Made by a program: the position numbers and the translations under genes. Positions 1-45,401 of a stretch of 45,401 nucleotides of DNA are shown one piece after another. Under the pieces are notes generated by a model. That model saw only the letters and a program-made list of their open reading frames with translations. It searched no databases and was not told where the DNA came from. The DNA is from Candidatus Oscillochloris fontis (lineage in GTDB: Bacteria > Chloroflexota > Chloroflexia > Chloroflexales > Chloroflexaceae). The stretch covers positions 1-45,401 of the forward strand of contig NZ_RYFD01000035.1 in the NCBI RefSeq assembly GCF_004138135.1. The letters are read 5' to 3'. The stretch's first letter is position 1; the number at the start of each line of letters is the position of its first letter.

Positions 1-107
1 TGACTGATTTCCCCTTCCATCAATGCGGACAACCCGGTTGCCGTCGTTTGACCGAAGGAGCTAATGAGATAATCACTATAGAGGTCGAACAGTTCATCGT
101 TTTTCAT
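1..107 (-). CDS. Transposase, N-terminal fragment (IS701-like), runs off the window
   Basis: The minus strand from the ATG at 105-107 reads about 35 residues beginning MKNDELFDLYSDYLISSFGQ and continuing to ...EGEIS at the window edge. This opening, with a short acidic N-terminus, a YSDYLISSFGQTTATGLS-type segment and a GEISHDQ-type segment expected next, is what I recall from IS701-like DDE transposases. No catalytic residue lies inside the window, so neither activity nor completeness can be judged. It reads away from the methyltransferase that follows and has no operon link with it. The family name rests on recognition of the N-terminus only. Confidence 0.6.
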   Translation of the reverse strand, partial: MKNDELFDLYSDYLISSFGQTTATGLSALMEGEIS

Positions 108-168
108 AGTTCAGATTGTAGCATATCCCTGATTTTCTGGGTGCGTAAGGTGAGCTAGGTAATTCATC

Positions 169-1080
169 CTACCCACGGCGTAACATACGCATGATACGCA
201 TAATCCGACCTGCTTCGATACGTTCGATGGTAGCCTTTAATTCATTGATCTGGGCGATCTTCTGAGCCAAATCCTGCTCAAGCTGCGCTGTATAGGCAAT
301 ATGCTCTGCGTTGAGCCGTTCGTACTGGGCTTGGGAATGAGCCTGAGTTTCAGCCTGAATCATCTGATGTAACTCAGTAAGATTCTGGGCATGTTGGTGT
401 AAGCCTTCGATCTGCTTGCGTTGCTCTACCGCTAGTTCACGCAGATCGGTATTAGCCTTCCAAAGCTCCCAAAAACGCCGCTCATAGTTGCGCACGATAC
501 GGTGCTGCGGCTCGCTGCTACGCCGGAACCGAATCGCCCATGGGGTGAGGAAACTGGCATCATAGTCTACATCGCGCACAAAGCCCTGGCGTGCAAAGAG
601 ATCGGCCCAGTATTCAATCGGATGCACATTACAGTGGGTGGCCTCTTTGAAGTCAAGCGGTGATGACGAGAAGAGAATATCGTCGCTATACTGGCAGAAG
701 TTGATCACCGCCTGCTCGGCTTCTGCACACGGCATGTGTTCGAGTACTTCAATACAGACAATCAGATCGTAACGCTGGCCGAATGGTTCGGCGATAGAGC
801 CAACCCGCATCAATGCTCGAATACTCTCAGGGGCACTGTTGATGGCATATTCAGAAATATCAATCCCCGCAACCTCAACCCCACGCAGATGCAGTTGCTC
901 AACCAATAAGCCTAGCGCACAGCCGGCATCAAGTACCCGCTTGGGCGCAATGCTGGATACAATCTGCTCCGCAATGCGGCCAAAGAAGGTCATCCAATGC
1001 TCATCACGACGATAGGGCAGACCACAACCAGTTGCGTAATAGTATTCGTCATAGATATTCTGCGGATTTGGATCGCTCAC
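169..1080 (-). CDS. SAM-dependent methyltransferase with C-terminal coiled coil
   Basis: A 303-residue protein. Residues 45-150 form a class I (Rossmann) methyltransferase core: motif I VLDAGCALG at 49-57, an acidic residue ending strand 2 (GIDIS), and a motif IV-like stretch ending in EVLEHMP, all typical of Methyltransf_11/23 proteins. From about residue 195 to 290 the chain is rich in Gln, Glu, Ala and Leu in a heptad-like pattern, predicting a long coiled coil, followed by a basic Arg/Met tail. Such domains occur in capsule and O-antigen clusters, where the enzyme methylates a sugar or caps a glycan chain. The exporter genes start just upstream in the same direction (about 20 bp gap), so a polysaccharide substrate is likely but inferred. 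The ATG at 1080 follows GAGTTGAATT, a weak ribosome site. Confidence 0.75.
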   Translation of the reverse strand: MSDPNPQNIYDEYYYATGCGLPYRRDEHWMTFFGRIAEQIVSSIAPKRVLDAGCALGLLVEQLHLRGVEVAGIDISEYAINSAPESIRALMRVGSIAEPFGQRYDLIVCIEVLEHMPCAEAEQAVINFCQYSDDILFSSSPLDFKEATHCNVHPIEYWADLFARQGFVRDVDYDASFLTPWAIRFRRSSEPQHRIVRNYERRFWELWKANTDLRELAVEQRKQIEGLHQHAQNLTELHQMIQAETQAHSQAQYERLNAEHIAYTAQLEQDLAQKIAQINELKATIERIEAGRIMRIMRMLRRG

Positions 1081-1102
1081 AATTCAACTCCTCTATGTGT
1101 TT

Positions 1103-2338
1103 TTATCCATTCTGCTGCCACCCACCAGGAATGGAGAATATACCATACCGCTCACGCGCATTATTGCTGTGGACAACCAGGGAATAGATACGATCATGAT
1201 GATCATACGTGTGCAGTTGGGTCGAATCGACGACTGCTGCGCTGATCCGGTAGTGTCCAGTGAGGAGTGGCAGATTCGGTATGCTATAGTCAATGCTGCC
1301 GGTGCCCTCAATCATTCCGATCTGAAACTGATCAAAACCGGTATTCGGCCCGGTCAGCCAGATTCCATTCTCCAGATAGATCCCGACTCCAAAAACCGGC
1401 CCCTGGATGGGTTGGTGGGCATGGTAGTGGATGCGGATGGTGAGGTTTTGGTGGGTGTGGAACGAGGCGCGTTCAAGGCCCGCAGCATCAAGCAACTGGA
1501 CGCCGGTAATCTCCACTTCGCGGGTACCGTGGCGGAGGGGGTTATCATCGGCGTCGGCGGGGCGAGTGGTATGACGTTCCGCCGCCAGACGGATCTCCTC
1601 TTGGCGGTTGACATTGGCGAGGTAGGCGTCAATCACTTCGCCTGCGGCCCCACTCGCTCGCATCTCGCCGTGATCTAGCCAGACGGCCACGTCGCATAGC
1701 GAGCGCACCACTTCGAGCGCGTGCGAGACGAAGATGATCGTCTTACCGGCGCGCCGGAAGCTGTAGATGCGCTCCATACACTTGCGCTGGAAGGCCTCGT
1801 CACCCACCGCCAGTACCTCATCGGTGATCAGGATGTCGGGGTCTACCGCTGTGGCCACGGCAAATGCGAGGCGGGTGTACATGCCCGATGAGTAGTGTTT
1901 GATCGCCGTGTCAATAAAATCGCCAATATCGGCAAAGGCGATGATCTCCGGCAGCCGCGCCGCCATCTGTTCGCGGCTCAGCCCCATGAGCGAGCCGTAC
2001 AGAAAGACATTCTCGCGCCCGGAGAGTTCGGGGTGGAAGCCGCTGCCCAGTTCGAGCAGCGCCGCGATGCGCCCACGTGTCCGCACGCTGCCACTGGTTG
2101 GTTCAAGGATGCGCGTCATCAGCTTGAGGATGGTGCTCTTGCCCGCCCCGTTGTGGCCCACTAGCCCCAGGCTCTGCCCCGGCTCCACACTGAAACTGAC
2201 ATTGCGCGTGGCCCAGAACTCCTCGCCGGAGGGGCGGCGGCTGAGTAAACCCGCTACGCGCTCCTGAATCGTGTCACGGCGATCCCGGTGCAGGATGAAG
2301 CGCTTCGAGACATTGTTGAATTCGATCACTGGTGCCAT
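1103..2338 (-). CDS. ABC transporter ATP-binding protein, Wzt-like polysaccharide exporter
   Basis: A 411-residue ATPase. The nucleotide-binding domain fills residues 1-240: Walker A GHNGAGKST at 61-69, signature YSSGM at 149-153 (the KpsT/Wzt variant of LSGGQ), Walker B ILITDE at 169-174 and an H-loop histidine near 205. Residues 260-405 form an extra beta-rich domain like the C-terminal carbohydrate-binding domain of Wzt, which recognises the finished glycan before export. Its ATG directly follows the TAA of the permease gene (TAAATG), so the two are almost certainly translationally coupled. The predicted role is energising export of an undecaprenyl-linked glycan. The family is certain; the glycan is unknown. 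Confidence 0.88.
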   Translation of the reverse strand: MAPVIEFNNVSKRFILHRDRRDTIQERVAGLLSRRPSGEEFWATRNVSFSVEPGQSLGLVGHNGAGKSTILKLMTRILEPTSGSVRTRGRIAALLELGSGFHPELSGRENVFLYGSLMGLSREQMAARLPEIIAFADIGDFIDTAIKHYSSGMYTRLAFAVATAVDPDILITDEVLAVGDEAFQRKCMERIYSFRRAGKTIIFVSHALEVVRSLCDVAVWLDHGEMRASGAAGEVIDAYLANVNRQEEIRLAAERHTTRPADADDNPLRHGTREVEITGVQLLDAAGLERASFHTHQNLTIRIHYHAHQPIQGPVFGVGIYLENGIWLTGPNTGFDQFQIGMIEGTGSIDYSIPNLPLLTGHYRISAAVVDSTQLHTYDHHDRIYSLVVHSNNARERYGIFSIPGGWQQNG

Positions 2339-4177
2339 TTAGATCTCTTCCCCAAACTTGCCGCTGGTGCGTTCAAAGACCCAGTAGCCCGCAACGAGGA
2401 TGACGAGGGCGGTGATACCCACGCGCAACATACTGGAGAGCGCGGGTACTGCCGGGGTCGGGATCTGACCCACCGCTACCGCCGCCCCATAGATGGTCTC
2501 GCGGTAGAACTCGATCAGCGAGGCCATTGGGTTGAGCCAACGGACTAAGCGCACGCCCAAGCCATCACCGAAGTTGCTCAACGGGTAGATCACCGGGGTT
2601 AGGAAGAACCAGATGTTGATCACGATCCCCACCAGATGCACCACATCGCGGAAAAAGACCGCCACCGCACCCAAGAACATGGCGATCCCGGCTAAGAGTG
2701 CCGTCTGCATGATGATCAGCACCGGGAGATAGGTCACGCTCCAGGCCAGATTCAGGTAGCCCAGGCTGCTCCACTGCACATAGGCGATCACCAGGAACAT
2801 CATCGGTAGCGAGAGGATAAAATTGACGAGGCTGGAGAAGACGCTGACGAGTGGTAACACCTCACGCGGGAAATAGACCTTCTTGATCAGCGCGGCGTTA
2901 TCAATAATACTGCGCGTGCCACCAATGATCGCCTCGGCGGTGTAGTTCCAGGGCAGCAGCCCGACGATGATGAAGACCGGGAATTGGGCGATGCCCCCCG
3001 GCATCAACACGCTGAAGACGACCACATAGACCAGCATCATGCCCAGTGGGGCGAGTTGGGTCCACAGGTAGCCCAGGGCACTGCCCTTGTAGCGCGTGCG
3101 CATGTCACGCATGACGAGGTTGCGGATCAACTCGCGGTAGGCCCAGATCTCCTGTACCTTCTCGGTTAGGCGCGCCGTGCGATCCACGGCAACCCCGGCC
3201 ACCCCAAAGAGCAACCCGAACACGAGGGTCAGGCCGATCAGTTGCAGGGTGTAGCGTGGTTCGGGGGTGGTGGGCAGGCTGGCGGCCACGCGCTGCACCG
3301 ATCCGGGCTGATCAACCAGGAAGGTTGCGTCATGGGTGCGGAGCAGGTAGCGTAGCGCGGCGTCAACTGCGCGCATGCGCGCAATCTCGCGGTTGCGCTC
3401 GATCAGTTCGGTATTGACCTTGAGATCATTCGCTGCACAGGTGAGCAAAGCCGTCTCACGAGTGGGATCTTCGGCAGTACCGCACCAGGCATCGAGCGTC
3501 GCATTGCGCGTATTGATCGCAAAGCGCCACAGGTCGTAGCGCGATTCGAGGGCACGCGCAATATCGAGCAACTCCTCGCGGGGCATGTTCTCTAAGGCGC
3601 GTGGCTCGGAGAAGGGTTCCAGATCGCGGGACATCGGGAATGCCTGGGTGCGCACAATCTCGCGCAGCAACAGATCAAACTCGTTCAGGCTGAGGGCTTG
3701 CTGATCGAGTGCTAACCAGAGTTCCCAACCCAACATATTACGCAGGATCTCGCGCCCACCGGCAGCGCGAATCTGGCGCGCCAACTCGGCGGCCCCAGCG
3801 TTGGCCAACGTCTGCGCCTCCGCCGCCGTCGGGGCCACCCCGCGCACCAGCACCGTACCGGGCGTTTCGCCGGGGATGAAGGTGACATCAAAGGTGGGCA
3901 GTCCCAACCGTAGCTCACGCCGCGCCAGCGCATTCTGGCGCAGAGTCTCAGCCGCATCACTGATGGCAACGTCTAGCCCGGTACGCGCCGGCCCGACGAG
4001 GCTATAGATCCCGCCATAGCGCTGCATATCAAACTGAGTCTGGGCGGTGGCGTAGTAGATTTCGGGTTGGGAGAGAATGCGCGGCATGGCCACGGCTAAT
4101 GCTCCAACGAGTGTTAGGAGCATCCAGATCCAGTGGTAGGAGCGCAGGTTGCCAGCAATAGACTTCAGGCCGGTCAT
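2339..4177 (-). CDS. ABC-2 permease (Wzm-like) fused to a Wzz-like N-terminal domain
   Basis: A 612-residue membrane protein in two parts. Residues 345-612 are a standard polysaccharide-export permease: an amphipathic start (LIRNLVMRDMRTRYKGSALG) and about six membrane spans. Residues 1-335 are not usual for Wzm: one span at about 15-33, a 270-residue extracytoplasmic region with helical and coiled segments, then a Pro-rich stretch (LPTTPEPR, 301-308) leading into a second span at about 310-330. That two-span, proline-flanked topology is the hallmark of Wzz/polysaccharide co-polymerases that set chain length. Typical Wzm proteins have about 260 residues. I infer one polypeptide combining length control and export. 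The ATP-binding partner abuts downstream. Confidence 0.82.
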   Translation of the reverse strand: MTGLKSIAGNLRSYHWIWMLLTLVGALAVAMPRILSQPEIYYATAQTQFDMQRYGGIYSLVGPARTGLDVAISDAAETLRQNALARRELRLGLPTFDVTFIPGETPGTVLVRGVAPTAAEAQTLANAGAAELARQIRAAGGREILRNMLGWELWLALDQQALSLNEFDLLLREIVRTQAFPMSRDLEPFSEPRALENMPREELLDIARALESRYDLWRFAINTRNATLDAWCGTAEDPTRETALLTCAANDLKVNTELIERNREIARMRAVDAALRYLLRTHDATFLVDQPGSVQRVAASLPTTPEPRYTLQLIGLTLVFGLLFGVAGVAVDRTARLTEKVQEIWAYRELIRNLVMRDMRTRYKGSALGYLWTQLAPLGMMLVYVVVFSVLMPGGIAQFPVFIIVGLLPWNYTAEAIIGGTRSIIDNAALIKKVYFPREVLPLVSVFSSLVNFILSLPMMFLVIAYVQWSSLGYLNLAWSVTYLPVLIIMQTALLAGIAMFLGAVAVFFRDVVHLVGIVINIWFFLTPVIYPLSNFGDGLGVRLVRWLNPMASLIEFYRETIYGAAVAVGQIPTPAVPALSSMLRVGITALVILVAGYWVFERTSGKFGEEI

Positions 4178-4198
4178 AATGTTCCTATTAGCATCCCG

Positions 4199-4476
4199 AT
4201 TTTAACGCAAAGACGCTAAGGCGCAAAGCCTTTAACATAGACTCCAAAGTAACTGTTCACGATGGAGGTAAACGGATTGCCACTCTTACCCAAAATGACA
4301 GGTTGACGCCAAGGCGCGAAGACGCAAAGATCGCAAAGATTGGGGTTGGTTCCCCAATACCATGCGTTGCGTCTTGGCGTCTTGGCGTCTTTGCGTCAAA
4401 ATCTTGATGTTCGGGGCAGTGTGAATAGTTACGACTCCAATCAAACCCTCTGCGTCCTTGCGCCTTGGCGTCAAAA
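4199..4476. repeat. Older palindromic repeat interrupted by a family A element (315-bp gene-free gap)
   Basis: The gap 4178-4492 holds no gene. It contains two nested palindromic repeats. The outer arms are 4199-4230 (AACGCAAAGACGCTAAGGCG) and 4448-4476 (complementary, ...CCTTGGCGTCAAAA). Between them lies a separate complete family A element at 4248-4432. The simplest reading is that a mobile palindrome jumped into an older copy of the same kind. Confidence 0.7.
4248..4432. mobile_element. Family A MITE-like element, copy 1
   Basis: A 185-bp element starting near GTAACTGTTCAC (4249) and ending GTGAATAGTTAC (4432), which are inverted copies of each other. Inside are complementary arms of GACGCAAAG/CTTTGCGTC-type repeats. 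It is flanked by the direct repeat GACTCCAA at 4240-4247 and 4433-4440, an 8-bp target duplication. It has no coding capacity, so it must be moved by a transposase encoded elsewhere. Confidence 0.8.
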
Positions 4477-4492
4477 GTAAGGCTCCACATCT

Positions 4493-6247
4493 TCACCCTC
4501 CGATCTCCAGCGTCTGCCCCGCGCCCAGATCTACCTCTACGCGCTGGTCGCCAAGCTGGAGCGTCAGCCCCGGCAAGGCCAGATCACTCGGATTATGCAG
4601 ACGGTAGCGCCCCGCCCCCAACGCTTCAATCTGCACCTGGGCCACCGCGTGTTGCCACGCGGCGATCTCGCTGAAGGGGGCCACCCACACCGCCGGGTTT
4701 TCGGCGGCAGCCTGCACCACCCGCTCCCAGGCAGCGCGTTGCTCTGGGCTGATCACCTCTTCGGTGTGCGCCCAGATGTCAATCATGCCACCCTGCTCCA
4801 CCGCGCGCTCGATCTGTGCCAGTGCCAGATCGGCGCGTTCGGGCTGCAAGTAGAAGTCGGGGCAGGCCAGCATGCGCCCCTCGCGCCCCGGCAACCAGCG
4901 GCAGCGCGATTCAGCGACGAGACCCGCCGCGTCGAGCGCGAAGAGGTTGTACTGGGCCTGGTCGCTCAGCCGGGTGACGGCGCTGATCCCGGCTTGCTCC
5001 AACGCCTCCCAGGATCGCTCGCTCATCCCGGCGCTGCTGCTCCACGGGAAGGCCAGCGCCTGGGCTGCGGGCACACCCGCCTCGCCAGCGATCTGGTTCC
5101 AGGTGGCTAGATCGCTCTGCCAAGTGGCCGCGTCCACATAACCACCATAGAAGTGGCTAAAGGTATGGCTCTGGATCTCGTGGCCCGCCCCGCGCAGGAT
5201 CGGCACCAGATCGCCAAAGTACCACGCCGGATCGCTCTGCACCGTTCCGTATGGGTCATCGGCGAACCAGGGGGTGCTACGCCAACGCTCGGCCAGCCAG
5301 CCATGCTCCGGGGTGGCCCACGTAAAGGTGGGGTTATTCATGAACTGCCGCCGTTCCACATTCCCCATGAGGAAGTTGTAGCCGGTGGCAAAATAGGTCG
5401 CCCGCACATCATAGCGGGCAAAGATCTGCATGGTGGTGGTGACGCCCTCGCGCATGCGCAGCCCACGCGCCAGCGGGTCTTGGTCGAAGTTGGGGTCGCC
5501 GAGCGAGCGCGAATGCACCAACCCGCCCATGGCGGTCTCCCAATCGAAGCTGAAGGCAACCGCAGCGCGGCGACCGTTGGGCCACGCGGCGATCTGGGGT
5601 TGGAGCGGATCTTCCGCCGCCAGATCAGCCAGATCCTCCCCGCCACGTTGCAGGTGCATGGCATCCAGGTAGAGGCGATCATCCGAGGCGGCCTCGATAC
5701 GCACGCGCAGGCTACGTGCATCGGGGGGGGCAACGAAACTGGCTTGCAGCGCCGACCAGCCGCGCAGATCGGGTGTCCAGAGGCGTACCGGCTGCCAGAT
5801 GCTGGCCGCCTCGGCGGTGGGAGTGCCAGCGGCGTTGTACCACTCGAAGACCAAGCGGGCGCGGGTGGGCGAACTCAGCGGCGAGTCGGTCAGTGCGAAG
5901 CCGCTGAAACAGTAGCGTTGCCCCGGTTCAACCGGGGTGATCGGGGTTTGTACCGCGTTGGCGATGCCGATCAGTTGCAGCGCCCGGCCATCGCCATCGA
6001 GATCGAAGCCCGCACCATCCACCGCTGGGCCACGCAGTTGCACGCCACCGGCGGCGCGGCTCCATCCGGCGGGCATCCCCGCCACCTCACCGGGGCTTGC
6101 GAAATCGTGGTTGGGCAGCAACTCAGCGGCGAGGAGCGGCACGTAGGCACAGCGGGCGATCCGCTGTTGCGTGAAGATCAGCACCCCCAGCATTCCGACC
6201 AGGATCGAAACCAGGGCCGCGCTGATCAAGATTCGTTTGGAGAGCAT
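4493..6247 (-). CDS. Membrane-anchored polysaccharide deacetylase (NodB-like)
   Basis: A 584-residue protein with an N-terminal hydrophobic segment (about 5-27) that fits a signal anchor or signal peptide. Residues 40-215 are a beta-rich, possibly carbohydrate-binding domain. Residues 225-530 hold the NodB homology fold: AVAFSFDWE supplies the catalytic and metal aspartate, then RATYFATGYN, and SHTFSH supplies the HxxxH metal site. The C-terminal 50 residues look like a small beta domain. Family members remove N-acetyl groups from extracellular glycans. It follows the exporter in the same direction after a repeat-filled gap, so action on the exported glycan is plausible. The specific substrate cannot be read from sequence. 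Confidence 0.82.
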   Translation of the reverse strand: MLSKRILISAALVSILVGMLGVLIFTQQRIARCAYVPLLAAELLPNHDFASPGEVAGMPAGWSRAAGGVQLRGPAVDGAGFDLDGDGRALQLIGIANAVQTPITPVEPGQRYCFSGFALTDSPLSSPTRARLVFEWYNAAGTPTAEAASIWQPVRLWTPDLRGWSALQASFVAPPDARSLRVRIEAASDDRLYLDAMHLQRGGEDLADLAAEDPLQPQIAAWPNGRRAAVAFSFDWETAMGGLVHSRSLGDPNFDQDPLARGLRMREGVTTTMQIFARYDVRATYFATGYNFLMGNVERRQFMNNPTFTWATPEHGWLAERWRSTPWFADDPYGTVQSDPAWYFGDLVPILRGAGHEIQSHTFSHFYGGYVDAATWQSDLATWNQIAGEAGVPAAQALAFPWSSSAGMSERSWEALEQAGISAVTRLSDQAQYNLFALDAAGLVAESRCRWLPGREGRMLACPDFYLQPERADLALAQIERAVEQGGMIDIWAHTEEVISPEQRAAWERVVQAAAENPAVWVAPFSEIAAWQHAVAQVQIEALGAGRYRLHNPSDLALPGLTLQLGDQRVEVDLGAGQTLEIGG

Positions 6248-6331
6248 CAGTCGTTATGGTTACGCTTCTGAGAAGCTGGGTATCTTGTCAAGCGCCCCAT
6301 TGTATCATACTCAGCTTGTGCTTCTGCGTTA

Positions 6332-6410
6332 GGGCATGTACAAAGTCACCTCCGGTGAGGGTTCGGGGGCGGCGAAGTCGCACTCGAACATTTTTTCTGT
6401 GTTGTTTTGT
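6332..6410. repeat. Family B element, truncated copy (R1)
   Basis: The sequence starts GGGCATGTACAAAGTCACCT and runs through the hairpin-3 part (GGGGGCGGCGAAGTCGC, mutated) into the T-tract and the first arm of the central stem (TGTGTTGTTTTG). It then stops, with no second arm or hairpin 1. The break at about 6410 coincides with the start of transposase-like coding sequence. It lies in the 418-bp gap 6248-6665. Confidence 0.65.
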
Positions 6411-6617
6411 AACGACGAGGAACAACAAGGCGTGTTGCGCGACACTGTCGCCCTCTTGCCCCCAGCTGTGCGCGTGATCGTGTTGGCCAATAGTGTGATG
6501 ACCAACCTTCCTGCGACGTGGCAGACCTACCCTATCGGCAGTCGGCGCATGGGGATTGAGACCATTGATTTGTGTATAATTGACACCATCAAAAAGTGGC
6601 ACCCTTTGAGGGGGTGA
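6409..6617 (+). pseudogene. Probable transposase remnant
   Basis: A plus-strand reading of about 70 residues (LFCNDEEQQGVLRDTVALLP..., then VIVLANS, then LPATWQTYPIGSRRMGIET) has no start of its own and is not followed by a full protein. The order of a LLPPAVRVIVLANS strand and an R-R-M-x-IE segment resembles the middle and C-terminal parts of IS4-like DDE transposases, with the catalytic aspartate replaced and the intervening sequence deleted. The family call is from memory of motif style and is weak. The rest of the gap holds no recognisable gene, only a TATAAT at 6575-6580 and a 20-codon frame from 6623 with a good ribosome site. Confidence 0.35.
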
Positions 6618-6665
6618 GGATCATGACGCACGTGTCAAACAGATTTGTCCCTTCTGAAACCATGT

Positions 6666-7268
6666 CTAAGCACGGAATGTGGTGATGCGCTCAACACGAT
6701 GACGATGATGTGGGTAGCCTGCTTCATCTGGGCGACCTAGCGCAATCATCGCCGTAATCGTGGCATGAGCGGGCAGGTTGAGTAAGGTCTTAACCTCTTC
6801 ATGCATAAAACCAAGCATTGCAGAAGTTGCGTACCCCATGCTTTGTGCTGCCAATACCAAGAAACCGAGGGCAATGTTGGACTGCGCATTGGCCCAGTTG
6901 GCGCGTTCTTCGATACTCATCTTGGCAAAGTTCTGGCGCATCCCTTCAGCTCGACTGCGAACCTGCTCCTCACCCATCCCCGGATGAACGGTCTCCTCCG
7001 CATGAGCCAGCGCATCCTCCATATCGCTATAGATCACGATCAGCGCCGGTGCTGCGGTTACCTGTGCTTGATCATAGGCAACCACCCGCAACTGCTGCTG
7101 AAGTTCTGCATTCTGGATGACCACAAAGCGCCAGGGCTGAACATTCATCGAACTAGGTGCCAGACACGTGAGCCGCAGGATTTCGTGCAAGTCAGCTTCA
7201 CTGATCGGTTCTGAGGTATAGCGGCGAATACTGCGACGGGCTTCGATGGCGTTGGGAACGGTTAGCAT
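6666..7268 (-). CDS. Nitroreductase family protein (FMN-dependent)
   Basis: A 200-residue protein of normal length for the family. The opening AIEARRSIRRYTSEPISEAD is the classic nitroreductase start whose Arg residues bind the FMN phosphate. APSSMNVQPWRFVVI at about 37-51 is the conserved Ser/Asn/Gln/Pro/Trp segment, and IALGRPDE near the C-terminus is the usual closing motif. These homodimeric enzymes use NAD(P)H to reduce nitro groups, quinones or related compounds; the physiological substrate is unknown. It is a single gene, bordered downstream by the transposase remnant and upstream by a family A element. Confidence 0.9.
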   Translation of the reverse strand: MLTVPNAIEARRSIRRYTSEPISEADLHEILRLTCLAPSSMNVQPWRFVVIQNAELQQQLRVVAYDQAQVTAAPALIVIYSDMEDALAHAEETVHPGMGEEQVRSRAEGMRQNFAKMSIEERANWANAQSNIALGFLVLAAQSMGYATSAMLGFMHEEVKTLLNLPAHATITAMIALGRPDEAGYPHHRHRVERITTFRA

Positions 7269-7341
7269 AGGATAGTTCCTTTATTATATGTGAATGTAAG
7301 CACAAGAAATCAACATGAGAAGTATACCACAACTGTATCGC

Positions 7342-7492
7342 GTAACTATTCACACGTCTCCTATCATCTCGGTTTTGACGCAAAGGCGCAGAGGCGCAAA
7401 GACTTCAAGAATATGCCCCCATCAAAACCTTTGCGTCTTTGCGCCTTTGCGTCAACCAGAGGTTTCTTTTACCCCCAAGTGTGAACAGTTAC
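7342..7492. mobile_element. Family A MITE-like element, copy 2
   Basis: A 151-bp element, GTAACTATTCACAC...GTGAACAGTTAC, with perfect 8-bp flanking duplications TGTATCGC at 7334-7341 and 7493-7500. Internal complementary arms read TTGACGCAAAGGCGC and GCGCCTTTGCGTCAA. It accounts for most of the 315-bp gap 7269-7583; the remainder holds the promoter of the next gene. Confidence 0.85.
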
Positions 7493-7506
7493 TGTATCGC
7501 GTAGTC

Positions 7507-7535
7507 TGGACAGCACCCGACGCCCGTGCTATAGT
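7507..7535 (+). promoter_or_regulatory. Sigma-70-type promoter for the degenerate CHAT gene
   Basis: TGGACA (7507-7512), a 17-bp spacer and TATAGT (7530-7535) form a good housekeeping promoter about 50 bp before the ATG at 7584. The -35 box begins 7 bp beyond the right target duplication of the family A element, so that insertion directly borders this promoter. Confidence 0.55.
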
Positions 7536-7583
7536 CCGGGGTGCTGAACGAGGGCCGCGAACTGAGAACAAGCGTGGTGCGCG

Positions 7584-8906
7584 ATGGTCATCCCATTCCA
7601 GATTGTGGTGGAAGCACGGGGCGAGGGGTATGTTGTGCGGGCGGCATCGGCGGGGCGTAGTGCCGAGGCAGCGTTAGAGGTGCCAGACCTCAAGGGCGAA
7701 TTGGGGGCCGATGGGGCGGCGCTGGGGCAGGCGATCTTTGCGCCACCGATCCGTCAGATGCTCATGGATGTGGCCCAAGAGGCCGATGATGCTGGGGCAC
7801 GTATGCAGATCCAACTGCGACTGCCGCCGGCGGAGTTCAACACGCTGCCCTGGGAGTGGATGACGCTGGGAAGTAGCACGCTCTGGCAACCCGCCCTGCG
7901 CGATGACTACGCCCTGGTGCGGATCAATCCCGCTGTCTTGGCACCACCCACGCTGGCGGTTACACCACCGCTGCGCCTGGTGATCGCCACTGCCCCCGGT
8001 TGTGATCGCCAAGCCGATGTGCTAGGAGTCGCGCTGGCCAGTGAGGTACGGGCGCGGCGGCTGATTGTGGATCGGCTGCGCGATGCCGACCCCGATGCGC
8101 TGGCTGATGCCTTGGCCGAAGAGCCGTGCCACCTGCTCTACCTGATCGCTCCGGCGCTCTCCAGCACACGTGGAGGCCCAGCACGGGCCGCTCAACCACG
8201 CATGCGTCTGGGGCGAAACATCGATCCCCTGGCACTGACCCGCATTATTGCGGAGTACCCCGACCTGCGTATGGTGACGGTGGCCGCCGATGGCCCCGAG
8301 TCAGAGGCGGGGGTAATGGAGTTTGCGGCGATGTTGCACGCCAGCAGTGGGGTGGCGACATTGGGCCTGGGCAACTTCGAGCCGAGTAATGCGGCGGGGT
8401 TCTGTGCGACATGTTTCGGGGCTTTGGCGACGGGTGAGCCGGTGGATCTGGCAGTAACGTATGGCCGCGCACGCTTGGCCGAGATGGCGGGGGCGTGGGG
8501 GGCCGCCCAACTCTCTGTCGGCAATGGTGGGGAAACCCTCTTCCGCATCGGAACACCCGCGCCGATCACGCCGAGCGCCCCGGCGCGTTCGAGCCGCCCG
8601 TTGCGCTCGGAGCCGCGCCGTCGCAGCAAAGCGACCTATACGCCCAATGATCCGGTGCGCCCGGTGCGCCGCGAACCCGAAGCGGATGATGTCCCTTTAC
8701 CGAGTATCAGTATCCCTTCCTGGCTAACGCCAAAGGTGGCGGCCTTAATTGTGGCGGGTCTAATCCTCGTCATTCTGGTCAGCCAGAACCTTAGCCACCC
8801 GGAGCCAACCGCACCGCCCGCAACACCCACGCCACCCCTGGTGGTGACGATCATGCCATCGGGAACGGTACCGTCCGACATGCCCACCCCGACGATGGTG
8901 CCGTAG
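7584..8906 (+). CDS. Membrane-anchored CHAT-like protein with missing catalytic dyad
   Basis: A 440-residue protein. Residues 60-305 follow the layout of CHAT (caspase HetF-associated) domains: LPWEWMTL at 88-95, a strand PLRLVIATAP near 129, a strand CHLLYLIAP at 182-190 where active members carry the His-Gly pair, and MVTVAADGPES at 230-240 where the catalytic Cys normally sits. Next comes a GVATLGLGNFEPSNAAG region and a TGEPVDLAVTYGRARLA helix. Neither His nor Cys is present at the expected places, so I infer a non-catalytic CHAT fold. A basic Pro/Arg linker leads to one membrane span (about 384-400) and a Pro/Thr-rich tail. No strong ribosome site precedes the ATG. The CHAT assignment is by layout and needs a profile search. 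Confidence 0.6.
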   Translation: MVIPFQIVVEARGEGYVVRAASAGRSAEAALEVPDLKGELGADGAALGQAIFAPPIRQMLMDVAQEADDAGARMQIQLRLPPAEFNTLPWEWMTLGSSTLWQPALRDDYALVRINPAVLAPPTLAVTPPLRLVIATAPGCDRQADVLGVALASEVRARRLIVDRLRDADPDALADALAEEPCHLLYLIAPALSSTRGGPARAAQPRMRLGRNIDPLALTRIIAEYPDLRMVTVAADGPESEAGVMEFAAMLHASSGVATLGLGNFEPSNAAGFCATCFGALATGEPVDLAVTYGRARLAEMAGAWGAAQLSVGNGGETLFRIGTPAPITPSAPARSSRPLRSEPRRRSKATYTPNDPVRPVRREPEADDVPLPSISIPSWLTPKVAALIVAGLILVILVSQNLSHPEPTAPPATPTPPLVVTIMPSGTVPSDMPTPTMVP

Positions 8907-8907
8907 A

Positions 8908-8991
8908 GACGCAAGATATTGCGTCTCGGACGCAAGATATTGCGTCTCGGACGCAAGATATTGCGTCTCGGACGCAAGATATTGCGTCCCT
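8908..8991. repeat. Four tandem 21-bp palindromic repeats between convergent genes
   Basis: Four consecutive 21-bp units, each containing GACGCAAGATATTGCGTC (7-bp stem, GATA loop), run from one base after the stop of the CHAT-like gene to the stop codon of the converging peptidase gene. Each unit folds back on itself in RNA from either strand. The placement suggests a bidirectional transcription stop. No T-tract is present. Confidence 0.8.
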
Positions 8992-10048
8992 ACGCACCAC
9001 CGGGATCAATAACCGGGCCATCCGGGGTATCACGCACCTGCCAACCTGCGGCCACAATGTGCGCCCGCAGCCGGTCGGCGGCGGCCCAATCACGCTGGGC
9101 GCGGGCAATCTCGCGCTGCTCGACCCAGGCCATGATCGCGGCAGGTGGAGACGAAGAGGAGGAACGATCAGGCTGAGATGCACTTGCCGCCCACACAGCG
9201 GGCGGTATGCCCTGCGCCGGATCAATCATCTGGAAGGGGCCGAGGTCGGTGAGGGCAAACTGCTCACGCCGCGCATAGGATCGCGTCTCCCCGCCGCGCA
9301 TGACCGTCACCCCGCCGCGCCCCAGCACCTGGGCGTGGCCCGCGCCGAGATCGAGCACCAACCCGGTATGCTCATCAATCCCAATAACCGTCTGCTCAGG
9401 GGGTAACAGCGCCAGCAGTTGCGTAGAGCGCGCCCGCCCCATAAAGCAACAACTGGTATCCAATTCCGTGCCGCCATCGCTATTGTTCCAGTGCGGCAGG
9501 AAGATGAGCGAGAGGCCATAGGGGCCGAGCAGATCGAGACCCGGTTGCCAGTGCAGGTCGGCCCCAACTTTGTAGATCTCATAGACCGGCAGGGCCAGGC
9601 GACCCATCGCTATCGTCGCGGCGCTAGCCGTGACCAGCGCAGCCCCCCGACGATGGCGGGCTTGTAGGCGTTGCCACGCGAGGCTCCCCGCAAGTTGGCG
9701 CACGGCATAGGTTGGGCTGCCCGGCCCCAGAAAGATCATGTCGGAGTGAAGCAGCGCCGCGCTGATTGCCGGGTCATCGGGGCTGAAGGCGGTGCCACGG
9801 GCACGGGCGGGCACCAGCGCAATGTCGGGGCGCAGACTCTGGAGGCGCACGCGCAAGAAATCGGCCACCTTGGCCGCGACCGATTCGGAGTTGGGTTGAA
9901 AGCCCGCCGGGGTTTCCAGAACCGCCACCTGCAAGGGTGGTTCGGCGTGGCGGGTGAGCCGATCATAGACCACCCCGCTACTCGGTGCGGTCTCGCCAGA
10001 GCCGAGGAGCGCGATCATCCCCGGCTGGTGTGGTGTAGCGTTAGGCAT
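8990..10048 (-). CDS. S51-type peptidase (cyanophycinase/PepE-like) with CysS-like C-terminal tail
   Basis: A 352-residue protein from the ATG at 10046-10048, which overlaps the ogt stop by 8 nt; a longer frame upstream lies inside ogt and is rejected. MIALLGSGETAP (11-22), GPGSPTYAVRQL (about 108-119) and VTASAATIAMG (139-149, putative nucleophile Ser142 in place of GxSAG) fit the peptidase S51 class I glutaminase-like fold. Residues 304-345 (AWVEQREIARAQRDWAAADR, then DTPDGP) closely match the C-terminal helical end of cysteinyl-tRNA synthetase. I know of no reason for the two to be joined. Last gene of a hydrolase-ogt-peptidase operon. The substrate is unknown. Confidence 0.75.
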   Translation of the reverse strand: MPNATPHQPGMIALLGSGETAPSSGVVYDRLTRHAEPPLQVAVLETPAGFQPNSESVAAKVADFLRVRLQSLRPDIALVPARARGTAFSPDDPAISAALLHSDMIFLGPGSPTYAVRQLAGSLAWQRLQARHRRGAALVTASAATIAMGRLALPVYEIYKVGADLHWQPGLDLLGPYGLSLIFLPHWNNSDGGTELDTSCCFMGRARSTQLLALLPPEQTVIGIDEHTGLVLDLGAGHAQVLGRGGVTVMRGGETRSYARREQFALTDLGPFQMIDPAQGIPPAVWAASASQPDRSSSSSPPAAIMAWVEQREIARAQRDWAAADRLRAHIVAAGWQVRDTPDGPVIDPGGA

Positions 10049-10616
10049 CCAGAATCCCTCGCTCCAGATCAAGAAGCGCTTGTTTGTAGTTCGGTTCCAA
10101 GAATTCTTTAAGTTCTTTCGTGGCTCCAACCCGCTCCAGATCAAGAAGCGCTTGTTTACGCGCCAAGCCCCAACGAAACCCATGCAGTTTCCCATCGCTA
10201 CCCACGGCCCGGTGGCAGGGCACCACGAGTGAAACCCGATTGGTGGCACAGGCACGTCCCACCGCACGTACCGCCTTGGGGTTGCCCAAGGCGGTCGCAA
10301 GCTGAAGGTAGGTACGGGTCTGCCCATAGGGAATGGCGCACAACGCATGCCAGACCCGCTGCTGGAACGGCGTCGCCACGACATCCAATGGCAGATCGAG
10401 GCACGTCGTCTGGCCCACCAGATAGCCCAGGATCGCCGCGAGCGCAGGCGGCGGGGTTACGGCGGGCATGAGCGTGGCCTGAGGATAGTCGGCCCGTAAC
10501 GCGGCCTCCAGGGTGGCATCGTCATCGGCCATGGCGACGGCACACAGCCCCTGGGGGGTAGTGGCGACGAGCAGGCGGCCAAGCGGCGAAGTGGCGATTG
10601 CGTAGGTAATCAGCAT
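10041..10616 (-). CDS. ogt: Methylated-DNA--protein-cysteine methyltransferase with duplicated C-terminus
   Basis: A 191-residue DNA repair protein that removes O6-alkyl groups from guanine by suicidal transfer to a cysteine. PFQQRVWHALCAIPYGQTRTY and VVPCHRAVG (acceptor Cys134) are the family hallmarks, followed by GKLHGFRWGLARKQALLDLE, the normal end of the protein. Here the end is extended: KQALLDLER occurs at 154-162 and again at 178-186, separated by 15 residues, because a 26-bp sequence is repeated 72 bp apart (10060-10085 and 10132-10157). The frame stays open, so the enzyme is probably functional. It overlaps the upstream hydrolase gene by 7 nt. Confidence 0.93.
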   Translation of the reverse strand: MLITYAIATSPLGRLLVATTPQGLCAVAMADDDATLEAALRADYPQATLMPAVTPPPALAAILGYLVGQTTCLDLPLDVVATPFQQRVWHALCAIPYGQTRTYLQLATALGNPKAVRAVGRACATNRVSLVVPCHRAVGSDGKLHGFRWGLARKQALLDLERVGATKELKEFLEPNYKQALLDLERGILDA

Positions 10617-11377
10617 ACCTGCTCCAAGAACTCACGAATCAAGCGGATCAAGCGTTCCGGCTGATCATCCTGAATGGCATGACCCGACTGAGCCACAAAC
10701 TCCAGGCGCGCATTGGGGATACGTTCAGCTAAACGGCGTACATCCTCTGGCAGGTTATTCACCTCACCATCGCCATTGATCAGCAACACCGGGCAGCGGA
10801 TCTGATCGGCCTGATCATAGACAATATTCCCACCAGCGGCCAGAATCGCCGCCACCGCCGCCGCCCAGCCAGCGATGAGCGGTTCGAGCATGGCCTCGCC
10901 CTGGGTAGCGATAATCTCAGTGCGCCATTCCGCCCGGTTCTCACCCCATGCCGAGACAGGCAACCAGCGTTGCGCCGCCGCCGCCATTGGGGGCGCGATC
11001 ACCCCAGCGACGCCCCACGCCACCACCCCGCGCAGCAGATCGGGGCGACTGGCGGCCAGCACCAAGGCACTCTCGGCCCCATCGCTAAAGCCCAACACCA
11101 CCACTGGGCCAGGAGCAAGTTGTTCGAGCAGCGCGGCCATATCAGCCGCATCACGCTGGTAGAAATCGGGCGGAAAGTCGCGGACTGGCGGACGACTCGC
11201 GCCATAACCACGCAGATCGGGCGCAATCACGCGATAATCCCGCGCCAGATCATCTATGAGGCCACCCAGGTGGCTACGGGCGGTGCCGGTAAAGCCGTGC
11301 AACACGAGCAATGGCGGGCCAGCGCCGAGATCGTGGTAAGCCAGAGTAGCCCCGTCGGGGAGAGTTATCTGGTGCAT
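10610..11377 (-). CDS. Alpha/beta hydrolase
   Basis: A 255-residue protein. I choose the ATG at 11375-11377 (MHQITLPDG) because the preceding in-frame residues lie next to repeat DNA and do not resemble the family. LLVLHGFTGT supplies the oxyanion-hole HG, APDLRGYGASRP follows, and VVLGFSDGAES holds the GxSxG nucleophile (Ser98). A late LLINGDGEV strand carries the probable acid and QSGHAIQDD the catalytic His. All members of the triad are therefore present. Substrate specificity cannot be predicted. First gene of an operon with ogt and the S51 peptidase. Confidence 0.87.
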   Translation of the reverse strand: MHQITLPDGATLAYHDLGAGPPLLVLHGFTGTARSHLGGLIDDLARDYRVIAPDLRGYGASRPPVRDFPPDFYQRDAADMAALLEQLAPGPVVVLGFSDGAESALVLAASRPDLLRGVVAWGVAGVIAPPMAAAAQRWLPVSAWGENRAEWRTEIIATQGEAMLEPLIAGWAAAVAAILAAGGNIVYDQADQIRCPVLLINGDGEVNNLPEDVRRLAERIPNARLEFVAQSGHAIQDDQPERLIRLIREFLEQVC

Positions 11378-11419
11378 AGGTATTTCCGAAGGTTTTTTTG
11401 GCTTCAGCTTCACTGATTA

Positions 11420-11553
11420 GGGCATGTAGAAAATCCTTGGGGCTACGCCCCAAATCCCAATTTTTGGTGTGTTTTGGCGGCTTCGCCGCCAAAACACACC
11501 AAAAAGATTTTCGGGGGCGGCGTAGCCGCCCCCGAACCTCCACCGGAGGTGAC
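11420..11553. repeat. Family B three-hairpin element (R2)
   Basis: A complete copy: GGGCATGTAGAAAATC, then hairpin 1 (CTTGGGGC/GCCCCAA), hairpin 2 (GGTGTGTTTTGGCGGC paired with GCCGCCAAAACACACC) and hairpin 3 (GGGGGCGGCGTAGCCGCCCCC), ending CACCGGAGGTGACGTA. ACTGAT occurs just outside both ends and may be part of a target duplication. It sits between the divergent hydrolase and Crp/Fnr genes. Confidence 0.8.
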
Positions 11554-11607
11554 GTACTGATAGCCATACTACCACCAATCCCCAGCGCAATGGTATACTA
11601 CATCCAA

Positions 11608-12261
11608 ATGTCCACTACCAATGATCTGCGGGGCATCCCGCTACTTGCCAGCCTAGATACACCGACCCTGGCCGACACCGCCCGCCGCATGCGCCATTGC
11701 ACCTATCGTCCTGGTCAGTATATCCTGATTGCGGGCGAGCAAGCGCCGGGGCTCTTTTTCGTGTTGCAGGGCAAAGTACGCCTCTCGCGCACCGCCCCCG
11801 ATGGGCGCGAGCAGGTGTTAGCCATGATCGGCCCCGGCGAGCCATTCGATCCCGTCCCGCTCTTTGATGGTGGCCCCAACCCCAGTAGCGCCCGTGCGAT
11901 GAGTCCCGTCAAATGCCTGCTGCTCTTACGTGAAGATCTGCTGGTGCTGATCGAACGCCACCCCGGCTTGGTCTTCTCGATGCTCGGCCTGATGGCCAGC
12001 AAAGTCCGCGAACTAGCCGGGTTAGTTGAAGATCTCGCCTTCCGCACCGTGCGTGCGCGCCTCGCCCGCCAACTGCTCGCCGAGGCCGCCGAGGGTTCAG
12101 CCGATCTGACCCACCAAGAGTTGGCCGAACGCACCGGTACCATCCGCGAGATTGCCGGGCGCGCCCTGCGCCGCTTGGCCGAAGAGGGTCTAGTGCGCCT
12201 CGAACGGGGCCGGGTGATCGTCCTTGATCCCGAAGGGCTGACGAAGGTCATTGAGGAGTAG
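11608..12261 (+). CDS. Crp/Fnr family transcriptional regulator
   Basis: A 217-residue protein from the ATG at 11608; the frame continues upstream through family B repeat DNA, which is not credible coding sequence. Residues 10-125 are a cyclic-nucleotide-binding-like beta-barrel (YRPGQYILIAGEQAPGLFFV, then LQGKVRLSR). A long dimerisation helix follows (about 115-145). The C-terminus is a Crp-type winged helix with TGTIREIAGRALRRLAEEGL as the recognition region. No cysteine pattern for an Fe-S cluster like that of Fnr is seen. TATACT at 11594-11599 ends only 8 bp before the ATG, so the message may be nearly leaderless. The effector and regulon are unknown. Confidence 0.88.
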   Translation: MSTTNDLRGIPLLASLDTPTLADTARRMRHCTYRPGQYILIAGEQAPGLFFVLQGKVRLSRTAPDGREQVLAMIGPGEPFDPVPLFDGGPNPSSARAMSPVKCLLLLREDLLVLIERHPGLVFSMLGLMASKVRELAGLVEDLAFRTVRARLARQLLAEAAEGSADLTHQELAERTGTIREIAGRALRRLAEEGLVRLERGRVIVLDPEGLTKVIEE

Positions 12262-12267
12262 GTAGGG

Positions 12268-12276
12268 TGATACAAT
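12268..12276 (+). promoter_or_regulatory. Extended -10 promoter element before the HicB-like gene
   Basis: TGATACAAT fits a TGn-TANAAT extended -10 box, 44 bp before the ATG at 12320. No convincing -35 box is present at the right distance. Confidence 0.35.
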
Positions 12277-12319
12277 AGTGTTGGGTTTGTCTTCTTGTAA
12301 CACCCCATGGGAGAAACCA

Positions 12320-12505
12320 ATGACGTTTACTATTGAGACTGAACAAGAAAACGATAGGCGCTGGATCGCAGAAATCTTAGAACTTGCGGGTGTACTCGCC
12401 TATGGTCGCACTCAAGAAGAAGCTGTTGCACGGGCGAAGGCATTGGCTCTGCATGTACTTGCAGACGCGAAAGAAAACTGGGATGCACCGCATGGTTTCA
12501 ATTAA
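12320..12505 (+). CDS. HicB-like antitoxin/UPF0150-type small protein, orphan
   Basis: A 61-residue protein beginning MTFTIETEQENDRRWIAEIL, with a GVLAYGRTQEEAVARAKALA helix. This beta-beta-beta-alpha plan with a conserved 'YG.T.EEA...A..LA' stretch is that of HicB/DUF1902 proteins. GGGAGAA 8 nt upstream is a good ribosome site and decides the start. HicB usually pairs with a HicA toxin, but neither side encodes one: the Crp/Fnr gene precedes it and palindromic repeats begin 9 bp after its stop. It lacks a C-terminal DNA-binding domain. It may be a stand-alone member or the survivor of a lost pair. Confidence 0.65.
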   Translation: MTFTIETEQENDRRWIAEILELAGVLAYGRTQEEAVARAKALALHVLADAKENWDAPHGFN

Positions 12506-12513
12506 GGAACAGT

Positions 12514-12608
12514 GCGTAGGGGCGCGTCGTGACGCGCCCCAGGCGTCCTCAAGCCTTATGTCGCCGCGATCATCACGCCAGAGGGCGCGTCGCGACGCGC
12601 CCCTACGC
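12514..12608. repeat. Family C palindromic repeat, copy 1
   Basis: A 95-bp unit with inverted ends, GCGTAGGGGCGCGTCG...CGACGCGCCCCTACGC. Each end is itself palindromic (GGGGCGCGTCGTGACGCGCCCC). A second copy is at 27061-27155. The 330-bp gap 12506-12835 contains this unit, the hairpin next to it, a partial family B element and the ferredoxin leader, but no gene. Confidence 0.75.
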
Positions 12609-12652
12609 ATGCAGGTAGCACCGGCTTCCAGCCGGTGCTACCTGCATGCGTA
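12604..12652. repeat. 49-bp perfect hairpin with 23-bp stem
   Basis: TACGCATGCAGGTAGCACC and the following GGCT pair exactly with the other arm across a 3-base TCC loop. The short motif AGCACCGGCT also borders the second family C copy at 27051-27060, so the two sequences may be parts of one composite repeat. Confidence 0.75.
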
Positions 12653-12668
12653 ACCAAATGTATATCAG

Positions 12669-12720
12669 GCTTCGCCGCCAAAACACACCAAAAACTGGGA
12701 TTTGGGGCTTCAGCCCCAAG
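12669..12720. repeat. Family B element, partial copy (R3)
   Basis: Only one arm of the central stem (GCTTCGCCGCCAAAACACAC) plus hairpin 1 in reverse orientation (CTTGGGGCTGAAGCCCCAA on the minus strand) remain. Hairpin 3 is absent. Confidence 0.6.
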
Positions 12721-12835
12721 TTAAGGAACTAAAGTCCTATACAACCCATCCAAAACCGAGTAATCTGAGATCGAACAACGGCGGAATTGGCTGCCTGCGT
12801 AGACCTATCGTGCTAATGCCTAGAGGAGTGACACC

Positions 12836-13072
12836 GTGGCGTATGTGATTGCTGAGCCGTGCGTGGGGACGAAGGACGGGGCGTGTGTGGCGGTCTGCCC
12901 GGTAGATTGCATCTACGAGGGCGAGGATCAGTACTACATCAATCCTGATGAGTGCATCGAGTGTGGCGCTTGCGAGGCCGAGTGCCCGGTTGAAGCCATC
13001 TTCGCCGGCGATTCCGTCCCCTCCCAGTGGGTCAGCTTTGTTGAGAAGAACCGCCTCTTCTTCGGTGCGTAG
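12836..13072 (+). CDS. 7Fe ferredoxin (FdxA-like)
   Basis: A 78-residue electron carrier starting at GTG, 8 bp after TAGAGGAG, which decides the start. The cysteines fall at 9, 17, 21, 25, 40, 43, 46 and 50. The C-x7-C-x3-CP arrangement followed by [12 protein letters not shown] is the 7Fe pattern: Cys9, 17 and 50 would hold a [3Fe-4S] cluster and Cys21, 40, 43 and 46 a [4Fe-4S] cluster. Length and the C-terminal [13 protein letters not shown] are normal for the small Thermus/Azotobacter-type ferredoxins. It is a single gene closed by a strong terminator; the redox partners are not in the window. Confidence 0.93.
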
Positions 13073-13085
13073 AATGAGGTACGGC

Positions 13086-13134
13086 ACACGGGCGGTAGGA
13101 GAGGGCAATCCTTCCTACCGCCCGTGTCTGTTTT
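13086..13134 (+). terminator. Rho-independent terminator of the ferredoxin gene
   Basis: ACACGGGCGGTAGGA (13086-13100) pairs perfectly with 13113-13127, and CTGTTTT follows. The stem overlaps the last codons of the converging MocA-like gene, so it sits at a convergent junction. Confidence 0.85.
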
Positions 13135-13711
13135 GCGCATAATCGGCGGGTGTGTCGAGATCCACCACCACCGCCGGATCATCCACCGCCACCCGACACA
13201 CCCGGTCGGGGTACGCGGCGAACACCGCCCGCGCCCCCACATCCCCGTCTAGTTCCCGCAGGTGATCAAACATCTCGCGCCCCAGAATCGTCGGTGTCCC
13301 GCGTTGCCCCTGGTAGGTTGGCACAAGTGCCAGCGCATCCGGTTGCGCCCGGTAGGCGGCGATCAGATGATCGATCAGGCCGGGTGTCACCAGCGGCTGA
13401 TCAACGAGCAACACCAGCACCGCCGCGCTCTGCGCAGGCAGCGCCGCCAAGCCCACCCGCAACGAACTGGCCTGCCCCGTCGCATAGGCGGGGTTCTCGA
13501 TCAGCGTTAGGCGCGGCCCTAGCCCCGCCAGTGCGGTGCGTACCTGCGGCGCAGCCGCCCCCAGCACCACAATCACCCGCTCAACCGCGCGCGCCGCGAG
13601 GGCTTGACGGGCCACATGGCGCACCAGCGGCTGGCCCTGCCACGCTAACAACTGCTTGGGTTGCCCCATGCGCCGCGAGCTTCCCGCCGCGAGCAGCAAC
13701 GCCGGGATCAT
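13115..13711 (-). CDS. MocA/MobA-like nucleotidyltransferase
   Basis: A 198-residue protein with the NTP_transf_3 fold. LLLAAGSSRRMGQPKQLL at 5-22 is the nucleotide-binding loop, VLLVDQPLVTP holds the metal-binding aspartate, and YQGQRGTPTILG and VVDLDTPADY complete the MocA pattern. Close families transfer CMP or GMP to molybdopterin. It overlaps selA by 4 nt (ATGA), so the two are translated together. That pairing makes a role in maturing a selenium- or molybdenum-containing hydroxylase plausible, but no such enzyme is in the window. The annotation as molybdenum cofactor cytidylyltransferase is likely, not proven. Confidence 0.8.
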   Translation of the reverse strand: MIPALLLAAGSSRRMGQPKQLLAWQGQPLVRHVARQALAARAVERVIVVLGAAAPQVRTALAGLGPRLTLIENPAYATGQASSLRVGLAALPAQSAAVLVLLVDQPLVTPGLIDHLIAAYRAQPDALALVPTYQGQRGTPTILGREMFDHLRELDGDVGARAVFAAYPDRVCRVAVDDPAVVVDLDTPADYAQNRHGR

Positions 13712-15057
13712 CGGGCGGCCCGCACAGCTTGAACCAGATCGGCATCCTGTTCGGGGAGCACCGTGCGCAGATCACACACCAGGTGCCCATCGGTGAGCCG
13801 CGCCACCAGTGCTGGTTCACCCAGGCGCAAACGCCGACTCAGCGCCGCATCCCCGCCGTGCAGCACGAGGCCCACGCTGGGTAGCGTGGCCCCCGGTAGG
13901 GAACCACCACCCACGGTACTGACACATTCCACCCGGCTGGCTGCGTTGCCCAACTGGCCCACGAGTGCTTCGGCACGCTGTTCTAGTTCGTTCAACGGCG
14001 TGGCGATCATCCGCCACACCGGAATCTCGTGGATGGCCCGCCCATGCAGGTAGCTCAGCAGAGTCGCCTCCATCCCCGCAATGGTGGTCTTGTCCACCCG
14101 CAGCGCACGCGCCAACGGGTGGTGCTTGAGTTGCTCAACTAGGCTACGCCGCCCAACGATCAGCCCCGCCTGTGGCCCGCCTAACAGCTTGTCGCCACTG
14201 AACGTGACCAGATCGGCCCCGGCGGCGACACTCTCCTGCACGGTAGGTTCGGGGAAGAGGCCATACGCAGCGGTAGGGAGGAGTGTCCCACTGCCCAGAT
14301 CATCCACTAGGGGCAGCCCGCGCTCCTGGCTGAGTGTGGCCAGTTCAGCCAAACTGGTCTCGTGCGTAAAGCCAATCACGCGGAAATTGCTGGTATGCAC
14401 GCGCAAAAGCAGCCCCGTGCGCTCCGTAATTGCGGCAGCATAATCGCGCAGGTAGGTGCGGTTAGTGGTACCCACCTCCACCAGATGCGCTCCGCTCTGG
14501 CGCAACACATCGGGGATGCGGAACCCACCACCGATCTCGACCGCCTGCCCGCGCGAGACGATCACCTCGCGCCCCAGTGCCAGCGCACTCAGCACCAGGT
14601 AGATCGCGGCGGCATTATTATTCACCGCCAGCGCCGCCTCAGCCCCAGTGATACGGCACAACAGGGCTTCCAGATGCACCGTGCGGCTACCCCGGCTACC
14701 CGCATCGAGATCATATTCCAGGTTGGAATAGCCCGCCCCCACCCGCTGCATCGCCTCTAGCGCCGCCCGGCTAAGCGGAGCACGCCCCAGGTTGGTCTGG
14801 ATGATCACCCCGGAGGCATTGATCACCGGGCGCAACGTCGGGCGCAGATCCGCATCCAGACGACTCAGCACACGCTGAATCAGGTAATCGCGCAGCGGAA
14901 CTGCGGGCCGCTCGCCCTGCCGCATCTGCACCCGCAGCCGATCCACCTCCTCGCGAGCAGTGGCACGCAGCAAGGCGTGGGGTAGATCGGGCACCACTGC
15001 GACCAGCGCAGTTAAGAGCCGATCAACACTGGGAATATCGCGGAGATTCGTCATCAA
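13708..15057 (-). CDS. selA: L-seryl-tRNA(Sec) selenium transferase
   Basis: A 449-residue PLP enzyme that converts Ser-tRNA(Sec) to Sec-tRNA(Sec) using selenophosphate. VINASGVIIQTNLGRAPLS (78-96), YSNLEYDLDAGSRGSR (110-125) and SGDKLLGGPQAG (287-298, PLP lysine Lys290) are all conserved, and the length is typical. It opens with two ATG codons; either may be used. No selB, selC or selD is visible here, and none of the window's enzymes shows an in-frame TGA that I noticed. It starts 238 bp from the next operon, with repeats between. Confidence 0.93.
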   Translation of the reverse strand: MMTNLRDIPSVDRLLTALVAVVPDLPHALLRATAREEVDRLRVQMRQGERPAVPLRDYLIQRVLSRLDADLRPTLRPVINASGVIIQTNLGRAPLSRAALEAMQRVGAGYSNLEYDLDAGSRGSRTVHLEALLCRITGAEAALAVNNNAAAIYLVLSALALGREVIVSRGQAVEIGGGFRIPDVLRQSGAHLVEVGTTNRTYLRDYAAAITERTGLLLRVHTSNFRVIGFTHETSLAELATLSQERGLPLVDDLGSGTLLPTAAYGLFPEPTVQESVAAGADLVTFSGDKLLGGPQAGLIVGRRSLVEQLKHHPLARALRVDKTTIAGMEATLLSYLHGRAIHEIPVWRMIATPLNELEQRAEALVGQLGNAASRVECVSTVGGGSLPGATLPSVGLVLHGGDAALSRRLRLGEPALVARLTDGHLVCDLRTVLPEQDADLVQAVRAAR

Positions 15058-15067
15058 TACCTCATGC

Positions 15068-15138
15068 GTAACAATTCAGCCTTCTCCTAGCGCCCAGATG
15101 TTGACGCAAAGACGCAAAGACGCAAAGACGCAAAGCTT
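15068..15138. repeat. Family A element, half copy
   Basis: GTAACAATTCAG resembles the family A end and is followed by TTGACGCAAAGACGCAAAG in four tandem 9-bp units. The second half and a target duplication are missing, so this is a decayed or truncated copy. Confidence 0.55.
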
Positions 15139-15179
15139 CCAATACAACATGCACAACCAATCACCCTTCACATAAATAA

Positions 15180-15295
15180 TATAAATCTGCGTAATCTGCG
15201 TAATCTGCGGACAAATCCGAAATATAATCTGCGTAATCTGCGTAATCTGCGGACAAATCCGAAATATAATCTGCGTAATCTGCGGACAAACCCAC
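15180..15295. repeat. Tandem AATCTGCGT repeats
   Basis: The 9-bp unit AATCTGCGT is repeated and interrupted by GGACAAATCCGAAATAT, giving a larger period of about 45 bp repeated roughly two and a half times. The same 9-mer occurs in reverse orientation around 30023-30062 and 30199-30212. Function unknown. Confidence 0.7.
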
Positions 15296-16582
15296 TTACC
15301 CCACCAACGCCGCCCGCGCCAACACCGGCAGATCAAGCACCTCACCCCGGCTAGTCCGCGTGAGATCAAAGACCGCCCGCAGCAACGCCTCATACGAACC
15401 ACTCATCTCGCGCTTACGCCGCCCCATCACCGTGCGCGCCACACGGATCATATTCTCGATCCGGTACTCGCGGAAGATCTCGCCACCCCACGTAAAGGGC
15501 GGGATCGTCTTGGGCGCACTATGCACCCCAAAAATATTACTCGCCGTGCCGATCACCGTGCCACCATTCAGGTGCAAGCCAATCCCCAGTTTCACATGAT
15601 CAGCCAAGAAACAGCCCAACTTGATCAGTCCACTCTCCACCTGACCCAACCCGTCCAGCGCCACACGCACACTGCCATAATTATTCTTCAGATCGGAATT
15701 AGTAGTCATGGCCCCAATATTGACCCACTCACCCAGCCAGGAATGGCCCAGAAAGCCATCGTGGTGTTTGTTGGAGTACCCCTGAATGATACTCGCCTCC
15801 ACCTCGCCCCCGATGCGACAGACCGGGCCAATACTCGTTTCGCCCCGGATGCGGGCACTAGAAATCAGGGTCCCGGAACCAATATAAGTTGGCCCCTGAA
15901 TAAAGCTGAAGGGTTCAATATGCGCTCCAGCTTCAATACAGATCGGCCCATCGCGAGCATCGAGCACCAGCGGCCCATCGAGACGCGCCTCTGGCGCGAC
16001 GAAGACATCCGTGCCACGCACCACCACATGCGGATCATCGCCCTGGTAGCGCGGCAACCGCGCCTGGAGCAGCGGCAGATCGCGGATAATCTGCTCCCCC
16101 GACTGCGCAATCAGATCCCAGGGGTAGACGACGCGGGCGGGATGCTGGGCGGGCGCTAATTCCACCACCCGCGCAAAGCGCAGCAACTCATCACGGGCAT
16201 CGGCGGAGTATTGCGCCCGCAGATAGTAGAGCACCGCACTCGTCAGCGCAGGCGTGAGGCGCGCCCCAATCAGATCGCCCTCGGCCAGATAGATCGTATT
16301 GATCGGCTCTTGCAGTAGGCGCGGCAACCAAGCCAGATCGAGACAACGCCCATTGACCAGCACCGTCGGTTCGGCGCTATACATCGCCGCCAGACCCGTT
16401 GGCGGGCCAAAATGCCCCATCAGGTGTGGGCGTGCCAACCCCAGCACCTGATCATGCCCCAGCAACGCCGCCACCCGTTCGCGCACAGTATAGCCACCGC
16501 AGCGCAACTCAAAGAGTGGGCGAGCCTGGGCAATCGTGGCCAGATTGGGCCACATCTCATCTTCAAAGACGATCAGACTCAT
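15296..16582 (-). CDS. GlmU-like sugar nucleotidyl/acetyltransferase
   Basis: A 428-residue protein. The N-terminal about 190 residues open with MSLIVFEDEMWPNLATIAQA and a PLFELRCGGYTVRERV segment, a divergent pyrophosphorylase-like half seen in GlmU-like proteins of Bacteroidetes and Chloroflexi. Residues 205-370 are left-handed beta-helix repeats (IEAGAHIEPF, IGSGTLISSA, IGPVCRIGG) with a LNGGTVIGTASN turn, as in UDP-GlcNAc acetyltransferases. The classic GlmU nucleotide loop is not obvious, so the N-terminal activity is uncertain. It is the last gene of a four-gene operon behind two phosphohexomutases and a YvcK-like protein, which supports sugar-1-phosphate activation. Confidence 0.75.
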   Translation of the reverse strand: MSLIVFEDEMWPNLATIAQARPLFELRCGGYTVRERVAALLGHDQVLGLARPHLMGHFGPPTGLAAMYSAEPTVLVNGRCLDLAWLPRLLQEPINTIYLAEGDLIGARLTPALTSAVLYYLRAQYSADARDELLRFARVVELAPAQHPARVVYPWDLIAQSGEQIIRDLPLLQARLPRYQGDDPHVVVRGTDVFVAPEARLDGPLVLDARDGPICIEAGAHIEPFSFIQGPTYIGSGTLISSARIRGETSIGPVCRIGGEVEASIIQGYSNKHHDGFLGHSWLGEWVNIGAMTTNSDLKNNYGSVRVALDGLGQVESGLIKLGCFLADHVKLGIGLHLNGGTVIGTASNIFGVHSAPKTIPPFTWGGEIFREYRIENMIRVARTVMGRRKREMSGSYEALLRAVFDLTRTSRGEVLDLPVLARAALVG

Positions 16583-16586
16583 AAGC

Positions 16587-17786
16587 CTAGGTTCGCCGCA
16601 ACAACTCTAAAATCGTCGCCGTCAACTTCTCACCATCATGGCGCAACACCCGCACCGCCCGGCTCTGGTTGGGGTTCTCCAGCGTCGCCGTATACTGAAT
16701 GACCGACGACGAGAGATCAGCCTCAATCACCACACTCCCCTCGACGACCAAGCGCCGCTGACTATCACGATCCCCGGCCAGCACCGCCGTCTCCTCATAC
16801 TCTTCGGGCGAGAGATAGACCGGCGACTGATTCGCCGCCGCATAGAGCCGATGCACCTCTGAATCAATCCGCTGCGCATTCACCAACACATAGTCGGGGC
16901 TAAACCCAGCATACTGCTTGATCATCCGCAGATGATCGCCAACCCCAAAGCCGGTGGTGCGACCCGGTTCGGTCATCAGATTGCAGATATAGATCTTACG
17001 CGCCCGACTCTGAGCCACCGCTTGGCGAAACGCATCGAGCAACAGATTAGGTAAGACGCTCTCGAAGAGACTCCCCGGCCCCAGGATGATCGCATCCGCA
17101 TCGCGGATCGTCTCAGCCACCACTCGTGGTAGTGGCATAGCGGCGGCAGCGGGGTCGCGCAGTATCAGGCGTTCCACATGGCGCTCGGCCAAGGCCGGAT
17201 TCAAGGCCACATGACGCACATCCACCTGCTGGCCATCGTCCAATTCAGCCAAGACATCCAACGGCGTCGGGGTGGGCACCACATAATAGACATTCTGAAA
17301 GTTGAACAGCCCCGCAGCGCGGTAGTAATACTCAACCGGATCATGGATCGGCACAATACAGGTCATCTTCTCGACATGCGACCCCAGACTGGCCAATACC
17401 AACATCCCCGCTCCACCCGAAAGCACCACCACCTGTGGCGGTTTGCCCGCCTGTTGGAACCCAACCACCAACTCACCATCGGGGCTTTGGGTATGCTCAT
17501 CCACCGGGATGACCACCAACTCACTCAACTTCCACAAGCCATACCCAAGCACCCCCAACCCAAACACCAGCAACAGGATGCCACGCCACAAGCGCGGGAT
17601 GAACTGGAGAGTAAGGAAACTAAAGACCGGCGGCAAGCCCTCCATCGTGCGGTAGGCATGAATGAAGAGATACGCCACCCCCAGCGAGAGCAGCACAATC
17701 CCCACAAAGGTGAGCGCTAAAGGGGCCGTGAGATAGACAAGACGCCCAAGGCGTCGGCTAATCATTCGCATCAGAGAGTACCGCAC
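16587..17786 (-). CDS. YvcK/CofD-like protein with two N-terminal membrane spans
   Basis: A 399-residue protein. Two membrane spans lie at about 16-44 and 66-90. The rest follows the YvcK/CofD fold: VVLSGGAGMLVL as the nucleotide-binding start, then ADAIILGPGSLFESVLPNLL and KIYICNLMTEPGRTTGFGVG, both very close to YvcK. YvcK proteins bind UDP-GlcNAc and control the flow of carbon into cell wall precursors. The usual DDGGSSG loop is replaced by IHDPVEYYYR, and the membrane anchor is unusual. Its place between phosphohexomutases and a GlmU-like gene fits a regulator of amino-sugar supply. Confidence 0.78.
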   Translation of the reverse strand: MRYSLMRMISRRLGRLVYLTAPLALTFVGIVLLSLGVAYLFIHAYRTMEGLPPVFSFLTLQFIPRLWRGILLLVFGLGVLGYGLWKLSELVVIPVDEHTQSPDGELVVGFQQAGKPPQVVVLSGGAGMLVLASLGSHVEKMTCIVPIHDPVEYYYRAAGLFNFQNVYYVVPTPTPLDVLAELDDGQQVDVRHVALNPALAERHVERLILRDPAAAAMPLPRVVAETIRDADAIILGPGSLFESVLPNLLLDAFRQAVAQSRARKIYICNLMTEPGRTTGFGVGDHLRMIKQYAGFSPDYVLVNAQRIDSEVHRLYAAANQSPVYLSPEEYEETAVLAGDRDSQRRLVVEGSVVIEADLSSSVIQYTATLENPNQSRAVRVLRHDGEKLTATILELLRRT

Positions 17787-18920
17787 CTACTTGAGTTGAT
17801 CACGCTGCGCATCGAGCAGGGTGCGCAAGCTCCCCCCACTCCGCGCCACCATCTCGGCCACCAGTAACCCTGCCAGCAGCGCGTCAGGGTAAGCGGCGAA
17901 ACGCCCGATGCTGATCTCACCATCACGATTGACGCCCAAAAGCAGACCGGGGCGATCCTGGGCCAGCAACTTAGCCATTCGTGCATCGGTATCCATCGTC
18001 AACTCAAGCTTGATGCTATTTGCATCCTCCCAAGCAGCCAAGCGTGTCGCATTAAAGGGCGAATCACTCGCAGACGGAGGAAGCAATACCAGCCCTTTGT
18101 GGCGATGTTGGCGCACCAAATAACTACTCAGCAGCAAAGCGACATCAATGAGGCTCAACTGCTCACCACTCTTATCAATCACCGCCAGAGCCGTTCCATC
18201 CGCCGAGATGGCCAAACCCAAATGCGAATCACTCTCACGCACCAACTTCTTGAGTCGCAACAAACCCGACTCACCGGGGTGCGGCGTCACTTTCGCGAAG
18301 TGGGGGTCAGGCTCGCGATTAATCTCAATCGCCCGTGTCTGCCCACCTTCCCCTAACAGCGATGTCCAAGCTCCCGCCGTCGTCCCATGCATCGAATCGA
18401 CAAAGATCGTCATCGAGACCCGGCGGATAAGATCGAGATCCACCACCCCACGCAGCGTCTCAAGGTACCCAGCGCGCAGATCGGGCAGATTAGGCGGCAG
18501 CGGAGCAGGATCGATCAGGGGCGTAAAAGCAGATTGCGGTTGGTCATCAGCCATCCCCAGCGTAATGCCGGGCGGCGGCGTGATCAGCACCAAACCATTA
18601 TAATAGTAGGGGCGTTTACGTGCGGTAACAACGAGCGCACAATCAGCCATTCGGCGTTCAAGCGCCGCATAGACCGCCGGAATAGGCGTAGGGCAAGCCG
18701 CCAAATGCGCATTAACCCCGCGTGCCAGCAGATCGGCATGCAGTGCGCGCGCAAAGAGATTGCCCATAAAGCGCGTATCATAGGCAACCATACACGTCCA
18801 ACCACGCGAAGCCAAACCCGCAGCAATCATCGCCCCACGGCGCCGCACCTGATCCAGCGTAAAATCAGCAGCGTAGACCGCTTCCCACGTATAATCGAGC
18901 GAACGGTAGTGCGGGTTCAT
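17787..18920 (-). CDS. Phosphohexomutase-like protein lacking catalytic residues
   Basis: A 377-residue paralogue of the enzyme encoded next door. The domain order of alpha-D-phosphohexomutases is recognisable (AYDTRFMGN at 47-55, PTPIPAVYAAL at 78-88, HPGESGLLRL further on). The active-site loop TASHNP is TARKRP here (99-104), which removes the phosphoserine, and the metal loop DGDGDR is replaced by SADGTALAV. The substrate-binding C-terminal domain is also missing (377 against about 450 residues). I infer a non-catalytic, perhaps regulatory, partner. It overlaps the canonical gene by 4 nt and abuts the YvcK-like gene. Confidence 0.8.
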   Translation of the reverse strand: MNPHYRSLDYTWEAVYAADFTLDQVRRRGAMIAAGLASRGWTCMVAYDTRFMGNLFARALHADLLARGVNAHLAACPTPIPAVYAALERRMADCALVVTARKRPYYYNGLVLITPPPGITLGMADDQPQSAFTPLIDPAPLPPNLPDLRAGYLETLRGVVDLDLIRRVSMTIFVDSMHGTTAGAWTSLLGEGGQTRAIEINREPDPHFAKVTPHPGESGLLRLKKLVRESDSHLGLAISADGTALAVIDKSGEQLSLIDVALLLSSYLVRQHRHKGLVLLPPSASDSPFNATRLAAWEDANSIKLELTMDTDARMAKLLAQDRPGLLLGVNRDGEISIGRFAAYPDALLAGLLVAEMVARSGGSLRTLLDAQRDQLK

Positions 18921-20296
18921 AATTGGTTGCGGAACTCCTCTACCGCCGACAACATCATGGCACGAATCTCACATGCACGATCCATGGTCAATGCCTCAAA
19001 ACGGGTAGTGATGGCTGGCTCAGTATTAGAGGCCCGTACCAACCCCCAACCATCACCAAAATCCACCCGCACGCCATCAATAGACACCACTGGATAGTGC
19101 GGAGCGAAGCGCGCATACAGATAATCGATCACCCGAAACTTCTGCTCCTCGGCAAAGGCGATCCGCCCCTCATCTATTGAAGATCGATCCGGGTAGGGCG
19201 CCAACACCTCGCGTAAGGTGGTGCCCATCTGAGCCAGCGCGAAGAGCAGGTGCGCACCAGCAAAGACGCCATCATCAAAATAGTGGCCGGGGTAGGTGGC
19301 AAACGTATGCCCACTCAAATCGGCACCCAACACCGCGTTCAGTTCGCGCATCTTGGCCGAGATGCTAGGGTAGCCGGTCTTCCACATCACTGGAATGCCG
19401 CCCAGTGCGGTAATCGCTTCGGGCAATACCACACTACATCGCACATCAAAGATCACATGGCCGGAGCGCTGCCCTAAGAGGTAGGTCGCAAGTGCAATCA
19501 GGTAGCGGTCGGCAAAGACAATCTGGCCCTGGTTATCCACCACCCCCAGGCGATCACCATCACCATCCAGGCCAATCCCAATATCCGCGCCATGCTCGCG
19601 CACCGCCGCAATCAGATGTTGCAGATTCTCCGCCTTGAGCGGATCGGGATGATGGTTGGGGAAGGTGCCATCAGGCTCAATAAAGAGCGGCACCACATCC
19701 AACCCCAGCGCCTGATAGGTACGCAGGCCAATCGGGCCACCTACCCCATTGCCCGCATCGAGGACAACCTTGGGGCGACGCCCTTGGAAGGGTAAGAGCC
19801 GACAGACCGAGGCCACATAGGCATCACTCACATCCACCCGGCTGAGCGTCCCCTGGCCTTGGGCGAACTGACCGGCCAGCGCCACCTGACCCACCTCCTG
19901 CACATCCTCGCTGGTGAGCGGTTCGCTGCCAAAAGCTACCCGGCCACGGCGTAACTTCAGTCCGTTATAGGCGGGCGGATTGTGGCTCGCCGAGACAATC
20001 GCCCCCGCATCTAGGTTCAGGTGTTCAACCGCAAAATACATCACCGGCGTTGGCACTTGGCCAATATCCACCACATCCATACCGGTGGATTGCAAACCCG
20101 CGATCACTGCCGCCTGGAAGCGCGGTGAACTCAGGCGCGCATCACGCCCTACCGCTATAGTGCGCCGCCCCTGAGCCAAAAAGATCGTCCCAACCGCCTG
20201 ACCCAAGAGCCGGTAGATCGCCTCATCGAGATCAACATCAACAACGCCGCGAATGTCATAGGCGCGGAAGATGGTTGGATTGAGCGCCAGGGCCAT
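18917..20296 (-). CDS. Phosphomannomutase/phosphoglucomutase
   Basis: A 459-residue enzyme interconverting hexose-6-phosphate and hexose-1-phosphate. FRAYDIRG (10-17), VSASHNPPAYNGLK (101-114, phosphoserine Ser104), GLDGDGDRLGVVD (metal loop, near 238-250), a third-domain GHTFATYPGHYFDDG and the phosphate-binding RASNTEPAITTRFEA at the end are all intact. The protein is therefore expected to be active, unlike its neighbour. ManB/AlgC-like members supply GDP-mannose and UDP-glucose routes. First gene of the minus-strand operon reaching down to the GlmU-like gene. Confidence 0.92.
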   Translation of the reverse strand: MALALNPTIFRAYDIRGVVDVDLDEAIYRLLGQAVGTIFLAQGRRTIAVGRDARLSSPRFQAAVIAGLQSTGMDVVDIGQVPTPVMYFAVEHLNLDAGAIVSASHNPPAYNGLKLRRGRVAFGSEPLTSEDVQEVGQVALAGQFAQGQGTLSRVDVSDAYVASVCRLLPFQGRRPKVVLDAGNGVGGPIGLRTYQALGLDVVPLFIEPDGTFPNHHPDPLKAENLQHLIAAVREHGADIGIGLDGDGDRLGVVDNQGQIVFADRYLIALATYLLGQRSGHVIFDVRCSVVLPEAITALGGIPVMWKTGYPSISAKMRELNAVLGADLSGHTFATYPGHYFDDGVFAGAHLLFALAQMGTTLREVLAPYPDRSSIDEGRIAFAEEQKFRVIDYLYARFAPHYPVVSIDGVRVDFGDGWGLVRASNTEPAITTRFEALTMDRACEIRAMMLSAVEEFRNQL

Positions 20297-20345
20297 CGCA
20301 TACTCCCCACTAAGAGGGTGGTAACAGATGCTTCGATCCTAGCGT

Positions 20346-20500
20346 GACGGCTCCCACGGGTGAACACGTGGGCTTCTCCGGTATCACAACCGAGGCCATG
20401 CCGCCCCAGGGCCATTGTTTACGGGCTCGACAGAACGTTTTACGCAGTGCGCCGGTGACGTTATGCGCTACAACCACCCGAACGTTCACTTGTGCATGTG
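20346..20500 (-). mobile_element. IS200/IS605-type right-end remnant, omegaRNA-like
   Basis: Read on the minus strand, a GC-rich stretch ends in GAGAAGCCCACG, loop TGTTCACC, CGTGGGAGCCGTCA (stem 20353-20358 with 20367-20372). A CCCACG/CGTGGG hairpin followed a few bases later by a TCA end is the style of IS605-family right ends, from which TnpB guide (omega) RNAs are made. No TnpB or TnpA reading frame remains. It lies in the 445-bp gap 20297-20741, which otherwise holds only the tig promoter and leader. The assignment rests on the hairpin's form. Confidence 0.45.
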
Positions 20501-20576
20501 CCACACGCTATCGGGATTATAGTACAAGCATCCACTCTGGTCAATGGTCTGCCGCTAAAACATGCTTATTATTTCT

Positions 20577-20604
20577 TTGCAACACCCCACAGACATGCTA
20601 TAAT
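20577..20604 (+). promoter_or_regulatory. Sigma-70-type promoter of tig
   Basis: TTGCAA (20577-20582), 16-bp spacer, TATAAT (20599-20604). The transcript would have a leader of about 130 nt before the GTG start at 20742. Confidence 0.7.
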
Positions 20605-20741
20605 GGCCAATAGCATGCCCTCGGAGGGTCTTGTATGTTGCGTGTTTCCTACGTTGTGTCTCAGGTGCGCCCGTGCCATCTCGTTGGCGCTGGAAGCAAC
20701 CTGTCGCTACCTTGTATCTATAGAGATGGAGAGTATCAGGC

Positions 20742-22250
20742 GTGAAGGTTACGACTGAGAAGCTTCCTAAGAGCCTATTGGCCTTAGAGATCGAGATTGA
20801 CCCGGATCAGGTCGAGCGTGGCTTAGACAAAGCCGCCCGCCGTCTCTCCCAGAAGTTCCCGATTCGCGGTTTCCGCCCTGGGAAGGCCCCGCGTTCAATC
20901 ATCGAGCGCTCCTATGGACGGGCCGCCCTCATGGAAGAGGCCACCGATGATCTGATCAACAAGGCATACCGTGACGCCCTCGAACAGGAGAAGATCGCTC
21001 CGGTCGGCCCACCCAACCTTGAATCGATCACTTCATCCGAACCGTTCATCTTCCGGGTCACGGTACCAGTTGCGCCAACCGTAACCCTCGGTGACTACCG
21101 TGGGATTCGTCTCGACCTCGAAGCGGCCAGCATCAGCGAAAAAGACATTGAGCGCGAACTTGAGCGCATGCGCGAGAAACATGTGGTGCTCAAGGAGCTA
21201 GATGAACTGCGTCCCGCCCAGGAGGGCGATCAGATCTCGGTGATCCTCGATACGGAATTTGAGGATGACGACGAGGAGGACGAGGAGGACGACGACGACC
21301 GTGACGACGACGAGGACGATGACCTCGAAGACGATGAAGACGATGCGGATGATCAGGACGATGAAGACGATGAAGACGATGCAGACGACGATGAAGAGAT
21401 CCAGACCCTGGATCTGATCCCCGGTCGTCTGGTTGAGGAACTGCACCAGGGTCTGATCGGCCTCAGCGTGAATGAGTACACCGAAATCACCGCCGTCATG
21501 CCCGATGATCATCAGGAAGAGTCGGTGCGCGGCAAGACCATCACCTTCAAGGTGAAACTGAAGGGCATTCGGGAGCGCATCCTGCCGGAGTGGGACGAGC
21601 TACCCGGCCTGGAGAACTTCGAGGGCAGTCTGGACGATCTACGGGCCAAGACCCAGAGCAATCTGGAGCAGACCGCCCGCACCAACGCCGAACGCACGTT
21701 GGTTGAGACCTATGTGAGCCAACTGGTCGAAATGACCGAGTTCGATATCCCCGATGTGATGGTGCAGGAACTGGCCCACGAAATGCTCCACGAGCAGGGG
21801 CACCAGTTCGAGCGCTACGGCATCACCCTAGAGCAGATGCTTGAGTACCGTGGCCAGACCCACGATGAGGCGGTTGAAGCACTCATGCCCGATGCCGAGC
21901 AGCGCACCAAGACCACCCTGGCGCTCAGCCGTTTGGTTGAGCACGAGGGGATTGGTGGGATCGTACCTGAGGATGTTGAGGCGCAAATCGAGCTCATCGC
22001 CAGCGATTACGATGAGGCGCAGCGCCCCAACGTGATCAATGCGTTGCGTACCCAGATGATCCATGATGTGGTCAATATGGTCATTGATCGCAAGCTACGC
22101 GCTCGCATCGTTGAGATTGCCACTGGTACGGCTCCCGCGCTTGAAGCCCCGGCTGCCGAGCCAACCGCAGAGGCTCCCGCGCTTGAAGCCCCGGCTGCCG
22201 AGCCAACCACAGAGGCTCCAGCCGAACCCACTACCACTGAAAAAGAGTAG
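20742..22250 (+). CDS. tig: Trigger factor with a long acidic insert
   Basis: A 502-residue ribosome-bound chaperone and prolyl isomerase starting at GTG, preceded by GATGGAGAG. The ribosome-binding loop GFRPGKAP is at 43-50. The PPIase domain begins near 150 but is interrupted at about 172-220 by nearly 50 residues that are almost all Asp and Glu, before LIPGRLVEELHQGLIGLS resumes the domain. The C-terminal chaperone arms follow. The tail holds a 14-residue unit (APALEAPAAEPTAE type) twice, encoded by a 42-bp tandem duplication at 22131-22172 and 22173-22214. Usual length is about 430-450 residues; the insert and tail explain the excess. First gene of the tig-clpP-clpX set. Confidence 0.96.
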   Translation: MKVTTEKLPKSLLALEIEIDPDQVERGLDKAARRLSQKFPIRGFRPGKAPRSIIERSYGRAALMEEATDDLINKAYRDALEQEKIAPVGPPNLESITSSEPFIFRVTVPVAPTVTLGDYRGIRLDLEAASISEKDIERELERMREKHVVLKELDELRPAQEGDQISVILDTEFEDDDEEDEEDDDDRDDDEDDDLEDDEDDADDQDDEDDEDDADDDEEIQTLDLIPGRLVEELHQGLIGLSVNEYTEITAVMPDDHQEESVRGKTITFKVKLKGIRERILPEWDELPGLENFEGSLDDLRAKTQSNLEQTARTNAERTLVETYVSQLVEMTEFDIPDVMVQELAHEMLHEQGHQFERYGITLEQMLEYRGQTHDEAVEALMPDAEQRTKTTLALSRLVEHEGIGGIVPEDVEAQIELIASDYDEAQRPNVINALRTQMIHDVVNMVIDRKLRARIVEIATGTAPALEAPAAEPTAEAPALEAPAAEPTTEAPAEPTTTEKE

Positions 22251-22258
22251 GTAGGAAC

Positions 22259-22308
22259 CGATCCTGTCGGGAATAGTCAAACCCCTCCCGACAGGATCGC
22301 CCCTATTT
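22259..22308 (+). terminator. Rho-independent terminator after tig
   Basis: CGATCCTGTCGGGA (22259-22272) pairs with TCCCGACAGGATCG (22286-22299), followed by CCCCTATTTGT. The tail is only moderately T-rich, so some read-through into clpP is possible. Confidence 0.7.
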
Positions 22309-22391
22309 GTATGCATGTGGTATGCTGATCAAGACCCATCCGTTCCTCCTGCCTGCCTGATCGCAATGATCAACCCGAAAGAGGCGTCTCT

Positions 22392-23048
22392 ATGAAATGG
22401 ATGAGCCCCTATCAGAGCAGCCCCCCCGCCCACGACCATCCCAGTGCCCTGATTCCCATGGTGATCGAGAGCAGTAGCCGTGGCGAACGTGCGTTTGATA
22501 TCTATTCCCGCTTGCTCAAAGAGCGGATTATCATTCTCGGTACCCCCATCGAAGATCAGATCGCAAACCTGATCGTGGCCCAGTTACTCTTCCTTGATAG
22601 CGACGATCCCGACCGTGATATCTGGCTCTATATCAATAGCCCCGGTGGTTCGATCACGGCGGGCTTGGCGATCTATGACACCATGCGCCATATTCGCTCC
22701 AGTGTCGCCACGGTCTGTGTGGGAATGGCGGGCAGTATGGCCACTCCGATCTTGGCGGGTGGTGCCAAGGGCAAACGCTACAGTCTGCCCCACTCGACCA
22801 TCCACATGCACCCGGCAGGTGGCGGCGCACGCGGCTATGCCCCCGATGTCGAGATTATGGCCCGTGAGTTGCTGCGCGAACAACAACTCATCCGCGAGTT
22901 GCTTGCCACTGATACTGGCCAACCTATCGAGCGAATCGCCAAGGATTTTGATCGTGACCTCTTCATGACCCCGATCCAAGCCAAGGAGTATGGGATTATT
23001 GACGAGATTCTGACTCGTGAAGATATCGCTGGCGGCGAGAAAAAGTAA
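22392..23048 (+). CDS. clpP: ATP-dependent Clp protease proteolytic subunit
   Basis: A 218-residue serine peptidase that assembles into two heptameric rings. [18 protein letters not shown] (81-98) is the handle region. The catalytic residues are in place: Ser115 in GMAGSMA, His140 in IHMHPAGG and Asp189 in FDRDLFM. The surroundings differ a little from the common GQAASM and MIHQPLGG forms, as in some Chloroflexota and actinobacterial ClpP paralogues. The N-terminus carries about 20 residues that would be processed. ClpX, its unfoldase, is the next gene. A possible extended -10 (TGGTATGCT) lies near 22317-22325. Confidence 0.95.
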
Positions 23049-23070
23049 CGTGGGTGGTCTGATGTGCATC

Positions 23071-23099
23071 TGATCGGGGTGGAGTGATCCCCCCGATCA
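23071..23099 (+). terminator. Hairpin between clpP and clpX
   Basis: TGATCGGGG (23071-23079) pairs with CCCCGATCA (23091-23099) across an 11-base loop. No T-tract follows, so it may only weaken or protect the transcript rather than end it. Confidence 0.4.
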
Positions 23100-23130
23100 T
23101 TGTCATCCTCTGTCACCCTGGAGATAGTCC

Positions 23131-24426
23131 ATGACCCGAACCCGCAATACGACTGGCCGTGGTACCTATGTCTGCTCGTTTTGTGGCCGAGGCCAAGATG
23201 AGGTGCAACGCCTGATCGCTGGCCCCGGCACGGTCTTTATCTGCGATGAGTGTGTCGCACTGTGTAGCGCGATCATCGCCGAGGAGACCGAGCAGCAGAT
23301 GTCGGCACCACGTCGCAGCGCACCGATTGGCCCCGCTCGCCTGCCGACCCCGCGCAAGCTCCGCGAGAAGCTTGATCAGTATGTGATTGGTCAGGATCGC
23401 GCCAAGATCGTGCTTTCGGTCGCGGTCTATAACCACTATAAGCGGATTAAGGCCGGTGCCAAGGTTGATGATGTTGAGTTGAGCAAGAGTAATATTCTGC
23501 TGCTTGGCCCAACCGGCAGTGGGAAGACGTTGTTGGCTCAGACCTTGGCGCGCATCCTTGATGTGCCGTTTGCGATTGCGGATGCGACCGCGCTCACCGA
23601 GGCGGGCTATGTTGGTGAAGATGTCGAAAATATTCTGCTGCGCCTCATCCAAGCATCTGATGGCGATCTTGAGCGCGCCCAAAGTGGGATTATTTATATT
23701 GATGAGATTGATAAGATCGCCCGCAAGGCCGATAATCCCTCGATTACCCGCGATGTCTCTGGTGAGGGCGTGCAACAGGCGCTCTTGAAGATCCTGGAGG
23801 GTGGTGTGGCCCATGTGCCGCCGCTGCCCGGTCGCAAACATCCCCAGCAGGAGTATATCTCCTTCGATACCACCAATGTGCTCTTCATTTGTGGTGGAGC
23901 CTTTGAGGGCGTCGAAGAGATTATCTCCCAGCGCATGCGCGGCAAGAGTACTATCGGCTTTACCAGCCAGCACATGCAAGAAGATCTGAGCGAACATGCT
24001 CGCATGCTCAGTCAACTCAATCAGGACGATTTGCTCCACTATGGCTTCATTCCCGAATTTATCGGGCGCGTGCCGGTGATTGTCTCGCTTGAGCCACTTA
24101 CCAGTGAGGCGATGCTGCGTATCCTGACCGAGCCGCGTAATGCGGTCGTCAAGCAATATCAGAAGTTGCTTTCGCTCGATCATGTCGATCTGGAGATTAC
24201 TGCCGATGCGCTCGATGCGATTGTCGAACAGGCCATGCAGGCCAAGACTGGCGCACGCGCTCTGCGTAGTATTGTCGAGGCGGTACTGTTGGATGTGATG
24301 TATGAGGTGCCGGCCCAAGAACATATCGGGCGCTGTATCATCAATGCCGAGGTGGTGCAAGGCCGGGGCTACCCCATCCTTGTGCCGCGTACCGAGTTCC
24401 GCCGTCGCTTGGACGAAGCTGTCTAA
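23131..24426 (+). CDS. clpX: ATP-dependent Clp protease ATP-binding subunit
   Basis: A 431-residue AAA+ unfoldase that feeds proteins to ClpP. The N-terminal zinc domain has Cys15, Cys18, Cys38 and Cys41. The ATPase core shows Walker A GPTGSGKT (126-133), the pore loop [12 protein letters not shown] (159-170), Walker [10 protein letters not shown] (187-195), and further on the RIGRVPVI/sensor-2 region [10 protein letters not shown]. The length is normal. It follows clpP by 82 bp with a ribosome site in CCCTGGAGATAG. Order and proximity to tig match the widespread tig-clpP-clpX cluster. Confidence 0.97.
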
Positions 24427-24429
24427 TTC

Positions 24430-24461
24430 GGAAGCCCAAGGCCCATGGGCCTTGGGCTTCC
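24430..24461. terminator. Perfect palindrome after clpX
   Basis: GGAAGCCCAAGGCC-CATG-GGCCTTGGGCTTCC, a 14-bp stem with a 4-base loop, lies 3 bp after the clpX stop. No T-tract follows. It rules out an upstream start for the following response regulator gene, which would need to read through it. Confidence 0.6.
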
Positions 24462-24471
24462 TGCTGTGCTT

Positions 24472-25209
24472 ATGCCACCGATTCGTCGTACATCTGAACG
24501 CACCGCCGAAGAGGCTCAGGCTCCGCGCCGCATCCTGATCGCCGATGATGATCCCTCCATCGCCGCATTGATCCAGGTGACGCTCAAAGACCCGCGCTAT
24601 GAGATCGCGGCGGTCTCGAATGGCTTAGAGGCGCTTAAAGCCTTTGAGAAGAAGCCCTTCGATGTGGTCATCCTTGATGTGATGATGCCCTATGTGGATG
24701 GCTTCGAGGCGTGCGAGCGTATTCGCGCCCAGAGTGATGTGCCGATTGTCATCCTTACCAGCCGTGATGGTACCGAGGATGTGGTGCATGGCTTTGAGCT
24801 CGGCGCTGATGACTATATCACCAAGCCCTTTAAGACGGTCGAGTTGATCGCTCGCGTCGAGTCGATCCTGCGCCGCGTCGAGGGCTATACGGCACGCCGT
24901 GCCCCACCCGTGGTGCGTGTGGGCGACCTCGAAATAGACGAGCCACGCCACCGGGTCTCCGTGCGCGGCAACGATGTCAACCTCACCCCCATGGAGTTTG
25001 AGTTGCTCTATTTCCTCGCCGCGAATGCCGGTCAGGTCTTCGACCGCGAGACGCTCTTCCGCGAGGTGTGGGGCTATGAGTATGTCGGTGAGACCAATCT
25101 GGTGGATGTCTGTGTGCGCCGTCTACGCGAGAAGGTGGAGTTGATCCCTTCGCGGCCCAAGATTATTCTGACCGTGCGCGGGGTGGGCTATAAGCTGGCT
25201 GAATACTAG
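24472..25209 (+). CDS. OmpR/PhoB-family response regulator
   Basis: A 245-residue DNA-binding regulator. The receiver domain (20-135) has the acidic pair in ILIADDDPS, phosphoacceptor Asp69 in VVILDVMMP, the Thr in VILTSRD and Lys118 in DYITKPF. The winged-helix domain (145-245) has NLTPMEFELLYFLAANAGQV and ends TVRGVGYKL. No histidine kinase is adjacent, so the partner is elsewhere. The start at 24472 avoids the palindrome after clpX; no strong ribosome site is seen. The TAG stop lies inside the 8-bp target duplication of a family A element. Confidence 0.9.
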   Translation: MPPIRRTSERTAEEAQAPRRILIADDDPSIAALIQVTLKDPRYEIAAVSNGLEALKAFEKKPFDVVILDVMMPYVDGFEACERIRAQSDVPIVILTSRDGTEDVVHGFELGADDYITKPFKTVELIARVESILRRVEGYTARRAPPVVRVGDLEIDEPRHRVSVRGNDVNLTPMEFELLYFLAANAGQVFDRETLFREVWGYEYVGETNLVDVCVRRLREKVELIPSRPKIILTVRGVGYKLAEY

Positions 25210-25301
25210 GTAACTGTTCACACTTGGGGTAAGAGAAACATTATTGTTCACGCGAAGGCGCGAAGGCACGAAGGTTTTTTACCCCAAGTGTGAATAGTTA
25301 C
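25210..25301. mobile_element. Family A MITE-like element, copy 3 (shortest, 92 bp)
   Basis: GTAACTGTTCACACTTGGGG at the left pairs with CCCCAAGTGTGAATAGTTAC at the right. It is flanked by AATACTAG at 25202-25209 and 25302-25309. The duplicated target includes the stop codon of the response regulator. The interior has GCGAAGGCGCGAAGGCACGAAGG on one arm only. Confidence 0.88.
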
Positions 25302-25319
25302 AATACTAGAGGGTGTTGC

Positions 25320-25946
25320 ATGGAAGAGGTGCATGTCTCGACCCATCCACTCGTGCTGCATAAACTGGCTTTGCTGCGCAGCGAGTTGACCGAACCAAAG
25401 AAGTTCCGCGAGTTGGTGCGTGAGATCGCCCAACTCCTCTTCTATGAAGCGACGCAAGATCTCCCCTTAGCCCCGCTCACAGTACAGACGCCCCTCGCCA
25501 CCGCCCAGGGCTACGAGGTTGCCGAACAGGTCGGGGTGATCCCGATCTTGCGCGCCGGGTTGGGCATGGCCGAGGCGATTGTTGAGATCCTGCCCACCGT
25601 GCATGTCTGGCACCTGGGGCTGTACCGCGATCACGAGACGCTTCAGCCAGTGACCTACTACAACAAGTTGCCCGCCGAACCCGATATTGACATCTCGATC
25701 ATTGTAGACCCGATGTTGGCCACGGGTGGCTCGGCAGTCGCAGCAGTAGACATCCTCAAGCACTGGGGGGCCAAACAGATCAAGTTCTTGGGCCTCATCG
25801 CCGCCCCAGAGGGGGTGCAACTGCTGCGGACAGCCCACCCCGATGTGGCGATCTACCTGGCGGCGATTGATAGCCACCTCAATGAGCGCGGCTATATTGT
25901 GCCGGGCCTGGGCGATGCTGGAGATCGCCAGTTTGGAACAGGATAG
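25320..25946 (+). CDS. upp: Uracil phosphoribosyltransferase
   Basis: A 208-residue pyrimidine salvage enzyme converting uracil and PRPP to UMP. The start [20 protein letters not shown], the [15 protein letters not shown] segment, the PRPP loop [11 protein letters not shown] and the uracil-binding end [17 protein letters not shown] are all intact. The ATG at 25320 follows AGAGGG, which lies just past the right target duplication of the family A element, so the insertion separates the gene from the response regulator without breaking its ribosome site. It abuts the WecA-like gene by 2 bp. Confidence 0.96.
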
Positions 25947-25948
25947 TC

Positions 25949-27052
25949 ATGCTGAGTGTTGCGTTGGCCCTGACTCTGCTGACTGCTTTTGGGGTGACGG
26001 TACTCTTGATTCCCCCGCTCATCCGGCTGAGTGTGGCTCAAGGGTGGGTGGCCAAACCGGGGCCGCGCCATGTTCACCGTACTCCCACCCCGACCGTAGG
26101 CGGCTTGGCGATCTTTGCCGGGTTTAGTGTGGCGTTGCTGCTCAGTTTTGGTCTGGAGCAGTTCGACCCACTCCTCAACCGCTCGCCCTTCGAGCATGTG
26201 CGTTTGGGCCTGTTGCTATGCGGCGCAACCCTGATCGCCATTGTGAGTCTGCTCGACGATATCTTCGATCTGCCCGCGCTGCCGCGCTTAGGGGTACATA
26301 TCCTAGCCGCCCTGATTGCGATTGGCCCCTACCTCTGGGATCAGACCCTCTACCCCGATGCGCTCGGTGCGCCCACCGAGGCGCAGGGGATCATCATCAC
26401 CGCCTTCAACTTCCCCCTACTCAACCAGATCCCATTGCACCAGATCAGCCCCTGGCTGGCGATTGGCGCGACCATCTTCTGGGTGGTGGGCATGCAGAAC
26501 ATGGTGAACTGGTCGGACGGGCTAGACGGGTTGGCCGGAGGGGTCACGCTGATTGCGGCGGCGATCCTGGCCCTGCACACGCTGCAACTCGATCCGCCGC
26601 AGTACACCGTAGCACTCTTGCCGCTGGCGCTGGCCGGGGCATGTGCCGGGTTCCTGATCTTCAATTTTCACCCCGCCAAGCTCTTTATGGGTGATGTGGG
26701 CGCGATGACCATCGGCTACATCCTGGGGTTGAGCGCGATCATCGGCGGGGCCAAGCTGGCCACCGCGCTGCTGGTGATCGGGGTGCCGCTGATTGATATG
26801 GCGTGGCTCATTCTCAGCCGTACCCTCCGTGGTGGCTCCGCCGCCCGCGCCGGACGCGATCATCTGCACCACCGTTTGCTCGACATGGGGCTTTCGCAGC
26901 GCCAGGTGGTTCTCTTCTACTACAGCCTGAGTGCCGCCTTCGGGGCAATTGCGCTGCTCGATTTCTTTACCCCGCTGCTCAAGTTGGGGGCACTCTTCTG
27001 TTTGGGGGTGTTGGTGATTGGGATTTTGGCCTATACGGGGCGAAAAAAGTAG
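25949..27052 (+). CDS. Undecaprenyl-phosphate sugar-1-phosphate transferase (WecA/TagO-like)
   Basis: A 367-residue integral membrane protein with about ten spans. The MraY/WecA family motifs are in order: RHVHRTPTPTVGGLAIFAGF, the first Asp pair in LLDDIFDLP, NMVNWSDGLDGLAGG, FHPAKLFMGDVGAMTIGY and the HLHHRLLDMGLS loop typical of WecA/TagO rather than MraY. It transfers a sugar-1-phosphate, usually GlcNAc-1-P, from UDP-sugar to undecaprenyl phosphate, starting synthesis of surface glycans or teichoic-type polymers. It follows upp closely, probably in one transcript. It ends at palindromic repeats. Confidence 0.9.
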   Translation: MLSVALALTLLTAFGVTVLLIPPLIRLSVAQGWVAKPGPRHVHRTPTPTVGGLAIFAGFSVALLLSFGLEQFDPLLNRSPFEHVRLGLLLCGATLIAIVSLLDDIFDLPALPRLGVHILAALIAIGPYLWDQTLYPDALGAPTEAQGIIITAFNFPLLNQIPLHQISPWLAIGATIFWVVGMQNMVNWSDGLDGLAGGVTLIAAAILALHTLQLDPPQYTVALLPLALAGACAGFLIFNFHPAKLFMGDVGAMTIGYILGLSAIIGGAKLATALLVIGVPLIDMAWLILSRTLRGGSAARAGRDHLHHRLLDMGLSQRQVVLFYYSLSAAFGAIALLDFFTPLLKLGALFCLGVLVIGILAYTGRKK

Positions 27053-27060
27053 CACCGGCT

Positions 27061-27155
27061 GTAGGGGCGCGTCGCGACGCGCCCTCCGGCGCGATGATCG
27101 GAGCCTTTATTATGGCTTGGAGACGCATGGGGCGCGTCACGACGCGCCCCTACGC
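27061..27155. repeat. Family C palindromic repeat, copy 2
   Basis: GTAGGGGCGCGTCGCGACGC at the left and GGGGCGCGTCACGACGCGCC followed by CCTACGC at the right are inverted copies. The overall design and length match 12514-12608, and AGCACCGGCT borders it on the left. It lies between the 3' ends of the converging WecA-like and YiaA-like genes. Confidence 0.75.
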
Positions 27156-27172
27156 GGTATTTCTTAACCACA

Positions 27173-27397
27173 CTAAACCACCGTGCGCCGCATCTCATAC
27201 TGGTCGCGCAGCGTCTTGGCGAGGCTGAAGGTGGAGCCGATGGTGAAGAAGAAGCCCATCGCAAAATAGCCCTTCACCCACACATCAACCGGCAAATACC
27301 AGATGCCAATGACCATCAGCACTGACGAGACGACAAACGAGATCCATACAAACGCGACCCAAGCGGGTGAGTCCTTCTGATTCTGGTAGGTATCCAT
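27173..27397 (-). CDS. YiaA/YiaB-like two-helix membrane protein
   Basis: A 74-residue protein with two membrane spans (about 13-33 and 42-61): AWVAFVWISFVVSSVLMVIG and VWVKGYFAMGFFFTIGSTF. This helix pair with the GYFAMG turn matches the yiaA/B two-helix domain. GAGGAG 8 bp before the ATG at 27397 decides the start; a longer frame upstream runs into repeat R4. Function is unknown in the family. Confidence 0.75.
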   Translation of the reverse strand: MDTYQNQKDSPAWVAFVWISFVVSSVLMVIGIWYLPVDVWVKGYFAMGFFFTIGSTFSLAKTLRDQYEMRRTVV

Positions 27398-27485
27398 GGG
27401 GTTGCTCCTCTGGTGTGTGCTGCTTTTCTCTATGTTGAGCATAGCAGAGCCAGCAGAGGCGCACGGTAGCCAAAGGGTGAAGATG

Positions 27486-27619
27486 TAACCTTCGGTGGGG
27501 GTTCGGGGGCGGCTGCGCCGCCCCCGAAGATCTTTTTTGGGTGGTGTTTGGCGGCGAAGCCGCCAAACACCACCCAAAACTGGGGCTTGGGGCGTAGCCC
27601 CAAGAATATTGCCCATACT
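27486..27619. repeat. Family B three-hairpin element (R4)
   Basis: In reverse orientation relative to R2. Hairpin 3 (GGGGGCGGCTGCGCCGCCCCC) is followed by GAAGATCTTTTTT, then hairpin 2 (GGGTGGTGTTTGGCGGC paired with its complement), then hairpin 1. It is flanked by the 9-bp direct repeat GTGAAGATG at 27477-27485 and 27620-27628, a probable target duplication. It abuts the stop of the Dpm1-like gene. Confidence 0.82.
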
Positions 27620-27628
27620 GTGAAGATG

Positions 27629-28366
27629 TTAGATTAACCCGAAGCGCAGCTTCCAGACATTGATCAGGGCTTCAAGTACAATGCGGCGCGACATTTTGGA
27701 TTTACCGACGCGACGGTCGGGGAAAATGATTGGGATCTCTCCAACGCGGGCACCGACCCGCAGGGCGCGATAGACCATTTCGACCTGGAAGGCGTAGCCG
27801 TTGGAGCGCACCGCGTTGAGGTTGATCTTCTCAAGAACGCTGCGGCGGTAGCAGCGGTAGCCGCCGGTTGCATCAGCCACGGGCAGACCGAGGATGATGC
27901 CGGCATAGAGATTGCCGCCCCGGCTGATCAGTTTGCGGCCTAGCCCCCAGTCGGTGGTGCCGCCACCCTTGACATAGCGCGAGCCGATCACCATGTCGTA
28001 GGTGGTAGAAGCCGCAGCGATGAGTGGGGCCAGGTAGCAGGGATCATGCGAGAAATCGGCATCCATCTCGATGATCATATTGGCATCCTCGGCGAGGGCG
28101 CGGCGGAACCCGGCGATGTAGGCGGTGCCGAGGCCGAGTTTACCGGGGCGCGAGAGCAGGCCGATGCGGGAGTCATCTTTGGCCATCTGGGACACAATAG
28201 TGCCCGTGCCGTCGGGCGAACCGTCATCTACCACCAATACCCGGCAACGCGGATGGGCCAAGATCTGGGGGATGAGATGGCCAATATTTTCGGCTTCGTT
28301 ATAGGTGGGGATGATCACCGTACAGTCGGCCATGTCAATCTTGCGACTGCGAGCAGATTCTTCCAT
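27629..28366 (-). CDS. Polyprenol-phosphate mannosyltransferase (Dpm1-like GT2)
   Basis: A 245-residue GT-A glycosyltransferase. TVIIPTYNEAENIGHLIPQI, VLVVDDGSPDGT (donor-binding Asp), EMDADFSHDP (DxD motif), GSRYVKGGGT and TGGYRCYRRSVL form the Dpm1 family set. There is no C-terminal membrane domain, so this is the soluble, membrane-associated type. It would load mannose (or glucose) on a polyprenyl phosphate, the donor used by GT-C enzymes, and two GT-C-like proteins lie just downstream in the opposite direction. The start may be residue 12 (MADCTV) instead. Confidence 0.88.
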   Translation of the reverse strand: MEESARSRKIDMADCTVIIPTYNEAENIGHLIPQILAHPRCRVLVVDDGSPDGTGTIVSQMAKDDSRIGLLSRPGKLGLGTAYIAGFRRALAEDANMIIEMDADFSHDPCYLAPLIAAASTTYDMVIGSRYVKGGGTTDWGLGRKLISRGGNLYAGIILGLPVADATGGYRCYRRSVLEKINLNAVRSNGYAFQVEMVYRALRVGARVGEIPIIFPDRRVGKSKMSRRIVLEALINVWKLRFGLI

Positions 28367-28443
28367 AAAGATCTCGTTGAGCTTCCGAGAAGCTAGGATC
28401 GTAACATCACCGTGCTATTATAGCCCCGCATTGTATGGGGGGC

Positions 28444-28465
28444 AATCAGCTATCCATAGCTGATT
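28444..28465. promoter_or_regulatory. Perfect inverted repeat, operator-like
   Basis: AATCAGCTAT-CC-ATAGCTGATT, two 10-bp arms with a 2-bp centre, lies between a TATTAT box (28416-28421) and the ATG at 28498. The spacing and small centre suit a dimeric repressor site or a short leader hairpin. It is in the divergent region between the Dpm1-like and GT-C-like genes. Confidence 0.4.
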
Positions 28466-28497
28466 AGTCCTAGCCCTTGTGCGGAAAGAGTAACCCC

Positions 28498-30015
28498 ATG
28501 AGTACGCCCCCGCGTTTACAGGTTGGCTTGCGCCTCGAACATCTCTGGGTGGTGTTGGCGGTGTGTCTTGTGGGCGGGTTTGTGAGCCTAGTGCCCACCA
28601 AGCCGAACGATTTTTGGTGGCATCTGAAGGCGGGTGAGTTGGTGGCGACGAGTGGCATTCCGAGCACCAATCTCTTCGCCTGGACGCTGCCTGCCGAGCA
28701 TCCCTACATCTACCAGAGTTGGCTGGGCGAGTGGCTCTTCTACCTGCTCTACCAGATCGGTGGCCTGCCGATGACCATCTTCGGGCGCAACCTGCTGGCG
28801 ACGCTGGCGTTTGGGTTGGTGGCCTGGGAAGCGCGACTGCGCAGTGGCTCGTGGCGGCTGGCGGCGCTGGTAGTGGTGCTGGCCGGGGCGATGACGATCA
28901 ACAACCTGAATGCACGCACCCAGAATTGGTCGTGGCTGCCCTTTATGGGCACGCTGATGATCCTGAGCGGCTACGCGGCGGGGCGTTTAGGGCCGCGCTG
29001 GCTGTTGGGGTTGCCGCTGATCATGGTCTTTTGGGTGAATGCCCACGGCGCATTCATCATGGGAATCCTGGTGGCGGGGGCGTTTGTGGTGGGTGAGACG
29101 CTGCGGCGGTGGCTGCGCCAACCGCGTGCGCTGAGTTGGGCCTTGTTGCAACGGCTCTATTTGGCGGTGGCGGGCATGGTGGTGGCAACGATGGTGAACC
29201 CGCTGGGGCCGGGGGTCTTTGGCTATGTGGCGAGTCTGCTGGGCGATGATGCGAGCCAGGGCTTGATTAACGAGTGGCAGCCACCTAGCCCGCAGACCCC
29301 GGCGGGGATGTTCTTTGTCATCGGGGTGCTGGTGCTGATTGCGGCCTTCGCCTTTGCGCGGCGGCGACCGAGCATCAGCGAGGTGATCCTGGTGTGTGGG
29401 TTGGGCTGGCAAGCCTTTATGGGGGCGCGCTATGTGGTGTGGTTTGGGATGGCAGCAATGCCGCTGGTCGCCCAGTCGCTGGCCGCGCCGCGCCCGATCT
29501 TGGGGAGTGCGCCCGCTCCAGCCCGTGCGGGTAATCTGGCCAATCTGATTCTAGCACTCGCCCTGGTGGGCGGATGGGGAACCTTACAGCCCTGGTTCAA
29601 GTGGCGCTTGCCGCTGCCCGCCGAGTACCAGGCGATCTTTGTCGCGATGCCCGGAGCGCCACAGATCTTTAGTGCCGATACGCCGGTGGCGGCGGTGGAG
29701 GAGTTGCGCAACGTGCCATGCGCAGGGCCGATCTTCAATGAGATGGGCTACGGCTCCTATATGGCGTGGGCGCTCTATCCACAGGCGCAGAGCTTTATTG
29801 ATCCACGGGTCGAACTCTTCCCGCTCGAACAGTGGCGTGATTATGTGGCGATCACGCGGGGGCAAGAGGCGTTAGCCAAGCTCGATCAGTATGGGATTGC
29901 GTGTGTCTTGCTCGATGTTCACCTCCAACCCGCCTTGGCTAGTGCCTTGGATGAATCGAGCATCTGGGAGCGTACCTATCAGGATGCGCAGAGCGAGATC
30001 TGGCGGAGAAGGTGA
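28498..30015 (+). CDS. GT-C-like multispanning membrane protein, paralogue 1
   Basis: A 505-residue protein with about ten membrane spans and a C-terminal soluble part of about 120 residues. Near the N-terminus it has PNDFWWHLKAGELVATSGIP and QSWLGEWLFYLLYQIGG, the 'D.WWHL..G...P......W....LLY..GG' pattern common in uncharacterised GT-C/ArnT-like membrane proteins. The C-terminal part has NEMGYGSYMAWALYPQA and DPRVELFPLEQW. GGAAAGAG precedes the ATG. I infer a polyprenyl-sugar-dependent glycosyltransferase, given the Dpm1-like gene beside it. The catalytic activity is unproven. Confidence 0.65.
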   Translation: MSTPPRLQVGLRLEHLWVVLAVCLVGGFVSLVPTKPNDFWWHLKAGELVATSGIPSTNLFAWTLPAEHPYIYQSWLGEWLFYLLYQIGGLPMTIFGRNLLATLAFGLVAWEARLRSGSWRLAALVVVLAGAMTINNLNARTQNWSWLPFMGTLMILSGYAAGRLGPRWLLGLPLIMVFWVNAHGAFIMGILVAGAFVVGETLRRWLRQPRALSWALLQRLYLAVAGMVVATMVNPLGPGVFGYVASLLGDDASQGLINEWQPPSPQTPAGMFFVIGVLVLIAAFAFARRRPSISEVILVCGLGWQAFMGARYVVWFGMAAMPLVAQSLAAPRPILGSAPAPARAGNLANLILALALVGGWGTLQPWFKWRLPLPAEYQAIFVAMPGAPQIFSADTPVAAVEELRNVPCAGPIFNEMGYGSYMAWALYPQAQSFIDPRVELFPLEQWRDYVAITRGQEALAKLDQYGIACVLLDVHLQPALASALDESSIWERTYQDAQSEIWRRR

Positions 30016-30022
30016 GACGATT

Positions 30023-30062
30023 ATCCGCAGATTACGCAGATTACGCAGATTACGCAGATTAC
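30023..30062. repeat. Tandem GCAGATTAC repeats
   Basis: Four near-perfect 9-bp units (the reverse complement of the AATCTGCGT repeat at 15180-15295) start just after the GT-C-like stop. The array is split at 30063 by a family A insertion and resumes at 30199 to about 30212. Confidence 0.75.
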
Positions 30063-30198
30063 GTAACTGTTCACACTTGGGGTAAAAGAAACCTCGTGTT
30101 GACGCAAAGACGCAAGGACGCAAAGGTTTTGTTGCCGGCTTTGCGCCTTTGCGTCTTGGCGTCAAAACCTGGAGGCTAGGAGAAGTGTGAACTGTTAC
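30063..30198. mobile_element. Family A MITE-like element, copy 4
   Basis: A 136-bp element with ends GTAACTGTTCACAC and GTGTGAACTGTTAC, flanked by CAGATTAC at 30055-30062 and 30199-30206. Internal arms read TTGACGCAAAGACGCAAGG and GCGCCTTTGCGTCTTGGCG. It is inserted inside the 9-bp tandem repeat array. Confidence 0.88.
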
Positions 30199-30248
30199 CA
30201 GATTACGCAGATTTGTGTAGAGTGAGATCTGGTGCAGAAGGTGAGACA

Positions 30249-31760
30249 ATGCAAGCAGCAGGCAAACCACGGGTAACGCTCGATCATGTCTGGATCTTTG
30301 CCGCGTTGGCCTTTATTGCGCTGCGCGCCCTGCTGACGCCGATCCAGCCGCAGGATTTTTGGTGGCACATGGCCACTGGCAAGATCATTGTCGAGACGGG
30401 GCAGATCCCAACCGTAGATAGTTTCTCCTACACCCAGGCGGGGCAGCCCTTCTACAACCAGAGTTGGTTGGGCCAAGTGCTGATGTACGGGCTGTACCAG
30501 ATCGGCGGCCCGGCCCTGCTGGTGATCGTACAAGCCGCGCTCCTGGCCGCGACCTACGGGTTGCTGTTGCGGATCTGTGTCGAGCGCACCCAGCGGCTAC
30601 GGCTGAGTGTAATCTTTCTACTGCTGGCCACCATGCCCGCCTCGTTCGACAACTGGATCGTGCGCCCGCAGACCTACGCGCTGAGCCTCTTCATCATCTA
30701 CCTCTACGTGCTGGATGGCTGGCGGCGCGCCAATCCCGGCTATCGCTGGCAACTCTGGCTGCTGCCCGCCCTGGCGGTGGTGTGGGTGAACCTGCACGGC
30801 TCGTTCGTGCTGGGCGGGGGGATGATCGGGTTGACCTTTGGGGCCGAGTGGCTGCGGCGCTTGGTGGTGGATGTCGGGCAGCGGCGGGCAGGCTCGGTGG
30901 CTGTCGCGGAACCACGCGCCCCGTTGGGGCCACTCTTCCTCAGCGGGGTGCTCACGGGGGCGGCGTGGCTGCTGAACCCCGGTGGGTTCGCGGTGCTGGG
31001 CTATGTGCGCAACCTGCTGGGCAGCTCGGCAGTCACCCGCTTGGTGACCGAGTGGGCACCGCAGACGGTGCGCAGCACCAACGGGGTGATCTTCTTCCTG
31101 TTTGTGATCGTGGGGGTGGTGGTGCTGGCCTACGCACCGCGCCGAGTCAACCCGGTCGATCTCTTTCTAAGCGGGGTCTTCTTCTGGTTAGCGTTGGGGG
31201 CGGTGCGCAACAACCTGTGGTTTATTGCCGTCGCCACGCCCATGGTGGTGGTGCAACTGGCCAGTTGGCTGCCACGCAACGAACGCCCGGTCTTCCAGGG
31301 AGCAACGGCGATCAACAGCGTGCTGGTCGGGATGATCGGGCTCATGGTGGTGATGAGTCTACCCTGGTTCAAGCCCTACCTGGGGCTACCGCCCGCAGTC
31401 GGCGCGGTAATCAGCCCGGAGACTCCGGTGGCGGCGGTGGCGTTCTTGGCGCAAGAGCCGGAGCGGCCTGCGCGGCTCTTCCACGATATGAGTTATGGCA
31501 GCTACCTGATCTGGGCCTTGCCGAAGCAGCGCGTCTGGGCCGATCCGCGTATCGAACTCTACCCGTTGGAGCAGTGGATAGACTACCAGTTCTTTGGCAG
31601 TGGCGCGAACATGGAAGAACTGTTGGCACGCTACCAGATTGATGCCATGCTGCTGAGTAACAAGAACCAGAGCACCCTGATCGAATATGCCCAGGCGCAC
31701 CCGGAGGTGTGGGAGCAGCGCTACGCGGATGACGAGGCGACCTACTTTGTGCGGCGGTGA
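30249..31760 (+). CDS. GT-C-like multispanning membrane protein, paralogue 2
   Basis: A 503-residue paralogue of the protein encoded just upstream. It shares PQDFWWHMATGKIIVETGQI, QSWLGQVLMYGLYQIGG, WVNLHGSFVLGG, the VVAVAF/ISPETPVAAV region and a C-terminal MSYGSYLIWALP...DPRIELYPLEQW segment. I choose the ATG at 30249 because residues before it derive from repeat-bordering sequence. About ten membrane spans and a soluble C-terminus are expected. The tandem arrangement suggests duplication, with mobile repeats later filling the gap. Function as for the first copy: probable GT-C transferase, not proven. Confidence 0.65.
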   Translation: MQAAGKPRVTLDHVWIFAALAFIALRALLTPIQPQDFWWHMATGKIIVETGQIPTVDSFSYTQAGQPFYNQSWLGQVLMYGLYQIGGPALLVIVQAALLAATYGLLLRICVERTQRLRLSVIFLLLATMPASFDNWIVRPQTYALSLFIIYLYVLDGWRRANPGYRWQLWLLPALAVVWVNLHGSFVLGGGMIGLTFGAEWLRRLVVDVGQRRAGSVAVAEPRAPLGPLFLSGVLTGAAWLLNPGGFAVLGYVRNLLGSSAVTRLVTEWAPQTVRSTNGVIFFLFVIVGVVVLAYAPRRVNPVDLFLSGVFFWLALGAVRNNLWFIAVATPMVVVQLASWLPRNERPVFQGATAINSVLVGMIGLMVVMSLPWFKPYLGLPPAVGAVISPETPVAAVAFLAQEPERPARLFHDMSYGSYLIWALPKQRVWADPRIELYPLEQWIDYQFFGSGANMEELLARYQIDAMLLSNKNQSTLIEYAQAHPEVWEQRYADDEATYFVRR

Positions 31761-31771
31761 GTAGGTTCTGT

Positions 31772-32191
31772 TTAATGATAGACACTCATCCGTGAGGGGA
31801 AAGCGCTTGGCATTGGCACCGTCTGAAGCGCCGCAGTCACGATTGGCAACAATTCCTTGAAGTCAATTGGTTTGGCAGCGTAGTAACTCACCCCTAAATC
31901 GCGCATCTTCGCCCGCAGACCAGGCGTATCATAGGCGGTGAGGACAAGGATGGGCGTGGTGGGTCGAAAGGCATGCATGGCCCGTACAAGCGCACTCGCT
32001 GAGCCACTCCCTGCACCCGGATCAACAATCAAGAGATCGACATCACCGTGGGCACAAGCCAACCACGCCGCATTGGGCGAGGATGCGACCGTGACGGTAT
32101 AGTTCTCGCCAAGGAGTGTCTGGAGACCCCGCTGGGTGATCAGCGCCGCTGCCGGGTCATCGTCGCAGATTTGGATCTGCCTGGGTGGCAT
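31772..32191 (-). CDS. Stand-alone receiver-domain protein
   Basis: A 139-residue CheY-like protein without an output domain. It has the acidic cluster CDDDPA, phosphoacceptor Asp57 in LLIVDPGAG (DPG in place of the usual D.xMP), Thr in LVLTAYD and Lys in YYAAKPIDF. The start at 32191 follows GAAGGATT; two earlier ATG codons are less likely. It lies downstream of the histidine kinase gene in the same direction, so it may be an additional phosphate acceptor for that kinase. Confidence 0.85.
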   Translation of the reverse strand: MPPRQIQICDDDPAAALITQRGLQTLLGENYTVTVASSPNAAWLACAHGDVDLLIVDPGAGSGSASALVRAMHAFRPTTPILVLTAYDTPGLRAKMRDLGVSYYAAKPIDFKELLPIVTAALQTVPMPSAFPSRMSVYH

Positions 32192-32328
32192 GGCTGAATC
32201 CTTCATGCAGGTGGACAAAAGGTGTCCAAGCATTATCGTACCAGCCTGTACCGCTCTAGGGAGAGGGGAGGTGACAACTTTATGTGATAAAGCGATAACC
32301 GGGGAAAGGGGTATTTCTAGGGGTAGAA

Positions 32329-33747
32329 TCAGTCTTGGTTCGTGGGCAGGAGGATACTAAAGGTCGTTCCCTGGCATACTTCGCTCTCAAGCAGAATGCG
32401 CCCATTATGTTGGCTGATAATATGGGCACTGATCGCTAAGCCCAGCCCGGTGCCGTGGGTTTTGGTCGTATAGAACGGCTCAAAGAGGTGCGGACGGTGT
32501 TCAGGCGGGATGCCCACACCCGTATCGCAGATATCAATCTCGATAGTGGTTGGCGCTTCGTAGCGGGCCTGAAGCATGCGCGTGCGCACCCGTAGATCAC
32601 CACCATCAGGCATGGCATCGCAGGCATTCAGAATAATATTCAGAAACACCTGCCGCAGTTGGTCGGCATGGGCAATGATGACCGGAATATCGCTACTCAG
32701 CTCGGTCATCGTATTGATGTGACTGTGGCGTAGGTGGGTCTGCACCAACTCCAGTGTTTCGCGCAGCAGCACATTGATATTCGTGGCGGCCAGTTCCGCT
32801 CGCGCCGGGCGGTAGAAGTCGCGCATGCGGGTGATGATGCGCGCAATGCGCCCCAACTCCTGCTGTGCAATCGTGAGGAAGGCGCGTTCGGGGGCATCCG
32901 CACTCAGATCCTGTTCGACCAAATAGAGGCTATTGCGGGCCGCGTAGAGCGGGTTATTGATCTCGTGGGCGACCGAGGCTGAGAGTTCGCCCACGGCGGC
33001 GAGTTTCGCACTCTGGAGGAGTTGGGCTTGGGCGGTATTGAGGCGGGCTTCGGCCTCGGCGTGCAGCGATTGGGTAAGCGCGAGATCGCGTTGCAATGCC
33101 GCAGCCCGCGTGCGCTGGTTCAGTTCATCAATCGAGACCGCAGCTAGATCGGCAAGCGCCTGGATGAACGGGATGTCGCGGGGATGGTAGAGGTGCGCGT
33201 GGACACCACCATAGAGCACGATAGCCCCGAAGCGCTGGCTGTCCACCCGTAAAGGGGCGATCAGCGCACTCTGGGGCGGCCACTCGTGCATACTATTGCG
33301 TAGATCAGCGAGATGGTACGGATCGAGTTCATTGAGCGTCAGTTCCAACTCTGGGCCAACCAGCAGCATAGCGCGTGGTGCCAGGATTGCTTTTCCAGGA
33401 AGACCATGCAGAGGGTGGGTGATGATGGTGCAGGGGTTAGCACTGGCGCTAGCACGCAGAATGAGGGTATTGCGCTCATGATCGACCAAGAAGAGGTGGG
33501 TGGCACTCGTGCCGGGAAAGAGCGTGGCCGCCTCGCGAATGATCAGTTGTACCACTGTATCCACATCGCGGCTGTTGGGCAAGGCGGCAGAGAGCGAGAG
33601 AATGACACTCAAACGGGCATTCAGATTGATCGCCCGCGTCATCTGGAGGGCAGCCTCACGCTCTACCGTCTCGGCCTGAGCGTGAACTTCGCTCAGACGC
33701 TGTTCAAGTTCGGCGACGCGCTGTCGGAGATCTTCTAGCTCACCCAT
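32329..33747 (-). CDS. GAF-domain sensor histidine kinase (cytoplasmic)
   Basis: A 472-residue kinase without membrane spans. Residues 1-45 form a coiled coil, 45-210 a GAF domain (VVQLIIREAATLFPGTSATH...IAPLRVDSQRFGAIVLYGG), 210-250 a helical linker, then the H-box AVGELSASVAHEINNPL with phosphorylated His261, and the ATPase domain with N-box NACDAMPDGG, DTGVGIPPEHR and THGTGLGLAI. It resembles AtoS/NtrB-like kinases. The ATG at 33747 is chosen because the longer frame enters repeat R5. It is divergent from the RR-peptidase operon and parallel to the receiver protein, so it probably signals to both. Confidence 0.9.
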   Translation of the reverse strand: MGELEDLRQRVAELEQRLSEVHAQAETVEREAALQMTRAINLNARLSVILSLSAALPNSRDVDTVVQLIIREAATLFPGTSATHLFLVDHERNTLILRASASANPCTIITHPLHGLPGKAILAPRAMLLVGPELELTLNELDPYHLADLRNSMHEWPPQSALIAPLRVDSQRFGAIVLYGGVHAHLYHPRDIPFIQALADLAAVSIDELNQRTRAAALQRDLALTQSLHAEAEARLNTAQAQLLQSAKLAAVGELSASVAHEINNPLYAARNSLYLVEQDLSADAPERAFLTIAQQELGRIARIITRMRDFYRPARAELAATNINVLLRETLELVQTHLRHSHINTMTELSSDIPVIIAHADQLRQVFLNIILNACDAMPDGGDLRVRTRMLQARYEAPTTIEIDICDTGVGIPPEHRPHLFEPFYTTKTHGTGLGLAISAHIISQHNGRILLESEVCQGTTFSILLPTNQD

Positions 33748-33764
33748 AATTGCTCTTAACCTCA

Positions 33765-33912
33765 GGGCATGTGCAAAACTCTTGGGGCTGCACCCCAAAC
33801 CCCAATTTTTGTTGTGTGTTGGCGGCTTCGCTGCCAATACACAACAAAAAAAGATCTTCGGGGGCGGCTACGCCGACCCCAAACCCTTACCGGAGGTGAC
33901 TTTGCGCATGCC
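33765..33912. repeat. Family B three-hairpin element (R5)
   Basis: Between the divergent kinase and response regulator genes (gap 33748-34017). GGGCATGTGCAAA at the left is an inverted copy of TTTGCGCATGCC at the right. The central stem is GTTGTGTGTTGGCGGC paired with GCTGCCAATACACAAC. A 7-A run and hairpin 3 follow. It occupies most of the control region of both genes. Confidence 0.8.
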
Positions 33913-34017
33913 TTACTCTCAACCGGCTACGTTGACATCGTAAAGCCGTGCATGCTATGATGACCCTACCTAAACTATGCAACACTATAGTGCGTTTTTT
34001 CTTGGAGCGCAAACGGA

Positions 34018-34845
34018 ATGAGTGACTTGGCGAATATCTTGGTGGTTGATGATGAACAAAATATCCGGCTGACTCTGAGTGCCCTCCTACGCCGATCTGG
34101 ATATGCAATTACGACCGCATCGAATGGTGAGGAGGCAGTAGCACTCTTTAGTACGCATTCTTTTGATCTGATGCTGGTAGATCTTCAGATGCCGGGGATC
34201 AATGGTATTCAGGTTGTTGATGCGCTGCGTAGCCGGGGCCTCGATACGGAGGTGATTGTCCTTACCGGCCATGGTTCGCTTGAGTCGGCGATTGAGGGCA
34301 TCCATCATGGTATCTTCGATTATATGTTGAAGACGAGTGATCCGGCCCAGATTATGGAACGGGTGGCCGCCGCACTGGCTGAACGCCTCAAGCGACAACG
34401 CCAGAGTACCTTGATTAGTACGATTGGCCAGGCTGCAAAGGAACTGGTTGGTGATAGCGTACCCACTTTGCAATCCGATCTCTCTCCGATTGCGCCTCCG
34501 TCCACCCCTTCGACACCCGTCGCGGCGGGCCACGAGCGGGTGGTGATCATTGGTCAGTTGCAACTCGACACCTGGCACCAGACAGCAACGCTCAGTGAGC
34601 GCTCGCTCAATCTGACGCCTACTGAGTTTCGGCTCTTGCTCTGTTTGGCCGAACACTCCGGCCAGATGCTCTCCTATACCCAGTTGGTGCGCTGTGCCCA
34701 GGGCTATGAGACGAGTGAGTTGGAAGCGGGGGAACTGATCAAGCCGCATATCCACCATCTGCGCCAGAAGATTGAACCTGATCCTAGCACACCACGCTAC
34801 CTGCTCAATGTGCGCGGGAAAGGCTACATCCTCCAGATTGATTAA
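34018..34845 (+). CDS. OmpR-type response regulator of the peptidase operon
   Basis: A 275-residue regulator. Receiver domain 5-120: acidic pair in LVVDDEQ, Asp55 in LMLVDLQMPG, Thr in IVLTGHG, Lys105 in DYMLKTSD. A flexible Pro/Ser/Thr linker (140-175) joins a winged-helix domain (175-275) with NLTPTEFRLLLCLAEHSG and LLNVRGKGYILQ. GGAGCG precedes the ATG. The gene lies only 9 bp from the clan-CD peptidase gene, so it probably controls, and is co-transcribed with, that operon. The divergent kinase is its likely partner. Confidence 0.9.
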   Translation: MSDLANILVVDDEQNIRLTLSALLRRSGYAITTASNGEEAVALFSTHSFDLMLVDLQMPGINGIQVVDALRSRGLDTEVIVLTGHGSLESAIEGIHHGIFDYMLKTSDPAQIMERVAAALAERLKRQRQSTLISTIGQAAKELVGDSVPTLQSDLSPIAPPSTPSTPVAAGHERVVIIGQLQLDTWHQTATLSERSLNLTPTEFRLLLCLAEHSGQMLSYTQLVRCAQGYETSELEAGELIKPHIHHLRQKIEPDPSTPRYLLNVRGKGYILQID

Positions 34846-34854
34846 GGTTGAACT

Positions 34855-36903
34855 ATGGCTAGCGAACTGCTCTACTTCAATGGCGTGAACGGCAGCCGTG
34901 GGACCTATGGTCGTCAACCAATGACTGCGGATCAACTCTCCGCCCTGATCCGGGGTGAAGATCCAAAGCCCGAAAATCTTGACCCCGATTCTGAACAGCG
35001 TCAGGAATTGCAACGCCGGGCCACGCAGGTGCGCACCGGCAATTTTGGTGTCAAAGAGGGGGTTAACGAGCGTGACCTAGCCCAGACGGGGTGGGGGGTC
35101 ATCTTCCCGGCTGGCCCCCAGTCGGCCTCCATCCGCGAGGCGCTGAGTGAGTTGCTGGAATGGCGCAAAACCCAGGCCGGGGATCGCTATCGTGAGTGCA
35201 TCGGCCCAACCGGCTATCGCCCCAATGAGAGTAAGGCCGATTTCTTGCGCCGTCAGAGTACCGCCACCTCTGGGCCGGTTGACCCAGATAAGTTCCCCTA
35301 TTACCTGCTGCTCGTGGGTAGCCCTGAAGAGATCCCCTTCCGCTTTCAGTACCAGATTGATGTGCAATATGCGGTGGGGCGGATCTATTTCGAGACACTC
35401 GATGAGTATGCGCGTTATGCACGGAGTGTGGTGGCCTCGGAGCGTGGCGAGGTGAAGTTGCCCCGGAAGGCAGTCTTTTTTGGGGTGCGCAATTTTGACG
35501 ATGCGGCCACGACTCGTGCTGCCGATGAGTTGATCTTGCCACTTGCGCAGGATATTCGTAAGAATGAGCGCGCTGATGGCTGGAGCATCGAGACGATCAT
35601 TGGGGATGGGGCTAAGAAGGAGCGCCTGCGTGGTTTGTTAGGCGGCGAGGAGACTCCGGCGTTGCTCTTTACCGCCAGCCACGGGATGGAGTTTGATCCC
35701 GGTGACATCCATCAGATCCCGCACCAAGGGGCGATTCTGTGTCAAGATTGGCCGGGGCCGCGCCTGTGGCGTGGGCCAATCCCGCAGGAGTTCTACCTCG
35801 CGGGTGAGGATCTCGACTCGCGGGCGCGTCTGCTCGGTACGGTCGCCTTCTGTTTCGCCTGCTTTGGGGCCGGTACACCGCGTAACGATGATTTCCCGCA
35901 CCAGAAGGGTATGCAGAGCGCGATTGCGCCCCACTCCTTCCTCGCGCACCTGCCCCAGAAGATGCTTGGGCATCCCAATGGTGGTGCGCTGGCCGTGATT
36001 GGCCATGTGGAACGTGCATGGACCTTCTCGTTTAGTGATGCCCGTGGTGGCCGTCAGATCGAGACCTTCAGCAGCGCCATGCGCCGCATGATGCTCGATG
36101 GTGCGCCGGTGGGCTGGGCACTGGAGTTCTTCAACAATCGTTACGCCGAATTGGCCTCGGTGCTGACAGAAGATCTGGAGAATGCCCATTGGGGTGTGAG
36201 TGTTGATCCGTTTGAACTCTCCACCAAGTGGACCGAACATAACGACTCGCGTAGCTATGTGGTGATCGGCGACCCGGCGGTGCGTCTGCCCCTCGCCGAT
36301 GTTGGGGCACCGCCGAGTACTACCGAACGTACCACCATCTCGGTCGTCAGCGCTCCTACGTCCCCACCACCCCCGGTCGCTCCGGTTGCCCCGGTCGCTC
36401 CGGTTGCCCCAGTCGCTCCGAGTGTCCCCGGTATCCCCGGTCTAGGCACCCAGCCCATGATGCCCACCGGCATGCCCGATGGTGCGGGGGCCAGCTTTGG
36501 TCTGTTCGGTTCGGGCGACAAGAGTAGTGGCGAGAAGGGCGCGGTGAGTGAGGTGGTGCAGAAGTTGACCGCCTCGATCCAAGATTTTGCCGAGCGTATC
36601 GGCGAAACCCTCAAGCGCACGATTGAAGATGCGTCGCATCTTGAAGTTGAGACCTATGTCGCCGATGATCTCACCGCTATCAACTACCGCAATGGAGATT
36701 TCAATGGTGCCCATTTACGCGCCGTGACTCGGATGTCGCTCGATGGTGATACCCAGGTTGTGGTGCCGCGCCGCGAGGGCCAGATTGATGAGGAACTCTG
36801 GGCTATCCACCTGAGTATGGTGCAACAGGCTCAGGCCAATCGTGCCGAGATGATTCGTACCATCGCCAATGCTGCGGCAGGCTTGCTGGGGGCAATCAAG
36901 TAG
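34855..36903 (+). CDS. Clan-CD (caspase/gingipain-like) cysteine peptidase with C-terminal accessory domain
   Basis: A 682-residue protein with no signal peptide or membrane span. Residues 145-480 show the peptidase core: YLLLVGSPEEIP, then LLFTASHGMEF with the His-Gly pair (His276), then GTVAFCFACFGAG with the candidate nucleophile Cys336, then ALAVIGHVERAW and YVVIGDPAVRLP, an order seen in C25-like peptidases. A Pro/Val linker (503-525, VAP repeats) and a Gly/Pro stretch lead to a C-terminal domain (560-682). That domain is homologous to the whole of the small protein encoded at 37735-38073. I infer an intracellular, regulated processing protease. The substrate is unknown; the two downstream proteins are candidates. 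Confidence 0.7.
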   Translation: MASELLYFNGVNGSRGTYGRQPMTADQLSALIRGEDPKPENLDPDSEQRQELQRRATQVRTGNFGVKEGVNERDLAQTGWGVIFPAGPQSASIREALSELLEWRKTQAGDRYRECIGPTGYRPNESKADFLRRQSTATSGPVDPDKFPYYLLLVGSPEEIPFRFQYQIDVQYAVGRIYFETLDEYARYARSVVASERGEVKLPRKAVFFGVRNFDDAATTRAADELILPLAQDIRKNERADGWSIETIIGDGAKKERLRGLLGGEETPALLFTASHGMEFDPGDIHQIPHQGAILCQDWPGPRLWRGPIPQEFYLAGEDLDSRARLLGTVAFCFACFGAGTPRNDDFPHQKGMQSAIAPHSFLAHLPQKMLGHPNGGALAVIGHVERAWTFSFSDARGGRQIETFSSAMRRMMLDGAPVGWALEFFNNRYAELASVLTEDLENAHWGVSVDPFELSTKWTEHNDSRSYVVIGDPAVRLPLADVGAPPSTTERTTISVVSAPTSPPPPVAPVAPVAPVAPVAPSVPGIPGLGTQPMMPTGMPDGAGASFGLFGSGDKSSGEKGAVSEVVQKLTASIQDFAERIGETLKRTIEDASHLEVETYVADDLTAINYRNGDFNGAHLRAVTRMSLDGDTQVVVPRREGQIDEELWAIHLSMVQQAQANRAEMIRTIANAAAGLLGAIK

Positions 36904-36924
36904 ATCCGTGGTGGGACAATAACC

Positions 36925-37671
36925 ATGGCCATCTTCGAGGTGATCGATCCTGTCCTGGGGGCCACCACACCGCCCGGCCCATGGGTGACGCGGCCTGCGC
37001 CCCCCGTCTCATTTAGTGTCGCCGCTGCGCCTGAGGAGGCCGGGACGGTCTGGCGGGTCAATCTTCCCGCTGATCTCCAGGCGGCTCAGACGGTGCTCGA
37101 TGGTGCTGATCGCAGCCTGCATGCCCAGGAGGTGGCATTAAGTACCGCCACCGCCCGCATCCAGCATCTGGCGCGTGGTGGGGCGAGTTTCTCCACCCGT
37201 ATGCCCGCGCCGGAGGCGGAGTTGATGGGGTTGATGATGGAGGCCCGCGCCGCCCAGAGCGGGGCGTCTAGCTTTGGCCTGCGTGAATCAGTGACGGCGG
37301 GTTGGCAAGAGGCTGATCAGCGCTTTCAAGCCTTCTCCAACCAAATCCAAACCACGCTCACGACCTATGCGGTGGTCGAGACGACCATCGAACAGGTCGT
37401 GATCGGACGCTCACGGGTTGACCTAACCGGAGGGATTCAATCGCTCTTCCGTAACGACTTCCAACCCCATGAGATCGATCTTCATCGTAGAACGCTCAAT
37501 GTCGCCTTAGCCTCACGCGCTGCGCTGTTGCGTACCTTCACCACGGTGCTACGCGGAGCAACAATCGTGGCAACCATGTTCAGTTCGCCGGTGGGAGCAA
37601 TTACTGCGCTTCCCGCTGCTTGGAAATTTGTCGATCAGTTGCTCGATGATATGCGGGCAGCTACTGCCTAA
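36925..37671 (+). CDS. Uncharacterised helical protein with hydrophobic C-terminal segment
   Basis: I do not recognise this 248-residue protein. The first 45 residues are Pro-rich and probably extended. Residues 46-85 and 125-205 are predicted amphipathic helices (QADQRF, TIEQVV and LASRAALLRTF segments). Residues 208-233 form a hydrophobic stretch broken by SSPVG, which could make a membrane-inserting hairpin, followed by a short acidic/basic end. There is no signal peptide and no cysteine. It lies 21 bp after the peptidase gene and 63 bp before the next. Possibilities are a membrane-acting effector, a peptidase substrate, or a scaffold; sequence alone does not choose. Confidence 0.6.
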   Translation: MAIFEVIDPVLGATTPPGPWVTRPAPPVSFSVAAAPEEAGTVWRVNLPADLQAAQTVLDGADRSLHAQEVALSTATARIQHLARGGASFSTRMPAPEAELMGLMMEARAAQSGASSFGLRESVTAGWQEADQRFQAFSNQIQTTLTTYAVVETTIEQVVIGRSRVDLTGGIQSLFRNDFQPHEIDLHRRTLNVALASRAALLRTFTTVLRGATIVATMFSSPVGAITALPAAWKFVDQLLDDMRAATA

Positions 37672-37734
37672 GAGACACAGCCCCAAACCCCCACCGGGAG
37701 AAGTATCACCCCTACAACAAAGGAGCAATCGGTC

Positions 37735-38073
37735 ATGGCTACCGAACTTGAGAACTCGATCCGCACCGCTGCTGAGAAGGTTGCCCGCTATATTGAGGAC
37801 GCCGCTGAGATGGAAGTCAAGACCTACTATGTGTTGGTGTCGGCGCGTGAGATACCCAATTTAGAGACCGAGCGCCCCGGTGCATATACGGTAGTCAAGC
37901 TCGATGGCGATAGCAAGACGATTGTGCCCATGCGCGAGGCGCGTGAGGGTGGCCTGGAGATTGATGGCCCGCTCTTCGCCATTCATGAGCGCAATGTGAC
38001 TACGGCGACCGAGTACCGTGCGCGGGTGCTCAACTCGTTGGTGGGTTTGCTTCAGCAGCGGAGTGGCAGGTAG
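37735..38073 (+). CDS. Small protein homologous to the peptidase's C-terminal domain
   Basis: A 112-residue protein that aligns over its full length with residues about 570-682 of the upstream peptidase. Shared landmarks are an N-terminal amphipathic helix, RYIEDAAEMEVKTYYV against RTIEDASHLEVETYVA, KLDGDSKTIVPMRE against SLDGDTQVVVPRRE, LFAIHE against LWAIHL, and a closing helix with VGLL/AGLL. AAAGGAGCAATCGGTC before the ATG gives a strong ribosome site. The free-standing copy could compete with, or recruit, the peptidase by binding the same partner. I know no name for this domain. Confidence 0.7.
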   Translation: MATELENSIRTAAEKVARYIEDAAEMEVKTYYVLVSAREIPNLETERPGAYTVVKLDGDSKTIVPMREAREGGLEIDGPLFAIHERNVTTATEYRARVLNSLVGLLQQRSGR

Positions 38074-38076
38074 CCC

Positions 38077-38505
38077 ATGAGCAGCCCAGAACTACCGCCA
38101 CGGTTGCGCGAGATCGTCGAGGAGTTTCGGCAGTGCGACCGCGACGAGAAGTTGGAGCTGTTGCTGGAGTTTGCGGATCGCTTACCGCCACTGCCGGAGA
38201 TGCTTCAGGGCCATGCCCACATGCAGCAGGTTCACGAGTGCATGAGTCCGGTCTTTGTCTATGCAGAACGTGAAGGAACGGGGGTGCGCTTCTATGTGGA
38301 TGTGCCCCCCGAAGCCCCCACCACGCGGGGGTACGCGACTCTGCTGTCCGAGGGGCTGCATGGGGCAACGCCGGATCAGGTGGTGGCTGTCCCCGCTGAT
38401 TTCTTCTATGCGATGGGGTTGCAGCAGGTACTCAGCCCGCAGCGCCTGAATGGGATCAGCGCGATTCTGGCCTATATGAAGAGGCAGGTGTTGAAGCTAG
38501 GCTAG
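38077..38505 (+). CDS. SufE-like sulfur acceptor
   Basis: A 142-residue protein of normal SufE length. LREIVEEFRQCDRDEKLELL and LPEMLQG match the SufE N-terminus, Cys55 in QVHECMSPVFV is the sulfur-accepting cysteine (V.GC.S.V in the family), and LSPQRLNGISAILAYMKRQV is the typical end. SufE takes persulfide sulfur from SufS for Fe-S cluster assembly. The gene begins 3 bp after the preceding stop, so it is translated with the operon, though a functional tie to the peptidase is not obvious. No sufS or sufBCD is in the window. Confidence 0.88.
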   Translation: MSSPELPPRLREIVEEFRQCDRDEKLELLLEFADRLPPLPEMLQGHAHMQQVHECMSPVFVYAEREGTGVRFYVDVPPEAPTTRGYATLLSEGLHGATPDQVVAVPADFFYAMGLQQVLSPQRLNGISAILAYMKRQVLKLG

Positions 38506-38520
38506 TGGTACACCATATCA

Positions 38521-38616
38521 ACCGCAGAGGACACAGAGGTACGCAGAGGGATGGGTTTCTACAAACCCATAGATACCTACGGTTTTTCCTCTGCGCTCCT
38601 CTGCGTTCTCTGTGGT
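38521..38616. repeat. Long imperfect hairpin between convergent genes
   Basis: ACCGCAGAGGACACAGAGGT at the left is largely complementary to CCTCTGCGTTCTCTGTGGT at the right, enclosing a smaller hairpin (ATGGGTTT, loop CTAC, AAACCCAT). It lies between the sufE stop and the stop of the STAND-like gene and probably ends transcription from one or both. This is a different sequence family from the other repeats. Confidence 0.7.
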
Positions 38617-38639
38617 CAAAAAACAGAGATCAATTGGGA

Positions 38640-41633
38640 TTACGCATCCAACTCAGCAATCAGCGCTGCGGTTGCCGCCAACAACTCACTCCCACCTAGC
38701 AGCGCCAGCGTCGGTGCCGCCCACTCCAGCGTCCGCAGGGTCTCCTCGCGGCCACTGCTGGTCGTCTGGAGGGCAGCGGCAAGCGCCGCCACGGCCTTGT
38801 CGGGGGCGATCTGGGCGTAGGTATGGGCTACGGCAACCCCGGCACGTGCACGCGCCGCAGGCCGCCGGATGTGGCGGAGCAGATCATTCGCCACATCGGG
38901 GTGCCCCGTCTCGGCGAGCGCAATTGCGATGCCCGCCATATACCGCCCCCGCGCCTCCCCACTCGTCAGCCGGGCCACATGTTCTGGAGCTAGGGCAACC
39001 TGACTCTGCCCCGCTGCCACCAACAAGGGCGCGATCAGGGTTAGCGCTCGCGCCCGTTCGCTGTCCACTTCAATTCCACTCGCCTGGTTCAAGGCAGCGA
39101 GTGGTTCACCCGATCTGGCGCGTTCAATTGCCAGATCGGCTGCACTGTGCGCCCGCTGATCATCGGCGCTCATACTATTCACGAGAACCCAACTCTCTTC
39201 CCAACCGCCCCCAGCGGCCAGGATGCGCGCAATCTCGTCCTTGGCCCAATCCCGCTCGTCATCATCATCAAGCTGAGCCAGAATCTGCTGCGCCGCGTGG
39301 TAGTCGCCACTCTGGGTGATCGCCACCGCCACCTTGGCCAAGGCGCGATCCCGTTCTTCACCAGTGGGGAGTTGGGCGGTAATCGTGAGCGCCGCCTCGC
39401 GCCGCCCAATCAGCGCGTGCGCCGCTGCTAGTGCCGCCAACAGTGGCGCACGATCATCGCCGGTGAGGCTGCCAATATCACTTGTGGCCCGTTCTAGCGC
39501 CAACATCGCCACCAAGCCATCGAGGGTCACACGCAGATCGAGCAGCGCCGCCACCCGGCTCTCCACCGCACTGATCTGCTCGGCGGCGGCCAGCGCATCA
39601 CCATCCTTCTCGGCCAACGCCAATGCGTGGGCCAGCCGCGCCAACCCACGATCCCGCTGGCCTGGACTCGGCAGCGCTTCAATCCGCGCCCAGGCCGCCC
39701 GATCATCACGCGCAGCCAGGTCACAGGCCAGTTCAATCTCCGCCCAGGCCCGCACCGTCTCTAGGCTGATCTCCTCCAGGATCATACTGCCGCGCTGATC
39801 CCCGGCACGCACCAGCGCCACCCCCACCTCAGCGCGTGCCCAAGCGCCCATACCTTCGTGCAGCACCCCGTGGGCCACGCGGCGTGCCTGCGCCAGATCG
39901 CCAGTGGCAATCAGGTGGCGGACAACCTGCGTCTCGACCATGGCCCGCCGTTCGAGGTGCTCAATCCGCTCGGCAATCTGAAGCGCCACCGTGATCGCCT
40001 CCAGGCTGATCGCAGCTTGGGCGAGGGCCACAAAGAGTTGCTCGCGCTGTTCGCGCCAGGTGGGCGAGGTGGGGTTGGCCTCCAGATCGAGGGCGCGTGA
40101 GAGCAGCCGCATCGCCGAGGTGCGCATTCGCCCCGCATAACAGATCTCACCCAAACGGCGCAGGATCTGGGCCTTGTCCATCCCATCGGGCAGCCGTTCC
40201 ACCAACTCCGTCACCCGCTTGAGCGCCGCATCGCGGCTACCCTGTTCCAGCCCCAGCGTCAGGGCGGCAACCGCGCTATCCGCATCCAGGCTGCGCGCAC
40301 GGGTCGCGAGCATGCCGGTAAGGGTAGCCGCCCGAATCAGGCGCACAATTGGCCCGGATGCGGCAGCGTGCAGTTCCCATGCCGCATCACGTTGTGCATC
40401 GGCCAGCGAGGCCAAGCGCGAATGGTTACGCACCCACTCGTGCGAGGTGACTTGGGCCAGCCGGGTGGCGCGTTCGCTCGGCGGGCCAAGGGCGGCGTGG
40501 CGTGCCAGATTACGGGCCAGGTAACGCAATCCCGGCGTGGCCTGATTAATCGGGCGACTCAGGTGGTGCAACGCCAGCGCCGCGAGGGCGTCGTGGCTTG
40601 CGCTCAAGCGATCATCCCCGGCGAGCTTGGCAATCAGTGGCGCGAAGGCCGGATGGGCCAGACTAGCCAGGAACAGCGGGCCATCGCTCCCCGCCTGCAT
40701 GGTGAGGTCAATCAGTTCCAGGCTCTCCCAGCCACTGAGCAGCGGCTCCGGGTCGGTCTGCACGAGTTCAGCGATCACCAGGAGTGGCAGTGGCTCAGCG
40801 GCGGCGGCCAACAGCAACGCCACCTGCTGTGCGCTGCTATCCAAGCTCTGCCACCAGAGACCGAGCAACCCTTCCAACCCTAGCGGTGGGCTACGCAGAT
40901 CGAGCGACCCGGACTCATGCCAGCACAGTGCCAGCCGCAGATAGAGCAGGTTGCCCTGGGCCGCATGGATCACCGCAGAGCGCTGCGTCTCTTCAACATC
41001 GGCCAAGATCTGGGCGCTGAGAGCCACCATATCGGGATCAGCGGCGGGGAGCGTGAGCCGCAGACGTGGCACGCTGGGCAGTGGGGTGCCGGGGACACAC
41101 CCGACCACCACGGTCAACCCGGCTGGGATCTCGCCGGGTACAATCGGCGGGAAGGGGCTTGTGGGTGGGGCATGCGGGTTGGGCAGATCGATCAGCAGCA
41201 CCAACGGCTGCCCCGCACTTGCCAGCGCCTCACCGAGCAAACGATCCAGCGCCATCGGATCAGTCAGCGCGGCGGGGTCAATCAAGGGCAACCCCGGACG
41301 CCAGAGGGCAATGATCTGGGCATAGAGCGCCGCCAAACCCAGCGGCTCATCATCAGCCAGCCAGAGGGGGAAGGGTTGCTGCGCCGCGAGCGCCACAAGG
41401 AGGCTCGTCACGCCCGTTCCCGGTGCGCCTTCAAGAACCACCAGCCCCCCAGCGGGGTCGGCGCAGGCGTGCTGGAGAGACTCTAGGAGGGTAGGCCGGG
41501 GGAGCGCGCGGGAGAGCGCGGCAACTGCGCGAGCCGCTTGACGCTGGAGCGTCGGGGCAACTTCGGCATGCAGCGCGGGGAAGGACTCAAGGGCAGCGAA
41601 GGCTTGTGGCAGAAGGCTTGTCATCATGGGCAT
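38640..41633 (-). CDS. STAND-like protein with altered P-loop and long helical-repeat region
   Basis: A 997-residue protein. Residues 45-330 resemble a STAND/AAA-type NTPase: a Walker A-like GAPGTGVTS at 69-77 in which Val replaces the usual Lys, and a Walker B-like PLVLLIDLPNP at 143-153. From about 370 to the end the sequence is an alpha-solenoid of Ala/Leu-rich helical pairs (TPR- or ARM-like, for example LAQARRVAHGVLHEG, RDRALAKVAVAIT). Such architecture belongs to signalling or defence ATPases in which the repeats bind a ligand. ATP hydrolysis is doubtful without the lysine. It starts next to repeat R6 and converges on the peptidase operon; no output domain is evident. Confidence 0.6.
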   Translation of the reverse strand: MPMMTSLLPQAFAALESFPALHAEVAPTLQRQAARAVAALSRALPRPTLLESLQHACADPAGGLVVLEGAPGTGVTSLLVALAAQQPFPLWLADDEPLGLAALYAQIIALWRPGLPLIDPAALTDPMALDRLLGEALASAGQPLVLLIDLPNPHAPPTSPFPPIVPGEIPAGLTVVVGCVPGTPLPSVPRLRLTLPAADPDMVALSAQILADVEETQRSAVIHAAQGNLLYLRLALCWHESGSLDLRSPPLGLEGLLGLWWQSLDSSAQQVALLLAAAAEPLPLLVIAELVQTDPEPLLSGWESLELIDLTMQAGSDGPLFLASLAHPAFAPLIAKLAGDDRLSASHDALAALALHHLSRPINQATPGLRYLARNLARHAALGPPSERATRLAQVTSHEWVRNHSRLASLADAQRDAAWELHAAASGPIVRLIRAATLTGMLATRARSLDADSAVAALTLGLEQGSRDAALKRVTELVERLPDGMDKAQILRRLGEICYAGRMRTSAMRLLSRALDLEANPTSPTWREQREQLFVALAQAAISLEAITVALQIAERIEHLERRAMVETQVVRHLIATGDLAQARRVAHGVLHEGMGAWARAEVGVALVRAGDQRGSMILEEISLETVRAWAEIELACDLAARDDRAAWARIEALPSPGQRDRGLARLAHALALAEKDGDALAAAEQISAVESRVAALLDLRVTLDGLVAMLALERATSDIGSLTGDDRAPLLAALAAAHALIGRREAALTITAQLPTGEERDRALAKVAVAITQSGDYHAAQQILAQLDDDDERDWAKDEIARILAAGGGWEESWVLVNSMSADDQRAHSAADLAIERARSGEPLAALNQASGIEVDSERARALTLIAPLLVAAGQSQVALAPEHVARLTSGEARGRYMAGIAIALAETGHPDVANDLLRHIRRPAARARAGVAVAHTYAQIAPDKAVAALAAALQTTSSGREETLRTLEWAAPTLALLGGSELLAATAALIAELDA

Positions 41634-41640
41634 CCCGTAG

Positions 41641-41777
41641 GAGCATGGGCAAACCCCTTGGGACTATGCCCCAAACCCCAGTTTTTGCGGTTGTGTGGCG
41701 GCTTCGCCGCCACACAACCGCAAAAAAAGATCTTCGGGGGCAGCAAAGCCGCCCCCGAACCTCCACCAGAGGTGGTT
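41641..41777. repeat. Family B three-hairpin element (R6)
   Basis: Hairpin 1 (CTTGGGACTATGCCCCAA), central stem GCGGTTGTGTGGCGGC paired with GCCGCCACACAACCGC, a 7-A run, then hairpin 3. It fills the gap between rplL and the STAND-like gene, with its right end 1 bp from the rplL stop. Confidence 0.82.
41722..41757 (-). terminator. Probable terminator of the rplJL operon, formed by family B DNA
   Basis: On the minus strand CGGGGGC (41751-41757) pairs with GCCCCCG (41735-41741), followed by GAAGATC and a run of seven T. This is a good intrinsic terminator about 20 bp downstream of rplL and is made entirely of repeat R6. Confidence 0.7.
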
Positions 41778-41778
41778 T

Positions 41779-42171
41779 TTACTTGATCTCGATTGTGGCA
41801 CCAGTCTCGGCCAGCTTGGCCTTGGCAGCCTCAGCATCTTCCTTGCTGACAGCCTCCTTGACCGGCTTGGGAGCAGCCTCGACCAGATCCTTGGCTTCCT
41901 TGAGGCCCAGGCTGGTCAGTTCGCGTACCACCTTGATGACGGCGATCTTGTTGGGGCCGACTTCCTTGAGGATGACATCGAACTCAGTCTTCTCCTCAAC
42001 CGGAGCCGCCGCCTCAGCCGCTGCCACCGGGGCTGCGAAGCCACCCATCATCATCGGGGCAGCCGCCGTCACGCCCCACTTCTCCTCCATGGTCTTCTTC
42101 AGCTCGACCAGCTCAAGGACGTTCAGGGTCTCGATCGACTCAATAATCGCCGCAATCTTCTCGCTCGACAT
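41779..42171 (-). CDS. rplL: 50S ribosomal protein L7/L12
   Basis: A 130-residue stalk protein. The N-terminal dimerisation domain ([20 protein letters not shown]), a flexible Ala/Pro/Glu hinge ([15 protein letters not shown]) and the C-terminal factor-binding domain ([38 protein letters not shown]) are in the expected order. AAGGAG before the ATG at 42171 decides the start over a longer upstream frame. It recruits GTPase factors including EF-Tu, whose gene closes the window. It is co-transcribed with rplJ, 70 bp upstream. Confidence 0.97.
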
Positions 42172-42241
42172 TACGTTATGCTCCTTAAAAGAAATGATGA
42201 ACTTACAAGAGACAATCAACCAGGACGCACATGATCAGCAA

Positions 42242-42778
42242 CTAGGCCGCGTCGCTGGCCGGCTGCATCTGATCGATGCGTGCCTGAAGGGTGTAGACCA
42301 CATTGGAAACTGCGGCATTGAGCACACCGACCACACCGGAGACGGGGGCCGAGATCCCACCGAGTACCTGTGCCAGCGCCTCTTCGCGGGTGGGCAACTT
42401 GGTTACATTCTCCAGGCCATCCGCCGGAATGAGGCTGGAACCAAGGAGACCGCCGCGTAGCACCAGCGGCTTGACCGGCTTGTTGCTGGCATCCAGCAAA
42501 ATCTTCGCGACCTTAGAGATATTGTCATACGCGAACGTAATTGCCGTGGGGCCTTCGAGCAGCGGCTCAATCGTCTCGCGCCCGGTATTGCGGGCAGCCA
42601 GACGCAGCAGCGTATTCTTGGCGACCACCATTTCGGCACCGTTCTCGCGCAGTTTGCTGCGCAGCGCCGTCAATTCAGCCATCGAGAAGCCCCGGTAGTC
42701 GGCGACGACCGCAAGCTGCATGCGCTCCATTTTGTCGGTCAGATCATCAACAATCTCAACCTTACGTGGTGTTGGCAT
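42242..42778 (-). CDS. rplJ: 50S ribosomal protein L10
   Basis: A 178-residue stalk base protein. MPTPRKVEIVDDLTDKMERM, VADYRGFSMAELTALRSKLR and VVAKNTLLRLAARN are the rRNA-binding part, and the C-terminal helix binds L7/L12 dimers. AGGAGGTGAATACA gives a near-ideal ribosome site for the ATG at 42778. A long untranslated leader with an attenuator precedes it, consistent with autoregulation by the L10-L12 complex. Confidence 0.97.
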   Translation of the reverse strand: MPTPRKVEIVDDLTDKMERMQLAVVADYRGFSMAELTALRSKLRENGAEMVVAKNTLLRLAARNTGRETIEPLLEGPTAITFAYDNISKVAKILLDASNKPVKPLVLRGGLLGSSLIPADGLENVTKLPTREEALAQVLGGISAPVSGVVGVLNAAVSNVVYTLQARIDQMQPASDAA

Positions 42779-42812
42779 TGTATTCACCTCCTCTCTTGGT
42801 TGGACATAGATC

Positions 42813-42844
42813 AAAAAAACCACCGTGTCAGCCAGACACCGTGG
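42813..42844 (-). terminator. Attenuator of the rplJL leader
   Basis: On the minus strand CCACGGTGTC, loop TGGCT, GACACGGTGG (9 of 10 pairs), followed by TTTTTTT, 34 bp before the rplJ ATG. Placed between the L10 leader fold and the coding region, it looks like a regulated terminator. Confidence 0.75.
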
Positions 42845-42892
42845 CGAAGAAACACACACATGGTTGAGCGGAGAACATCCGCCGCATCACAT

Positions 42893-42970
42893 CCGTGCAA
42901 CCTCGGCTGGCGGCCTGCTGGCCATTAAGGGGCGCCCGTGCGACCCACCGTGCTGTCTGGGGTGGCTATC
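42893..42970 (-). ncRNA. Ribosomal protein L10 leader
   Basis: The minus strand reads CCCAGACAGCACGGTGGG, then CCCCTTAATGGCCAGCAGGC and GCCAGCCGAGGTTG. The order AGACAGC..., TTAATG..., GCCGAGGTT is the conserved core of the L10 leader found before rplJL in many bacteria, where L10(L12) binding switches the downstream terminator. Confidence 0.8.
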
Positions 42971-42989
42971 TAGTTATTGAACCGTGCCG

Positions 42990-42998
42990 ATTATACCA
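42990..42998 (-). promoter_or_regulatory. Extended -10 promoter of rplJL
   Basis: On the minus strand TGGTATAAT (42998-42990) is an extended -10 box with no clear -35. It lies about 20 bp upstream of the L10 leader and gives rplJL a start separate from rplKA. Confidence 0.6.
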
Positions 42999-43003
42999 TA
43001 TCT

Positions 43004-43048
43004 TTTGCGCTTGTTTTTGACGGCTTCGCCGTCAAAAACAAGCGCAAA
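43004..43048. repeat. Family B central hairpin only (R7)
   Basis: TTTGCGCTTGTTTTTGACGG pairs perfectly with its complement across CTTCG, a 20-bp stem. Only the central hairpin of family B is present, again with a different outer stem sequence. It lies 14 bp after the rplA stop and just upstream of the rplJL promoter, where it could end rplKA transcription. Confidence 0.7.
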
Positions 43049-43061
43049 GAGGATTTGAGGC

Positions 43062-43778
43062 TTAGCTCAGCGCCAAGGTCTGCGCGAGGCTCGGATTGAG
43101 CGGGATTCCCGGCCCCATGGTGCTAGTGAGCGTCACCGTGCGGATGTAGGTTCCCTTAGCCCCACTCGGCTTAGCGGCCTTGACTGCGTCCATCAGGGCA
43201 ATGAAGTTCTCGGTGATCTGCTCAGGGGTAAAGCTAACCTTCCCGATGGCCACATGCAAGATACCGGTCTTATCGTTACGGAACTCGACACGCCCACCGC
43301 GCACTTCGCGGATGGTACGCGGCAGTTCCTCGGCGGGAACGATAGTACCGCTCTTGGGGTTGGGCATCAAGCCACGCGGACCGAGCTTACGCCCGATGCG
43401 ACCGACCTTACCCATCATGTCAGGGCTGGCAATTGCCACATCGAAATCGAAGAAATTCTCCTTATCGATGCGAGCAATCAGGTCATCACTCCCGGCGAAA
43501 TCGGCACCGGCATCGAGGGCGGCCTGAATCGCCTCACCCTGGGCGAAGACCAACACGCGCACCGTCTTACCGGTACCGTGGGGGAGTGCCACCGTGGTGC
43601 GGATATTCTGATCGGCGTGGCGCGGGTCGATCCCCAGGCGCATATGCACCTCAATCGTGGCATCAAACTCGACGAAGGAGGTCTCCTTCACCAGATTGAT
43701 CGCCTCTTCGGGGCTATAAAACTGGTCTTGATCGACCTTTGCGGCTGCCGCGAGATACTTCTTACCGTGCTTCGGCAT
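43062..43778 (-). CDS. rplA: 50S ribosomal protein L1
   Basis: A 238-residue protein of standard length. MPKHGKKYLAAAAKVDQDQF, the FDATIEVHMRLGIDPRHADQ segment, GRKLGPRGLMPNPKSGT and the closing SGAKGTYIRTVTLTSTMGPG are strongly conserved. L1 binds 23S rRNA at the E-site stalk and often represses its own operon. AAAGGAATCTCTGC precedes the ATG at 43778. It follows rplK by 75 bp. Confidence 0.98.
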   Translation of the reverse strand: MPKHGKKYLAAAAKVDQDQFYSPEEAINLVKETSFVEFDATIEVHMRLGIDPRHADQNIRTTVALPHGTGKTVRVLVFAQGEAIQAALDAGADFAGSDDLIARIDKENFFDFDVAIASPDMMGKVGRIGRKLGPRGLMPNPKSGTIVPAEELPRTIREVRGGRVEFRNDKTGILHVAIGKVSFTPEQITENFIALMDAVKAAKPSGAKGTYIRTVTLTSTMGPGIPLNPSLAQTLALS

Positions 43779-43853
43779 TGCAGAGATTCCTTTCGTGGTC
43801 AGACGGGCCTCAGGCCCTCCCACAGGGTCAGACGCCCCAGTGGGGGCGTACTG

Positions 43854-44279
43854 CTAATCAACAATCTTAATGCCCATGCTGCGGGCGGTTCCGGCGATAA
43901 TCTTCTCGGCCCCTTCGACATCAAGGGCGTTCATATCGGGCAGCTTCTGCTGGGCGATCTGGCGCAACTGGGCACGGGTAATCTGGCCCGCCGTGGTGCG
44001 GTTGGGCGTTCCCGAACCCTTCGGGGCACCAGCAGCCTTGCGCAGCAGATCGGCAGCCGGCGGGGTGAGCAGCTTGACCTGGAAGGAGCGATCCGAATAG
44101 ATCGTGATCTCAACCGGCACAATACTCCCGGCCTGTGAGGAGGTCTTCTCGTTATACTCCTTCACAAAGCCCATGATGTTAATACCGTACTGGCCCAGGG
44201 CGGGGCCGACGGGCGGGGCCGGAGTGGCCTTTCCAGCCGGAAGCTGGAGCTTAACAACCGCGACGAGTTTCTTTGCCAC
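43854..44279 (-). CDS. rplK: 50S ribosomal protein L11
   Basis: A 141-residue protein, exactly the usual length, starting at GTG (44279-44277) behind AGAGGAG; the frame continues upstream but without family similarity. [20 protein letters not shown] and [19 protein letters not shown] are the N-terminal landmarks, and [18 protein letters not shown] closes the rRNA-binding domain. It forms part of the GTPase-associated centre. Confidence 0.97.
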
Positions 44280-44380
44280 AACGATACTCCTCTGTAATGG
44301 AGTGAGGGCGTTTGCCCGCTCCTCCCTCGCCACACCGTTCGGCTTCGTCAAACCGGCGGCGAGGTGTCAGACATACGTGT

Positions 44381-44398
44381 GGGGGCCAAACGGCCCCC
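44381..44398. repeat. Short GC hairpin between nusG and rplK
   Basis: GGGGGCC-AAAC-GGCCCCC, a 7-bp stem without a T-tract. It may mark a pause or processing site between nusG and rplK. Confidence 0.45.
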
Positions 44399-44430
44399 AG
44401 CATACCGCAAACGAAGCTTGCGGGTAGAAC

Positions 44431-45012
44431 CTAATCCACGAGCCGCGTGACCTGGAGGAAATCTAGTTCCACCGGCGCTTCGCGCCCGAAGAACGAAACC
44501 AGGACGCGCACCCGCCCGCGCTCGTGATCGATGGCATCAACGATGCCCTCGAAATCGGTGAATGGCCCATCGGTAATCTTGACCGCCTGGCCCTTCTGGT
44601 AGCTGACGCGCACCTTGGGTGCCTCGCCCTCCATCTGCTTGAGGATGGTCTTGACTTCATCGTCCTCAAGGGCAGTGGGCCGATTACCATGGCCGACAAA
44701 GCTGGTCACACCCGGCGTATTGCGCACTACATACCAGGAATCATCGGTCATGTGCATCTGCACCAGCACATAGCCGGGGTAGATTTTCTTGTTGACCGTG
44801 CGGCGCTGGCCGTTCTTGATCTCGATCTCCTCTTCGGTTGGCACGATCACACGGAAGATCTGGTTACGCATCTCCATCGAATCGATGCGATGCTCCAGAT
44901 TCTGCTTCACCTTGTTCTCGTAGCCTGAATACGTGTGGATCACGTACCAGCGCCGTTCCTCGGAGGTCTCGGTGCTCTCTTTTTTTTCTTCCTCTGCCAA
45001 GGCAGCCCTCAC
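44431..45012 (-). CDS. nusG: Transcription termination/antitermination protein NusG
   Basis: A 193-residue protein. After an acidic N-terminal tail of about 20 residues, RRWYVIHTYSGYENKVKQNL opens the NGN domain, with KKIYPGYVLVQMHMTDDSWY and VRNTPGVTSFVGHGNRPTAL within it. The C-terminal KOW domain is VKITDGPFTDFEGIVDAIDH followed by a short strand. It binds RNA polymerase and links it to Rho or the ribosome. It lies 11 bp after secE, as in most bacteria. Confidence 0.97.
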   Translation of the reverse strand: MRAALAEEEKKESTETSEERRWYVIHTYSGYENKVKQNLEHRIDSMEMRNQIFRVIVPTEEEIEIKNGQRRTVNKKIYPGYVLVQMHMTDDSWYVVRNTPGVTSFVGHGNRPTALEDDEVKTILKQMEGEAPKVRVSYQKGQAVKITDGPFTDFEGIVDAIDHERGRVRVLVSFFGREAPVELDFLQVTRLVD

Positions 45013-45023
45013 ATCACTAGCTC

Positions 45024-45251
45024 TTAACTCAGAAGCGACACGAGCTGCGTGTACAGGAACAGGAAGATCGAATCGCCAATAAACAGAATCAAGCCAATAG
45101 TCACAGAGATGGCGATGACGACGATCGTCAGACGAGTCGTCTCTTCACGGTTGGGCCAGACGACCTTCCGCAGTTCACTACGTGTCTCACGGATGGTGCG
45201 GGCAACCGCATTTTCCTGCTGCTCTAGCTCTTTTTCTTTGGCCACGGCCAT
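45024..45251 (-). CDS. secE: Preprotein translocase subunit SecE
   Basis: A 75-residue protein with a single membrane span (about 47-70). The conserved amphipathic SecE segment is present as RETRSELRKVVWPNREETTR before the span. It stabilises SecY in the translocon. Short single-span SecE is usual outside the Enterobacteria. It begins 76 bp after tuf with no tRNA gene between them. Confidence 0.95.
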   Translation of the reverse strand: MAVAKEKELEQQENAVARTIRETRSELRKVVWPNREETTRLTIVVIAISVTIGLILFIGDSIFLFLYTQLVSLLS

Positions 45252-45281
45252 TCTATTCCCTTAGCCGAATGTGAAGCAACT

Positions 45282-45313
45282 ACGCAGGGGTTCAGTTCGC
45301 TGAACCCCTGCGT
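45282..45313 (-). terminator. Strong hairpin between tuf and secE
   Basis: ACGCAGGGGTTCAG-TTCG-CTGAACCCCTGCGT, a perfect 14-bp stem capped by a TTCG-type tetraloop (CGAA on the transcribed strand). No T-run follows on the minus strand, so it may be a partial terminator or an mRNA stabiliser for tuf. Confidence 0.7.
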
Positions 45314-45327
45314 CGTCAGTGCTTCGA

Positions 45328-45401
45328 TTATTCGACAATCTTGGTGACAACACCCGCGCCGACGGTACGCCCACCCTCACGGATGGCGAAGCGCAGACCC
45401 T
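45328..45401 (-). CDS. tuf: Elongation factor Tu, C-terminal fragment, runs off the window
   Basis: The minus strand reads GLRFAIREGGRTVGAGVVTK followed by IVE and TAA at 45330-45328. This is the invariant end of EF-Tu domain III. Only the last 24 codons or so are in the window. Its position upstream of secE-nusG-rplKAJL is the usual bacterial arrangement. Confidence 0.95.
   Translation of the reverse strand, partial: GLRFAIREGGRTVGAGVVTKIVE

Follow-up and report, generated by a model that had tools for sequence, protein, structure and literature searches.

A predicted non-catalytic phosphohexomutase is conserved between an intact mutase and a YvcK-like gene in two families of the Chloroflexales

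Inactive relatives of enzymes are common, and the locus studied here raises the question of what such a relative may do when it is encoded directly beside an intact enzyme of the same fold. The window (the whole stretch of 45,401 nucleotides that we analysed, contig NZ_RYFD01000035.1 of assembly GCF_004138135.1) comes from the 4.46 Mb, 99.99% complete genome of Candidatus Oscillochloris fontis and carries two adjacent phosphohexomutase (PHM) genes on its minus strand. An initial annotation had described these as paralogues overlapping by 4 nt, one of them inactive and either regulating its active partner or sensing a sugar phosphate. We confirmed the overlap, an ATGA, and found that the two genes are followed on the same strand by a yvcK-like and a glmU-like gene. 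The features of the locus are as follows.

18917..20296, minus strand: act, predicted active PHM of 459 aa with four domains, AlgC/PMM-PGM type (Pfam PHM I-IV; best solved relative P. aeruginosa PMM/PGM, 359 bits)
19976..19993, minus strand: act catalytic serine loop SASHNP, residues 102-107 (sequence)
19550..19567, minus strand: act metal loop DGDGDR, residues 244-249 (sequence)
19307..19327, minus strand: act sugar loop GADLSGH, residues 324-330 (alignment)
19016..19036, minus strand: act phosphate loop RASNTEP, residues 421-427 (sequence)
18917..18920, minus strand: ATGA stop/start overlap of 4 nt between act and the pseudoenzyme gene (sequence)
17787..18920, minus strand: PHM pseudoenzyme, 377 aa, domains 1-3 only (Pfam, motifs, predicted fold, orthologue alignment)
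18609..18626, minus strand: TARKRP replacing TASHNP, pseudoenzyme residues 99-104 (sequence and alignment)
18297..18326, minus strand: EINREPDPHF in domain 2, residues 199-208 (E199-R202 invariant in a 27-row alignment)
18216..18257, minus strand: RLKKLVRESDSHLG, residues 222-235, the densest block of pseudoenzyme-specific conservation
18180..18206, minus strand: SADGTALAV replacing the DGDGDR metal loop, residues 239-247, with Asp B retained (sequence and alignment)
16587..17786, minus strand: YvcK/GlmR-like (CofD-like) protein, 399 aa (CofD 124 bits; the gene abuts the pseudoenzyme stop)
15296..16582, minus strand: alternative GlmU, UDP-GlcNAc diphosphorylase/acetyltransferase (TIGR03991 399.6 bits, cut-off 225.3)

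Beyond glmU the minus strand continues with selA and then a MobA-like gene. The YvcK-like protein scores 129 bits against TIGR01826, under the cut-off of 196, and two stretches at its N-terminus look hydrophobic by eye.

The upstream protein has all four active-site motifs (SASHNP, DGDGDR, GADLSGH and RASNTEP), as initially described, and the catalytic Ser and metal Asp are present in 39/39 aligned orthologues. With its catalytic residues in place and a bifunctional PMM/PGM as its best solved relative (359 bits), act is, judging from its sequence, an AlgC-type PMM/PGM. The sugar-loop acid is Asp in the act of this genome and Glu in 38/39 aligned orthologues. A PF02878 search of the genome returned four proteins, namely act, the pseudoenzyme, a 449-aa CpsG-like PMM and an 838-aa nucleotidyltransferase-PHM fusion. 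None of the three intact PHMs reaches the cut-off of the GlmM equivalog TIGR01455 (447.55 bits), with act scoring only 175.6 and the other two 173.5 and 113.3 bits. Because no PHM reaches this cut-off, while GlmS is present in the genome (776 bits) and act lies beside an alternative GlmU, we infer from the operon that act is likely the phosphoglucosamine mutase, making GlcN-1-P.

The downstream 377-aa protein matches Pfam PHM I and II above the cut-off (52 and 53 bits) and gives no match to PHM III and IV at E 0.001; across Pfam and NCBIfam at the same threshold it matches PHM families only. It is without the sugar-loop acid and without the phosphate loop. To count which residues are lost, we aligned 41 pseudoenzymes jointly with 39 act proteins and, from the nearest subfamily, 26 canonical PHMs, a set from which one frameshifted copy (L047), both halves of a copy split by a run of N (L046), four act fragments shorter than 400 aa and one long sequence (L156) had been dropped beforehand; one pseudoenzyme that was kept, L036, is cut and misses its start. 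The catalytic Ser is retained in 2/41 pseudoenzymes, and the His of the same loop, metal Asp A, metal Asp C, the Arg after the metal loop (R249), the Lys of NG.K (K114) and both the Arg and the Ser of the phosphate loop in none of the 41, whereas each of these residues is present in 39/39 act and 26/26 canonical proteins. The sugar-loop acid shows the same pattern (0/41 versus 39/39 and 26/26) at the aligned column, in a poorly conserved loop where the choice of column depends on the alignment and a few rows were inspected by eye. R16 is likewise found in no pseudoenzyme (one gap). Two positions are kept: metal Asp B in every row of the three sets (41/41, 39/39 and 26/26) and R54 in 40/41 pseudoenzymes, the remaining row being a gap. 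The two pseudoenzymes with a catalytic Ser, L015 and L039, are both without the His and two metal ligands.

The protein thus has domains 1-3 of the PHM fold but has none of the marks of a PHM enzyme, i.e. the Ser loop, the three-Asp metal loop, the sugar-loop acid and domain 4. The substitutions first noticed in this one sequence, TARKRP for TASHNP and SADGTALAV for the metal loop, together with the missing last domain, hold up in the motifs, the Pfam matches and the fold alignment; conservation of the substitutions in orthologues, which had been proposed as a check, is seen in the 41 aligned sequences, and none of them has the intact motifs. Because all 41 orthologues have lost the catalytic His-Asn, two of their three metal ligands, the sugar-loop acid and the phosphate loop, and 39 of them the Ser as well, mutase chemistry is very unlikely in any orthologue examined.

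The fold of the three remaining domains is predicted with good confidence. An AlphaFold2 model built from the 27-row alignment has a pLDDT of 85 and a pTM of 0.88, and its residues 10-377 align to domains 1-3 of solved PHMs. It matches 1tuo (Z 34.9, rmsd 3.0, 343 residues), the GlmM chains of B. subtilis CdaA complexes, which are among the closest folds (Z 32.9-33.4), and PGM5 (6y8x, Z 31.7).

Next, we considered where the pseudoenzyme comes from. In trees of 57 and 55 PHMs the pseudoenzymes form one branch (100/100), and in the 57-PHM tree they lie with canonical PHMs of 470-490 aa from the phylum, separated from act by a branch supported at 99/98. An AU test on the 55-PHM set rejected a single clade of act and pseudoenzyme (p 0.00129, lnL 61 lower). 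These trees join long branches, are rooted at the midpoint and contain canonical rows most of which were chosen for their resemblance to the pseudoenzyme. Among solved structures, the pseudoenzyme profile lies nearest to 1tuo (108.6 bits), as do two canonical members of the pseudoenzyme's clade; with the single window sequence as query, 1tuo comes third, 9du5 and 1wqa scoring 1-3 bits higher. The tree and the AU test, read with the long-branch caveat, reject an origin as a tandem duplicate of the neighbouring mutase. Accordingly, the initial term "paralogues" holds in the broad sense only, the tree, the AU test and the structure matches placing the two proteins in different PHM subfamilies.

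The nearest solved relative, 1tuo, is a T. thermophilus "putative phosphomannomutase", and canonical members of its type, unlike the pseudoenzyme, have four domains and the catalytic residues in 26/26 rows. A query from this canonical subfamily found two close copies in each of seven genomes searched from two other families of the same order (364-1054 bits, the query's own included). In the 46 Chloroflexaceae and Roseiflexaceae genomes and in G063, a genome of another class, it found nothing above 154 bits, two of the 46 giving no match at all at threshold; where the pseudoenzyme occurs, catalytic members of its subfamily were thus not found (46/46 genomes, two families). We take the 1tuo-type canonical clade to be PGM_like2/cd05800, probably, as the reported spread of that family suggests. 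The cd05800 member Slr1334 is described as making Glc-1,6-bisphosphate, and the same source states that a cd05800 enzyme never occurs alongside cd03089 PMM/PGM (PMC9426568).

To see how widely the pseudoenzyme is kept, we searched 61 genomes of the order. Orthologues were found in 36/37 Chloroflexaceae genomes, two of these in pieces, and in 7/9 Roseiflexaceae genomes; G026, a Chloroflexaceae genome 86% complete, gave none, nor did any of the 15 genomes of the two other families. Named relatives with the gene include Oscillochloris, Chloroploca, Viridilinea, Chloroflexus, Roseiflexus and Kouleothrix, and the closest four, at 67-74% identity, comprise three Oscillochloris MAGs and one Chloroflexales isolate. 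In a sample of 400 genomes of the phylum, scores are 499-614 bits for intact orthologues, against 312 for the copy split by N and 209 for the next protein; the lower-scoring matches that were inspected are other, canonical PHMs. A cyanobacterial match (L113) was rejected as an orthologue, its canonical motifs being those of an ordinary PHM. One locus with the Chloroflexaceae-type operon, L082, is titled as a Gracilibacteria MAG and was taken to be a mislabelled bin.

Disruption of the gene in relatives, which the initial annotation had named as evidence against its proposal, was not upheld. In Oscillochloris sp. ZM17-4 (L046/L110) the two halves of the gene are both good and only a run of N separates them, and the copy in L047/L111 shows a single frameshift in a MAG contig of coverage 3.4; we counted neither as a loss.

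Leaving out L113, 42/44 named loci, or 42/43 that can be examined, have act upstream in the same orientation, a count that includes L105, where pseudoenzyme and yvcK read as one ORF, and several act copies that a contig edge truncates or that carry a frameshift in a MAG (L082, L095, L097 and L109). One of the two remaining loci, L098, begins at a contig edge. In the other, L077 of MAG G015, most of act is missing: about 31 codons are left beside frames that resemble greA and lysS by eye, and a search for act elsewhere in this MAG found none. The 4-nt overlap of the two genes recurs in 24/44 named loci. Downstream, yvcK follows the pseudoenzyme gene in all 42 examinable loci, the other two stopping at contig ends, and glmU comes next after yvcK in 36 of the 40 loci long enough to show it, the four without it (L091-L094) belonging to Chloroflexus and its kin.

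Genomes with these neighbours and no pseudoenzyme also exist. Two small genomes (3.1-3.2 Mb) of one Roseiflexaceae genus, G039 and G058, carry act-yvcK-glmU without it (L191 and L188), and yvcK, glmU and act lie together without it in G063 as well (L187). The trio in these genomes, one of them of another class, suggests therefore that the pseudoenzyme gene was probably added to an older act-yvcK-glmU group in the Chloroflexales. It was probably lost once later, a reading based on the weakly supported place of L063 among the Roseiflexaceae act proteins (80/83).

We then examined whether the sequence is still constrained. Nei-Gojobori dN/dS ranges from 0.060 to 0.177 for the pseudoenzyme gene (18 pairs, the ratio being rough in the four with dS above 1) and from 0.046 to 0.155 for act (the 17 pairs that have it), indicating that the pseudoenzyme gene is under purifying selection. 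At least 95% conservation is seen in 69 alignment columns of the pseudoenzymes, and 23 of these are specific to them, their residue occurring in fewer than 30% of act and of canonical rows. Eleven of the 23 fall in domain 2, and R222, K225, L226, S230, D231, S232 and H233 adjoin the dead metal loop. Despite evolution faster than that of act (tree length 9.76 versus 5.91), this pattern seems to fit a new task better than decay. Collectively, the conserved substitutions, the purifying selection and the keeping together of the pair argue for a selected non-catalytic role.

What this role may be is suggested by the setting. In B. subtilis, GlmR (YvcK) is reported to stimulate GlmS when UDP-GlcNAc is low (PMC7525490), and phosphoglucomutase to become essential in a glmR mutant, a genetic tie between GlmR and a PHM (PMC6797236). 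The B. subtilis GlmR-GlmS-YvcJ circuit and the locus described here have in common a YvcK-family neighbour, the UDP-GlcNAc pathway and GlmS; as described in PMC7525490 the circuit has no PHM subunit, and the links to a PHM given in PMC6797236 are genetic. We propose, with about even confidence, that the pseudoenzyme is a non-catalytic protein-protein adaptor or regulator in the UDP-GlcNAc operon. A protein-protein role is suggested because the PHM fold is kept, most ligand-binding residues are lost, the domain 2 block is conserved and the gene has a fixed place between mutase and YvcK. Under this hypothesis, the pseudoenzyme would bind the mutase, YvcK or both through the conserved domain 2 block; towards the mutase, it might use the domain 1 surface that serves GlmM enzymes for dimerisation. 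With YvcK reading the level of UDP-GlcNAc, the pseudoenzyme would match the flux into this precursor to that level. Since YvcK here has the two N-terminal stretches that look hydrophobic by eye, any such complex may be located at the membrane. The earlier picture of an inactive partner of the mutase stands as to a conserved non-catalytic role and a pair kept together, but is incomplete: the conserved operon also includes YvcK and usually the alternative GlmU, and a protein other than the mutase could be the partner. A bolder version, which we hold as possible and rather doubtful, is that a mutase of the Glc-1,6-bisphosphate-synthase type, having lost domain 4 along with catalysis and substrate binding, took the place of its catalytic relatives in the Chloroflexaceae and Roseiflexaceae and would physically link the live mutase to the UDP-GlcNAc sensor YvcK/GlmR, so that a dead enzyme would set the flux of cell-wall precursor.

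Several observations count against an adaptor. The genomes G039, G058 and G063 keep act-yvcK-glmU without the pseudoenzyme, which is therefore not strictly required by these enzymes; in G015 the pseudoenzyme gene occurs with an incomplete act; and metal Asp B and R54 have not been lost.

The last two residues (Asp B in 41/41; R54 in 40/41, one gap) also speak for an allosteric sensor, a pseudoenzyme whose old cleft would still take up a sugar phosphate or bisphosphate and which would pass this signal on to the active mutase. In the model the cleft retains its surrounding fold overall, and herring PGM5 is reported to be inactive yet to bind Glc-1-P (PMC7761743). PGM5, in contrast, keeps its binding site, whereas K114, R249, the sugar-loop acid and R16 are each found in 0/41 pseudoenzymes (one gap for R16) and the phosphate loop is absent from all 41. 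With the substrate-contact residues lost too, sugar-phosphate sensing, which the initial annotation had suggested, is not supported through the old site, and we consider it unlikely. Another reading is a stand-in for the missing GlmM that inhibits the membrane diadenylate cyclase CdaA and so controls c-di-AMP. B. subtilis GlmM without domain 4 is reported to inhibit CdaA through domain 2 (PMC8573169), the GlmM chains of the CdaA complexes are among the closest folds to the model (Z 32.9-33.4), and in this genome the gene of a DAC protein, hydrophobic at its N-terminus, adjoins a YbbR/CdaR-like one (both judged by eye), with no PHM match in the 8.4 kb around it. But the pseudoenzyme gene sits with yvcK and glmU, away from the cyclase, and a DAC protein occurs in 12/12 genomes tested, with or without the pseudoenzyme, so that its presence does not track and is uninformative; such a role seems quite unlikely.

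The newly conserved polar residues of domain 2 (R222, K225, S230, D231, S232 and H233) could instead serve a newly gained enzymatic activity that has no relation to mutase chemistry. We hold this to be decidedly improbable; against it stands that neither Pfam nor NCBIfam gives a match outside PHM families at E 0.001. Finally, a passenger gene decaying on its way out would agree with the tree lengths (9.76 against 5.91 for act) and with its absence from G039 and G058; given dN/dS of 0.06-0.18, columns that are invariant across two families and an explanation by N or likely sequence error for both broken-looking copies, we give it almost no credence.

An adaptor or regulator would have partial precedents. 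Vertebrate PGM5 (aciculin) shares the PHM fold of the pseudoenzyme, is without mutase activity and is used in protein-protein roles. Unlike the pseudoenzyme, it is reported to keep its active site and substrate binding, and it is closely related to PGM1 and confined to vertebrates (PMC7761743, PMC5570346), whereas the pseudoenzyme comes from another subfamily than its partner and has lost both the substrate-contact sites and domain 4. The engineered B. subtilis GlmM-F369, which lacks domain 4, offers on CdaA an example of a PHM of domains D1-D3 that binds and inhibits a partner via domain 2, but it is a truncation of a live enzyme (PMC8573169). In the literature on inactive or pseudoenzyme PHMs and on Chloroflexus phosphoglucosamine mutase, and in part of that on the PHM superfamily, some of it judged by title and including few subscription papers, we found no account of this family. 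Inactive PHMs are already known from PGM5, a vertebrate protein with an intact substrate site, and the bacterial family is one for which we found no earlier description. Key residues are gone from each of its four active-site regions, and two families retain it in an operon that serves UDP-GlcNAc, the peptidoglycan precursor. Such a protein would offer a simple system in which to study pathway control by a dead enzyme, and it could help to complete the picture of YvcK/GlmR action outside Firmicutes.

Furthermore, we compared branch rates across the operon in an exploratory analysis of six tests over 51 branches, covering the window and 27/45 named loci; 18 loci with broken, missing, edge-cut or oddly started genes, including L113 and L091-L094, had been dropped beforehand. 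The partial correlation of the pseudoenzyme is 0.485 with act (p 0.0003), 0.418 with yvcK (p 0.002) and 0.088 with glmU; that of yvcK with glmU is the largest (0.498), and that of act with glmU is 0.426. This covariation is weak evidence for a partnership, as operon neighbours share causes and all genes compared lie in the operon.

We also considered an apparent natural fusion of pseudoenzyme and YvcK (L041/L105, 807 aa) as a proof of contact and rejected it: compared with L102 of the same genus, the frame changes in the last ~20 codons. The changed frame runs into that of yvcK and, at a coverage of 29.8, may be a real recent event rather than an error.

The sugar-binding loop of the active phosphohexomutase reads GADLSGH (19307-19327 of the window), and its acidic residue, Asp here, is Glu in 38 of the 39 aligned orthologues. 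At one locus in a 97%-complete MAG (L077, 5882-7161; G015), the pseudoenzyme and YvcK are both present and the active enzyme upstream is reduced to about 31 codons.

Because two hydrophobic stretches precede the CofD part of the YvcK/CofD-like protein encoded at 16587-17786 of the window, we suggest from its sequence that this protein may be anchored in the membrane. Similar hydrophobic stretches are also found at loci L102 and L105. Furthermore, a second, shorter and weak YvcK relative of 325-356 amino acids directly follows glmU at L099, L101, L108, L063 and L188, the last two of which belong to family f4.

Elsewhere, at locus L189 (2335-4750), a gene that by eye resembles YbbR/CdaR adjoins a diadenylate-cyclase gene. 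No phosphohexomutase match was found around the latter within the 8.4 kb examined, and no GlmM above the curated cut-off was found in the genome carrying this locus. At L156 (2485-5688; genome G421), a canonical phosphohexomutase lies within the C-terminal half of a 1067-amino-acid open reading frame.

Short repeats, translated as ICPQITQI..., occur in the window at 15076-15402, at the end of the GlmU gene and past it on the selA side. The window also encodes, at 20742-22250, a 502-amino-acid protein that we named trigger-factor-like by eye, with a long middle stretch of nearly all Asp and Glu and with alanine/proline/glutamate repeats at its C-terminal end.
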